DNA of 64,000 bases from Xylona heveae TC161 (taxonomy: Eukaryota; Ascomycota; Xylonomycetes; Xylonales; Xylonaceae): the NCBI RefSeq assembly GCF_001619985.1, contig NW_017264202.1, positions 1,050,646-1,114,645 of the forward strand. The letters run 5' to 3'. The notes under the pieces were generated by a model. The model searched no databases, was not told the DNA's origin, and was given only the letters and a program-made list of their open reading frames with translations. Below, piece after piece: positions 1 to 64,000 of the stretch. Every line of letters begins with the position of its first letter. Position 1 is the stretch's first letter. Both the position numbers and the translations under genes were made by a program.

Positions 1-1231
1 ACTGGACAGTGATCAGATCCCTGCGCCATTAGCCACATTCATGATCATCGCATCTTTCAGTTCACCTACCAAAAGCCCCTCTTGAATATTGGCATCAGAG
101 ATCCAGTCTTTGATGCCTATGCTACAGAGAACATAGTCAATCCTTGAGCCGTAGTTTGCAGGTCTAGCATTTATCTTTTGTTCCCAGCATGTGAACATTC
201 CTTTGCGCTCTGGGTGGAAGCCGCGACAGGTATCCCATAACATCGGCTGCTCTCTGCCTTCGTCTCGTTGGCCTAGAACTTTGCCTTCAAACAATAGCTG
301 ATTAAAAAGTCGCCTTGTAGGTGTCGAAATGTACTCCTCAGGAGTAAGACCGCTTTTTCTCATGGTTTCCACCGGATTCGCTGAATCCAGTTCGTCTCGA
401 GACACGTTGAGATCGCCCGCGACGATGACATGCTTGCCAGCTGAGACAAGATTTCTGACACGCGCATCAAGCGCATTTAAAAATCCTAGACGAAAGTCGT
501 CTCTATTACCTGCGCTATTGGCTGGGCTGTAAACCCCAATTAGAATAAAGGCAGGAAATTCCAGAACAACACAACGGCCTTCAGAATCTAAGGCGCTAGC
601 ATCGACCGGGCAAACAGAGAGCTGAGTAGCCGTCGGATAGCCACCGATTTTTTGATCTTCTGGAAGGTCACAGTAACAGGTCGATGAGTTTGGTGGGCAC
701 AGAACACCGATAATGCCCTCTTCCGCCTTGATTGGAGCACAAACGCTTTGCCTGGTATAGATAGCAACGCCGGAATATCCTGCTATAGTCTGAGCCACAA
801 ATTTAAAGACAGTTAAAAGGAAAAGGCGTACCTTTCTTATGTTTAGGAAGACTGAAGTAGCAGTCCCAGCCAGGTACAAGCACCATGTCATCTTTCAAAT
901 CTTTCCGTTGAATTTTCAGCTCTTGCATGATCACAATATCCGCTTGGAGGATATCGAACATAGCCTTAATACGTCAAATTAGAGAGTTAATATCAAGGAC
1001 ACCACTGGAAGAGGGTAGGCATACGGTGAAAGTTCTCTGGTCCCGCCATGGCTGATAACTGAATGGATTCCTGGATCAAAGGCAAATTAGAAGGACGCAA
1101 TTGTTTGAGAAAGGCGATGCGATTGAATTGGGCAACGCACCTGATTCCATTGACTATAATAAATTAGCTTCTGATCTATAAGTGAAGTTTGCATTCTGCG
1201 TACCATTCCAAGTCGTGATCCTGAGACTCAT
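1..1231 (-). CDS. APN2: AP endonuclease 2 (DNA lyase), 3' end off the window
   Basis: Class II apurinic/apyrimidinic endonuclease of the exonuclease III (EEP) family, which repairs abasic sites in the nucleus. Six exons can be read on the minus strand: 1204-1231, 1141-1153 (only 13 nt), 1025-1070, 832-964, 70-779 and <1-20. The protein starts MSLRITTWN-VNGIR, then has the QELK metal-ligand motif, GDLN in the catalytic core, and RIDYVL. An apparent stop at base 13 lies inside an intron; after splicing, the last exon reads GSDHCPV, the family's conserved C-terminal catalytic motif, so the gene continues to the left. The C-terminal PCNA-binding and zinc-finger part is outside the window. It is divergent from COX13, and this pair normally flanks the mating-type locus. 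Confidence 0.95.
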
Positions 1232-1648
1232 TGTATTGAGAGCGTTCTGTATCTCAAACTACATCGCACCTCATATATTTGCAAAATAATTGAAAAAGAA
1301 CCATGATAAAGAAGAAGCAAAATTAGTTCAAATATTGCAACTCCGATCGCTCTAAATGCGCTCAAACGTAAGTAGTCAACAATAATAATCTGAATAGCTC
1401 TGAGTGAAACTATTCGCTGACATCATCCCATGTACACAATAGAGACCTGCATCACGTGATATAGCCTGCTGAGTCATCCTTCGAATCTCAAAGGAAATCC
1501 CTCCAATCTCCACGCCGCCAAACCGAAGCAAATAAGCGAGATGGTACTCGCTCTCTCGTTCGTCTATACTGGCAAGTGAAAGGAGCTGCACCATCACTTC
1601 ACCTCATCTCCACCCATAACAGCTCTCATCCGTCAATCGTGGCACATC
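1232..1648. promoter_or_regulatory. Bidirectional promoter between APN2 and COX13
   Basis: A 417-bp divergent intergenic region with no credible ORF. A CCAAT box on the plus strand at 1503-1507, about 145 bp before the COX13 start codon, could bind the HAP/CBC complex that commonly drives respiratory genes. That role is inferred from motif and gene class only. Confidence 0.4.
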
Positions 1649-2377
1649 ATGTTTCCCCAACGCACTCTTCTCCGCGCTTCCCAGCGCGCCGGTCAGCAAT
1701 TGCGCGCCCCAGTCATGCGCTCGACCATTCAGCGCCGCTTTGAGTCGACCAGCTTCCGCGGCCCCCAGGACAATGCTTTCAATCGGGAAAGAGCGGCTGT
1801 GAAGCAACACGCCGCTCAATCGAGCGGTAAGCGTCCCAATTAGTTTCAATTGGCTTCTTAAGTCCGTTACATTACGAGAACAATAGCACTGATAGATTTT
1901 GCAGAGCTCTGGAGAAAGCTCTCAATCTAGTAAATTCATCCTTAACTCGTCGAAGATCTGGATCCAGATGGACTTACCAAAAACAGCGCCACCATTCCCT
2001 GCTTGATCATCGCAGGTGTCAATGCTTACAACCTGTGGAACGAGCACTGGGCGCACTGGGCGCACGAGCCCCCGCTTGAGGAGCGTACCGAGTACCCGTA
2101 TCAGAACATGAGAACCAAGAACTTCTTCTGGGGAGACGGTGATAAGGTTAGTACGCCCGTTCTTTTCGCTCAATTGCTTTAAGCTAACAAATATGATGAA
2201 TCAGACCCTGTTGTAAGTCAATTGATCCTCCCGAAACATCTTCTTACCTGAAGCGATGCCTGTTCACGTATCGAATTTTCGAACTTCCCATTGGACATAA
2301 TATAAATTGGGTTGCCTCTGCTAATACCTTTGACCAGCTGGAACGACAATGTCAACTACCACAAGCGGGACGAGTAG
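1649..2377 (+). CDS. COX13: Cytochrome c oxidase subunit VIa (Cox13)
   Basis: Nuclear-encoded single-span subunit of mitochondrial complex IV. Five exons join in frame: 1649-1826, 1905-1929, 1987-2146, 2205-2212 (8 nt) and 2338-2377, giving 136 residues. An Arg-rich, acid-free presequence (MFPQRTLLRASQRAG) is followed by NAFNRERAAVKQHAA, ELWRKLSIY, a hydrophobic helix ending AYNLWNEHW, and the conserved tail RTEYPYQN, KNFFWGDGDKTLFWND. The length fits the family. The 25-nt and 8-nt exons are easy to miss in automatic annotation. It lies between APN2 and APC5, the conserved mating-type-flank order. Confidence 0.95.
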
Positions 2378-2894
2378 ATACAGTACTGCTGCAGCAATTG
2401 AGGGTTATTTCGTATAGTGCGAGTGCGGGGTGTAATTTCAGATACAAATAGTGTATATGAGAAAGCAATTTTGTTGATTACCTCGTGGAAGTATAGCAAA
2501 TGTGAATACGATTGTCATGCAAACTCTAGGAGAGGTGCGGAAACAACTTTTGAAGATGAGAATAATCGGTGACTATGTCAAGCATGATCGCGGATTTTCT
2601 ACATCCGATAAAACACATCGCACTAAATTAAAATTTCCCTGATGTGGAATTATTGCTTAACATATGAAAAAGGAGGAATCTAGACGTTAAGAAGGTGCTG
2701 GTTTTTAACGAGCGCTTCCCAAAGTACCGCGTCTGAAATATACGACCGGCCATGAATCAAGTCTACATTCTGCTCTTGACCATTGGAACTTTGTTGCTTG
2801 CGGCATGCGCTTAACGTCAAAATTTCAGGCTGCTGATTGGTTTCCTAATGTGCTCTCCAGCTCAGTCAACCAACGAATTCTAGGCCAGAAATGG
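2378..2894. other. COX13/APC5 convergent intergenic region
   Basis: 517 bp between two converging genes, presumably holding both 3' untranslated regions. Moderately AT-rich; no ORF, RNA gene or repeat was recognised. Confidence 0.6.
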
Positions 2895-5626
2895 CTACCG
2901 TCCAAGTTCTGGCTGCTTTTTTATAAGCTCCATATATCTGGCAGCAGTCTCTTCAGCCGAATCTGAGGCACCCAAGAGATGCATAACGGTTGCCTTTTTG
3001 GCCACCATTTCGCATTGACCGTTAAGATCCTCTATCTTCGAGTATTCTAAGAAAGTATCCCATGGTCAGTGCGCAGAATAAACAGAAATGGGGGGTGTTC
3101 TCACCATGAATGGAAGCATCAATCAAACTTAGGGAGGTATCCAGGAGAGATTGTTGTGACAAAGAATGCTTTTCTGTTTCTCCTGCAAGACCAATATATG
3201 AATCCACCAGAGATGAGTAGAGTTGCGCGGATAACGCGCAATCCTCCCATTCGAGCACCTGACAAAAGCAATTTTTAGTTTCCTATTTCTCAAAGAGGAG
3301 AGGGAAAAGCTTTGCTAGGTTTACCTGAGGCATAATTCCATCAAGGAGATTTGCAGTTGCTTGGTATTCCCGTAAGTTTATGAGCACCAGAGCTAAAGCA
3401 TAGACAGCTTCCCAAAGTCCGGGAAGGATGCGAGCTTGATGAGCAATGCATACTGCTCTCAAGGCAACAGAAAAGCATTTTTGCGGGACACCACATTTAG
3501 CAAAAATAATAGCCTTCAAACTCATCAACCGGACTCGCCAGTAGATATCGGCTCCCGTATCAGTGAGCTTATCGAACAAGTCCTCTAGAATGTGCAATGC
3601 CCTGCTGTAAGAATGACGCCGTATCAGAAGGTCTAGCCTGAGAAGAGATATCGAAAACGAAACGTCCGGTTCCGGACAGGGTGCCGCGGCTAGTTGATTA
3701 AGTAAATGATCCGCCGAATCTAAGTCATTCCTGCACATTTCAGCATAAACATCGCTTATAATAAGCAAGATCAGACTATTACCGGTGTAACTGGCGCTTG
3801 GTCCGAAGAAGGCCCGAAATGGTCGTCCAGTATTGATAGGGTTTCAAGGTATTAAAAGAGTGCCTTTTAACAGCTTCTAATTGGTTTTCTGCTTCATCAT
3901 ATCGCCCACTCTGAGCGGACTTGAACGGGAGGTCAGCCTCTAGTGTTCCAAAGTCTAGACGGGACAGAGCTTACTGCGAGGGCTCTTCGACATATACACT
4001 TCAGAACCTCTTCGTGAGAGATATTACTTGCATAACAATGAAGCATAATATCACACTGAGACAACGACAAGCTCGTTATACCTGAGTTCTAACTTTAGTA
4101 GCGAATTAAAATGAAAATCGCATCCGAATTTTACGTACCGAGTCTTCCATAAATCGAGGACTGCAATAGCATCTGTGAACCAATGGTACTGGTAAGATTC
4201 TTCGTTACATTCAAATGAGAAGCTTTAATGACATTCTCTAAAGCCGAAGGTAGGCTTTCACCCTAATTGTGGATTAGCCAAGTGCACAAGAGGGACTTGA
4301 AAGAACACACGGAACGAACATTGTTCAGTAACAGCTTGGTCTCACTGAGAAGGGTCGTGCTTAATAGACTGAACATTCCCGCCTCTTTTGCTTTAGCCTT
4401 GAGGTAGGCTAGGCCTTCCCTTGCGACTCCGAGACCGCTGCCCTTTCCAATAGCGCTTAATTCATCTGGATGCGCCTTGCTAAAGTGATATAACCAGCTC
4501 AGGCTGAAGTTCAAACATCCAACATCTTTATTCTCTCTAGCTGTGGCGATTGTCTCCTCCATGGCCGCGACAGCTTCACTGTAGCATCCAAAATCTGCCT
4601 GAAGAATCGCCAGATTCAACAATGCGTATTGATAAAATGTTCGGTCTCGGTTTTGCATCGTATAATCAAAGTATCTATGCAGGTGATCAAATGAGGACGG
4701 ATAGTCACCAGATCTCCACGAGTCAAGGAACCTGAAAAACTTAGTCCAAGATCGTGATAATTTGACGATATCCTTACTTTACATAATGAGAAAGGCTTGT
4801 GACCATCACGCCATTCTTGAGCGCGTCTGAAAGGTGCTGTTTAACTTCCTCGGGGAGTCGAGTTCCTAGGCCTGTGCTGACCATCAGTGAACTTATCAGG
4901 AGCAAGTATAATGATCGCGGTCGATTTACTCTGCATTTCCTCCACTTGGAATTCTAGAAGCTTTTCAATATCATCTGCACTAACGCACCCTTCAATCATA
5001 CCCTGCTCAGTCAAACAATTTTCAGAGACATTTGCATCAAAACTCAGACGCTGAAGGTCATGCTTTGGGTCTGATTGATTAATTCTTAGGTTTCTGTCGT
5101 TCCATTCTCTCAATGCAGGCAGGCGATAAGATATGAGTGCTTTCCATAGCATTACCGTGTCATGGAATTGAAGCCGAGTGAACTCTATACGCGCGCGTCG
5201 AACAAAGGCCCCCAGGGGGGAAGTACGAGAGAGCAAAATGGCACCATCAGGAATCTCAATGCCTTGTTCATCGTCCGCTACTTGCTCTTCTTTTGATTTG
5301 AGTAGCAGCAATCCCAGGTTGTCAAAAAATTCGTGGAGTGCGTCCAACGAATCTATTCCCCATAATTTATCCAGGAAGAGATCCCAAAGCAATCGTCCAG
5401 CAATCGTTGAGGGATGATTCGCTATCACTTTTTGAAAGCTTTGTATCGTAATAGTAGTACTGGACAATTCTGCCTTGTGCTGATCATTATTCGCTATATC
5501 GGATACGATATGAGTGATCAAAAAGGACAGAATTGGTACGCTTGATGCTGTTGGAACGGAGGCTTCAGCATAGAGAGAGACCAACGCCAGAAGCCCCAAT
5601 TTTGGAGCAGTCAAGTAGCGCGCCAT
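2895..5626 (-). CDS. APC5: Anaphase-promoting complex subunit 5 (Apc5)
   Basis: TPR-containing scaffold subunit of the APC/C ubiquitin ligase, acting in the nucleus to drive mitotic exit. The start MARYLTAPKLGLLALVSLY is the typical Apc5 N terminus. The middle is a series of helical hairpins with TPR-like features (for example YQYALLNLAILQADFGCYSEA near 4600). The last exon ends LGASDSAEETAARYMELIKK and stops at 2895. At least five introns interrupt the gene, and I did not place every junction; the product is roughly 750 residues. Identification rests on the N terminus, the TPR pattern and the position next to COX13, which is the standard arrangement beside MAT. Confidence 0.88.
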
Positions 5627-7263
5627 TGCAAAATGCGCTTCGCAAAGATACCACTTCCGGGGAAGTTGAGGTCATTGTGCTGTTCGGTTTTCAGCAGGTA
5701 AAGTAAACAAATCTGTGGTCCATCCCAGCATTTTGGTACCTCGCTCGGCTAATTCCGTGACGCGCCCCCTCGCGCCTTTCATTAACGAACGTGACTCGTT
5801 TGTTTAGTGCACCTCGTGGCTTCCTGGTGGGCTGGCTGTGACGATCCTCCGCATAAGAAATTTGCCGCAGACTGACCTCGGCTGCTCTCCAAGTCCTCGA
5901 TCTTGTCGTTGAAACCACAGTGTGAGCCATTAATGTGGTGTTAAAGCCTTTGGCTCATACACATTGTTGTATTGAAACTCTAGACTTGGCACTTCCTAAA
6001 TTGATGCCCAAAGGCTGTGATGCCTAACGCTATATTCTCCAGGAGGAACTGTCTTGTGAGCTTATATTTACTGTACCGTACGCAGGTAGCATTTATCTTT
6101 CCATGACCCACACTTATCACTCATGATTATGATCCGTGAACAGATATGGCAGCAGTAGTTGTAAAGCTTTCTTAATCATTACGCAAAAAAAGTTATTACA
6201 AACAAAGTAATAGATTTTGAATACTAAAGTGTTGCAAAATTCCAATAACAGCGTCTCATAAGCCTTAAGCTCAGAAACGTATCTTGGTAATTTTGGAAAA
6301 AAAAAAGAAAAAAGAAAAAAAGAAGAAAGAAGAAAGAATTGTAAGTGTTTCTCAAATAATTCGACGTCGAAAGCAAGCTCCGCGGCTTTTCTTCTCCGAC
6401 GAGGGGGGTTGGTAGGGACCCGCAAGGCTTTTGATCCATTGGCAAGATAATGAACGAAGATTCACGCAGACTTACTCACAGTCACAATAAGCTACATTAG
6501 CATTCTTGCACAAGAGGCATTAAGGTATTATTCGTTCTGTAGAAGCATGATTCCGAAAGAGGAAGTCCCATGCGATATTTGTATCTTATTCACTTCATAT
6601 TTCTCAACACCATGATTGATATTCGCGAAGCGATTCAAACATCGTCAATGACAGTCAACAATGAGATTATTCGTTTCAATGCCGCCGACGAACAGAATAC
6701 ACATGCCACAATCTCATTATTGGAGGTTTCCAGCATTGGAATTTTACCCCTCTACATTTTTGAAATTGCGCTTATTCCAGATTAGACGTGGCAACAGCTT
6801 GAAACGGAAGATGCCTCGGCGCAATCCTGGCATAAGATGCCCTGGGTGACTGTCAGAACCAAAAATGGATTTTTCCACGACTTACTGAACCCTCGGCTCT
6901 CGGCCCCCCACAAATTTACCTAACTTCCAGAGACCGTCTTTGACTTCAAAATTACCTTCACTTTAAACGCGTTGATTCAATCCCCCCATCCCCTCCTACC
7001 AGCCTTTCAGAAAGCTGTGTACCTTCTCTGTGGACAATAAGCAAAGGGACAAGCTCAAGTTACCATTGTTCACTGTCAATCAAAAAAGATCCCTCAATTA
7101 CCGCTCTGGCCTTTGCTCTCAGGCTAGCCTTGCGGTCGTACTCAGCCCTCAAGCTCCGGTAGTCCAGCTGCAGTACCTGCTGTGAGTTTGTTAGTTCTAT
7201 AACGCCCTGCTTGTCTGAAGACTGCTAAACCGTCAAGTCCTTTTGAGCCAATTCATTTTCAAA
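5627..7263. other. Long intergenic region APC5 to RRM gene
   Basis: 1.6 kb of divergent promoter DNA. It contains an A/G-only tract at about 6297-6337 that makes a false Phe-rich ORF on the minus strand. An unrecognised 79-codon ATG ORF (complement 5691-5930) and another of about 70 codons starting near 6570 have no family features and are probably chance. The last 350 bp before 7264 are pyrimidine-rich, as in many fungal promoters. Confidence 0.5.
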
Positions 7264-10200
7264 ATGCCTTGCTCTCCAAGCACGCCCGATCAGTTGGCAG
7301 GAAAGACTGTCAAAGCTCTTGATGGGGTTTCTCTCTCCGAGAAGCAGACGAAGCAGTCTTTCACTAAGAGCCAAGCTTCGTTACATGAACCGTCTCCTGC
7401 GAGTACCTATGGTGATACTGCCACGGGCGATAGCGTTCCGGTTACTCCTCTTGAGCCTCAAGCATACGGTAAGTAAGGTGGTTCTCTTCCTGCTTTTCAC
7501 TTGCGAGATGCGATGCATGTTCTCTTAGTTTTCCCCTTCTCACTTGTTTCAAATCTGTTGATATAAGTATGCCTAAAGGCGCTCCCGCGAGGTCTCTCAG
7601 CGCGTTGACATCTTGTCTCCTTTAACCATGCCCATATGTCTTAGGAAGTTTGGCCCTCGTCATGGATGAAAAACATCACCATACTCCAAACAATGCTCTT
7701 GTTCCGTGTTGATTTTCTGTAATCAGAGCTAATTTTATTCTCTAGATCCCGTCGCGGCGTTGTCTCGCAAGCCACTTCAGCGGACAACCCTTGGTGAAGA
7801 AAGTAGTGTCGAGCTGCATTCTCCGAAGATGAACATACCAAACGCACATCCCATCTACGGACTGGGCCGTGATCAATCCTCCACTCTTCCAAGGCGCCCA
7901 TTTAAATCACCTGGTCGTGATAGGACTCCTTCTATCGGAAGTCTGGTCCAGCCAGCCACCGCCCAAGTTAGCCCTACCATTGGAGGAGAAGCGCCAATGG
8001 GCAAATTCAGTTATCTCCATGGCTCTGGTAACTTTTCCCCTGGTAAGAGGCAATCAAAGAAGGCACTGGCAGCTAGCCCGGGGTCTAAGCACTCAGCTGG
8101 TTCTCCCGGCTTCGTAGTCCAAGGCAAAAGTCGCAAGGGCGAAGATCCGTTCACATCTCAAGAGCAGGGCGACGGAAGCTCCTCGCAGGATATTGAGCTG
8201 AATTCATCCACTCATGCAAGCGAGACGGCCACAACCACTCCTACTGGACGGGTGAAACAGGAAACCCCAAATCGCGATTCTCAGGGGCTGAGTTCTTCAG
8301 CTGAAAAGGAGGCAGCGCCTTGTATGTCCTCTGAGGCGGTCGAAGAACAGACTGCGATGATTCTATCACAGGAAAATGTGGTCGGTCCAATTTCAGCTGA
8401 AAATGCGCAAGCAGTGCTGCCTCCAGATGCATGCGTTTTTGTTGCAAAGTCAGTATCATGTCACGGCTTCCGTTTAAGACGAAAACTGACCATTCTAGCT
8501 TGTCCTCCGCTCGCACTGACGAGCAACTTGAACGATCTGTGACGGAAGCTTTCAAAGAGTATGGCAATGTCTATGTCAAGATCCGTCGAGATAACAACAT
8601 GATGCCATTTGCGTTTTGCCAATATGAGGTATGTCATGCCCAATCTAGCAAGAAGGGATACTGATTTGCTACGTCAGACCGTTCAAAGTGCTCGAGCTGC
8701 CATTCAGTTTGGCAAGAATAGGTTGATAGATGGGCGTCGTTGCCGAACGGAGCCTGCGAGAGTGAATAGTGAGTCCCACCAAATTCAGCAAAGTACTATC
8801 AATTTAACAGATATCATCAGGATCGCTGTACATGTCCAAGGTCCTCGGTGGGCGGATCACGAATCAAGAAGCGCACAGTGTGCTTCAGCGTTTTGGACCT
8901 ATTGAAAAGACTTGGGAGGCTAGCCCAACTGAACAGGAAATTTACCAACTTCCAGATGGTATCTGGGTTAAATTCGCGTATTATCAGGCTTGTCGCGATG
9001 CGCAATCAGTAAGGAGCAGTGAAATCTGAGTGCAAGACTGTTATCATTAATCTCCAATTAGGCGTTTCGCGATGATCAAGAATATCGTCTGGATCAACCT
9101 CCGACGCCGCCGGATGCACCTTCTAAACAGGGTCGGTCGATGTACTCGCTGACAAGCAGCCCATTTAAGGAGCCGAGCCCTGGTGCTATCAAGTACTGGG
9201 AGCGCCAAGCCATCGCGAAGAAGAATGAAGACGTTTGCACGGTGTTTGTTGGAGACATCCCATCCGAGGTCACTCAGGAGGAAATTATCGACTTCTTTGG
9301 GCAGTACGGATGTGTAGTTTCTGCCCAAATCATCTCACGACCATCCGCGAATGGTAAGATAGTAAATAACGAACCTTTATTGTCTTGCTAACAACCACTT
9401 AGGTGACGGAGTGAATATCTTCGGTTTCGTCGAATTTTCGAACCATCGGGAGGCATTGCTGGCTGTTCGAGGTGATGTGAGTTTCTCCATGCATATCGTT
9501 TGGTCGCCAAGATTGACGAAAGACCGACCTTAGAACACTCTTGGAGGCGTCAGAATTCGTGTCGAGCTAAAACAGATCGGCGAGACTCCTGGTCGTCAGA
9601 CAGCTCCGCGGAACCCATCTGTCGAAAATCGCGGCATAGATGGAAGCCCAATTGGGCGAGGCGTTTATGGGAGAGGCTTCAGAGCTAGGTTGGACCGTCA
9701 TACTCTGGTGGACAAAATGCAAACCTACGCCACGTTCAATCACACTCCACCGTTCAATGCAGCAGATGTGCTTGCTGCAAGTGGTCGACGTACTTCCACG
9801 ACTGATTCTTCCAACTTGGTTCCTCCACAGCTTCCCGTCTATCCAGCAGCATTTCCGTACCCTCTCTATCAGAATTCCTACACTCCGTTAAATACAAGCC
9901 CTGCTCAGTTCGCCGGTTACAACTATCCTCCGGTTGAGGAAGATCTAGTTGCTGGGTATTCTTCATCTGCGCCCGTCTTTGCAGCAAATAATCACCCGCA
10001 ACAGGGTTATTATCCACAACACCGCAGCCAGGGTACCCCTAATGCTTCCGGAGTAGCCCAGGGCCAGCATTTCAACAATACCGGTATCCATCAGGTTTTG
10101 CCTCAGCAATTTGTCACCCAAGCAGCGATGGGACAGTTTCAATATCCGCAGGGTACAGTCCCTTACGGTCAATATCCTCAGTACTTGCAATACCCCCCAA

Positions 10201-10334
10201 CTCCAGGAAGCGCCGGTGCGCTTGTCCCTCAGTACATGTACACTCAGACGGAAGACCAGCATCAGCCGACTGCAAACGGGTCTAATGGGAATGCGGTCAA
10301 TGTTCCAATCGGAGACCTCCACGAATCTCATTGA
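7264..10334 (+). CDS. Three-RRM RNA-binding protein, Rim4/Mug28-like
   Basis: RNA-binding protein with three RNA-recognition motifs, resembling S. cerevisiae Rim4 and S. pombe Mug28, which control translation or transcripts during meiosis and sporulation. Exons include 7264-7468, 7746-8448, 8499-8628 and 8678-8768, with three or more further exons. RRM1 has RNP2 VFVANL after splicing and RNP1-like PFAFCQYE. RRM2 starts SLYMSKVLGG. RRM3 has VFVGDI and NIFGFVEF. The N-terminal 300 residues are Ser/Pro-rich and disordered; the C-terminal 200 are Gln/Tyr/Pro-rich and low complexity, the kind of tail that drives assemblies in Rim4. The start is the ATG at 7264; the frame is open a little upstream but has no ATG. 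The RRM architecture is certain; orthology is inferred. Confidence 0.75.
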
Positions 10335-11193
10335 TCTGTGCGAGTCATCCATTGAATTGAAAACAATGCTTAACAAGCCTCCTTCAACAATCCACTTCAA
10401 TCGCCAATGTTCCCTCTGCTGGCTTCTGATCGGTGTTTATGCCTCGTCGCTTCATAATTTGCTTGAATTTTCCCAACTATTTCAAAAGACTTTGCTGCTT
10501 TGCTTCTCACTGTCGGCTTGTTTCGAATTATTGTAACCCCCTCGCCTCTCATTTTACGAGCGGGTTCTCATAGCAAGGTCACATTTGTCGATCTCGTTTG
10601 TATACTTCTCGTGTACTTCATTGGATTGTCCTGCTTCTCTTTGTAGCTGCGCTGCTTAGGATCGACGATTCGAGCGAGGCTACCATATTGTGGCCTGAAA
10701 AGTTCGCTGGCGAGCTTCTGCTATTTGTGCTTCGTTCTAACTCTATCCCTTCATATTGCTAGCCGCGCTAATAACCCCAATCGTTGCTCTGTTGCTGTCT
10801 ACCTATCATTGTTGTTTTACTGTCACTAGCTGCTCCAACCTGTCTTTCAATGATTGATGTCATATGTTGCAATGTCTTTTCTCCCGTGGCATCTCCTGAA
10901 TCGCTTTTTCCTGTCTATCCACGCTCATGGTCGACGGGACTAGTGATGAGGTCCTTCATTGGATTTGCATTGAATGAGAGCGTTAGCATTAGTTAGATGA
11001 GCGAAATGATAGAGGTAGATTTTGCTGTGTTCCTTCTTGTTAATAATGATGGAGTCTCAGATCAGTAGGGCCAGCCAGGGACAGCATGTGAAGGCGGAAG
11101 GCGCAACACCAACTCGACGAATTACCTAGGACCCAATATGTACGGCGGTACGAGCCCAACAGCCCCTCGGAGGGGCTACTCCGTTAGCATAAG
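10335..11193. other. Intergenic region after the RRM gene
   Basis: Presumed 3' untranslated region and spacer, T-rich over 10430-10900. No credible ORF. A 17-bp palindrome near its right end is listed separately. Confidence 0.5.
11161..11177. repeat. Palindrome in symporter promoter
   Basis: AGCCCCTC-G-GAGGGGCT: two 8-bp arms around one base. The core CCTCGGAGG holds a CGG/CCG-type half-site arrangement as bound by fungal Zn2Cys6 factors; this is inference. It lies about 460 bp upstream of the symporter start. Confidence 0.6.
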
Positions 11194-11409
11194 CGATAGC
11201 GTGACAGGGTCGAGGGGGTGACATGATGGCAGTTAACTAGCGGCCCTGGCGGCCTTGCAGATTGCCCATTAAGTCTTAAGACCTGGATAATTTGCAGCTT
11301 ATCAGGAATTATCTCGCCGTTTTCTCACAGCGATAATTTTCGAAGTACCCCACTTAAGGCGCATTTCTCCGGGCGCCAAGGCCTACTTAGTCTACATACC
11401 GAATTATCG
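11194..11409. promoter_or_regulatory. Cluster of five GATA (HGATAR) sites
   Basis: CGATAG at 11194 (+), TGATAA at 11299-11304 (-), AGATAA at 11309-11314 (-), CGATAA at 11331 (+) and CGATAA at 11404-11409 (-). HGATAR is the consensus of AreA/NIT2, the fungal nitrogen-derepression activator. A cluster 225-440 bp upstream of a Dur3-type transporter fits nitrogen control. The sites are seen; the regulation is inferred. Confidence 0.5.
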
Positions 11410-11457
11410 TCCGAGATCATACAGAAATGATCTTACCTAGCTCCCCCAACTGGAGGT

Positions 11458-11511
11458 AAAAGTTGCTCGTTTTAGTCAACATCAGTAAGGCCCATCGGTC
11501 GAGCAACTTTT
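11458..11511. repeat. 12-bp inverted repeat before the symporter
   Basis: AAAAGTTGCTCG at 11458-11469 and its exact reverse complement CGAGCAACTTTT at 11500-11511, separated by 30 bases, ending 122 bp before the start codon. It could be an operator for a dimeric factor or a stem in the 5' leader. Confidence 0.65.
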
Positions 11512-11633
11512 CCCTCACTTTTTCACCACGGCTCACATTTGCACTATTTTGCATTTGTGCTTCTGGTCATACAATTTATTCCAGTTCCTCATTGTGGAAA
11601 CGAAGCGCTTTCTGTCCGTAAAGCTCCAAGACG

Positions 11634-14188
11634 ATGGGAGTCCCTTCATTCCAGGCGTCCAATGCCGTTATTTATCTTTCCTATGGTGCTTTCCTGTAAG
11701 TTCTCTTAAAACTGAAAAATTGAGCTGTGAATAACGGGAGAGTACTATAGAGTAAGCGGCCTTTATATTGCATGGCGGTGGCGGCACCAATCGAAATCAG
11801 ATTTCCTCGCTACTAATCGTAGCCAAACGGGTCAGATTTGCTTCGCTTTCTTCATGCTGAGTTGAAATGCAACTCAGCTCAATGTATTCATTGAGCATAT
11901 AAGCTGACGCATGTACAGCGATCCCTCTAGCCTTCAATTTTATCGCGTCGGGTGAGTGCTGCCGGGCGCATGTTTGTTAAGATCTTGGCAAGGAGCGGCA
12001 GTAATGTTCTACTGCGTAATGCATTTTACTGCGTGCAATCTCTTGATCATTGAGCAATCTGATCGCAGGTTGGACTATCAAAATAAGGTTCGTATCTGAT
12101 CATCAAGTACTTCGCAGTCCCTCGGCATTCAAGTGCGTCCCTTTTCCGCCAAGCTCCCATGTTGCGATATACATGACTGTTTGAGCAAAAAATGAAATAG
12201 ACCACAAATCCGAAACTGCGCGGCTTCACTACGGGCGCTGAGTTCGCGAGCATGAGAAATCAACCTTGTCGAATGGATTCGATGAGGAATTTCGCATGTC
12301 ATCGCTTGAACGAAGCTGAGAATGAACCGTGAATACTCGATCAAGTTAATGCTTGCGTGGGGAATGTGCTGCCGCATCCGTGCCCCTTTCCTTTTTTATC
12401 ATCTGGGCAAAGAAGACTAATTTTAGATTTTTTTTGGGCATTAAAGCTCTTGGATCTGGTATTCTTTTTGCATATCCCGAGATCTCAACAATTGCAGGTG
12501 TACAAGGTCTCGTTGTATACGCATTGTCAAGCTCGCTGCCTTTGCTCGTATTTGCCTTCCTTGGTCCTATTATTAGGAGAAAATGTCCCGAGGGCTTTGT
12601 CCTTACAGAATGGACAAGGCAAAGATATGGAACAATAGCTGCTCTCTATCTGAGCTTCTTGACGTAAGTTGAGTCTATCCAAGGATTAAAAACTATTTTC
12701 CAGTTGATCTGAACATGCTCCAAGAATCGCAACTTTATTCCTGTACATGGTTGCAGAGCTCTCGGCGTTGCAGCAAATCATCAACGCGCTTACAGGCCTT
12801 GATGGGCTTCCTGCAGTTATTGTGGAATGCGTCGTCACAACCATCTATACCTGTAAGCATTGCCGGGGCGTCAGAGATTCTCGTATTTTGGCTAATATGT
12901 CGAAGCTCTTGGAGGGTTCCGTGTCTCCTTTTTGACAGACACACTCCAGGGTATAATGGTCGTGCTTCTTATCATTCTCGGTGTCATCACCGTGGGTGTC
13001 GAGACGCGCATTGATCATAGTTTGGTGGAATCAACCGGGCTCCTGAAGGGTAGTCTCCTCGGATGGCAGCTTATTTACATTCTTCCCGTTGCCATCCTTA
13101 CCAATGACTTTTTGCTCTCGGTATGAGATTTCTGGTTGCTGGAAAATCTATTGTCTCTGCGCTAACTGATAAGCAGAACTTTTGGATGCGGACGTTTGCG
13201 AGTAAATCCGACAAAGATCTGCGGATTGGTGTAACTCTTGCTACTATTGTCGTCACATTCATCCTCACTCTAGTCGGGGCGGCTGGTTTGCTTGCAGCCT
13301 GGTCTGGCGCGTGGCCCGGCAATCCTCCTCAGGATGGGTCAATTTCCTTCTTCCTTCTCCTCGGACAACTTCCAGGCTGGGTTGTTGGAATTGTGCTTGT
13401 CATGGTCGTTTCTCTCAGCACCGCCGCTTTTGACAGTCTACAATCCGCCATGGTGTCCACTGGCTCAAACGACATTTTCCGAAACAAGCTTAACCTTTGG
13501 TACATTCGAGCGGCGGTTGTGCTCGTAATCATTCCAACCATTGTCGTGGCGCTCAAGAGCCCCGATATTCTTCAAATTTATCTTATATCCGATCTTCTAA
13601 GCGCCTCTTCGATTCCAGTACTTGTGCTCGGTCTTTCTGAAAAGTTTTACTGGTGGAGGGGTTTCGACATTGTCGTCGGCAGTCTGGGAGGATTGTTGAC
13701 CGTTTTCATTTTTGGTACCATCTATTTTGGCAATGCCCATGAGGGCGCATATCTTATGATTTTGGAAAACGGACTCTACTCCAATGACTGGAGTGCATTT
13801 GGTAAGTAATTCGTGAAAGCGTGGTTTTCACTGTGGGGAAACGAATTAGAACTAACTTTTCTCAAGGTGCCTTTGTTGCCGCCCCTGTTGGTGGACTTTT
13901 ATGGGGCTTCGGAGCTTGTGGTCTCCGCCTCACCTTTCAATACGTGTATGCAAGGGCCAGAGGCCATCGATTTGATGCTCTGGACCGACCTGCACCGGCT
14001 GAGCCATCACTCGTCTCTGATGAAGGTCCAGCAGATGACTTGGCTTCTGAAGCTGGTCGCGAACCGGTCAACGTCAAAGCAACGCCGAAGGGTATATTTT
14101 TTTAAATGCCAAAGGTTAGAATTGGATACCTGCTTCGGAGCGGTGCCAATTTTGAACCCATTTTAATACAGAAGCTCTGAGAAAATGA
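11634..14188 (+). CDS. Dur3-type sodium:solute symporter (probable urea transporter)
   Basis: Plasma-membrane transporter of the sodium:solute symporter (SSS) family, subgroup of fungal Dur3. Exons 11634-11695, 11751-11830 and 11919-11951 give the N-terminal MGVPSFQASNAVIYLSYGAF and GLYIAWRWRHQSKSDFLATN. After a long 495-nt intron the protein resumes at 12447 with ALGSGILFAYPE, then KCPEGFVLTEWTRQRYG, LFLYMVAELSALQQI, SLGGFRVSFLTDTLQG, NFWMRTFASK, AAWSGAWPGN, STAAFDSLQSAM, and FVAAPVGGLLWGFGA. Roughly 600 residues with about 15 hydrophobic helices. The C terminus either stops at 14105 or, more likely, splices to a last exon ending at 14188 (EALRK). Substrate is unproven: urea, polyamines or another small solute. 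GATA sites upstream suggest nitrogen control. Confidence 0.82.
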
Positions 14189-14412
14189 CGTCAAAAGAAA
14201 AAGAGGAAACAAAAGTGCTAGAAGATATCATGAAACGTTCAGGATAGAGATGTGAGAAAGGGGAAATTTTATACATTGCATGCTCATTCCTGAGCTGCGA
14301 CATTATAATCTACATAAAGAACCAGTGACTCCCATTTCCTAAATGGACTATGCTCGCTACGCCAATGCCATACAAATTATACAATCATGCAGATCCCTTG
14401 ATATAATTTTTT

Positions 14413-15526
14413 TTACTGGCCGGTGATGGCCTTCTGTGCAGCTTTAACCTTATCCACGGTAGTCTCCTCAGTCGTGCCCCACACGATCCATGGGCCCTCC
14501 TTGCCATTCATCATGGTTCTTTGGATAACAACGTACTCGGTGACATCTCGTTGGATGCCGGTGCCTGGCACAGCTGTGTTGTCTGGGCGTAACCTCGCAA
14601 GACTCTGGCGAGACTTAAGCCTTACGACAGCTTGTCGAAGACCAGCGCCATCAATTGGTAACTTCGCTGCGCGGTGCGAAATGACACGTGCGCCTCTTAG
14701 GTACTTATGCAGCTCCCAGCGGAGCTTGTCCTTTCCGCGCGCCGCAATTCGTGCTCGAAAGCTGTGTAGGATTCCGTCGGCGCAAATAGAACGAAGCGTC
14801 TCAACGTCGCCGCTATTCTTCTTATCAGTAGTTGTCCGAATAGATTGTCACATGGAGGATAATCCCAAGGATTAAATGTGTAATGTTGCGCAGGATGACG
14901 TACTTGGCGAATGCTGTATACATCTCCCTATGCAGAGATCTAGCGGCTGGCACGGTCTGCCGCAATTGCAACTTTAACCGTGGTTTTTGCGCAAATTTAT
15001 AGTACATGACGCTATGGAGCAAGATGACAGTCAGCCACGATATTTTATCAAATCTTCTTCGGATGCAATCATTTGCATTGGGCAGCCAAGCTCAGAGTAG
15101 CGGCTGGACAAGGAGATCTACCTGATAAAATCCGTAATGCGTGTCTTCAACCACAACGTGAACAGTGTTGCGCAATCCCTCGGTTTGCGAAAGAGCGAAG
15201 GTCTGTTCTCGCCTGTAGGCGTAACGAAAGTGCCTGATCTGCATTGTTAAAAATGTCCTGCCATTGAGCTACAAATAGACACCGTCGGAAATTGAAGCAA
15301 TTTTACCTTCAAGCAGACCAAGATCCGTAGGTAATTGACCCGCTCCTTCAAGTTCCTTCATGGCGACCTTCAAACTCCGTTGCGGCGGCTGGCGGATTTG
15401 AGGCGCAAACATCTCTGGCTTGGTCACCCCGAGAGCAATGCGGCTGGTCGAAAAAGACCGATTGAAAATGCATGTTGAATAATTTGTTGCGAGATTTGAT
15501 ACTCGCCATCGAGCACAGTGAGCCAT
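14413..15526 (-). CDS. Mitochondrial ribosomal protein mL45 (MRPL45/Mba1 family)
   Basis: Tim44-like-domain protein that anchors the mitochondrial ribosome to the inner membrane. Four exons: MAHCARWRVSNLATN with a presequence ending RSFSTSR, to GLLE; then GTFVTPTGENRPSLF to LKTRITDFIS; then VMYYKFAQKP, SLHREMYTAFA; then NGDVETLRSICADG to TEYVVIQRTMMNG and EGPWIVWGTTEETT, stopping at 14413. Exon 2 must use the acceptor just before GC ACT TTC (near 15235); the upstream AG gives a stop. The start is the ATG at 15526, since the longer frame opens only with TTG. The last exon lies in the Tim44-like/mL45 fold. Confidence 0.85.
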
Positions 15527-16511
15527 GATGTCCTCCCGGGGTCTGTGTCCCGCCCAGCGCAACAATCGTCAAATTTGGCAAAGTTGGATGCTCCGAAGGC
15601 TCCAAAAGTCAACTTGCGCTGGGGAAATTGTTCTGGATATCATCCATTTCCGAATTGGGAAATCAAATCACGTGGATCATTGCTGCTGTCCGTAGCAAAA
15701 CTGTCAGACCATTAAGCGACGAAATAGGTAAGTGGATAGGCCCCAGAGGTACCCAGCACGACGATATCAAGTCACTCCAGGTCTAGGGGGGTTCCTTTAC
15801 CATTTCTAGTTCTACTCCCCGTTTGAGCCCATTGCTTCTTACGCGATTCACCCTACAGCTACGGAGTGCAATAAAAAGTCATCCCATTTTTGTGAAGAGT
15901 GGAGTGCAAAGTTTTTCTGCTCTTGCCGGCACACCTTGTCCGGTCCTCAGTGGACAAATTCGTTACTACGTATGTGACTCGAAGTGCTCTAGAAGCAATT
16001 TTCAAGCTCCGTAGATAGAGTTGTACCTTTGTAGCGGCGGAATAATTGGATTGACGAATAGCATCACCGCCATAACAAATAGTTCATGTCCTGGCCAGCA
16101 AGTGGAGGAACTCTGTAAAATTACCGCAGGCATACAATGCGCCAGCTAAGGAAGGAGCGAGGGGAGCAGACGACAATTGCTGCTCACTTTCCCATTCCTG
16201 CCTCACTCGTCAGACACGGCCGAGGAGGAGCTTAAGAGGATGAGCTAGCCGGAGGAACCAAAATCCGATTTCGTTGATGTTATTATTTGTGCTAAGCTAT
16301 TAATGCTCCTCTCCCCACGAGGCAGTTACTTCCACTCTCTTATTCTGTCTTTAACACTGTATGCTAGTTTGGGAGTTGCAACAAAGCAGCTGTGACATTT
16401 TCTGCGGCTCTTTCCTTCAAGTCCTCTCTCCGTCTCCTCAAGCGCCTTGTTCAGCTTGAGCCACGTCGACACCAACACCTTACCTCGAAGCTCCTTAACT
16501 CCAGGTCGAAA
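15527..16511. other. mL45/EOS1 divergent intergenic region
   Basis: About 1 kb. No clear ORF. It may contain a small first exon of EOS1: an ATG at 16302 followed by a good donor at 16359 joins in frame to an acceptor before the Ser-rich part of EOS1 (phase fits). Unconfirmed. Confidence 0.4.
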
Positions 16512-16513
16512 AT

Positions 16514-17576
16514 TTGCTTATCCTGCAATGCGGCAGCATATGCCGTAGCCCGTCTGGCTCGCTGGCTTCCTCTGTGTCCACTGAAAGCAGAGACTCGCCC
16601 GCCAAGCCCGTCGTGAGCAGTCCGAGCCCGCCTCCCTCCGCTGCCTCTGCACTTCATCCGCGGGTGGCCGTACTCCTAGGAGTCAGCCGACGATGGCATC
16701 TTCCCCTGCTCGTCGGCCGGGCGCTCTCGACGGCTCCGGCAGCGTGGTGGGGCCTGCGATGCATGTTCACGTTTTTGGAAGAATTTCTACGCGACGATAA
16801 TGGCGCTTTTTCCAGTTCGTGGGAAACAAACAGCTGGTTCCGTATCACCGAAGTCTTCTTAGCTCTGCTTTGGGTACGTTCTTCCTATGGAGTATAATGG
16901 GAGTCGGAGGAGAACGTCATTTTGGCATGTTGTCAGCATCTAAAGTTCTCCATCTACAGTGTATAGCGTCCGCATATCTCTCCTTCTTTTTCACTGATTC
17001 TCTCATGTCTCGATGGTAAGTAGTTCTTTCCTTTCTGCTTCGTCCAAACATGCCCTGAGATATAGCTCACACGACATGGCAAATCGTAGGTTACTAAACT
17101 ATACCCCTTCCGCAACGCTCGTTCGCCTTCTCACAATCAGCGCCAGTAATGCTTACATTACATCTTGGGTGCTCTACCTTTCGGGCGCTTCACAGGATTC
17201 TCGCCTGCTTCTTCCAGCTTGGATCTCCATCGCCAGCGTGAGTGTCAAAAAGCTATCCCAACCCAAGAGAAATCGTTTTGAGAATGTAACTCACAACAAT
17301 TTTTGCAATTGCTAGACTCTTACCGTCCTTTATCACGTCACGCAACACCGAAGCAACATCAAACGAGAAACATCTGCATCTATAGGGGTCTTCTCCATTG
17401 CTAGCTTCATCAGCATGGTCGCCCTTCTCATCTTGCTGCATCTGGCCCGAGAGGATAACCTCGCAATTCCTCTTCTCCAGCTAGTCCGAAAGTTGTTAAA
17501 ATTCATTGTCAAGACTCTTGCCAGACGTTTCAATGTTGAGGTGACTTGGGCACGTCCACGCCAAATGGTCTCATGA
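16514..17576 (+). CDS. EOS1: Eos1-like N-glycosylation protein (ER membrane)
   Basis: Multi-span ER membrane protein of the fungal Eos1 family, linked in yeast to N-glycosylation and oxidative-stress tolerance. After a Ser/Pro-rich leader it has HPRVAVLLGVSRRWHLPLL, WWGLRC, WFRITEVFLALLW, then by splicing SAYLSFFFTDSLMSRW, LLNYTPSATLVRLL, YITSWVLYLSGAS, LLLPAWISIAS, TLTVLYHVTQHRS and a last hydrophobic helix before the stop at 17574-17576. At least three introns. The frame has no ATG between an in-frame stop near 16493 and an ATG deep in the conserved domain at about 16760, so the true start is probably in an unplaced upstream exon; the coordinate given is only the first open part. Confidence 0.82.
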
Positions 17577-17992
17577 CAGACCCACTCAAAAGCCGCTGGC
17601 GCATTCTCTTGTATCTACCTTGGAAACATAACATTTTTTTTATCACATGTCAAACATTGCATGCACAGTACCGTCAGTGAGCAAGACAATATTCATTATG
17701 CCAGATAACAGCAAAGTCAAATACCCCATTGAGCTCTGCAAAGCTTCCTGATTGAAGTAATAGCACAAGATAACTGCAACATGAAGGATCCCGCCAGTAT
17801 ATCCCATGGACTACCGCTATCAAAACTCCTGCTCAGAGGAATGACCTCATTACACGTTCTCGTCCTAGGGCCGGAATACCCTACCGTCGATAATGCTCCT
17901 AAGTGAACAAAGTCGACGATCCAAAAGGCGAGAGTAATGACACTCCACAAAGACACTGCTCTCTTTGGAGAGAGCGTCGGAAAGAGAGTGCT
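17577..17992. other. EOS1/eIF1 convergent intergenic region
   Basis: 416 bp between converging genes; presumed 3' untranslated regions. Nothing else recognised. Confidence 0.55.
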
Positions 17993-18955
17993 TTAGAAGC
18001 CATGGACCTGCAAGAGTTAATAGAGCTATACTTGGAATTGCTAATAATGTCACGAACCTTAATGGTCTTGGCATCAAGTCCAAGTCCATTCTGCTTGTCG
18101 CAGAGGAATTCTTGGGACACTTTGCGTTGATCGCCTTGGAGCTGAATCACTTCGCCCATGGTGACATCGTGGATGACAGTGCCATTGCAGGCTAATCGAG
18201 ATCTGTTAGCCATATCTCTTAGAGCATGGGTTTCAAACGAAGAGTGAAGCATACCAAAGTCTTTCTTGATCTTCTTGAGAATTCTCTTCGGGTCAAACTT
18301 GGAAGGGATGCCCTGGACTGTAGTCAAGGTTTTACGGCCATTTCGCTCTGCATTTATTATAATGATCAATGTTGATTCAAGCGTGGCGCTAAAAGAACCA
18401 AAGACTTACGCTGAATACGAATGTGGATGTAATTATCCGTAGAGTCCTTGCTCTCACCAGAAACGCCTTCCTCGGCAAATGGGTCTAAGAGTTCGACGTC
18501 AGCAGTAGATTCAAACGACGATCGCAATCGAACGGTCTGCAGCGGGTCGAAACGCACCAAAGGTCTTGAAATTTTCAATCTCAATGCCACCCGACTCCTG
18601 TTTGGCGGCGGATTTCTTTTCAGAGGGCTTCTTTACGCTCTTAGGAGTACTAGATGAAGTGCCTTTGCTGTCATTCTCTAGCTGAGGGTTGCCCGTCGCA
18701 CCTTCATCGGCGAAGGTATCTGAGGTAACAAAGTTAGTCGCGGCTCGTTAAAAAGGCATGATGCCAGAAGAAAAAAAGGATCCAGTGTCGAACAGATGAA
18801 AACATAAATAAATGAGCCGAAGCGCAAGTGGGAAATCCCCACAAATCGCAGGCGCTCAAAGGCAAGGCGGGGTACGCCCGAGGGTTTGAGGGGCGACGAC
18901 ACAATAGAATGGGAGTATTACCGAAGGTCTTTGGGTTTTCGAATTCGACTGACAT
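17993..18955 (-). CDS. SUI1: Translation initiation factor eIF1 (Sui1)
   Basis: Binds the 40S subunit and controls start-codon selection. The C-terminal SUI1 domain is complete: YIHIRIQQRNGRKTLTTVQG, FDPKRILKKIKKDFACNG, MGEVIQLQGDQRK, GLGLDAKTIKVHGF. It is assembled from about five exons. The N terminus is unusual: MSVEFENPKTFDTFADEG is followed by a linker of about 40 residues rich in Ser/Lys/Pro and then by IENFKTFDPFAEEG, which is the N terminus normally found in eIF1. So the protein is roughly 165 residues instead of about 110-115. The last intron uses a donor GTTCGT and ends before GTC CAT GGC TTC TAA. Initiation at the second copy is not possible without another ATG. Confidence 0.9.
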
Positions 18956-20520
18956 AAAATCACGTTTGACGGGAAAGAGCAGATAAATTTATGTAAATGA
19001 ATGTGCTGTGGTCTGGGACAGGAGATTTGTCCGAGAATGTGCGCTGATCGAGGGTTTGAAAACGTGGGTGTCGAAGTGAAGAATGTTGCGAAGAAGTAGT
19101 GAGTGAGGTAAGTCGCGTAGAAGGTGGGCGAAGAGTGAGTGGCGACCGGACGGGGAAAGGGTCAATGCAAGTGGCGAAGGTCTCGAATAGGGCCCCAAGT
19201 GCTGCTTTAAGACGAGGGGATAAGAGTCAGGAGCCTCGCGAGTCGGCTTCGCGAGGTCTACGGCGGCCTTTCCCAGCAACCACCGCAGAGTACTCCGGTA
19301 ACCTGTAAGCATTCCCTCGCTTATACTTTGTACCTTCGTACGTTAAGACGTATCCTGCTGCCCAGCCCGAAACTGTATAGAGTCATCTAAAGTTTACCAT
19401 CTCGAATACCGCAAGGCGTAACGTCTGCCTCGATCACTCTGGTACAACGGCCTGGAACCATCGAAAGAGCAGATTCAACGATAGGGCATCATCGTTTCTT
19501 TCCCAATTTATTAGCATACGAAGTAGTTGAACTCCAGTCTCTCCATAGTGCTTTAAAGCAGCGAGGAATATTCACGTGATAATGGGGGATTTGGGTTACA
19601 CATATAATTTGCGACCGAAGGCTTGACAGGACTGGATTCGATCAGTACAAGAGATGAATTTTGATATTCTAATTTGAGAAACGTCTTAAGGTCAATTAAA
19701 ATAGGTCAATGAATACCGAGGAGAATTTCCTACTCTTACGAAGGACACGAACATCCAACAAATCTTATATGGAGTAGCATGATTCTGAAAACAAGGCTAC
19801 TATAAGTAAGGTGACAACATTAATGATTTAGCACTAAAATCAACCTTGGTTGTTCCCAAAACACACACGGCAATTCATCAGAGGTCAATATCACTTGTGT
19901 AACACATGAGCAAGAAAGAGATTTCATCAACTCATTTTCAATACCTCAAATACCTACTGGAGATAATGGAGAGAGAGGTACCATGTATAATTTCGGCCAG
20001 TATCATGATCGTTCTGCCATGGGCCCCATGACGCGGATCTAGTCCCGCAGATGTAAATTGATAATGTAGCCTTTCCTTCTTGGTCTTTAGGCGCTCGGAA
20101 GGCCCGAGTCGTTACTTGATACAGAACTCTACTGTTGAGCAGCTGCGAAGCATTTGGGGCAGGCCGACATTATTCGCAGGGAAATTCCACAGTACTCATA
20201 TGCTCACTATAATTTGAGTGCTTTTGGATGCAGAACTCCTAGGATCATTGCAAGCCACGTCGTTGTGGTGACATGGGTATCTGAAAACCTTACATATGAT
20301 GGATCACGTGTGAACGATCCTATCTCTGGTCAAGCTTATCGACCGTGTAGTTACCTGCAGCAGGACAACAACATAGGATTGGAACCGCATCAAAGCGCCA
20401 TGACTGTATATTTTTGCAAGATTTTATATTATGGTTCAATCACCTGAAAGATATTGTACAACAAAGGGTTACTTATGACCGATTCAAGTCTGCCTGCTCC
20501 ATAATATCTGGTGTTCCACG
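18956..20520. other. eIF1/MED12 divergent intergenic region
   Basis: 1.56 kb. Contains a hairpin CCTCGCGA (19234-19241) and TCGCGAGG (19249-19256) with a 7-nt loop, about 290 bp upstream of the eIF1 start. ORFs here start with TTG or are frame shadows. Region 19560-20150 is AT-rich and featureless. Confidence 0.5.
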
Positions 20521-23500
20521 ATGAAATCAACGAGGCGGGCCGGCAAGGGCACGGTTGCAGATGAAAGGACACCGCAACAGGGACGCAGTGACGGAACTCG
20601 GACTACTGAAGATGATTATCCTTCACCACCCTTGATGCCAAGTAGGCCAGGAAGCTATCATCATCTCAACTTTCCTTTGCAAAACGGAACCCGTGGACCG
20701 GCCAAAATCGCGCCAGCTAAAGACCCAAGCTGGATGAGACCGTATATCCTCGAACCGCCTGCTGAAGCCACCAAGCTATCATCAGAACGTAAGATACACT
20801 CCGTTGTGGGACTAAAAGACTTTACTGAAAGTTGATAGGAACCGCGGATATTTTCCCATGGGCGGGAAATCACCCAGAAGATGTTCTTTCGGACCAGGCC
20901 ACAAAACAAGGCTATTATGACAAGGTCTCGATTTCGCAGAATGAGACGGGTACTGGCCGGACATCGTTATGGCCGATTATAAAACACAAATCTGGTCTGC
21001 AGATTTTGTCGTCATTATTTGTTTCAGTCCTTGAGCAACGACAGTCAAGGGGCCGAATAGCATCTGCATCAACTTTCAAACCACCTCCACGAGTCACATT
21101 GACGGATGCTAAACGGGAAGCATGGCTGCGTGATCTCGCAAATCCCTCCGTTCCCCTTCGTCGACTCAGTCGCACAATTCCTCACGGTATCAGAGGCCGA
21201 ATGCTCCTTGACCAGTGTCTGAGTAAAGGCATCCCCACTGCAAGGGCGGTTTGGCTGATAAAGTGCGTTGGCGCCAATGAAATCCGGGCGTTTAAGAGGA
21301 AAGGGGTCAATGGTGCTTTTGTGATGGGCGGCGAATCTAAATACTTCAGAGATTGGACCGTTTTGGTGGAACAATTCATGGACAGTCTTATTGCAGAATG
21401 CGCAACTCCCGGATGGAAAGACAAGGCGACGTACACGTAAGTCACTTTGCCGTTGGATTCGTCGCTGCGATTCTAATTTGATGCTCACTCTCTAGAATAC
21501 GCCTTTGCGCTCACCTCTACACTGAGTGCCTTCTTGATAGGAGTCATTATTTTGACTGGCTTCTGAAGTCGCTGGAGATCTGTACTTTAGATGCACTTCC
21601 TATTTGGCTGCTCATTATACAGATTTTCTGGGATGATCTCGTCCGCTCACGAAAGTTTGCAAAGCGTCTTGGCGAAGCACTGCTCTGTAAATTAAGCCAG
21701 GTGCGTCTATAAACACGTGGCTTGGTAATATATTGCTAACTGGTCGTAGGACTCGTCAGCGGTCGACGAAAATATTCTTGCTCCAGTCTTGAACCTTGTA
21801 TCTCAGTTGGTATTAAAATTATTGACGGATTGGAGTCGTTGCTTCATCATGCCCACTAAATGGTCGGAGTACCGGACAACCTTGCTTTCGTGCATTGAAC
21901 GAGCCGAATTCGGTGCCCCCAAATTGCATTCAACCTTTCGAAACCTAGATGAGAGAAACCAACGGCTTTTGTTGGATGGCTCGTTGCGAGACAATGTTGC
22001 TGCGAATTCCATTCCCAGGAAGCTCATTCAATTCCTCGACTCGCTGAGCCCGAATTTTGCAGTCGAAGAGATCACGCCTCTGTGCCTCAATATCGCTCAG
22101 GATCCGAGACAGGCTATAAATATTCTCCTAAAGTGGGCATCGACTCCTTATAGAGAGGAGTTATATCATTTGTTCATTGCCGTGCGGGTTTTGCGACAAT
22201 TGCATGGTAATGGGATAGACATCGATAGCGCAATCCTGGATTTTCTAGCGCAGAGTCGCACTCTCCATGAGCTGCGGAAGCAAGACGTCTTTCAAATCAT
22301 ATCGGAGCTCGTGAGCTCTAGAGACTTTTCTGTGGGCCGGTACCTACAGTGGATAATTGCGCGTGGCGGTCTCCTTACCTATCAGGCTATAAATGATGTG
22401 CGTGATGCGTCCACGATAGCTTAAATCCTCAGCTAACGAACATTTAGAATGCCCCTTGCGATGTTCGACTTCTCGCAGAGTTGCCAACGAATGACTTACC
22501 AGCGCATCTCATCAACCTCAGACAAATGCTGCTTGCTGGATCTGAATGTGATGTCTGCAAGGAGCAACACATTCTAGCAGAGGCGAAAAGCTCTATTTCC
22601 GCACTGATTTCCCGTCTTGCGGAGGACGATTCCTCCATGGGAGCTACTCAACTTATTGGACACCCTGACTTCGCAAGTCTCAGTAGAGGCATGAAAGCTG
22701 AGCTGGGAAACTGGCTACGGCAGATGCTTGCGGCGCAAGTCACTGAAACAGATGCGTAAGCAATTCGATCCGCTTTACCTTTTTTCATGAAAGCTGACCT
22801 GAAAGAATCATTGTTGATAACAATTGGACTGACGTGGTCAACCAAAAAATCACATCAGAAATCACATTTCCCCAATTCTCAACCGTCAGGACGATATTAG
22901 AAGTGTTCAATGAATTTTCCACACTGGCGGATGTGCTGAAGATCGTCTCCATCTCAGAAGACCCCACTGTCCTAGCATCCGTGGCCGACACGATCAATTA
23001 CCATTTCAAAGTTTTTGGCGCCCTTGGCGTGCTAGGATCTCTTTACGAAAGTCTTGTAGATCGCTATCGTCTACTGCGAGGCCTCGGCTCACAATATCTG
23101 ATTTTACTCGCTTCTCTGCTCGAGATCATGCCCAATGTTCCTGAAGAGGTCAATTGTGCTTCTTTTCTGTTGCTGGAGCGATCATTACTGGACCAGAAGT
23201 TCCAAGCGAACGCATCTTCTCCCGTCTCTGATCACGCTGCAGATATGCTCCAGGCTGGCAACTATGAGGGGCTCGTCGAGGTCGATCGACTTCTTACCAA
23301 CGGAAGTAATATAGACAAGCTTACTTTCGCCCGCCTCTTCGCAGCTCTCATTCAAGAAGTGGAGTTGTCTTGGGCAAAACCTAACAATCCGGGTGAAAGG
23401 TGTGCGCGGTCTTTGACGACATTGCGGCGTTTTGATTCTTGTCATTTCGATGAAATGATTGAAGAGTGGCTGGATGGATTGCTCCTTTCACGAACGCGAC

Positions 23501-25274
23501 CGGATCTAAATGGCATTCTCCCTGCCCTGATAGGGGCTGGTTGTTTCTCTCTTTCCACAGTCATAGTCGCTGCGCGGAAGCGCATTGAGGAAGTAGCTTG
23601 CGAACCCAATGTGGCATTCATTCCAGCCAAAATCGCTCTAGAAACGATATCACTTTTGCTTCAACAGCCAGACACATCGACATTTTTCTATAGCTTCGTA
23701 AGTAGAAGGCCTATATAGGTGCAGATACAGCCGACTTGAAGCTGATTTTTTTTTTCTCTCAGAATCTCTATCGATTTCTTCTCGAGCAGCGTCACTTTGT
23801 TGATGAGCATGCGGCAGACATATTGCACTTTTTTGAAGTCACTGTTCATTTCGGTCTCAACAACGACAAGCAAGAGATATTTCATGCTGCGGAAACTCCG
23901 CCATTTGAGTCATTGTTCTCGGTGTTCATGAGAAGGACATTGTTGGCTCATCAGGAGGATTTTCGTCGATGTGCTATTGCAGAATCAACTCTGAGTCAAA
24001 CGCAGCTCGCTTCCTATCTCGATCAAGCGCTCAACATCTTGTTTGTTTCATGTCATTCTAGTGGTAAGAACCATGGTTATCGATTTCGCACTACGATATC
24101 AGTTTAACCAAATGGAAAAACAGATCTGTCCGGCATTGACTTGGAGAGTCAGCTCCAGAGCATAAGTCAGATGGTTGACCCATTCAACCTCCCATTTTGC
24201 CAGCTTAAACTTCTAGTTGCCTTGCGCTCTGTCGACTTATCAGCAGAATCAGGATGTGCTCCAGAGTACTTAGTTCGACACTTCCTTGATTCCATAGGCT
24301 CAGATAATCAGCGAGATTCAGCGCTATGGGCGGATCTATTATCTGGGCTCTCTGATGCACTCGTCACAGAAGTAAGTCTGCCATTTTGTGAATTCGGTAC
24401 TCAGACATACTAACGTTAATAGGTCCGCGAACAGGCATTGAAAGAAATGCTGTCCACGATTCCGTCTTCCACTGACTTGGAGGGCCACTCGTCCTTCAAG
24501 TCACCGTGTTCAGAAGAAAAGTTTGAGATGTTTTTGGGTTTAATCAAGGCAACTATGATGAATGCTATCGAAGGTGGAACCCAAACATTCTTGAATTTAC
24601 TCATTGAAAAATTCGGCGCAACACTTCAAAGACTTCAATCTTCAGATCTTATTTCGGACGTCGATGCGAGCAAGGAGAAGATTTCAAATGGAAACTGGCA
24701 CTTTCTAGGCGATTTGCGTCGCTGGTAAGATCATGCCTTGAATATAGTTAGCCGTTTCGGGTCCACTGACGCTTTTGACTCCAGGATCATCACTCTTCTT
24801 CGGCTGGTACTGATTCACCATGGGTCATTCCGAAATGAAAAGGTTACAGCAGTGGACAATACCCGTCTTGCCATATGCATGGCTTCTCTGCTCATAGACG
24901 ACGTCTTGCAGCAGGACGCAGAGTTGCTTCAATTTCTTTTTGACGTTTTAGCCACACTTGTTGACGGTATGGGATGAGCATCTTCTTAAACAAACTGCAT
25001 GTTATGATATTCTGACTCGCATGCAATGACAGAGCTCTCCGATGACGCACGCATTAATTGTATCAAATTCTTCCAGTCTCAAATCAGCGACTGGAGGCTC
25101 CAATACCTTTTTGACTACCATGCAGGCCCAAATGCATGGCTACATGCTTCGTCCAAAGGAAAACTTATTCCATACCCACTTCGCCCTTGGGAAATGCTGG
25201 CAGAACCCACCCCAAATGTCGGCGATAATGACGCCAGTCTGAATCTGACCGCATTTCAGGCGAGAAAAATTTAA
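20521..25274 (+). CDS. SRB8: Mediator kinase-module subunit Med12 (Srb8)
   Basis: Med12 is the subunit of the Mediator CDK8 kinase module that activates Cdk8 and represses or tunes RNA polymerase II transcription. After a disordered N terminus, splicing joins SSE to RTADIFPWAGNHPEDVL, the Med12 signature, then KQGYYDKV. The Med12 core follows: RTIPHGIRGRMLLDQCLSKG, ARAVWLIKCVGANEIRAFKR. The rest is a long alpha-helical repeat interrupted by roughly ten introns, ending LYPL-like WLHASSKGKLIPYPLRPWEM and SLNLTAFQARKI, matching the conserved Med12 C terminus. Roughly 1,450 residues, normal for fungi. The start is the first in-frame ATG. Confidence 0.92.
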
Positions 25275-26070
25275 GAAGCGGTATAGACAGCCTTCTTTCC
25301 AATTTTGCCACTAGTTAAGCATAGCGCATTCTTATTTCTCACATGTATTTTCAGGTGGGCTAATTTAGAGAAACTTGTTCAATTTTGGAAAGATGTACAC
25401 CCAAGCCGGATACAAGATGATCAATGTACCTTCAATCTTGAATTTCTCTTTCTCGGAGTTCAAAATAGAGCGCTCGTGCTTGGTTCATTATTTTGTCATA
25501 ATCCTTCTGAGTAGCCATCTATCTCGTGATTACTCCACCAAACAATTTCGAGGGCAGAAATTCTCATCTGTAATTTTCGATCCTTTCTATTGGGTGTCCC
25601 TGAGCTATTAAGTCCTTCAGGGTAGCTGAAAGCTTTGATATCAACCGTGGAGCAAAGGCAGAGAAGGGAGAGAAACTGCTTCCACTGAGCCAGGGACGTA
25701 GATTTTGCATCTTATTCGAGCTTCAGGAATAGATAGCTTGCATAATAAGCATAATTTTTCTCGGATGTTCGAACGTCTATAGTTGGAACATTCGACGGCT
25801 AAAAACAAAAAAAAATGTTTTGGATCTTGAGAAATATTCCTCGAAAATACATTCCTTCATCTAAGAAAAACGAGTATCGGTGACAGCGAACATTGCAAGG
25901 CTATCCCTAGAATAATTCATTATTCTGTAACCGGGGCATGCATGAGAGCAAAAGTCGTCTTCGAGCCAAATCGTGCTTGAAACAAGCGAAAAATAGGGGA
26001 GACTAAGAGACAAAAGGGGCATGAGAAGTGAACTTGATATACTGCAAAGAGAGGCGGAAATAATCATTAT
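25275..26070. other. MED12/RGD1 convergent intergenic region
   Basis: About 800 bp, AT-rich, presumed 3' untranslated regions. Short ORFs have no features of a gene. Confidence 0.5.
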
Positions 26071-28470
26071 TCAGTCATCATCAAATATCTGGTATGTGTT
26101 CTGCAGGATAGTATCAATGACCCGCACTTGCCATCCTGCGTCGGCAATATTAGGGCCCGTATTTGAGCCCATGAGTGTAGGACTAAATCGATAATGAGCT
26201 TCGGAGTAATGCTATGGGAGAGTCTTATGGAGAAAACGTACCCAAAGCAAATAGCCAGGTTCCCAGCATTCATACGGTTGACATGTGAATGTTCTTGCAC
26301 TCGGTTGAGATGCTGGTGGTGTCAGTTAAATACGTTGAACAGGAGCCCAGTAGTCACATACAATAATCAATGCACGCAAGGTAGCGTAATTAGGATCTGG
26401 TAGACTGTTTACAATAGCATGCAACGAATCTCTCCGAATGATATCATCGTCAACGCCTGAGAGTCATTGGTTAGTCTGGGCCCAATTTTTTTCCCGCGCC
26501 TCGTACATACGCGCTGCGTTGATGAATTCTGCATAATGCTCAGTAGTCATCAAAGGCTCTGGTAAGTCTCGGAAGAATTGCTTCAGTAAACCGGCGACGC
26601 TATTGACATCGTGAAAGAAGTTCTCCGGGTTCCGAAAATCGACTTGAGAAGAATCTGGGCAGGTGTCAGTCGTGGTGATCGTGGACATAGCAGGGACTTG
26701 AATCTTCCATACCATTATCAAAGATTGCCTTGAGCTTTGCAATGTGTGATGCGGTGCCAGAGAGTCGATAGATGCCCTCAAGATCGAGTCCGAAAAGATC
26801 AACGGCTTGAAGACATTGGTAAACAACCATGGGTACCGCAGATCCATCACGTCGAAACAACTCATCCAACGAAACTCCGAATACCGGCTTTAATGGAGGA
26901 AGCTCCCCGGGGTACGGCGCGGAATGCCCACCTGGTGTCGTTTGGTCCGCGAATGTAGGCTGGAAGCTGGATGGTCCCGGAAGAGACGTGACACCGTTAC
27001 TTCCCCCCGGGTATTGTGGCTGGTGTGCACCTACGAGACTCCTGTCCACTGGGGATTGTGCGTCCGGTCCGCTTCCTGATAGAGGAACGTGAGTGTTCAA
27101 AGTTGTTGAGAGCTGTGGAGCGGTTTGCATTGCTGAGCCAGCACCGGATGGCGAGCTCAAGAGCAATTGCGATTGACGATTTGCAGCCGTCGACATAGGC
27201 TGCTGGCCAGCAAGAGTCTATAAATTGTCAGGCTTTTTTCCTTGGATGAGTCCAGAATGTGCTTACTAGATGACGCTCGTAGTTGATTTCCGGGCGTTTG
27301 GGGGGAACTTTCGACAAAAAGCTGAGGATATAGGAATTAAGGTCTCCGTCATTGTCAATGAGGTGAAAAGCTTCACGAAGACTCCTTGGTTGCGCGTCTT
27401 GACTCTGTTCCTGTTGCTTCAAGGGACTAAGACTTAGTCCGTTGTTAAGCAGCAGTTTCTCGTTCAAAGAAGCTGTACAGTATCATGATTCTCAGCAGGA
27501 AGTTGGAGAGAGACGGCTGGGTAAGGACTGCGCACCAAACTTTTGTAACTGCAGGGTCAAGCCTGCATCGCATTCTGATATTAGAGACATCAAAGCTCGG
27601 ACGGACTGGGGTCTTAAGGTAGTGATAAGCTCTTGCCGCTGAGCACGTGCAGTGTTGACCTTGGAGGCATAGTCGGTATCAGCTGCTTGAACCTTTTTGA
27701 GAAGGTCCTCCTCATGCTGAGCAGCGGATTTAGGGCCTTTGAGACCGAAAATCTTCCCTGATTGTTTGTCGCCAGTACGGACGCGGTCATAGTCTTCTGC
27801 CAAAGAATCGTACTTGGCTTTGGCCTTCTCCATAAGGTTCTCGGAATCTTGGGCCCGTTTCTCCGCACTCAAACCAGTTTGCTTCCATGGCTTCCTCCCT
27901 CTTTCGATGTTTGAAGTCATATCCGATAGATCTTCCTGCATCTGATGCAGGGAAAGAACAAACTGAATACCGTTCTCGGACATGCGATCGAATATGCGAA
28001 TCATCTCGTCGTTTTGTTGAGCAAATGAGCCCTGTCGATGTTCGGGTCGTCTAAATGATTCGTGCGTTGACTTGCAGAGTTTCTTTAGCCCCTGGGCATA
28101 CTCCTCTTCCAATATTGACCTTTTCTTTAGGAATGCGGCAAAGTCCTAGGGATTCTTGAGCGAGGCGGAACCAGTGATAAAATCCTTAGATACGTACGCG
28201 TGCCGAGGCAATACTTTGTTTGAGGCGTTGTAGTAAAGTCGCAACGCCAATCTTCGCACCGATCAAATTAGTCTTTGTTTTCCCTGGGGTATTAAGTGTA
28301 CTCACATCGGAATAGATGACTTCGTCAATCAGCTGCGAGGCTTGTGTACGCGTGTGTGATGCATCCACCTCCGCGGGGCCCGATTCCGGGACGCCATCCG
28401 CCGGATGAGCATCATTTGAGGAGAATAGTGGTTCGGGTGACTGGCGGGGCAAGTCATTATCATCCGCCAT
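26071..28470 (-). CDS. RGD1: F-BAR and RhoGAP protein, Rgd1-like
   Basis: GTPase-activating protein for Rho GTPases at curved plasma membrane; yeast Rgd1 acts on Rho3/Rho4. Domain order: acidic N terminus (MADDNDLPRQSPEP); F-BAR domain with TLLQRLKQS, EEEYAQGLKKLCKST and MQEDLSDMTSNIERGRKPWK, coiled-coil YDSLAEDYDR; linker of about 200 Ser/Pro/Gly residues; and RhoGAP domain with FGVSLDELFRRDGSAVP, GIYRLSGT (catalytic arginine finger R), LKQFFRDLPEPLMT and NAGNLAICFG. It stops at 26071 after IFDDD. Several introns, mostly short. Shares its 5' region with a Rac gene on the other strand, a plausible functional pairing in polarity control, though Rac as a substrate is only a guess. Confidence 0.9.
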
Positions 28471-29594
28471 GATAAATCTTTGATATGAGCAAAGTCCGCT
28501 CTAACTTGACTCTTGTTCTTGATACACACAAGTGATCCTTCTGTCGTAGGAGCCAGCTATCGGGAGATTCAGTACCTCCAGGGTACGTTATGGAGTACGT
28601 TAGACGAGCCGCGGAGCTATCCGCAGCATGGGCGGCAATGTAGCCATATCGGTACAGGCGCAGCAAGTACATCAGTGTAAATTAGCGTCATCCCCATGCC
28701 ACAAGGAATGGCTGATGCGCGAGAAGAGGGTCTCTGACGCCTCCGTTTGTCTCCTTATCCGCGGCATTTAGTTGACTATGGTTCCCACTAGCCACTACGA
28801 ATATCAGTTATCTCATTCTCCTCAGCTGGCATGTTTACCGGAGAAGGCAAGGTTGCTGTAAGGGTCTAATGCTAGCCAAGAAAAAAATTGAAAAATTTCC
28901 GCCGCATGCATAAAGTGTTGTTGGAGCTGTTGAGGTATACAGACGAGCTTGTGAGAGTCTGCCCTAAGAAAACGTAATCTTGAGTGAATCTGCTGGCTCA
29001 CTAAAGAGTCATGAATAAAAAGCATTTCTTACGAAGTACCAACCAATAATTGTGAGAGCGGTGTGTATCGCTAAGTAACTTTAATTCACTATCATTCACT
29101 TTTAGCGACTGATACTGAATTTGCGGCATGTTCCGCTCCCCATACTCAGCGATGCCTCTCCCCGAAAGTCCCTGGGGCCGCGAAACAACCTAATACAGAA
29201 AGGTGATCATCGCCTCAATACTTTGAGCTCTCCAGTACCGTCGCGATCAATCTTAAGTTTCTTTTTCTTGCAAAGAATCTACAATAGAAAAATAACTTGT
29301 CATTTGATTTCTTATGTCAGCTTCCTGGTGAGATTCAAGACTTCGCCTCTACAGTTCGGAAGAGTTAGGCCAAGTGGGGAGTAGTATTCGAATCCGCCAA
29401 CACATTGGCTGAATTTCCTTGACCTCCTCACCTTGGATGGCCTTGTAAGCTTTTGTCTGGGCACAGGGCTATATTTGACCTCTGGAGCTTCTTTGTACCT
29501 GAGATAGCTAACTCTTCCATTCTCCAGTTAATCTCTTCTCACTCCGGTGGTAATCTATTCATTGATCTGAATCGACATTGACATAGCCGGAGAA
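28471..29594. promoter_or_regulatory. RGD1/Rac divergent intergenic region
   Basis: 1.1 kb shared upstream region of a RhoGAP gene and a Rac gene. No gene, repeat or clear site was recognised. Confidence 0.4.
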
Positions 29595-30480
29595 ATGGCT
29601 GCAGCCCCGGCAACACAATCTTTGAAGGTAGCGTCTACCGGTTTCATGTTAATATCACAGCAACTTTGGCTGATTAGGTTGTGACAGTGTGTGGTCACCG
29701 GAGACGGTGCGGTTGGAAAGGTGACTCTTGCGTGAATCAGTTTTCGATACAATTTGTTGATCTGGAAGTAGACATGTCTCCTGATCTCATATACAACTAA
29801 TGCTTTTCCTGGAGAGTATATTCCCACGGTGTACGTATGATCTTAGCCTATTTTGCAACCCTCTCAAGTCATAGGATTAACAATCAATTCTCAGGTTCGA
29901 CAACTATTCTGCCAATGTCTCTGTTGACGGAAGACCTATCAGCCTCGGGTTGTGGGATACTGCGGGACAAGAAGATTATGACCGACTTCGCCCTCTCTCG
30001 TACCCTCAAACCGATGTTTTTCTGATCTGCTTTTCCGTTGTCAGCCCTGCCTCATTCGACAACGTCAAAGCAAAGGTCAGCAAACCGTTTCCGTGACAGC
30101 AAAGACATGCTGACAATTTAACCAAAGTGGTATCCTGAAATCTCACACCACTCACCTAATGTTCCAATCATCCTAGTAGGAACTAAATTGGACTTGAGAG
30201 AGAATAATAATCCGCAGCAGCGGATGCTGCCCAAGGAAATGAAGCCAAAAGAGTTCGAGGACGGCGTGAATTTGAAAACAGAAATCAAAGCTTACGATTA
30301 CGTTGAATGTTCTGCCTTGACTCAGAAGAACCTCAAGCGTGTATTCGATCAGGCTATCAGGTAAACAAGGTTCCATCATGTTATCAAAGGAAAATACTCA
30401 TGTCTATCCTTGGCAGGGCTGTCCTCGATCCCCGACCGTTGGCTCCGAACAAGAAGAAGTCCAAATGTGCTATGTTTTAA
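29595..30480 (+). CDS. Rho-family small GTPase, Rac type
   Basis: Molecular switch for hyphal polarity and actin. The exon chain reads [22 protein letters not shown] (P loop), [19 protein letters not shown] (switch I), [33 protein letters not shown] (switch II), GTKLDLR (G4), ECSALTQ (G5) and a polybasic tail [20 protein letters not shown] and SLK identify Rac rather than Cdc42. About 200 residues, five or six short introns. Odd points: the helix after TKLDLR ([10 protein letters not shown], then [11 protein letters not shown]) is far from that of typical fungal Rac1, and the CaaX box is CAMF where fungal Rac proteins usually end in Leu. The first ATG at 29595 is used. Confidence 0.9.
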
Positions 30481-31678
30481 CGGGTTTTTGTCCAGTCTGA
30501 TCATTTGACGGCGTTATTTAACGTGAGCTGGGGCAGTGGCTTTATATTTTTTTTTTTTTCTATTTTGTTCTCCTCTTCAAATCAGCGCAAGCACGACATT
30601 GATGGAAAGCATTGCATTTGGTCAGGCACTTTTACCCACAAAGGGATAACGTAGATAGCGCTTCTCACACGCCTTCTCTAAATTATTTGCAGCGTTGGTG
30701 ACGGTCTCTCACTCTTAACTTGATTGTCTTCGCTTTAGGAGATGCCATGGTCACTCCACATATGAGAGCGTTGTGGATTTTAGCCTTCCCATGTACATAT
30801 TTCAACATCCCAAGCTCATGATGATTGCATCCGACGCTGGCCGTTTCCCGCGCACGTCTCCATTGAGTGTTCTCTTGTGAGTTGCGCACTCAGGTCGAAA
30901 AGCGTCTTAAAGCAGGTTGGACCTCAACCGTACCTTCATTTGCTTGTTTTTATTCTCCTTCCGTATTTCCTAATCGCCTGCATATAGCCAGAAACCTTTA
31001 CTACGTAATTGATCAATTTACATGTTGGGTTAAAGATACGCAGGTGTTTTACCAGCAAATTACTGAGCCGGCTTGCCATCACTCAGAACGTGAAGAGCTG
31101 CTATTTGCGCTTCCCAGCGGTACTGATTGTGCTTGTTCTAGATAGTCGTCGAGCCTATTAGATCCTTTGAACTGACGTGGAAAGCAAGAGCACCCGGGCT
31201 ACCCTAAACAAAACAATTGCTTGCTGTATTCCAATGGAGAGAGACCTTTTCACATGTTCCGTCTAGCTTGCTTGGTCCCAGCTTTCAAGTGCGAATTAGA
31301 CCCTAAATTTAACGACGCTTACCCAAAAGGGGTGACCTGTGCTGCATGTATCTTTACACTACCAGTCTACCCACCGCGCATTCGCGTTGGTGGCGCGTCA
31401 CCTGGAAAAGCTGTTGGCCATTGCCAGGTATGTACCTATGTTTATTCCGTCGATAATAATCGCTCTGCAGTGAGAACAAACTAATCCGACGTCAAGAAAA
31501 CTCAATCCATCTCGTCAATGACAGTGATATAAATATGGAAACCGATAATCCTGAAAGCTCTCATCATTTTCCTGACGAAACAATCCGAACACCTCTAATA
31601 AACGTGCGCTAACCTCTTTCACGGAATCAACAAGATTTTGTCATGACAATTTTCTGATATGGATCCTAGGCTCGCTAT
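30481..31678. other. Rac/CENP-T intergenic region
   Basis: 1.2 kb. A long T run at about 30548-30559 lies just after the Rac gene. ORFs at 30867-31145 and 31221-31484 have no family features, and the second opens with TTG. Nothing else recognised. Confidence 0.5.
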
Positions 31679-33221
31679 ATGGCAGAACTTATCCAAAGGC
31701 CTGTCACTCCGAAGCATCGTGGTTCTAGTATTGGGCCAGGTCCGTCAGTGCCCCGGCCCGCCTTCCGCACACCGACTGCAAGCAGAACTATCAGGCAATC
31801 CCGAGGCGGCGAGACGGCTCCATTAACGCCGCATGCTCTGCGCGCTCTGGAGAAACGCCGCGCAGCAGCACTAACTCCAGGGCGTGCAAGACGGCGGAGC
31901 GGTTTTGTCCAGAGAGAGACGCCTCGGGATTCTCTACGTACGCTCAGTAAACGTATGTCAATACTCCGCCATCAAATTTCAAAGCCGGTGGTCATGGGCT
32001 AATGTCACAAGTTCTTGCGCGGAGTACCAAACCAATCGAGCCATCGCCCAAGCCCCCTAATCTTCGCACTGAAGAGGGACTGCGATTACACATCCCGGAG
32101 GAGTTCGAAAAGGAAGCAGATCCTCCAAAACCAAGAGTCTCTTTGCCTCTCGGCGAAGATGATGATGATGATGACGATGATGACGACGAACCTTTACCCC
32201 CTCCTCCACAACTCTCCAGCGAGTTTGATGATGATAATTATACGATCCAGTCCGTCGAACAACCAAGGAGAGCTGCCAGCGAGCAGCCGTTTGGCCGACT
32301 GTCAAGGGCGAGCTTTGGAAGCCTCCGTCTGAGCGATCGATTCGCCGATTTGGATGATCTCAGCCCTGGCTTCGGGCCCGGCGAAGACGAAAATATGGAA
32401 ATGTTCCAGCTGCGCTCAGAGGAGATACTAGATAGCGACCCACAATACAGTGATTTTCAAAATATGGGCATGGACGATTCTCTGCCCTTGAGAGATAGTC
32501 CTCTGGGAACAAGGATCGTGCAAGCCCCACGTTCCAGCGACATTATTCCGGCAATCGTCCCGGACGGCGACGAACCCAGCTTTGCCTTTGAGCTCGAGCA
32601 ACTTCCGGCTGAGGATTTCCCGTTTAACAATGCAGAAGAAGAGTCCGAGGCGGAAGATAACGCTGCAGGCGTCATTGTGCCAACGCCAGAGATTCCAAAT
32701 GTTGGAAGGAAAACTCGGCCAATTCGGATGAAAAGGCCGTTGAAGGTCTCTAAGTACGGACTAGAGTATCCCCCTTTACCGCCAACTCTTGTGAGAAAGC
32801 TAGCTTCTACATTCTCTCGGGTGAACGGTAGCTCCAGGGTGGGAATAGACAAGAAAACTCTAGATGCAGTCGTGCGCGCCAGCGATTGGTTTTTCGAGCA
32901 AATTAGCGACGACTTGGGAGCATACGCAAATCATGCCGGCAGGAAAACAATCGATGATACTGATATGGTTACATTAATGAAACGGTAGGCACATATTCGA
33001 GGGAATTGGTCCCTTGATACTTCAAATAATTCGACTCACTAACATGTTTAACTTAAAGGCAGCGACAAGTGAATACTAACATGACGCCATTTTCCCTAGC
33101 ACAAAAGCACCTTCCCAGAGAATTACTTCAAGACATACGAATGCAGCCTCCCAAGAAATCACGAAAACGAGAGCGTCGACATCTAGAAATAATAGCAGAA
33201 GAAGAGGAAGAGGAAGGTTAA
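31679..33221 (+). CDS. Inner kinetochore protein CENP-T (Cnn1 family)
   Basis: Histone-fold protein that links centromeric chromatin to the Ndc80 complex. Exon 1 (MAELIQRPVTPKHRG to RTLSK) is basic and rich in Ser/Thr-Pro, as in the Ndc80-binding N termini. The intron at about 31953-32009 leads to a long exon with an acidic Asp run (ten D in a row at 32158-32190), then VGRKTRPIRMKRPLKVSKYG, LEYPPLPPTLVRKLAS and the histone fold: LDAVVRASDWFFEQISDDL, YANHAGRKTIDDTDMVTLMK. The last exon starts RQVNTNMTPFSLAQKHLPRE and ends in a Lys/Arg then Glu tail before the stop at 33219. About 460 residues. Only the C-terminal fold is well conserved, as usual for CENP-T. Confidence 0.85.
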
Positions 33222-33241
33222 TCTACTCCTACTTTCGTATT

Positions 33242-34410
33242 TCACCATTCTTTGTTTTGGCGTACTCTTCGGGCAACCCCAGTGGGAGGCTTTTTAACGA
33301 CCATCCACAGCATGACGGAAGTGGCTGCAGCAAGCGCATACCTATTGTGGACGATTAGCGATGTTCTTCAAAATTATCTTTCTCGAGCGGTAAATATCAA
33401 CTTCGAGCGGGCCTTTGGGGCATGAATAGCATACCATGTAAATATGTACTGGGCATGGTTATTTCGAAGATTAACCTCTGCCGCACGGCCAATCGGTATA
33501 CCTTTTGCTTCCCTATCATATGCCTTTAAAAGATCGGGTTCTACCCAAGTGAGCACGTTGTCAAGCTTTGTACACAAATGATAGCTTACCCATGGTCTCT
33601 TCAATCCAAACAGGCTGGCTGCCAGTAAGCTTCGCCATCTGCTCCACATCAGGGAAATAAAATTCTCCCAGCTCTGGCTTGTTGTCTGGGGTAAACATGT
33701 TTTTCTTCCACGGCTCTCTTAATAAGCCTTCTACCGTTACCTCTTCCGTGGGCAAGCCTTCCTTTCTGTCGGCCTGTCGTTTGAGGCTCTTGGGAATCCA
33801 CCCACGGTTCACTAAAATTGTTGTTCCTTCATCCCCCCGCTCGAGAGGTGTAATTACCATGTAGCCATTGTTGCCATCGTGCAACCGTGGGCCGATGAGC
33901 ATCTCTTGGTCATGTCGAAAATGGCCAGTCGCGAAAACTCTTCTATAGTCAAACTCCGCAATTGCTTCAGGATTAATGTTGGGCGGCAGAGGCAACGGAC
34001 TCCGCACAAGCCGGTCTTCGAGCTTTGCAATCAACTTAGTCTTCCAATCTAGTCGTTGAACCTGCCATGTCCCAAGAGCAAAGGCCGTTAGGGGAATTAA
34101 TGCTAATGTGCTCGTTAGCAGTCAAAATTCGCCTGCGGAGCATATCGCAAGGTATGGAAGCACAGAACATACCGAGGATTATGAGGCCAGGACCATGCTT
34201 TCTTCCACTCCTGACAAGATTCGGAGGGTTATCAACGATCGATGTGAAACTGGGATCATCTGCCGGCGAATGAATGGAGCGTGTTTGGACAGCCAGTCCT
34301 TGCCCGCATTTTGGGCATTGAAGACCGTTGCGGAGAAAAGTGCGCGATGCAAGGTGATTTGACCTCCGAAAAGTACGGGTCAGCAGAGTAGAGGCGTATG
34401 CGCTCGTCAT
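33242..34410 (-). CDS. SHY1: Cytochrome oxidase assembly protein SURF1/Shy1
   Basis: Mitochondrial inner-membrane chaperone for assembly of the Cox1 haem module. The presequence MTSAYASTLLTRTFRRS leads to a first helix (GLIILG, then LIPLTAFALGTWQVQRLDWK), the family signature GTWQVQRL, then EFDYRRVFATGHFRHDQEM, TILVNRGWIP, EPWKKNMFTPDNKPE, PVWIEETM, NLRNNHAQYIFTWYAL and a final helix followed by KKPP. The stop is at 33242. An upstream in-frame ATG at 34494 exists, but the one at 34410 begins a proper targeting peptide. At least five exons. It ends 20 bp from CENP-T in convergent orientation. Confidence 0.92.
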
Positions 34411-34652
34411 GGCGATTGATGAGAAATGTGCATTGGTAGTTGTGAAGTCAGAAGAATATGTTCGCCAAAAAGGGAAAGTTGCTTGTTCGACCATCCGCCT
34501 CGGACCCTTCCGTCATATACACTTCAGCTCCGTTGCTAGTAGCGAGTGCTCGATTAGAGTCACAAATGATAGATTGCAGGTCCATAGCGACTGCTTGGCC
34601 GAAGTAATTGGTATTTCGACAGATTGGATATATTTCACAATCCTGCATCAAG

Positions 34653-36228
34653 ATGTTCTTTCAAGGTGACCTTCAAAGCGGCATCTTATCGGCCCTTCAA
34701 TCCTCTAAGCTGGTCGCGTGTTTGGTTACAGGTAGTTCTTTCCGGTGTTCTCCTCGTGCTCTGTCAGCAGGTTGACCTGAATTAGATGCCGGTCAGGAGA
34801 GTGAGCTTTGGGTGAATGAGTTCCTGCAAGGTGAAGAGGTGAGATAAGAGGCTATCCGTCGCCTGGTTGCACTCGACGCTGACGCTTGATTCGAGATAAG
34901 TACTAGGCTACAAGAATCAGCCGTGCTACTTCGCCTTGAAGCAGGTTCTCAGGAGGCTAGTTATCTTTCAGTGTTCTGTGCAATTGACCATGTTCCTACT
35001 TTGGTTATCATTCAGTAAGGGTTCTTTCTACTCTGCGGAGGAATTATTCACTAATTAATTCAAGCAACGGGCGTCTCCAGGAAGTTCTATCAGTTGGCAT
35101 ATCCAGACAGGAGTTTGTTGAGCGTATAAGAAAAGTCTTGACCAACTATCGGTCAGAAAATACAGAGGAAAGTGATCTTCCCACTGCCGACTCAGCCCCT
35201 AGTGGTGATCTCAGTAACCATCCGCCGCGTGACGCATCGTCAGTTTTGAGTGCCCCAGATCCTTCACGGGGACGTGCCATGCCGTCAACCGAAACAAGCG
35301 GCAGCAAGGACCAGCAAACGGATTCTAATCAAAGCATTCCGAAAAGGACCCCTCAAAGCCACCAAGAAGCGAGTAGGAAATCGAAGGATGGAGACCTCAA
35401 GTATGCCGAAGAACAACGGAAACTTCGTGCAAAAGCGGAGGAGGAAAGGAAGAGAGTTCTATTGCTAGTAGAGAACGATAGGTCAGAGAGAAGAGATCGG
35501 CGCCAACAACAAGAGAAGTTACGATTAAATAAAGAAAATGAGGAAGGCATCTCACATGGTCAATCTGAGGGAAAGTCTACAAATGCCACATTAGTTCCAG
35601 ATACAGGAACGTGCGCGCTTCAGGTTCGACTTCTAGATGGGAGCACAATACGGTCGCGCTTTTCAGTGAACAGTACTCTCCGTACTGAGGTTCGCAGATG
35701 GGTCGATGAGGAAAGAATAGATGGCGATACGCCTTATTCGTTCAAAGTGATCAGGGCACCTTTTCCAAATCGGTCCATATCGATTACAGAGGAGGAGGAA
35801 TCTCTGCGGAGCCTTGATCTAGTTCCCAGCGCAACCTTAGTGTTAACGGCAGTCCAAAAATTCTCAGACGCATACGATAGTGCTTCGAGATCACTGTTGT
35901 CCCGTGGTTTCAATGCTGGCTACGGCGTTATGGCATCCGGCTTTGGTTTTGTTGCGGGTACCTTTGGCGGCTTGATTGGGACTCAGAGACCGTCCGGTCA
36001 CGGAGACGAGGCAACTGTCCGACCAGCCGCTCCAGATGACAGCTCACAAGAGATAGGAACACGCAGTGTTGCGCATCAAAATATTCGTACGCTTAGAACT
36101 CAATCTAGCAATCGCGAAGATGCTCAACTGTATAATGGAAATCAGGTACGTCTTCCCGACAACAATCATAGATGAAGTGACGCTCAGATATGTAGCTCAA
36201 TTTCGAACCACAAAAGAAGGACGATTAA
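34653..36228 (+). CDS. UBX-domain ERAD protein, UBXN4/erasin-like
   Basis: Cofactor predicted to bring Cdc48/p97 to the ER membrane. The N terminus MFFQGDLQSGILSALQSSK, then ESELWVNEFLQ, ESAVLLRLEAGSQE and VPTLVIIHNGRLQEVL follows the thioredoxin-like UAS fold of UBXN4. A coiled coil (AEEQRKLRAKAEEERKR) precedes the UBX domain (CALQVRLLDGSTIRSRF, FKVIRAPFPNRSI). Downstream is a hydrophobic, Gly-rich stretch (YGVMASGFGFVAGTFGGLIG) like the ER hairpin of UBXN4. Introns: donor at CAAG|gtgaag to acceptor before AA TCA GCC, among others. A last intron removes the apparent end and adds LNFEPQKKDD, stopping at 36228, a tail typical of fungal members. Roughly 470 residues. Confidence 0.85.
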
Positions 36229-36525
36229 TGAGAAAGGAAATGGTCAAAAGCATGAACTCTATTACGCCTAGACGCAAATTTCAGGCGATCTGAACAAGAT
36301 AATTCAAGATGGCAATTCTAAGAGTTGTTGGATAGCTGAGAAGTTTCAATACCCATCTATGTCGTGGAGTGAGCAGAGATTGCCGTAGTTCCGCACCCCT
36401 CCATCTCATCTAGCTATTTTACAAGAATGATCACTATGCAGCCGTTTGCTATGCATTCCTAACAAAGCCCCAGTAATCGACATTACGGCAAAAGTCCATC
36501 AAATGAGTAATGCTCGAGCACTACC

Positions 36526-37155
36526 TTATTGATGGCTGGCAGCGAAGGACTGGCAGGCTTTCTATCCAGAGTAACAAACATCAGTCAAGGCCTATAGAGG
36601 GCAAGCTACCTGAAATTAATCACATACCAATTGTTCAAGATACCAACTGCAAATTTGCATGTTGCCCTGGTTCTCGTCCAAGCACTTTGTGAAGTTTTTG
36701 GCATCAACATCGCAACCCCGAGGGCCCCAGCTGCTGCTCTGGCTGGAAGCTTCCTGCGCAGGTGGGGCAGCAGCCTGTGCTTCAGCAGGCGCGCTGCTTG
36801 AGCCACCACTGAAGAGACCACCAATGGCGTGGCCGATAGATGAACCGACTGCGACACCGCTGTATGAAAAGAAGTCATATTAGTCGAATTCAGTAAGCTG
36901 AGAGCTGCGTAAAACCTACGCAGCGGTAGAGGCCATCTGTCCGAAGAGACCGGGACCCTGCGAGACGGGAGCAGGTGCCTGAGCCTGGGCCGGAGAATGC
37001 GCAGGGGCATGGGCTGGAGGAGCATGAGCAGGAGGAGGGTGCGCCGCAGTGCTAGCAGGCCGAGCTTGAGGCTGAGGCGGTGCGACATTCGGCCGTTGGG
37101 GAGCGGCCATGGGCCGCGAGGGCGCAGGGGCAGGTCCACGACGTTGACGAGGCAT
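36526..37155 (-). CDS. MIX17: Twin CX9C mitochondrial protein Mix17 (CHCHD2/10 family)
   Basis: Small intermembrane-space protein of the CHCHD2/CHCHD10 group. An Arg/Pro/Ala-rich N terminus (MPRQRRGPAPAPSRP) leads to a hydrophobic Gly/Ala patch (GVAVGSSIGHAIGGLFSGGS) and a CHCH domain. The two CX9C pairs are visible: C-DVDAKNFTK-C and C-SWYLEQLKA-C, the second split by an intron whose acceptor lies just before AAA GCC TGC. The end is ACQSFAASHQ with the stop at 36526. About 165 residues. Import through the Mia40 pathway is expected from the motif. Confidence 0.92.
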
Positions 37156-37983
37156 TTTGAAGAAAGGCTATGGGTGAAGAATTGATTGCTTGTAGAACAG
37201 GCGTTAAAACAATTGTGTTGTTGGAGAAGAGACAAGGAGGCAAGATTCACTTGGATGAGTTAAAGATGGAGTCTTATGACTGACGGTAGTAGCGAGTTTC
37301 CGAGGTCCAAGGCCGAGATGTTTTGCCCCCAGAGCCTAGCGTACTTATCGCCCCAAGTACGGAGTACGGTAGTCGGCTCTTGGTTCAGTTAACTTTCCTT
37401 TCAATTGTAGCGAAGAACTTCGGCGAACTACCGAGTACCTCCCCTCGCTCGTGGAATTTTCTAAATCCTGATTGGCTCAACAAATATATGTTACTGCAGT
37501 GACTACGAGATACAGCTGGTGACTTAAGGTCAAGAAATAGTGATCCTATTATTTTCTAAGTCAAGCTTCAGCATCGATAATTTGATTTCAGAAGACGTCT
37601 TCAAGTTTTGCTTGAACTTGATGATAATTTATTCCAAGATCGGAACAATAAACCTCATCACCAGCTCATTACTCTTTCTAATCAATTTTTGCAAAGCCTA
37701 CATGGATCAGCCAGCCTGCAATTGTGATTTACGGAATATGAAAACCGTCCCAAGAAATCCAAAACCCGTATGAATATCCACATTCAGGCAATGTAAAAAA
37801 ATATATCCCGATGAGCGCCTGCATCCTCAGCCCGGAGGCTCTCATGCAATTATGAACGTCTCAGTTATCATAAATTGATTCAAAGCCTCCCACGAAACGC
37901 CGATTAACCAAGCTACTTTCCCAAGGCCAAACCTGTGACTAGGCGTGAGATCGAGCAAAGATAGAACATTTATGGTATGTGCT
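37156..37983. other. MIX17/LRP1 intergenic region
   Basis: 830 bp; AT-rich over 37540-37860. The plus-strand ORF at 37540-37773 opens with GTG and shows no family features. It contains the MIX17 promoter and the LRP1 3' end. Confidence 0.5.
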
Positions 37984-38894
37984 TCACTCTCGTGCTCGTT
38001 TCTTCTCCTTCTTCGAGGGCCGGGAATGGGCATTCTCGATTTTCGGCAATGGCCCTTTGAGGAGCGCCTCGAAAGCTGCATTGTGGCTTTTTGGAGGCCG
38101 ATTTGACTTCGTTCGAGCCGTTCCCTCAGATTTCACTCTCTTGGACTCAGCGCCTGTATTTCCTTGCTCAATCCCACTGGAATTCCCTTCTCCAGGACCC
38201 AAATCATTCTTTCTGTTGTTTCTACTCCTCCTTTTCGTGTTCGCTGGGACGTTCCCTCCTGGATTATGAAGGCTAGGCTCTCCGCCGCTTGTTGAAACAT
38301 CATCCGGTTCCTGCACCAAACCCCCAGCATCGTCGGCTTTACGCTTGTTCGATAACTGCTCAAATTTGATGTGGGCTTTTGCCTTTTCTTTTGCGAGTCT
38401 CTCGGCCCGGTCAAGATCATACTTTTCGTTTCCGGACTGACTGAATGTAAGAATCCGCAAAATTTTATGACTGAGATTGGTAAAACATACTAGTGCATGC
38501 TTGACAAATCGGGCAGCCGCCTGCTTATCAAGACTTAAATTCTCTCGCTTGCTCCCACTTGTTTCGACGTGTTTGATCTTCTCGAAATAATTCCTAACTC
38601 GTGCTAATTCGTTGAAGACAGCATGTTCTCTGGCGTTCACGCCATTTAGCCGTAGATATGCTGCTCAACTACTTAGAATTACGGGGAAATATGTCAGGAG
38701 CAATTGTACATACAGAAAATGATAGATTCAAGAGAGTACGTGACGAGGACGTATAACTTGGCCTTGTCAAGTAAGGGAAGTTTTGCCGCTGTATCAGAAA
38801 GGGCCGTCTTGAATAAAGTTGCTAGTGACTGCTCCAAATCGTCGGCATTGTCGTCGAGTTGGTCCAGGAGCCCTCCCAAATTGGACGTGTCCAT
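37984..38894 (-). CDS. LRP1: Exosome cofactor Lrp1/Rrp47 (C1D family)
   Basis: Nuclear RNA-exosome cofactor that binds Rrp6 and helps process snoRNA and rRNA. Begins MDTSNLGGLLDQLDDNADDL; an intron joins ESIIF to SYLRLNGVNAREH, the C1D signature, then NELARVRNYFEKIKHVE. A second intron lies after RFVKHAL. The C-terminal half is basic and disordered (KRKADDAGG, TKRRSRNNRKND, KKEKKRARE), as in fungal Lrp1. About 260 residues. The start at 38894 is chosen as the first Met of the conserved domain; a weaker upstream Met adds ten residues. Confidence 0.88.
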
Positions 38895-39300
38895 TTTATA
38901 ACTTATTCGGTAGATTATTATCAATTTATGTCCGTAAAAAGACAGTGAAGGTTGAAAAGCCCTCAGAATCTATTCGCATTTAATTTAAGGTGTCTGTCTG
39001 AACTGGATAGTTCTCGAGGCTCACATGCAACTATGCTGTACGAGGATTTTGGAAGATTATGATGACTAATACATTACTTCCAGCCTATCATGTTCATAGT
39101 TTTGCGGAAGGCGCTCGGAGTTCTTGACTCAAGGCCGGGGGTGACAACTTCTCTCCGCGCATTCTACTTTCTCAATTGCATCATTTCAGCAATATTTTGT
39201 TTTACCAGCTAACTCTATTCAAACCCCAATACGGCGCGGTCTTCCAGCTATGCTGTGAAGGTGTGCAACCACCACCACGACAATAGTTACGAATCGCAAT
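38895..39300. other. LRP1/PAN5 divergent intergenic region
   Basis: About 400 bp. May hold the first exon of the reductase gene: an ATG at 39090 opens 40 codons in a basic, hydrophobic frame (MFIVLRKALGVLD) but joins the reductase frame only through an unproven splice. Confidence 0.35.
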
Positions 39301-40800
39301 TTGCCGCAGTCACTCAATCTGTCTCCATACGCAAAATTACACCCGCTTTCGCGGGCACTGGCTAAAACACCGCGCCATCTGGCTTCGTGTATCCGCTATG
39401 AGCCTTGTGTGGCCGGCGGGGCCATTAACATTCCTCCCGTTCACCGCCGCAAGCTTTCCTGGTGGTCAGGGACCCGTGATGGGACATCGGATCAATCGTC
39501 TCAGGAAAATCAGCTCGGACAACCGGATCAAACTCTGAAGACGATATATATTCTCGGTCCTGGAAACATCGGGTCTTTTCTTGCGCATTCTTTGAGATCT
39601 GTTCCAGCTCCGCCACCCGTAACTCTCCTCTTTCATCGGCCGAAATTTGTCACACAGTGGAAGAAAGCGAACGAGACCATTTCTCTAAGGACAGACGGCA
39701 TAATTGAGCATTGTAAAGGGGTGGAGGGACGACTTATTCGATCAGCAAATGGCTCTCCTTCCACGGCCCACGGCAATCAAGAATCGCGAGCATCAAACGA
39801 ATCAAATTTAGGCGCAGGTGGAGACGGAGACATTTTGACCAGTTCCCGGGATGGAATGGACTTTGAAGAAGAGATCAAGCTGGACAATTCATTACTTGAC
39901 AGAGACGATCCCATTTACAATCTTGTTGTGACTGTCAAGGCATCAAATACGGTGGCCGCGCTGAATCGAGTCAAGCATCGCTTGCGCCCAGAGTCAACGA
40001 TATTATTTTTACAGAATGGGATGGGTGTGCTGGATGATGTTAACAAGACTATATTTCCTGATATTGAGCATCGCCCAAACTATATTCAGGGTATCGTTTC
40101 TCATGGTATATTTGCAAGCCGTGCCTTTTCCATTGTCCATGCTGGCCCTGGTACCATTGCCCTTGGCATTCTTCCTAGGCATCCTGTCGCCCGTCAGCAA
40201 AATCCTCGAATCAACCTTGATCAAAAGCACAGTGAACAATGGGCCCCCAGTTCTCGCTATCTCCTGCGGGCGCTGACACGCGTTCCTAAGCTCGCTGCTG
40301 CCGGTTTCCCACCCGCCGATCTTTTACAATTGCAATTGGAAAAGCTCGCGGTCAATGCAATCATAAATCCTCTGACGGTACTCTTTGACTGCCGAAATGG
40401 GGATATACTTCATAATTTTGCTTGCACAAGGGTTATGCGGCTTCTCATATCTGAGATATCGCTGGTCATTCGATCACTCCCCGAGCTTCAGGGGATTCCG
40501 AATGTCAACCTCCGATTCGCGCCCGATCGCTTGGAGAAGATGGTTTTTAGCATTGCTCGGAAAACTTCCTCCAATTATAGTTCAATGCTGCAGGACATTC
40601 GGCTCGGAAAAGGAACCGAGATTGATTATATCAATGGTTATATCGTGAAGCGCGGTGAAGAGATTGGGGTCAGATGCTTGATGAACTATATGCTACAGCA
40701 GATGATCAAGGGGAAGCAACAAATAAAGATGCGGGAGACTGTAGGATACGTTCCCTTAGATAGTGTAAGAAACCCGGGCCTAAAGGATGAAAGCAATTAA
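39301..40800 (+). CDS. PAN5: 2-dehydropantoate 2-reductase (ketopantoate reductase)
   Basis: NADPH-dependent enzyme that makes pantoate for pantothenate and CoA. The Rossmann motif IYILGPGNIGSFLAHSL, the VTVKASNTVAAL segment, LFLQNGMGV, and the catalytic-domain motif EKLAVNAIINPLTVLFDCR (conserved Lys and Asn) are all present. An acidic insertion of about 50 residues around the Asp/Glu-rich DFEEEIKLDNSLLDRDDP separates the first strands. The first 80 residues are basic and may be a targeting leader. The frame begins at 39301 with TTG and is blocked upstream by TGA, with no ATG before the conserved domain; a 5' exon must be missing or the start is unusual. No introns were seen in the main exon, which stops at 40798-40800. 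Confidence 0.85.
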   Translation: MPQSLNLSPYAKLHPLSRALAKTPRHLASCIRYEPCVAGGAINIPPVHRRKLSWWSGTRDGTSDQSSQENQLGQPDQTLKTIYILGPGNIGSFLAHSLRSVPAPPPVTLLFHRPKFVTQWKKANETISLRTDGIIEHCKGVEGRLIRSANGSPSTAHGNQESRASNESNLGAGGDGDILTSSRDGMDFEEEIKLDNSLLDRDDPIYNLVVTVKASNTVAALNRVKHRLRPESTILFLQNGMGVLDDVNKTIFPDIEHRPNYIQGIVSHGIFASRAFSIVHAGPGTIALGILPRHPVARQQNPRINLDQKHSEQWAPSSRYLLRALTRVPKLAAAGFPPADLLQLQLEKLAVNAIINPLTVLFDCRNGDILHNFACTRVMRLLISEISLVIRSLPELQGIPNVNLRFAPDRLEKMVFSIARKTSSNYSSMLQDIRLGKGTEIDYINGYIVKRGEEIGVRCLMNYMLQQMIKGKQQIKMRETVGYVPLDSVRNPGLKDESN

Positions 40801-40851
40801 GCATCCTAGATGTACCTTTTACATTTCCATCGAATTAAGTATGAAGTGATC

Positions 40852-42330
40852 TTATCGCACCATTTCTTCTATCCTACATGTCAATATGTCCCTGATCTGC
40901 AACCATCTTTTCTGCAATAGCGTCTTTGGGCCAGATTGCGGGAGAGCATCAACTTTAGAGAGTGATTCGACCGTCTCGTCCAAAAATCTCTGGAGCAACC
41001 TCACGATGAATGCGTCGACCTCTCCTTGCTCATGGCCACCATCGTCTTTGCCATGCACGAACCTTTGCCACTTGTACCTTGGTAAGATCAGAAGTCGGAC
41101 TGCAACTTGTGTGCGATAACAAACTTGGTCGCGGTCCAGCACATAGTTTCTACCGTGAAGAGATCAGAAAACGAGGAATTTAAATGGGGCGAAGGGGTCC
41201 CTTACCCTAGGAAGCCTGCTTGTTTGAGTTGATCTTTTTGCTTGGCGGTAAATTCTTGTAAAAGCAGGTGATCAAGCCGTAACTCATCCCAGGTATTCGT
41301 TTGCAGCAGAAAACCATCTATTTAAAACAATATTTCTTAGCAAAGTCGCCTCGTGTAGCTATCTTTGATGAGACTTGGCATACATTCTACTAGTAGAAAG
41401 TCATTGCTGTGATTTCCATATGATATATATAGCTCGTCGCCAGCCGCTTCCATGAATTAGCAAGCCATGCAATCCTCAAACTTGATATGATTTCAGTAGT
41501 CTTACCATAGTCTCTATCGCACCTGATCGTGTACCCAATGGTGTCAAACGACACAGGACACTTTCGAGATTAGTACAGTAGCAAATTTTATTATGGAGCA
41601 GGCGAGACAAACTCCTATGTCAGAGTGATTAAAGTAATCTGTGAATGGACACAGGGCCATACAGTCGGCCGCAGGGGGCTTCTTCTTTGCCCCAGGAGGT
41701 ACATAATAGAACGTTCTTGTGTTTACAATGAGCCAGTGAAATGTGTAATCATCCCCCGTAATCTTCGGGAACTTGTGAAGTGCCTCTGCCGTGTCCGTTT
41801 CCAGTTTTTGCTTTTGGGCCTGGAGCAATTCTGCTTGATGGTTACCTAGCGCTCACAACATTTCAGCAACATATACTACCTTTGGCAAACGGCGGTAGAA
41901 GGTTTTGAGCATCTGAAGACCACATAATCGGCATGGATTCTTCAAAGTCTCGTTTCGAGGGCCACACAGCTCGCCAGGGCCCGTAAGGCACTGTTTTCAA
42001 TCCAGCTTCGAGGGCCAAAGATGCGGCCAAAATTCCGTGGACCGTAGTACCCGTGAGCTGAATTCGAACCTCAGTGGACACATTTTTCGTGGCATATAAA
42101 GCTTTTATGGGCAAATATGCCACGACTTCTCCTGCCTATATTCCATCGTGGTGAGGGATGATCGTCCATGACAATGGAGGAGGGTAAACACGCACGGAAA
42201 GCTTCCTTGTTGCAACAATGCCTGATCCTCGGCCGGCTATGGTTGCAGGCTCGATGCCGTCGCACTTGATCCCCTGTTCCTGGGCCCATGTCAGGCAATG
42301 AGCATGCGTTTGTGCGTGGTCGATTTCCAT
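40852..42330 (-). CDS. SET-domain lysine methyltransferase, SETD6/Rkm type
   Basis: Non-histone (probably ribosomal-protein) lysine methyltransferase of the Rubisco-LSMT-like SET group. Starts [20 protein letters not shown], then [13 protein letters not shown] and [14 protein letters not shown]. An insert (iSET) follows, then [29 protein letters not shown] (DYFNH, the SET active-site motif), [40 protein letters not shown] and a C-terminal substrate-binding lobe [19 protein letters not shown]. Seven or so exons; several junctions were read directly. About 410 residues. The exact substrate cannot be told; yeast relatives methylate ribosomal proteins. Confidence 0.83.
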
Positions 42331-42997
42331 GAAGCTTTACTTGAAGTCGGTAAGTTAGATTATTAGAGCTGGCGTAGACGAAATCCTTTCGGCATACCGA
42401 GAATGTGGGGTTTTCAAGCAAATTGCGGACCGAGAATTATACGACCAAAATGCAGAGGGAGATATTGCATTTTATGCAACACTCCGATCCAGATTTTAAA
42501 AGAGAAGAAGAAGCTACTAAACTTATGCAGACAACTTAATTAACTATCTGGTTGCCTCGAGCATTTTGTCTCGTCCCCAAGTTACGGGACGCGAGACTGT
42601 CAACATGCGTATGTGATTACGGCTCACATAAATAATATTAACTACTTTGACAGGGAGCAGGAAAGTGCTACAGATTCGCAGTAAACACATGAGAGGCTCG
42701 CAGGCCAGACTAGCAAGTCGATATTCTGCAGGTCTACAATATATTGAAAAGCCTCAGTATTGCGTGCTATAGTTACCTTTGGTGCTGAACACACAGTGCA
42801 CTAGAGTACGAGTACCTACCTTAGCTATCGCAGTGCCGAATGTCTCCTGGGTCTAGGGAAAGTATCGTAAGAGATACAGTCACACGATCTTGAGTTGATA
42901 GCTTTTGGTCAGGGGAGGGGGGGAGGAAGGGCAGTAGACCAGGACGTAAGGTATAAGTTAGATTTGTTTCTACTCCGTAGTTGCGCCAGCAGAAGCA

Positions 42998-43023
42998 CCA
43001 GCCGATAATATCTTATCGGCTGG
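42998..43023. repeat. Perfect 11-bp inverted repeat with GATA core
   Basis: CCAGCCGATAA (42998-43008), loop TATC, TTATCGGCTGG (43013-43023). The arms present CGATAA on both strands, that is two HGATAR sites back to back. It could cruciform in DNA or be a dyad binding site. Confidence 0.7.
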
Positions 43024-43320
43024 CGTGATGAAGGCTTTGCCCAATTAATCACCCACTCACCATGGTCGACTTCTACAGTTGACTGAAGTAACTGGTACGA
43101 CCTCAGCCACTTCTCCAGTCGTCCCCTTCTCTCCCCTGTCCTCAACCTCCTCATTGGCCGGCTCGCCTCAGTCGTCATCCCCCCCAAACCTTGTGTTGAC
43201 TACCTACAACACTACGAATTGTACCCTACTACGAAGATCCGCCAGTTTGAAAACATCATCTAAGCTAGGGGGGGCTCTCATATTTCTTTTTAAACGTTTG
43301 TTTCACCTCAACATCCAAGA

Positions 43321-43322
<2 letters not shown>

Positions 43323-43352
<30 letters not shown>

Positions 43353-43395
43353 CTTCTTCTTCTTCTTCTTCTTCTTCTTCTTCTTCTTCTTCTTC
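43323..43395 (+). repeat. CTT microsatellite, about 24 units
   Basis: Uninterrupted (CTT)n over 73 bases, about 390 bp upstream of the SEC2 start codon. On the minus strand it would be AAG/GAA. Such a pure tract is likely length-polymorphic. Confidence 0.95.
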
Positions 43396-43783
43396 GTCAC
43401 TGTATTGTCTCGGTCAAGCCGTCTATTCCCACATCCGATAGGGTCGAGCGATCTGGAACCAAATTTAACTCCCCTATCCAAGCTAGTCGCAATCTCGCCC
43501 AAAACCCCATGACGGTCCAGCCAAATCGATGACCGCTACCGCCAAAACAACGTTTGGTATATCGATTTCACGTTCCTTTTTCCTATATCTAGGCGCATTG
43601 GGCGACATCGAAAACCGCCCGGCTTCATTGCTTAATAGTATAGCTCTGCTTCATTGATTGCCCAACACTCACGTCATCAACATAGCAAAGACGCTCAGGG
43701 ACCCAGTTTCGATGAATTCCACATTCCTTGGCAACAGAGCAGCGGTTCTATCAATATTGACAAGTTGGTGATTGGGATCGTCA

Positions 43784-45837
43784 ATGGCTACTGCTGCGAC
43801 CATGCCTACAGATGCGAAGTCGGAGCCGACAGCAAATTCGCAGATGCTCGCCTCAACAGTAGAGGCCCGGACCTCGAGTCAAACACAAACAGCTGGGTCG
43901 AGCGGCGATGGCTCACAAGCGTCTCCCCCAGACCTGAGCAATGAGCTCGCAACGCTAAATAATAAACTCATCGATGCCATAAATCACCAAGCAAAGCTCG
44001 ATGATACGCTGGCAGCAACACGAGCGGACTTGGATGCCGCAAGGAAAAAGATTCATAGCCTAGAAGCCCAAGGGCAGAATTATTCTGATATGATCGCGAA
44101 AGGAGTTCTCGTCAAGAAAGCTGATACTGAAGGCGAGAGGTTGAGGCTCCTGGCAAAGCTCGAAGAGGAAATCAGAATGAAGGATGCAGCGGAGAAAGGA
44201 AGAAAGGGTATTGAGCAAGAGCTAGAATCTTTGACCGCTGCTCTATTCGAAGAGGCAAACAAGGTAGAGTCAATTTCTCCGTTGTCAGACAATGGGGCGT
44301 ATACTGATTCATGATACAGATGGTGGCTGCTGCTCGAAAGGACAGAGAAGCTGCAGAGCGAAAGAATGAGCAGTTGAGGTCTCAGATCAAGGACATGGAG
44401 GTTCTTCTTGCATCTCATCAAGAGCAACTTGCGGAGCTCAAGACTGTCATGCAGCAGATGAGCTCGGACAGAGATGAGACGGAAACAACGGCGAACGCTT
44501 CGACAGCGCCGTCGACGCCGGCCTTAGGAAACCAAGATGGTTTTGGAAAGAATTTTGAATCTCTCGGGCTCGCGCCAAATCACTCCGCCATGGAAGATGT
44601 GCCTGCTCAACCCTTGAGCTTTCCCCACCTTTTGCATCCAGTCCTTCGTACAGATCTGCAGGCTTATGATGACTTCCATGCCCTTCTTCAAATTTCAAAA
44701 ACTGCGCCTCCTAGTCGCGCGTCAAGTGGTTCCTACGGCAGCTTAAATGTTATGGGGCTTCGGAATCTGGCAGCTCAAGCCTCTTCTACTTCCTCTGCAG
44801 GAAACAATCCAAATTCACCCTCGGCAACGCCATCCTCTGTCGGTCCCCAACATTTGTCATCTAGCACTCCAGCGACGCCTGTTTCAGCTGGAACAAGTCA
44901 CCTATCTCTCAAGGATGGACCTCTTCAGCTTGTTTCTTTAAAAGAGACGCCCTTCTACAAACGGGCGTTAGTAGAAGATGTGGAGCCCACTTTACGACTT
45001 GAGACCGCACCCGGCTTATCGTGGTTAGCACGCAGAACTGTCGTAAATTCCATGACGGATGGCAGTTTGGTTGTTGAGCCAATCCCATCTGCTGCAAAAC
45101 GCTATCCGTTCACATGTGCATTATGCGGCGAGAGCAGAAAAGGTGACGAATATGCCAGAACACATCGATTCCGGGTCAGCGAAAATGAGAGTGCCCAACG
45201 CTATCCACTGTGCACTTTCTGCCTAGCACGTGTACGGGTGACTTGTGATTTCGTTGGCTTCCTAAGGATGGTCAGAGATGGCCATTGGAGAGCGGTGGGT
45301 GAAGAAGGTGAGAAGGCTGCCTGGGAAGAATGTGTGAGGCTTCGGGAGCGCATGTTCTGGACACGCATTGGTGGCGGAGTGGTTCCTGCCTTTGTTCAGG
45401 TTAAGGATTCCATTAGAGATTCCATGTCGGGGGGAAAGATGACTATGAAGCTCGACAGGCCAAGTGCCAGCGGCGCCGCGGAAGGGGAAGATCATCTTCT
45501 ACCACGACCATCTCAGGACCATGGCTCTGGTGATATTGCGCCTTCCATCGGAGACAGATCTTGTCAAAGCTCGGCTAGCCCAGCCGAAGGATATCCGGTT
45601 CCAAGCCTTGAAGACCTCGAATCATCCAATGGAAAGTATTTCGAGTCTGAGTCCGACCGGGGTGTCTCTAAGGATAACGTCGAGATAGAAGACACCACTG
45701 GAACTGTAAATTACAGGCCCCCATCGATAGGTGAAGACCCTGAAAGTCCCTCCCGGGAGTCTCAGAATGTCGAGTCCGCTCCTAGGAACAAGGAAATTTC
45801 TCTCTCAATATCCATTCCTGGCGCCTTCAACTCCTAA
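43784..45837 (+). CDS. SEC2: Rab guanine-nucleotide exchange factor Sec2-like
   Basis: GEF for the Rab Sec4/SrgA on secretory vesicles. The exon 1 coiled coil (LSNELATLNNKLIDAINHQ, LDDTLAATRADLDAARKK, GERLRLLAKLEEEIRMKDA, ELESLTAALFEEAN) matches the Sec2p GEF domain; the intron at about 44262-44320 leads to MVAAARKDREAAERKNEQLR, continuing the coil. The second exon adds a Ser/Thr-rich linker and a conserved C-terminal module with KETPFYKRALVEDVEPTLRL, YPFTCALCGESRK and YPLCTFCLARVRVTCDF, where four CXXC-like cysteines suggest a metal site. The last 150 residues are acidic and disordered. About 665 residues. The start is the ATG at 43784, since the longer frame opens with TTG. Confidence 0.88.
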
Positions 45838-47014
45838 GCAGTGCAACATGATATTTCCTAGATTTATTTCCTTCTAAGTTTGGGGGTTGATGGGAAGCAA
45901 AATCTGTTCTCGGGATTATTGCATCTGTTTAAGGAGTCCCAGGCACTGAATACCTTCAGTATCCACATTCTTGCACAAAAACTTGTCGTGATTTGTCGCG
46001 ATTTTGGTGGTGTAATCATGTGTTTTCCCCAAGTAGTCTCCTTTTTACAAGACAAATCGGGTCTCACTCATTCTTTCAATAACTACGTCTGCGGCAATTT
46101 TAAAGCTTAACCTCATAGTGTGTTTAAGGCTTGTTAGCATTACTATATTTCCTTTCGAAAAATATACAAGTGGGTCAGCGGCAGTGGCCGTATCACCAAG
46201 GATTGCGGGGGAATGCCGCTCGGCGAGAAAAGTCCACAAGAGACGGATCAAATTGCAATAGGCGGGCAAGTCTCTTGCCATCATTTTCTGCGGCATATAT
46301 ACCTGAATGAGCTTTTGGTGCAAAGGACAAGAAGGTTTATCTTGATTGAAATATATACAGGTCTCGGCGTTGAATAAACTGAACATTGAATAACGAGTTT
46401 CTCGTGGAATATTGTTGTGCTACCAATCACAGTATCAGAAGTACAGTGAGAAATCAGGCTAAAGAGAAATACAAGAGAAATACAAAGAAAGGTTGCATTC
46501 GTATTGGTATGCCACAGGCTCTTGTAATCTAAAGTGAGGTTTCACTAGATCTTGAAGAGATAACCTGCCAGATTTGCATCAAATAAGAATTACCACTTTC
46601 CGTTGGTCGTCGTGAAGATCAATATACCAACTAGATATTCGTTCTCATTTCCCTTCTTTCGCACGCTCACAGCTTTATTACCATGCTAGCTTATACTTCT
46701 TGGGTTTGTCTCATTGGTGTGGAACAAATATCTCTAAGCTTGCACGAACGAGGAGTCTGCCTCAATATAAGATCATTTATCCATACTCTGGCCAAGTTCT
46801 CCGACCGAACTTAAATTTTGATGATCCCCTAGATAGAACACAAGGCGAGCGCCGAACAATTGATATACTGAAATGAAAGGGTTTCCCGAGAAGTATACAT
46901 CCAAAAAAAGCCAATGAAGATTTGAAGAAAAAGGCGCGCCCAGCCGATCATACCCCAATAAACTCCGCATCCATATTTCCGTAAAATTACGTTTACTACC
47001 CAGAGACTTCTGTA
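45838..47014. other. SEC2/PRP21 convergent intergenic region
   Basis: 1.2 kb of AT-rich DNA between converging genes. It has one ATG ORF of 113 codons on the minus strand (46045-46386) without recognised domains. A short direct repeat AGAGAAATACA occurs around 46460-46485. Confidence 0.5.
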
Positions 47015-48814
47015 CTATTGCCTGAACTTTTGATGAATTTGTCTGATTTGCTCCTCAATGTTCATGCTTTGCATCTGCTGAAGTCGAGCAGCGTCCTTAC
47101 TCTCCGGCTGACCATCATAGTTCGTAGCGGCCTTCTTCCTCCTTGCCGCCTCTTCTTCGGAGATGGGCTGTCCAGTGGCACCGTCAAAGACATCGCTTCG
47201 TTGGCTAGCAAGCCGCTTGAGGTTATTGGCGACATCAGATGTTGATAAATTGGTGGCGGCAAACCGGGATTCGGCCTTGTCGCGCTGTTCCTTCCAGCGG
47301 GGATCGAGAAGTTCAACTATGTATGGTTAGATGCAAATTAATAGAGATGGCAGAGAAATCTTACTTCTCATGTGCTGCTCAAGCTCGTCGTACGGAATTT
47401 GCTGCTTGCAGTTGGGACACAAAGCCATAGATGCTGCTTGACGCTTGGCTTGTGCGCGAGGGACATAATCGTTACGTATCCTCATTGGTGCAACTCCTCC
47501 TTTTGCGGCGGCTTGGGCTTGTTGGGCTCGGTCTCTTGCCTCAGCACGTTCGCGGATTCGTTGTGCTTCCTCCTCCTCTTGCACACTTATCGGCCTTTGG
47601 AAACCAAAATTGCTAGTGTTAGAACTCGCTGGAATGGGATGAGGTGAAGGAACCGCTGGAGGCATAGCTTGCACAGGTTGCTGGGATTCATATGGGTTAT
47701 AATAAATCTCTTCGTCATTGGGCATAGCTTCCTCAATACGCATATTGTGCGGTTGCAAAGACATCATTGCCTTCTGCTCCAAAGAGGCAGATTGCAAGTC
47801 AGACAGCGATGTAGGTGCCGGAAGATCTGTTTGGTCGTCTGCCTCATTAAAAAGAACAGTTTCGACGACGACGAAATCCCGCCAGTCGATCTGCAAATAC
47901 GCCACTAGATTCAAAGGTAAGCATACAAAACGTTGAAGAGCCATGTTCTCTCAAGCGCAGGTACTCACGTCGTTCCTCCTCGGCCTCCTCTTCTTTCTTT
48001 TGTTTCTGCTCAGCCTGATACTTTGTCCACTCCGCTCTCTGCTTTGCCCGCTCAAGCACGTGGTATTTGTTGTCCACATTTTTCTGCAACTCGAAAATTC
48101 GTGCACGCTCAACATTTCCTTCTTCCAGTCCGCCAGTCCTTGATAATTCAGTATATTGGTCCACCAGACGGCTGAAAAACTGATATAGAGTGTGTTGCGG
48201 GCGTAAGAACTCGAATTGGTAATTTCCCGTCTCCCGTTGCGAAAGAGCAGTCATGAAAGACCGGCCGTTTTTTGCGACAAAGAGTGCTGTAAGCCTTACC
48301 ACATCTAAATCCTGAGCATTTATGTTCGGCATCCTTGCGGAGAAGTGGAATTGCGGAGGCTCCGCGGGACCCTTTGGCTTCTCGGGTTCTGCAGCCGCCG
48401 CACTTTCATTCGCGCGGCCGGCCGAGACAGCCGTTCCACGGCCCTCGCGGATTTCGCTGAGTCTCCAAGCATAGAAGGGGTGGTAGGCATCGTCAATACT
48501 AAGGAAGGAGAACTTGGGGTTCGTCCGTTCCTTTTCGCGAATACGGTCTAGAAATCGTGAGAAAACTCTAATAACAAAGTTCTGGAATTTGAATTTGGGT
48601 CAGACCTTCAAATACCGACCCATTTCGCGCCACGTATCCCGCAGTCTTCTCAAGGATCGCTATACTAGATGTCAGCGCAGAAACAAGGTCAACATATGAT
48701 ACTAGAACGCGAACCTCGAATGTCTTTGGGAGGCAAGACAATGCCAGCAGGTGGTTTGCCTATTCCCTCCATTCCTGGAGTTTCTGCATCATTTTGAACT
48801 GCTGATGGTGCCAT
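47015..48814 (-). CDS. PRP21: Splicing factor SF3a subunit 1 (Prp21)
   Basis: SF3a subunit in U2 snRNP that binds Prp9 and Prp11. Starts MAPSAVQNDAETPGMEG, then IVLPPKDIR and two SURP modules: first after AILEKTAGYVARNG, second at LDVVRLTALFVAKNGRSFM with FEFLRPQHTLYQFFSRLVDQ. A Lys/Glu coil (AEWTKYQAEQKQKKEEEAEE) precedes VAYLQIDWRDFVVVETV, the Prp21 core. The end has CPNCKQQIPYDELEQHMR, IELLDPRWKEQRDKAESRF, RLASQRSDVFDGATG and IEEQIRQIHQKFRQ. It lacks a C-terminal ubiquitin-like domain, as in many fungi. About 540 residues, four or more introns. Confidence 0.93.
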
Positions 48815-50007
48815 AACTCTGTTTCTGGATGGCTTATTTTTTAAGTTCGGGGAATTTGCGATACATGGAGTGGTTGAGTGACGACTGCAAATCGGAGATG
48901 AATTATCGTAATCCGAGGGATCCATTGAGCTTCTTAGCCGCACCGTAAGAAGCGCGCGGAACTTGCCGTCAGTTGCTCTGCGCTTCCCCTTCATCTGAGG
49001 TCTACTAGCCTTACCTACCCGTATGTAAGGTAGGTAGGATCCGGAGGTAGGTACCTTAGGGGAAAGGCGGATTTTCTAATACCGATTCATGAATGTTCAA
49101 AAATTACCATCATATATCAATAACTACAGCCTTGGGCCTTATGTTACAGTTACAAGAAAAATATAAATTACTAAGGTTGCTTTAGTTGGTTTACTGTAAA
49201 TATAAATTCCATTGTATCTAGGTAGGTAGAATACTAGTAAATCTACTATTATTCTCTCTACTAAGTATTGTAGGGAATTGAATAACAAAATCTCTATACA
49301 ACAGAATAAGTACTTGTAACAGTATAATTTACACAAAATCTTGTGATATATATACAGCACAAGAATATTTAATAAATGATAACAAGTCTGTATATAACAA
49401 AAACTCCAGTTGTATAACAGTTTATTTACTGGACACATGTAGCTATGATGTTGAAAAACCTGCTCTTTCACCTATAGTAGGTAGTTAGTCTACCTTAAGA
49501 CTGGTAACTAGCTGCTCGGTACCAGGTACGTAAGCATCACAGTACTCAAAGTGCGTAGCGGGTAAGACGTCGAGTAATCACTTCAAAGGTACCTACCTAA
49601 CCTTGAAGGGCTCGGACCACTCCACGCCTTTACCTACCTTATGCATTAACGCCATTAGGCGCGAGACGCGACCTGTGCTATGCAGCACTCTCCGAATATC
49701 TGGCCTCACCCCTGGCATAAACCAACCTTTCTCTGTCAACATCCACAGTTGAGTTGGTTTTTAACTCGCTCCGGCATCCGCTCACTCCACATTCATTTCC
49801 TCTTCTGTTCTTTCCTTTCTTCTTCCTCATTAAAATCAAATTTAAATTTAAATTTCTACTTCCTACGATTCCAACATACACCGGAGACATATTACGGAAC
49901 TTGCAGCTTTTGGCTGGCGGGTGCTAGCCTAGCTTCGCCCTACCTAGTTTTGTGTTGTCTTTTGTTCTACGTCTCCATTTGCTGTAGCAGGCACCGAGCC
50001 TGCTGAA
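48815..50007. other. PRP21/PMT1 intergenic region with AT-rich island
   Basis: 1.2 kb. It holds an AT-rich block at about 49130-49490 flanked by repeated ACCTACCT/AGGTAGGT motifs (near 49014, 49024, 49044, 49220, 49480, 49588, 49631 and 49945). The 110-codon ORF inside the block (complement 49139-49471) is Ile/Leu/Tyr-rich as expected from composition. The right end is the PMT1 promoter. Confidence 0.5.
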
Positions 50008-53000
50008 ATGGCTCGAAGGAGTAATTCCCGGCTTGGTTCGAGTGAAAAGCGGATTCGTGGCTCAAGCAAATCTCCCGGCCGCTCCTCGAATCTAGCTCTG
50101 CCGCAACCCCCCAGCGACGGCAAACATAAAGGATACACATCTGATGGTGTGTCCGATCATGATATATTTTTGTTGCCTGGCTCGGACTTCCGGCTAGTCG
50201 GTTTTCTCACAGCACTTGCAACCATAGTTCGTTTATTTCGAATATATCAGCCGTCAAGCGTCGTCTTCGATGAAGTCCAGTAGGTTCTACCGTTTCTCAC
50301 AACAATCTTCAGAACTCTTTCTAAACCTGGATCCATACTTACTGAGCATTGTCCAGCTTTGGTGGGTTTGCCTCGAAATATATCAAAGGCCGCTTTTTCA
50401 TGGACGTTCACCCTCCCCTTGCGAAATTGCTTCTGACACTAGCGGGATGGATCGCTGGCTTCGATGGAAACTTTGACTTCAAGGACATTGGAAAAGATTA
50501 TCTTGGCCCAGGCGTTCCTTACGTCGCAATGCGTCTCCTCCCAGCGATTTGTGGCGTGCTTACAGTTCCTACAATGTTCATGACCTTGAAAGCGACGGGA
50601 TGCCGAACAAATACAGCAGCCTTGGGTGCTGGGCTTCTGATCTTTGGTATGCCGTAACGCAATTAACTCTACACGGAGTCAGCTGACATCTTCAAAGAGA
50701 ATGCGCTTGTGACGCAATCCCGGTTTATTCTGCTCGATTCTCCTCTCATTATTTTTACCGCTTTTACCGCTTTGGCCTGGACAAGTTTCACGAATCAGCA
50801 TGAGCAAGGTCCTACAAAGGCCTTCCAACCCAGCTGGTGGTTCTGGCTTGTCGCGACTGGCTTCGGGCTTGGTGCGACCGCTAGTGTTAAATGGGTTGGT
50901 CTGTTCACCATCGCATGGGTTGGAGGCTTGACACTCGTGCAACTTTGGGTTCTTCTTGGGGATCCCCAAAACGTAACACCGGTATGTCTACTCTCCCAAT
51001 ACAATTTCCCCCCCCCCCCCTTTTTTTTTTTTTCTAATAATTTTCCAGCGTCTTTGGTTTAAACATTTTTTCGCCCGTGCCTTTTGTCTCATCATCGTTC
51101 CTGTGACCTTCTACCTTGCCATGTTTGCAATCCATTTCTTGTGCCTAGTGAACCCTGGTGAAGGCGATGGTTTCATGTCATCGGAATTTCAAGCAACTCT
51201 TAATTCAAAAGCTATGCAAGACGTCCCGGCCGATGTCGTTCTTGGGAGTCGCGTTTCTATCCGCCATCACAACACACAGGGTGGATATCTGCATTCTCAT
51301 GGCCACATGTATCCGACCGGTAGCAAGCAACAGCAGATTACGCTTTACCCTCACAAGGATGACAATAATCTATGGCTTCTTGAGAACCAAACACAACCTG
51401 AAGGGACTGATGGCCCTATTCCAGGGCCGCGGGCTTGGGACAATTTCGAACCGACTTTTATCCAGGATGGTAGCGTTATCAAGCTTTACCACCTAATTAC
51501 TGATCGTCGCCTTCACTCTCATGATTTACGGCCTCCCGTTACAGAAGCAGATTGGCAGAATGAAGTCTCCGCGTACGGTTATGAAGGATTCGAAGGGGAC
51601 GCTAACGACCTTTTCCGTGTGGAGATTGTCAAGTCTATGTCTGAAGGCGCTGAAGCGAAAGCTAGGCTGCGGACAATTCAGACAAAATTCAAGTTGGTTC
51701 ACATCATGAGCGGATGCGTTTTATTTTCACACAAAGTTAAGCTGCCGGATTGGGGTTATGAACAACAGGAGGTTACATGTGCCAAAGGAGGGACACTCCC
51801 GAATAGTGTTTGGTATATCGAGCAGAATGAGCACCCGCTTCTAGGAGAAGCATCCGAGAAAGTCAATTATCGACATCCAGGATTTTTCGGGAAGTTCTGG
51901 GAGCTCCAAAAAGTGATGTGGACTACAAACGCCGGTCTTGTTGAGTCGCATGCCTGGGATTCGCGGCCACCCTCATGGCCTATTCTTCGTCGTGGCATTA
52001 ACTTTTGGGGGAGGGATCACCGCCAAATCTATCTGATAGGCAATCCCCTCATTTGGTGGACATCAAGTGCTGCGATCGCCACCTATGTTCTGTTCAAAGC
52101 TTTCGCTGTGCTACGCTGGCAGCGAGGATACAAAGACTATAGCATCAGCACCTTCAAAAGGTTTGATTACGAGATTGGCACGACCGTACTGGGCTGGGCG
52201 CTCCACTATTTCCCTTTCTACCTGATGCAGCGTCAACTTTTCCTGCATCACTATCTACCTGCTCTCTATTTTGCAATTATCGCGCTGTGTCAAATTTACG
52301 ATTTCATCACAGGCCGCTTTCAAAGTTTTGGTCTGGCGCAGAGGCCTGCGTTTGGACAGGCTGGCGCGATTATTTTCCTGGCTCTCAGCATTGCTGTGTT
52401 TTCACTGTATGCTCCCCTCGCCTATGGCAACCCATGGACGCAGAGCGCTTGCAGAAAGGTGAAGTTATTTGATACGTGGGATTGGGACTGCAACACTTTT
52501 TATACTGATGTAAGCGATCGCGAAGTTTGATATTCAATACTGGTCAGCTCATCTAACACTTGATCTAGCTGGCTCACTATGAGCCTTCTATGCCCGTAGT
52601 TGCAGAAACGTCTCACGCCGGACTTCACGTATCACAGCCGCAGGAAAATGCCGGACCTGCATATGAACAGAGTGCGGAAAGCTATATCGAAGAAGACAGT
52701 GCTCATGTGACCCCTCAGAAGGCCCCAGACCTTCCACTGCTACGCAAAGAACAGCGATTAGAATACCGTGATCAGGACGGCAACATCCTTAATGAAGAGC
52801 AGATCGCCGCGCTAGAAGGAAAGGTCAGTTTTTCAACACGCTATGAGACTCGAACTCGGGTATTAGATGGTGCTGGAAACGTTGTTTTAGAGGGCTCTGC
52901 TGGAACCGAGGCACCCGCTCTTCCGCATCCTGAGGTGCAAGGCGAAAACCCTGAAACAGAATCCAAAGCAGAGGAGTCAGCCCTTCGGCAGCCTGTGGCG

Positions 53001-53102
53001 GTTGCAGTGGACTCGGACCTCATTAAAGAACAGGAAGTAATCGATGCAAACGTCCAGCACAGTCAACCTCAACCGGCAAGTGGGGAACAAGTAGCTACCT
53101 GA
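50008..53102 (+). CDS. PMT1: Protein O-mannosyltransferase, Pmt1 type
   Basis: Multi-span ER enzyme of the PMT family (GT39) that transfers mannose from dolichol-phosphate-mannose to Ser/Thr of secreted and wall proteins. Basic N terminus; first helix LVGFLTALATIVRLFRIYQP; SSVVFDEVHFG with the catalytic Asp-Glu; GRFFMDVHPPLAKLLLTLAG. Three MIR repeats lie in the ER lumen (VSIRHHNTQGGYLHSHGH, VIKLYHLITDRRLHSHDLR, KLVHIMSGCVLFSHKVKL). A helix bundle follows with LHYFPFYLMQRQLFLHHYLP. After NTFYTD an intron leads to a roughly 180-residue C-terminal tail rich in Glu and Pro, containing LEYRDQDGNILNEEQIAALE, as in other filamentous-fungal Pmt1. Five or more exons; about 920 residues. Confidence 0.93.
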
Positions 53103-53540
53103 AGCAGCTGACGCGCCAAACAAGATCAGCCATTTCGTACGCTAGATTATCCTGGTCTAGCCATCCGACCTCAGCATAATGTGATAAAATGTCTTTGTTT
53201 TGCCTTCATTCTCCTTCCCTTCTCTTCTTCTTTTCTCGCTGCCTATTCATTAATTTTTATTCTCTTTCCATCAATGCCAGGATGTAACAGTCTCCTTTTC
53301 AGTTATGCTGTCACTATTCCAAACCCACAATCATGTGCAAAGACATATGTAAAAAGAAAACTTCGCATTATTTAAGCCCTTAGGTCTACAAAGCCGATGA
53401 TAATTGCCAACCGCCCTCTGACAAGACACTCCATGTCATTGACCACACCTTCAATTGCCAAAATAGTAGCTGCATCCTGTATGTACACTGTTTACTTAAG
53501 AGGTATAACTTCCTCGAGTACAAGAGGCGGGTGTGAGCGA
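53103..53540. other. Region after PMT1
   Basis: About 440 bp, pyrimidine-rich over 53180-53280; presumed 3' untranslated regions of converging genes. Nothing else recognised. Confidence 0.5.
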
Positions 53541-54168
53541 CTAATAACCCTCTTTGCCCCACTTATTGTATTTCTCATGCAGCTCCTAGAAATATCAAAT
53601 ATCGACATCAGCCACGGGTAATGCCCTCTTCGGAAATGCGACGAAGTGGTCGTTACTTACCTTTGGCAAGTTGACATTAGGAATGACGACGGTGTTGAGT
53701 GCGCTCGGCGCATCCTTTGGCGCCTTGCTTGGATCGCCGCCTGGGTGGTACTGATACTTAAAGTCCTCGGCGCCAGTCGACTCGGTCTGCCATGGCATTG
53801 TGTTCTTTGCAATGGAAACTGGCTGCTCAGAGGAGGCAGAGGTAGGCTTGCGGCCTATGAAAATCAGCTCAACAAATCCACGAGTTTGAGCGCTCCTGGA
53901 AAAATGTTGGAACAATACCGAAATAAAACCCCGCAAGGCCGAAAGCTCCTGACATGACGGCAAGGAGCACCTAGTAAAACGTGTAAGACTCAATTCACAA
54001 GCTAGCCATTATATGATAAAGAAGATAGGACAAGGCCGACCACTCCATCAGACAGTATCCACTTACATAGAGCTCAGGATCTCTCTTCGCACCCTTCTGA
54101 AGTACGGAGGTCTGCTGGCTGTAGGCACGCGTGGCACCAAATACAGCCCTTCTCGCAACGAAAGACAT
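53541..54168 (-). CDS. Small mitochondrial inner-membrane protein of unknown function
   Basis: About 105 residues from four exons. An N-terminal presequence (MSFVARRAVFGATRAYSQQ) precedes RDPELYVLLAVMSGAFGLA, one predicted helix ending GFYFGRKPT, then AKNTMPWQ, a Gly/Pro-rich linker with FKYQYHPGGDPSKAPKDAPS, VVIPNVNLPK and the tail ELHEKYNKWGKEGY. The single span with a short matrix side and a long acidic exposed part looks like an accessory subunit of a respiratory complex or ATP synthase, but I cannot name the family. The start is at 54168 and the stop at 53541. Confidence 0.7.
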
Positions 54169-54822
54169 TTTTGGATTCTTCCAAGAACAACGAACAATGA
54201 GCTTGACGACCTTCTTTCAGTGGCTTTCAAGTCAATTGAACAGCAATTGTCGATCAAAGACAAGATGAGTCTGGGGTGGAAGTTGGTAATAGTGCCTTGT
54301 CGGTTAGCTTTGGGATACGGCATGATCACGTGACTGACTCTCCACAAGCCCGTGCTGCGTCGCAAATCTATTGGTTACCTAGTTACCTCGAGGTAATCAG
54401 CTTCACCCGTCCGAAGCTCCTTCCCCTTTTCAGAAATCGAATTCTACTACCTTCATATGCTCTTCTCGCTTTCGCAGACAACCTTGCCATGTGATTAGTG
54501 CAGATACACTCACCTTCCGCCAAATCCAGGGATAGTGGAGATATTCCCTTCGTTTTCAATCGCTCTTCTTTTATCGATACTGTCTTTTGCGTGTCTATTG
54601 CTGCGCTGCATGGTAATATCCTCTCGTTTTCGAGAGTGCCTTACTTAAAGGGCGCCATTGATCCCAATTAGCAAATTTCTATAATTCTAATTCTCCCTCA
54701 TTGAAAGTCCATGCCATATTTCCACTCATCCTATGCGTCACGACCATGGCTAGTCTCTAATTTCTTCCAACCGCTCCTTATCTCTTGATATTGTGAATTT
54801 ACATTTCAAAGCAGTGCTCCCA
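54169..54822. other. Intergenic region before ERF2
   Basis: 650 bp divergent promoter region, CT-rich, with no gene or repeat recognised. Very near 54793 the frame of ERF2 opens but lacks ATG until 54823. Confidence 0.5.
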
Positions 54823-56984
54823 ATGACGGCTCCTTTTGCAACGCATTATCCGTCGAGCGGCGCCTTTCCCGCTGCCCTGGAGCCCGTCACCGAATCAGGG
54901 CAATCTCCGAGTATCATTTCCTCAAGAGCGACTGATGTTGGTTCTGATGAGATTGGACCCCACAATCTCGATGCAGCCCTCGCAAGAGGGGCAATTCACC
55001 CTACGCAGCGGATAAGCTCGACGTATTCCACCGGTGATCCGACCGTCTCTTCGTCAAGTCCTTCGTCCACGGTAACTCGTGTTTCCTCAAAAAGGCACAC
55101 TTGGTCTCAAACATCACGCTTTGCATCAAAGGCCAACACTTCTTTGGGGGGTGTCACCACCGGAAGCGAGATAGGGACAGAGTCAAGGAGACCTCAAAGT
55201 TCGGCGAGTAAAACGCATGTGCCATCGCTTGCTTCACATGCTTTCTTCCGTCCACTGAGCTCGCAGAGGCTTCAAGCTCAGCGAGGGCGTCCTTCGCCAG
55301 CCACCTTCGTTCCAGCTAAAGAAAATGTGCCTTTAAAAGACGCAGACTCTGAGATAGCGCATGAATTGGATTCAAAGATTAATCAGAAAAGGAACTCCGC
55401 TGTCCTTCTTGATAGTGAAAAAGCGCAGCCACCGTCAAGGGGTACTGAGTGCACCGAGTTCCATGGGCAGGAAATGATCACAGGCGAAGTTAGCCCTGCT
55501 GCTAATCGCACAGGCACAAGCACTGCCGGCAGTGCGCATCCTTTGACCCAAGCTTCTCTGGCACCCAATGAGCCGACCGGGACGGTCTTTCGAAGAGGCT
55601 CCGCCTTTTCGTCACCTCTCGAGAAAGATCAAGGCTCGTTTCGCTCAAATTTCCTTTTACCAAGTCAGAATTTAGAGCTTCGAGATAATCAAATCATCGG
55701 TCGAGAAAAGCTAGCTTCTGCAGATTCTTCGCCACAACTTGGGCCCTACGAGACAAATAATCACGTGAGGAGAGATTCGGAGCGCAATTATCAATATTTT
55801 CCTGGAAACACTGTCTTCTGCTTTGGCGGGAGGCTTCAAAATACCAAAGATCGACCAGTTAACATCGTCACTTTCGTCTTGGTCATTCTGCCCTCGGCTC
55901 TTTTCTTTGGTTTCTCGTATGTCCTTGGTACATTCTCACTCCCGATCGTCAGCAGCGCTAATCATAATGTCCTTGAAGTGCTCCATGGCTCTGGCTGCAT
56001 GTCTCGCCCGCGATACCAATTTTGTTTGCGTACCTCTTCCTCATATGTGTTTCCTCCTTCACTCATGCCTCTGTTACCGACCCTGGGGTAAGCTTATGCG
56101 ACTGTGAGCCAAGAGCTCTACCGGTTTTCTGTCATCTCCAGAAAATTGGGGCAGCTTGATTATCGTCCTTGACTAACTGCCACCTACTCCAGATACTACC
56201 GCGAAAAACCCAACCATTTCCTCCTGCGAATGATGCAGACGATCCTCTTACCCTTGGGTCGCCAACGACTGACTGGACTCTGATTAAGTCAGCTGCGTCG
56301 CCCACCTCTGCCATGGAGGTTCCAACAAAATACTGCAAGACTTGCAACATTTGGAGACCTCCTCGGGGACATCATTGTCGAGTTTGCGACAACTGCGTGG
56401 AAACGCAAGATCATCATTGCGTGTGGCTCAATAACTGCATTGGTCGCCGAAACTACCGATTTTTTATATCCTTTGTGGCTTCCTGCACGTGTTTAGGTCT
56501 CTTTTTACTCGGCGCCAGCCTTGCTCATATTCTTCTATACGAATCCAGAGAGAGCATCTCATTTCGGGACTCAATCAGTCATCTGCGAGTCCCCTTTGCT
56601 ATGGTTCTATACGGAGCCCTAGCGACGCCTTATCCCGCATCTCTTTGGGGTTATCACTTATTCCTGATGGCACGAGGCGAGACAACAAGAGAATATTTGA
56701 ATTCTCACAAATTTTTGAAGAAGGACAGGCATCGTCCATTTACGCAGGGCAATATTCTGAGAAACTGGTTAGCGGTCGTCAATCGGCCGAGGCCCCCAAC
56801 CTACATACGATTCAAGGAAAAACACGAGGCCGGTGACCAAAGGTTTAATCTTCGGAGAAATTGTGGCAATATCGATTGTGGGCAGAAGCAACCTGTGGGG
56901 GACCTTGAAATGCGCGACTTCAGTGGCGTTATTCCATCGTTCCGTGGACCAAGCACCAGGACAAGCAACGTGATGCGTAATTAG
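54823..56984 (+). CDS. ERF2: DHHC palmitoyltransferase, Erf2-like
   Basis: Zinc-finger DHHC enzyme that palmitoylates Ras at the ER/Golgi with Erf4. The first 340 residues are a Ser/Thr/Pro-rich disordered region (MTAPFATHYPSSGAFPAALE). Then GNTVFCFGGRLQNTKDRPVN and a helix IVTFVLVILPSALFFGFS. After introns, ILPRKTQPFPPAND, the Cys-rich domain KYCKTCNIWRPPRGHHCRVC, DNCVETQDHHCVWLNNCIGR with DHHC at 56409-56420, NYRFFISFVAS, two more helices, and the TTxE-like motif TTREYLNSHKFLK. The stop is at 56982-56984. About 640 residues, longer than yeast Erf2 (359) because of the N terminus. Introns lie near 55915-55980 and 56090-56190. Confidence 0.92.
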
Positions 56985-58048
56985 TGCATTAGTGCTAGGC
57001 GCTCCACAAATGGCCCGCTGCCATACAGTGCACACCTTTCGAATTAAGCTAACAAAGCCTAAAACATCTCGGTTTTACGGAGAATTTCGACTCGAAAAAT
57101 CATTGCTTGCGAGGAATGCCTGTGCCCGGACCGTTTACATGGCTCGCTGCTACTTGGACTTTTGGGATCCCTGTGCTCCCTCAAGCCGGAATTTGTTGTT
57201 GATCAACCTGGCCGTTCATAATATAGTTCGAATCCGGTATTTTTGAAGGCGCGCCTTTACCTTAGTGTCCGTCGTTTCTCTTTGACATTCTCTCGTGAAC
57301 TCTCCAAACGACAACCCAGCCCTCTTTAGATTTCAACGAATTTTCAAAATTGCTTTACTAGCTTAGGTTGAGCCCGAATTGATGTTTGTCCAGAATTAAT
57401 GTTCTGCTGATCTTCAACGCCTAGGTATATATGAAATAAATGTTGTAATTCTTTACGTGCCATTCCCGACACGGGACGAGTACAATGGCCGTATTTAGGA
57501 CGATCAATGTTCACTTCCTTCGGCACAAGCCCGCTGAAGTCATTTTGGAATAAACAAAATTAGAGAAGTTATCAATCAGCCATTACCATATTTCTTCTTC
57601 TATATATCTTGAGTTCGTTGAATGTGATCTGTCTTTGTTCACTCCGCTGTTATGATGATACGTTCCCCCTTGTAGTGCCGAAACGCGCTTCCTCTCAGTG
57701 ACAACGCGTATAGACTACATTGATTGGCTGGACCCAACTTCACAACAGCAACAAGGCAGCTCCCGCACTTTCTCAGTGCGACTGTCGCAGCCCGCATTCA
57801 AAACACCGGACAAATTATATTAGTGCATGCTCAACGCATATGTAGCATATTCCGGCAATGCTGCATGCGTCTCGCTGATTCATTCCCGTGGTTCCAATCC
57901 TGATTCTCTTCCTAACATCTGCCCGAACGAACGTCTGTCTATCTCGGTTTTCCTGCTTATGGTCTGCCGGGCTTTGTCACTCCTAGTCTCTGCATGAATT
58001 ACTCAGGAGTTGCAGTCTACTTCAATCGGCGACCTGTCAATTTCAGAT
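56985..58048. other. ERF2/ASH1-like intergenic region
   Basis: About 1.06 kb. A B-box-like GTTCGAATCC near 57226 was examined for a tRNA, but the T stem does not pair. No ORF of interest. Confidence 0.5.
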
Positions 58049-60334
58049 ATGGCACATTTACAGCAAACACGTTCCTCTTCGCCGTCCACTTTGTCCTGCA
58101 TCACGGTTAGGGATGAAAGTGGCGATGTCTCATCTACGAATTACTCAACTCCTCCCACAAGTAATCCAGACGCGTTAAGTACCCCTGCCGAGAATGACGT
58201 GTCCGATATTCTGTTACAAATCAAAGGTCGCCCATTACGAGCCCGACGAAGCCTGAACAGCTACAATGAAAGCATTCTTGCCGGGACGGCCAAGAAGAGT
58301 GTTTCGGGAAGAACGACCAACATTAGCTGTGCTACGGACAAGGTATTGACCGGAGATCAGGTTGACCTAAATACTATAGCTGGACCCAAAGTTCTGGACT
58401 CAATACGGCGTATAACAGATGACTCTCCCAAAGAAGTCCACATCGTCTCTATAGAGAAGGTCATTGAAGATCCGCTTCTTGCTGCTCCTCATAGAAGGAG
58501 ATCTACGCGCTTGAGCCTTGCTGCGCGTGCTACAGAAAGGGTCGTAGCTGCGAAAGACGGCGTCGACGAAGAAGAGGGCATGCACCGCGTTTTGGGCAAG
58601 CGGAAACGCAAGGCAATGTTTGGCAACACAAGGTCTAGTACCCGGTCGAAAGCAGAGGTTAGGTGCAGTAGGCAGGGCAATAAAACAGTGGTGCCCACAG
58701 ACAAGAGGAGACGCGTTTCATCAAGCTCATCATCTGCAGAAATTATGAAAGATGAAACAACAACATCCATTTCGGAATACCAGAGAGTAAAGCGCTGGCT
58801 GGCCTGCGGATTGTATGTCGGTCAGGATTCTAACACGAGTCCCCGGGCGGCTTCGGCGAGACGACGAAGCAAGTACTCCTTGCCTTCTGCGCCAAATCAG
58901 CGGAAATTCTTGCCGTTGCCAATGTTTACGGGCAAGCGAGTCGTTGAAAACGGCCGGGATTTTAGACTGCCATTCGATGTGTTCTCGCCTTTACCTCCAG
59001 GTCAGCCAAAGCCAGAGGAGTGGCGTAGGACACGGAAGAGTACGTACACAGAATTCGCCTTCAATTTGTATTGATCAAATCTAACGACAGACACAGATGT
59101 TTTCATTGGTGAGGCGGCAAATATTTGGAAAAAACATAAGGTTCAGGAACTCTCTCGCTGCATTTGTACTCCAGAGACAGGTTGTGGGGAAAATTGCCAA
59201 AACAGATTCATGTTCTACGAATGTGACGAGACGAATTGTAATATTGGTGCTGAGTACTGCACTAATAGAAACTTTCAAGCGTTGAAACAAAGATGCAAAT
59301 CTGGCGGGAAATACCATATTGGTGTGGAGGTAATTAAAACTGCTGATCGTGGTTATGGCGTGAGGAGCAACCGCACCTTTGAACCTAATCAGATCATTGT
59401 CGAGTATGCAGGTGAGATCATAACTCAAGATGAGTGCGAAAAGAGAATGAAGAATGAGTACAAGAACAACGAGGTAAATCTTCCATTCGAAACGGAACTT
59501 GCTGAAGGTTGACAATGTCAGTGTTATTACCTCATGCTCTTTGACCAGAACATGATCATCGACGCTTCCCGCGGCTCCATTGCACGCTTTGTGAACCATT
59601 CATGTCAGCCTAATTGCTCTATGGTTAAATGGACAGTGGCCGGCAAACCCAGGATGGCACTTTTTGCTGGGGAAAGAGGAGTTATGACGGGAGAAGAATT
59701 GACCTATGATTACAACTTTGAGTGAGTTTCGTGACTCCAATCGGTAGCGATCTCGATCCTTGCAAGTTCTAACTATTGTAGTCCCTTCTCGGTCAAAAAT
59801 GTCCAACAATGCCGGTGCGGAGCATCCAACTGTCGCGGAGTCCTGGGCCCGAGGTCTAAAGAGCAATTTAAGCCAAACAAAGAGAAAGGCACCCAGAGGT
59901 CATGCGCCTCTAGTATGAAGCGGAAGTTCGTTGAGACGTCCCTATCATGCGTCAAGGGTCAGCCAAGCAAGGCCAGGCGTGCAAAGGGGACTTCTCTTGC
60001 CTGCGCTGAAGGTGCTGGGCTTCGAAAATCTGCGGTTCGACCCCGCAACGAGGCCTGCAAAAATACTGTAGCCTCGCTACATAAAAAGACCACTGCGAGG
60101 GATAATTCGTCGATATCTTCGGCATTTCGAGCCAGAATGACACGACCAGATTCAAACACGAGGGTATTAGGTGGTGGACAGAAGAAATACAAGCTCGCCT
60201 CTCACCGTGCTCCGAGAACGGCTTCGAAGGCTCCAAATGCAAGCAGAGAACCCCAAGCCCATACTAGGATGGGCTCTGTGTCTAAAAGGGGCTCTAGAAA
60301 TTCTGTGGCGCAACGGCGAATCGGCCTCAGATAA
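58049..60334 (+). CDS. SET-domain histone methyltransferase, ASH1-like (H3K36)
   Basis: Histone lysine methyltransferase with AWS, SET and post-SET domains, most like the ASH1 group that methylates H3K36 in filamentous fungi. The N-terminal 330 residues are basic and disordered (RRRSTRLSLAARATERV, LGKRKRKAMFG). The AWS domain reads RCICTPETGCGENCQNR. SET: DRGYGVRSN, IIVEYAGEIITQDECEKR, CYYLMLFDQNMIIDASRG, RFVNHSCQPNCSM (catalytic NHSC), GEELTYDYNF; post-SET: CRCGASNCRGVLG. The tail is a Lys/Arg-rich region of about 160 residues. At least four introns; about 700 residues. The ATG at 58049 is used; the frame is open upstream only from a TTG. It is the last gene before the AT-rich repeat region. 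Confidence 0.85.
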
Positions 60335-60977
60335 TGTAAAAGATGTTTTGCGTGCGGGACTGGATGCTGAAAAAAACATTTATCATACATCAAAATTGTG
60401 AATTTTTTTCAAATTCCATATATTTGAATGGATTAATTTATTGTTTATCTGATACCTTGTTGTAGATATTTGTTATGCTTTTTATATCTGTTTTAATATA
60501 TAAAGTGTATCAAGAATTCAATTATATTTTATTTGCCTTATAATTATATATATTTATTGTATTTTTATATAATTTATATTATTGTAATTTATTTTGTTTT
60601 ATTTTATATTTTTTATCGTATTATAAATTAATAAATAAAATAAATTATAATAATATAGTTAAAAAATATTCTATAAATATTTTTTTTATATATATATTTT
60701 ATATATTAAACAGGTTAAACAAGTAATTTTTAAATATTAAATAACAAAATAAATTTACTCTAACTATTATATTTCTTTACTATATAACTAAATATTAATA
60801 ATATATATGCTTAGTGTATATAGTATACTAAACTAGCTAGATTTAAAAAGAATTTTAGGCAGGTATATAGATTATATCAATAGATTATATTAAAAATTAA
60901 GCTTTTTTATCTCTTTATATTTATATTATTACTAGTATAGTAATTGATAACAATATTACAAATAATGTTTGTTATAA
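60335..60977. other. AT-rich non-coding region
   Basis: Very AT-rich, short of CpG and CpA and full of TpA. No ORF. Probably RIP-decayed repeat DNA of unknown type between the ASH1-like gene and the tandem repeat. Confidence 0.6.
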
Positions 60978-61490
60978 TAACTAGCTCTAGACTAAACTAA
61001 CTATCTATAGTATTGCTCTAAACTTTTTAAGTATCTAGTATATTATATACATGATAGCTATAAAATAGTTTAGTAGCTATATATTATATATATATTATAA
61101 AATAAAATATTTTATTAAAGAACAAGTATTTTATTTTATTATATAGAGCCTAGTTATTACTTTTACTCTACTTTATATTAACTTGCTACTAATCTATATA
61201 TCTTAAGTATTACTATATAGTTACAAGTATTATAGTAGCTAGGTCTAGACTAGCTTAGCTAATAATAGTATTACTTTAGACCTTTATAAGCATCTAGCAT
61301 ATTAAATACATGACAGCTACAGGATAGTCTAGTAGCTATATACTATATATATATCATGAGGTAGAATATTCTGTCAAAAAAAAGCATTCTACTTTTTTAT
61401 ATAGAGCCTAGCTATTACTCTTACTCTACTTTATTCTAGCTTGTAACTATCTTATATATTTTAGATATTACTATACAGTTACAAGGCAAA
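60978..61490. repeat. Tandem pair of diverged 258-bp direct repeats
   Basis: Copy 1 (about 60978-61234) and copy 2 (about 61236-61490) align over most of their length with an offset of 258 bases, for example TCTAGACT at 60986 and 61244, and TTACAAG at 61221 and 61479. Differences are mainly T or A in copy 1 where copy 2 has C or G, including several CA to TA changes (GACAGC/GATAGC; GCATCTAGCATA/GTATCTAGTATA), the RIP signature. They may be LTR pieces or a degenerate satellite. Confidence 0.8.
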
Positions 61491-61599
61491 GCCTTTACAT
61501 AGTAGAATATTTTTTTAATTTATTTTTTTAAAAGAAAATTACTTAATTATCTAGTAATATCTATTATATAGCAATAAACAAGTAAATTACAATAGTAGT

Positions 61600-63545
61600 A
61601 TACATTTATCAAATGTCAATGCAACTAAAATCATTCAATACAATAAATTTCAATGACTTAGTACAGGTCTTAGTTATATCTAAAACATCATTAAATAGCA
61701 TAGTAATAGATGTACAATATATAATTAATAGCTTAAAAGAATTTAAATGCCTTAAAGAAGAAATTACTATATAATATTACTAACTAAAGATAAAACAACT
61801 TCAAAAGTAACTTATATTAGATGATGATAAATTTAAAAAATTAAACAACCTAAATACTAAACAAGCTACTAGCATACTTCAAGTAGCAATTATATTTAGT
61901 ACTTGTCTACTACATAATTATTTAGTAAAATTTTTAAAATATTTAAGAAAAAAATATAGCTAAACTTAATAAATATCTTAATGCATGGACCTGTCTATAA
62001 AATATTTAAGGAAACAAGAATTTAAGTAGTAAATATATACTTGTAGTAGCTACATACCTTGTTAAAAAGCTACTCCAATCCTGAATGAAAGAAGATTGCT
62101 TCAAAATTAAGATGTAGAAAAAATATACAAATTGGTTAAAAAATACCTTGAAGGATCTTGACAACTACAAGTATAATACAAGCTTAAAGCTTAAAAATCT
62201 CAAGTGCAAGCTAGAACAATTAACTCAAGAATTTATAAACTATATAGCTTCTCTCTGTCAAGATCTACCTCTATTAGTATATGATAACAAGAAAAGTTTT
62301 AGCCTGCTCAACACATTAGGTCCAGACCTTAAAAAACTTGTTTGTTAAAATATTAATAAAATTACAAGTAAAAAATAAGTAATTATAGTAGTAACAAGAC
62401 TTGAAGATGACATCCTCTAACAGGAACAAAAAACATTCAAGACTAAGCAAACAATTAGACTTATACATGAAAAATGAATGTAATACAAAAGATGATTTAC
62501 ATATTATCTACATAAAATAACAAAAAGTAAAGACAGCTCTGAACAGCAAAAAAGCATACTAGAGCTACATGCTAAATACTCATTAGTCAAATGCTATAAC
62601 TACTAGAAAAAAAAATATAAAGCTATCAAATACAGAAAACTTTAAGAAAGTAATAAAGCTAAAAAAGACAAGTTAAAAAATATAAAAATCTACTAATAAT
62701 AGTCTCTATAATATTGAATTATAAGATTATAGGAGCAAAACAATCAAAATGTTTTACCCTATATTTAATACTACATTTACTAACTAGTAACTATACTCTA
62801 TATATATTAATTAATTCAGGAGTAGAAAGCAATTTTATTTTTCAAAAAATAATAAAAAAACAAGAACTTAAAATCTAAGATATAAAATTCTATACAATAA
62901 CAATTGATAGTTACAATGTATTAATATATAGTAAAATAACATGCATTATACACATAAAAAATTTAAGTAATAGCTATAGAGACATTACTTAAACTTACCT
63001 TACTACTAACATAAAAAAATATAATATTATTCTAGAAATGCTATAACTAAAAACTATAAATCTTGATATTAGATAGTCCAAAGCATGCTAGTTCTACAAA
63101 AATAAAAAAATTCAAGTTATTTTATTAGATAAAATAAATAAATTCATAAAAACTACTATAGTATACATTGTATACATATTTCTAATATGTAGCAAACTAA
63201 TGAATAGACAGTAAAATATACTCTAACAATATATAGTATAACTATTATCTATAGCAAGCAAAGCTGTATTCTCAAAAAAATTCTAGGAATACAAAGATAT
63301 ATTCTCTAAAAAAAAGGTAAAGATACTACCTAACCATGCCTATACAATACATGCTATTGATATTATATTAAAAAGCAAAGTACCATTTAGACTCTTGTAT
63401 AAACTATTAGAAAAAAAGTTAAAAGTCTTAAGACAATATCTTAATAAATATTTTGCTAGAAGATGGATCTAACTATTAATATCATTAGTAGAAGCACTAG
63501 TACTATTTGTACTCAAGCTAAATAGTAGTATGCATTTCTGTATTG
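61600..63545 (+). mobile_element. RIP-degraded Ty3/gypsy LTR retrotransposon remnant
   Basis: Very AT-rich DNA retaining three domains in the right order on the plus strand. Gag-like: TQEFINYIASLCQDLP near 62220-62345. Protease-like: LINSGVESNFI near 62803-62835, where the catalytic Asp of DSG reads Asn. RT-start-like: EYKDIFSKKKVKILPNH, then HAIDI, KKLKVLRQYLNKYFARRWI and FCID near 63290-63545. Stop codons break every frame. The match ends abruptly near 63545 in a GATTGATTGATTG run, so the rest of RT, RNase H and integrase is missing. Not functional. Confidence 0.8.
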
Positions 63546-63760
63546 ATTGATTGATTGTTTATTCTGCATGCAGCCCTAAAGCTATAGCAGAGTCTATAGT
63601 TTAAATATATAAAATATGTGTTGAGCTTTTGAAAGTTACCCTAGAATCAGTCAAGCTGATACTGGATGTTATCCATCAACATAAAACAAAAAAAATTAGA
63701 AAAATAATAAAGATAGACAAAGTAAGAGTTATAAAAGTAATAAAAGAGAGTCAAAGTTTG
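63546..63760. other. Non-RIP spacer between two element remnants
   Basis: Less AT-biased than its left neighbour and not alignable to a known domain. It starts after a GATTGATTGATTG run and ends at a long T tract. Confidence 0.4.
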
Positions 63761-63761
63761 G

Positions 63762-64000
63762 TTTTTTTTTTTTTTTTGTTTTTTGTTTTTTGATTTTGGA
63801 AATCTCAAGAAGTATTTTTATTTTAAAGCCTACCCCAGTCCCATAATGTTTCTTGTTGATGTTGTCCTTTTTGATGTAGTAACCATGTTCTTGATACTAT
63901 TTTAATAGTATCTAGATATTCTAGTAAGTGGTTCCAGTTTTTTCCAGTATATAATATTTTCAAAGTAAGAACTTTTTCCTTTACTTTTTGTAGTAAAACT
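63762..64000 (-). mobile_element. 3' end of a second element with A-rich tail, minus strand
   Basis: On the minus strand an open frame of 58 codons enters from the right edge and stops at 63823 (…HQKGQHQQETLWDWGRL). About 45 bases later is an A-rich tail, A16 plus two A6 blocks, seen as T16-G-T6-G-T6 at 63762-63791. This order (ORF end, short 3' region, A-rich tail) is that of a non-LTR (LINE) retrotransposon or a processed copy. The protein family is not recognised. Confidence 0.5.

Follow-up and report, generated by a model that had tools for sequence, protein, structure and literature searches.

Does the gene block at the left end of this stretch of Xylona heveae TC161 DNA mark the mating-type locus and, if so, which idiomorph does the strain carry and what does it encode? 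The window, that is, the whole analysed stretch of 64,000 nucleotides, covers C10:1050646-1114645, window base 1 being C10:1050646, and the features considered on both sides of that base are collected in Table 1. Our best explanation, to which we assign a probability of about 0.8, is that the window borders the MAT1 locus of X. heveae TC161 in its MAT1-2 form, with an intact MAT1-2-1 and a probable divergent homeodomain gene, in a heterothallic fungus.

Table 1. Features of the MAT1 region of X. heveae TC161, in contig (C10) or window coordinates
Feature	Position	Strand	Location or remark	Domain evidence
SLA2, I/LWEQ domain	C10:1042175-1042712	+		E=8.2e-51
Homeodomain gene model, exons	C10:1045638-1045271, 1045219-1045044, 1044984-1044857	-	outside window, left of base 1	
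MAT1-2-1, exons	C10:1046162-1046346, 1046395-1046705, 1046766-1047541	+	outside window, left of base 1	
APN2 (DNA lyase), 5' part	window 1..1231	-	spliced model	Pfam PF03372 Exo_endo_phos, E=2.2e-12
COX13 (cytochrome c oxidase subunit VIa)	window 1649..2377	+	start codon to stop codon; internal exons only partly modelled	Pfam PF02046 COX6A, E=1.3e-27
APC5 (anaphase-promoting complex subunit 5)	window 2900..5626	-	3' end (window 2900) approximate	Pfam PF12862 ANAPC5, E=1.2e-39

The MAT1-2 idiomorph at the window border

The original prediction had read APN2, COX13 and APC5 in window 1-5626, on the reverse, forward and reverse strands respectively, with APN2 crossing the left edge. All three gave Pfam matches on those strands, and the spliced APN2 model (7 exons, 672 aa, starting at window 1231 on the reverse strand) indeed continues 1,132 bp past base 1, to contig position 1049514. 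In APC5, whose start codon lies at window 5624-5626 on the reverse strand, the ANAPC5 match comes from the frame at window 4263-4778, while the N-terminal frame alone is without a Pfam match. The same trio, named apnB-coxM-apcE, adjoins MAT in Aspergillus niger according to the part of the published description consulted here (PMC8454179). Chance is of no concern for these three genes, since the domain matches are strong and the synteny block is known.

A MAT gene and SLA2 had likewise been expected near base 1, with 20 kb as the limit. A leftward search for HMG-box or alpha-box genes and SLA2 found an HMG-box MAT1-2-1 and SLA2, both within about 8 kb: MAT1-2-1 is complete, with its end at a distance of 3.1 kb from base 1, and the stop codon of SLA2, on the forward strand, ends at C10:1042718, which is 7.9 kb from that base. 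The MAT1-2-1 protein (423 aa) is intact and matches the HMG box PF00505 at E=5.3e-19. The HMG-box match, at C10:1046615-1046878 on the forward strand, is interrupted by an intron that falls in the Ser codon after NNDI, which is the usual place for it. The spliced product is 100% identical to the annotated X. heveae TC161 protein L228DRAFT_285192, labelled "hypothetical protein"; we found 210 MAT1-2-1-like proteins, some of them named MAT1-2-1 or mating-type HMG-box protein, and in an alignment of 11 of these 210 the HMG core appeared strongly conserved and intact in X. heveae.

MAT1-2-1 thus sits between SLA2 and APN2, the arrangement by which a MAT1-2 locus is recognised in Pezizomycotina, and the locus bordering the window is a MAT1-2 idiomorph. 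No second MAT1-2-1 copy was present among the seven other HMG loci compared (L007-L010, L012-L014); the closest of them, a C11 locus, shares 46% identity with MAT1-2-1 across 52 residues. The SLA2-APN2 interval measures 6.8 kb between the two stop codons. Five other open frames, picked from many in this interval and including one that overlaps the APN2 3' end, had no Pfam match at E≤10. The MAT locus itself is ordinary.

A probable divergent homeodomain gene beside MAT1-2-1

The gene transcribed away from MAT1-2-1 probably encodes, to judge from its sequence, a divergent homeodomain protein. Its unannotated model (3 exons, 223 aa, predicted introns of 51 and 59 nt) is located between SLA2 and MAT1-2-1, 2.1 kb from the former and head-to-head with the latter across a shared upstream region of 523 bp. 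A 2-exon version gave a sub-threshold Pfam homeodomain match (E=0.02, 15.2 bits), and its six PDB matches at E≤10 were all DUX4-type homeodomains. Adding the next consensus intron, which was chosen after this weak match had been seen and for which one donor with two acceptors meets the consensus, put WFQRKR in frame. The product of this predicted splicing matches PF00046 at E=4.9e-6 and 26.7 bits, above the curated cut-off of 22.9 bits, and its PDB match rises to E=1.9e-6, all 17 PDB matches at E≤1 being homeodomains (15 by printed name, together with 2da2 and 1ocp, which we take to be homeodomains). A genome-wide homeodomain scan also lists the homeodomain exon alone, weakly (E=0.3). Of the seven matches above the cut-off elsewhere in the genome, two likewise appear to have an intron beside helix 3. 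The recognition helix of homeodomains follows the pattern W48-F49-x-N51-x-R53; in WFQRKR, W48, F49 and R53 are present and position 51 is Arg, not the near-invariant Asn, and because of this departure at position 51 we call the homeodomain divergent rather than canonical. PF11569 did not match the protein, and NCBIfam gave no match to the 2-exon model.

We also considered an ordinary MAT1-2 idiomorph in which MAT1-2-1 is the sole real gene and the homeodomain-like frame arose by chance or has decayed, and encodes no protein. The missing Asn51 would suit such a stretch, as would a codon signal intermediate between coding and non-coding. The coding potential of the model is an ambiguous 0.012, next to 0.02-0.17 for 15 training ORFs, whose values are flattered because the scoring model was trained on them; among 157 shadow ORFs, 17 (10.8%) score at least as high, exon 3 alone scores -0.028, and Markov and codon scores together give no decision on coding status. 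Nor was any homologue or annotated protein found: a search of a 5.8-billion protein database, which requires shared 5-residue words and similar length, returned no relatives at E≤10 for the 2-exon model (57 candidates) or for the 3-exon model searched over residues 100-223 (17 candidates). However, a decayed or chance frame accords poorly with a single consensus intron that places W-F-Q-x-K-R exactly and carries the Pfam score past its curated cut-off, with the agreement of two libraries (Pfam and PDB), and with residue shuffles of the protein, none of nine of which matched a homeodomain at E≤1. Auxiliary MAT1-2 genes are moreover common in related classes, as far as the parts of the literature consulted describe them. 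We regard the absence of a real gene as improbable.

The probable homeodomain gene could alternatively be an ordinary developmental one, captured by the MAT region or incidentally located there and without a mating role. The genome does hold seven other homeodomain matches above the cut-off, and the nearest solved structure is DUX4, not yeast MATa1. Yet the gene is no recent copy of any of these seven, identity being about one third at most (e.g. 14/41) in a pairwise comparison in which one homeodomain is partial and those at C1:1276152 and C7:679872 were joined across an inferred intron, the join at C1:1276152 dropping one residue; motif-based extraction recovered four of nine loci, and in one of these it read across an intron. 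It also occupies what seems to be the Aspergillus MAT1-2-4 slot, and we find a purely developmental gene distinctly improbable.

Comparison with known MAT loci

We return to the reading of a MAT1-2 locus with a probable homeodomain gene of its own. Its nearest counterpart is the MAT1-2 locus in heterothallic Eurotiomycetes and Lecanoromycetes. In the parts of the report consulted, A. niger CBS 554.65 resembles X. heveae in having a single MAT1-2-1 with APN2, COX13 and APC5 on one side and SLA2 on the other, as well as an auxiliary gene, MAT1-2-4, placed from gene numbers on the SLA2 side (PMC8454179). The X. heveae gene shares the MAT1-2-4 place of aspergilli relative to SLA2 and MAT1-2-1, as far as the gene numbers in A. 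niger indicate it. The two loci differ in that A. niger slaB lies >12 kb from MAT, whereas X. heveae SLA2 is 2.1 kb from the auxiliary gene, and in that the X. heveae gene scores as a homeodomain. For MAT1-2-4 of Aspergillus section Fumigati, the consulted part of the literature calls the origins obscure and leaves a homeodomain unmentioned (PMC3697472), and no similarity of the X. heveae protein to it came up in the protein-database search, which gave no homologue at E≤10.

Lecanoromycetes also carry an auxiliary gene in MAT1-2, and for some lichen species the consulted parts of two reports give it a homeodomain leucine-zipper domain, pfam11569 (PMC6414310, PMC10512270). These genes were compared by description. 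In the same sources, the lichen gene is located between MAT1-2 and APN2 (PMC6414310), whereas that of X. heveae is on the SLA2 side, and the authors of Letharia MAT1-2-14 found no homologue outside Lecanoromycetes (PMC10512270). The X. heveae gene thus differs in position from MAT1-2-14, which is placed between MAT1-2-1 and APN2. Within the literature searched, as far as it was consulted, homeodomain-type MAT1-2 auxiliary genes are reported for some lichens only.

Yeast MATa, like the X. heveae locus, unites a homeodomain gene (MATa1) and an HMG gene (MATa2) in one idiomorph, according to the portion of the source consulted (PMC5499181). In an ungapped alignment, the X. heveae homeodomain has 15 of 46 residues in common with MATa1, but it is closer to DUX4 than to MATa1 and is without Asn51, and on these two grounds membership of MATa1 was rejected.

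Mating system and significance

The original prediction had left open the idiomorph type and with it homothallism. The type is MAT1-2, and homothallism found no support because no alpha-box gene was found, in searches run without a positive control. Specifically, PF04769 matched nothing in the genome at E≤0.001 or E≤10, and was silent in control genomes too. An alpha-box probe, itself confirmed as PF04769 (E=1.7e-37), found nothing genome-wide, again without a positive control, and by tblastn over a 123,645-bp stretch gave scattered weak matches at E≤10 (best E=0.24), none of them between SLA2 and APN2. It could still be argued that TC161 is homothallic, whether originally or secondarily, and that its MAT1-1-1 is unlinked or too diverged for the searches to reach, given that split or diverged exons can escape six-frame searches. 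The same tool nevertheless recovered the HMG and I/LWEQ families exon by exon in this genome, and a single MAT1 core gene is present in 39 of 39 Lecanoromycete genomes in the part of the survey consulted (PMC6414310); we consider homothallism very improbable. Matches to STE2, STE3 and TP6A_N (SPO11-type) are present in the genome, those to STE3 reading through three stop codons in all, in frames that resemble two exons and an intron, and their presence is consistent with heterothallism. From the one strain seen, we infer that the species is heterothallic and that TC161 has one of its mating types.

The gene order that we propose runs from SLA2 (forward) through the homeodomain gene (reverse), MAT1-2-1 (forward) and APN2 (reverse) to COX13 (forward) and APC5 (reverse). 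MAT1-2-1 would switch on the MAT1-2 pheromone and receptor programme. The homeodomain protein, for which expression, DNA binding and function are likewise proposed, would be a further regulator specific to MAT1-2, expressed together with MAT1-2-1 and active after fertilisation, perhaps as one half of a dimer.

A MAT locus is now described for the class Xylonomycetes. We know of no sexual stage in X. heveae, a rubber-tree endophyte, and description of the locus allows its populations to be typed for mating type by PCR. The probable homeodomain gene beside MAT1-2-1 is new, and such a gene is rarely reported at MAT in filamentous fungi; to our knowledge, Pezizomycotina MAT loci lack a MATa1-type gene. 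A bolder and rather unlikely view is that MAT1-2 of X. heveae holds a true homeodomain gene paired head-to-head with the HMG gene, MATa1-like and surviving or regained in Pezizomycotina. If that were true, the auxiliary MAT1-2 genes in Eurotiomycetes and Lecanoromycetes (MAT1-2-4, MAT1-2-14) may have arisen by decay of homeodomain genes, and the common ancestor of all Ascomycota may already have controlled its diploid or dikaryotic phase by homeodomain proteins of the a1/alpha2 type. Through the homeodomain gene, the auxiliary MAT1-2 genes known from filamentous ascomycetes would be connected with the mating-type homeodomain genes of yeasts and basidiomycetes, and it would become directly testable whether Pezizomycotina ever lost the homeodomain control layer.

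The mating-type locus beside the window

The original prediction was that APN2, COX13 and APC5, at the left end of the window, announce a mating-type (MAT) gene and SLA2 just beyond base 1. The coordinates and orientations claimed for the three genes were borne out by the sequence and by Pfam domain matches, and in a leftward extension covering 60 kb beyond window base 1, both the MAT gene and SLA2, expected within about 20 kb, were found less than 8 kb away, so that the interpretation of the window edge as a MAT neighbour is supported. The genome comprises 24.28 Mb in 17 contigs, with the window at C10:1050646-1114645.

Genes and domains at the left end of the window and to its left (C10, numbering of contig NW_017264202.1)
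Feature	Position	Strand	Evidence
SLA2 I/LWEQ domain	C10:1042175-1042712		profile match
MAT1-2-1	C10:1046162-1047541		three-exon model, 423 aa
HMG box, intron-split	C10:1046615-1046878		profile match
APN2	window left end, crosses left edge	-	Exo_endo_phos E=2.2e-12 (Pfam scan of exons)
COX13	window left end	+	COX6A E=1.3e-27 (Pfam scan of exons)
APC5	window left end	-	ANAPC5 E=1.2e-39 (Pfam scan of exons)

SLA2 ends with its stop codon at C10:1042718. MAT1-2-1 is intact, and in a protein database search its model was 100% identical to the X. heveae TC161 hypothetical protein L228DRAFT_285192, the next three relatives (Pycnora, Piccolia and Candelina) reaching 32-44% within the aligned region. 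When 11 proteins picked among the 210 matches are aligned, the HMG core shows strong conservation. Since the APN2 model extends leftwards to C10:1049514, 1,132 bp beyond window base 1, MAT1-2-1 and APN2 are convergent, with 2.0 kb between them. The locus has the standard MAT1-2 arrangement.

Our APN2 model has 672 aa versus 653 aa for the annotated X. heveae APN2 in PMC6164635, which also gives the species' place in a tree; the two models disagree somewhere. Among seven other HMG loci compared with MAT1-2-1, the closest was L007 (C11:313380-316544), perhaps a MATA_HMG-type developmental regulator, whose HMG box is 46% identical over 52 residues. At the contig end (window 60000-64000), GC content is 21-28% versus 45-50% across the preceding 10 kb; the very terminus carries no telomere repeat array, and the contig breaks within this AT-rich block, 67 kb from MAT1-2-1.

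Idiomorph and mating system

A profile search with PF04769, the alpha box of MAT1-1-1, yielded no candidate in the whole genome at E<=0.001 or E<=10; the same search was equally empty in 14 control genomes, so it alone does not demonstrate absence. An alpha-box probe, its identity confirmed as PF04769 (E=1.7e-37), found nothing genome-wide in X. heveae and, by tblastn, nothing between SLA2 and APN2. Genome searches recovered the pheromone receptors STE2 (E=2.8e-85) and STE3 (E=1.2e-57), as well as a SPO11-type match (E=9.4e-12) covering 37 of 62 profile positions. The STE3 matches cross three stop codons in total, and their frames look like two exons and an intron rather than damage, the gene being putatively intact. 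The simplest interpretation is a heterothallic MAT1-2 strain. The X. heveae genome paper (Gazis et al. 2016) may already contain an account of this MAT locus; the passages on Xylona in PMC7882544 deal with RIP and a reference.

A candidate homeodomain gene between SLA2 and MAT1-2-1

The interval from SLA2 to MAT1-2-1 contains an open frame in minus orientation. A two-exon model of this frame (191 aa) gave a weak Pfam homeodomain match (15.2 bits, E=0.02), and each of the six PDB matches at E<=10 was a homeodomain of the DUX4 type. The match breaks off right after the conserved Trp. At this point the sequence offers a consensus donor (GTAAGA), a branch-like motif (CTGAT) and an acceptor (CTCTAG), 59 nt overall. 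Removal of this putative intron, picked once the weak match was known, although a single donor and two acceptors were all that fitted the consensus, produces a three-exon model of 223 aa with the recognition helix ITGIEMWFQRKR, which scores 26.7 bits against a Pfam cut-off of 22.9 (E=4.9e-6). Its best PDB match has E=1.9e-6, and the 17 matches at E<=1 are all homeodomains; for 2da2 and 1ocp this assignment does not come from the printed name. Nine residue shuffles gave no homeodomain match at E<=1, and one of them hit a different family (E=0.13).

A genome-wide PF00046 scan picked up an exon of this gene unprompted (E=0.3), among 11 matches, 7 of them above cut-off. Those seven include two homeodomain genes (C1:1276152 and C7:679872; spans C1:1276052-1276283 and C7:679872-680012) apparently intron-split beside the recognition helix, like the MAT-linked gene.

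Codon scoring is ambiguous: the three-exon model scored 0.012 (exons 0.023, 0.010 and -0.028), and the 15 training ORFs, scored by the model built from them, ranged over 0.02-0.17. Among 157 shadow ORFs, 17 (10.8%) attain the value of the three-exon model, as do 3.7% of 2000 intergenic windows. The Markov score likewise leaves coding status undecided: the two-exon model reached 0.020, 16 ORFs scored in leave-one-out fashion spanned -0.03 to 0.15 (MAT1-2-1 being among the training ORFs), and the 95th percentile of the shadow set was 0.066. The protein had no relative at E<=10 among 5.8 billion database proteins; since the same database contains the annotated MAT1-2-1 of X. heveae, the empty result also suggests that it has no annotated protein of comparable length for this gene.

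The models of MAT1-2-1 and of the homeodomain gene are divergently oriented on either side of a gap of 523 bp. Judging from its family, MAT1-2-1 would confer MAT1-2 identity through control of the pheromone and receptor genes; the putative homeodomain protein may be a second, MAT1-2-specific regulator, possibly working with a MAT1-1 partner after fertilisation. Position 51 of its homeodomain is Arg instead of Asn, so that the predicted DNA contact may be altered, or the protein may act chiefly as a protein partner. A homeodomain gene at MAT1-2, here a candidate gene, would be a new feature of an otherwise standard locus.
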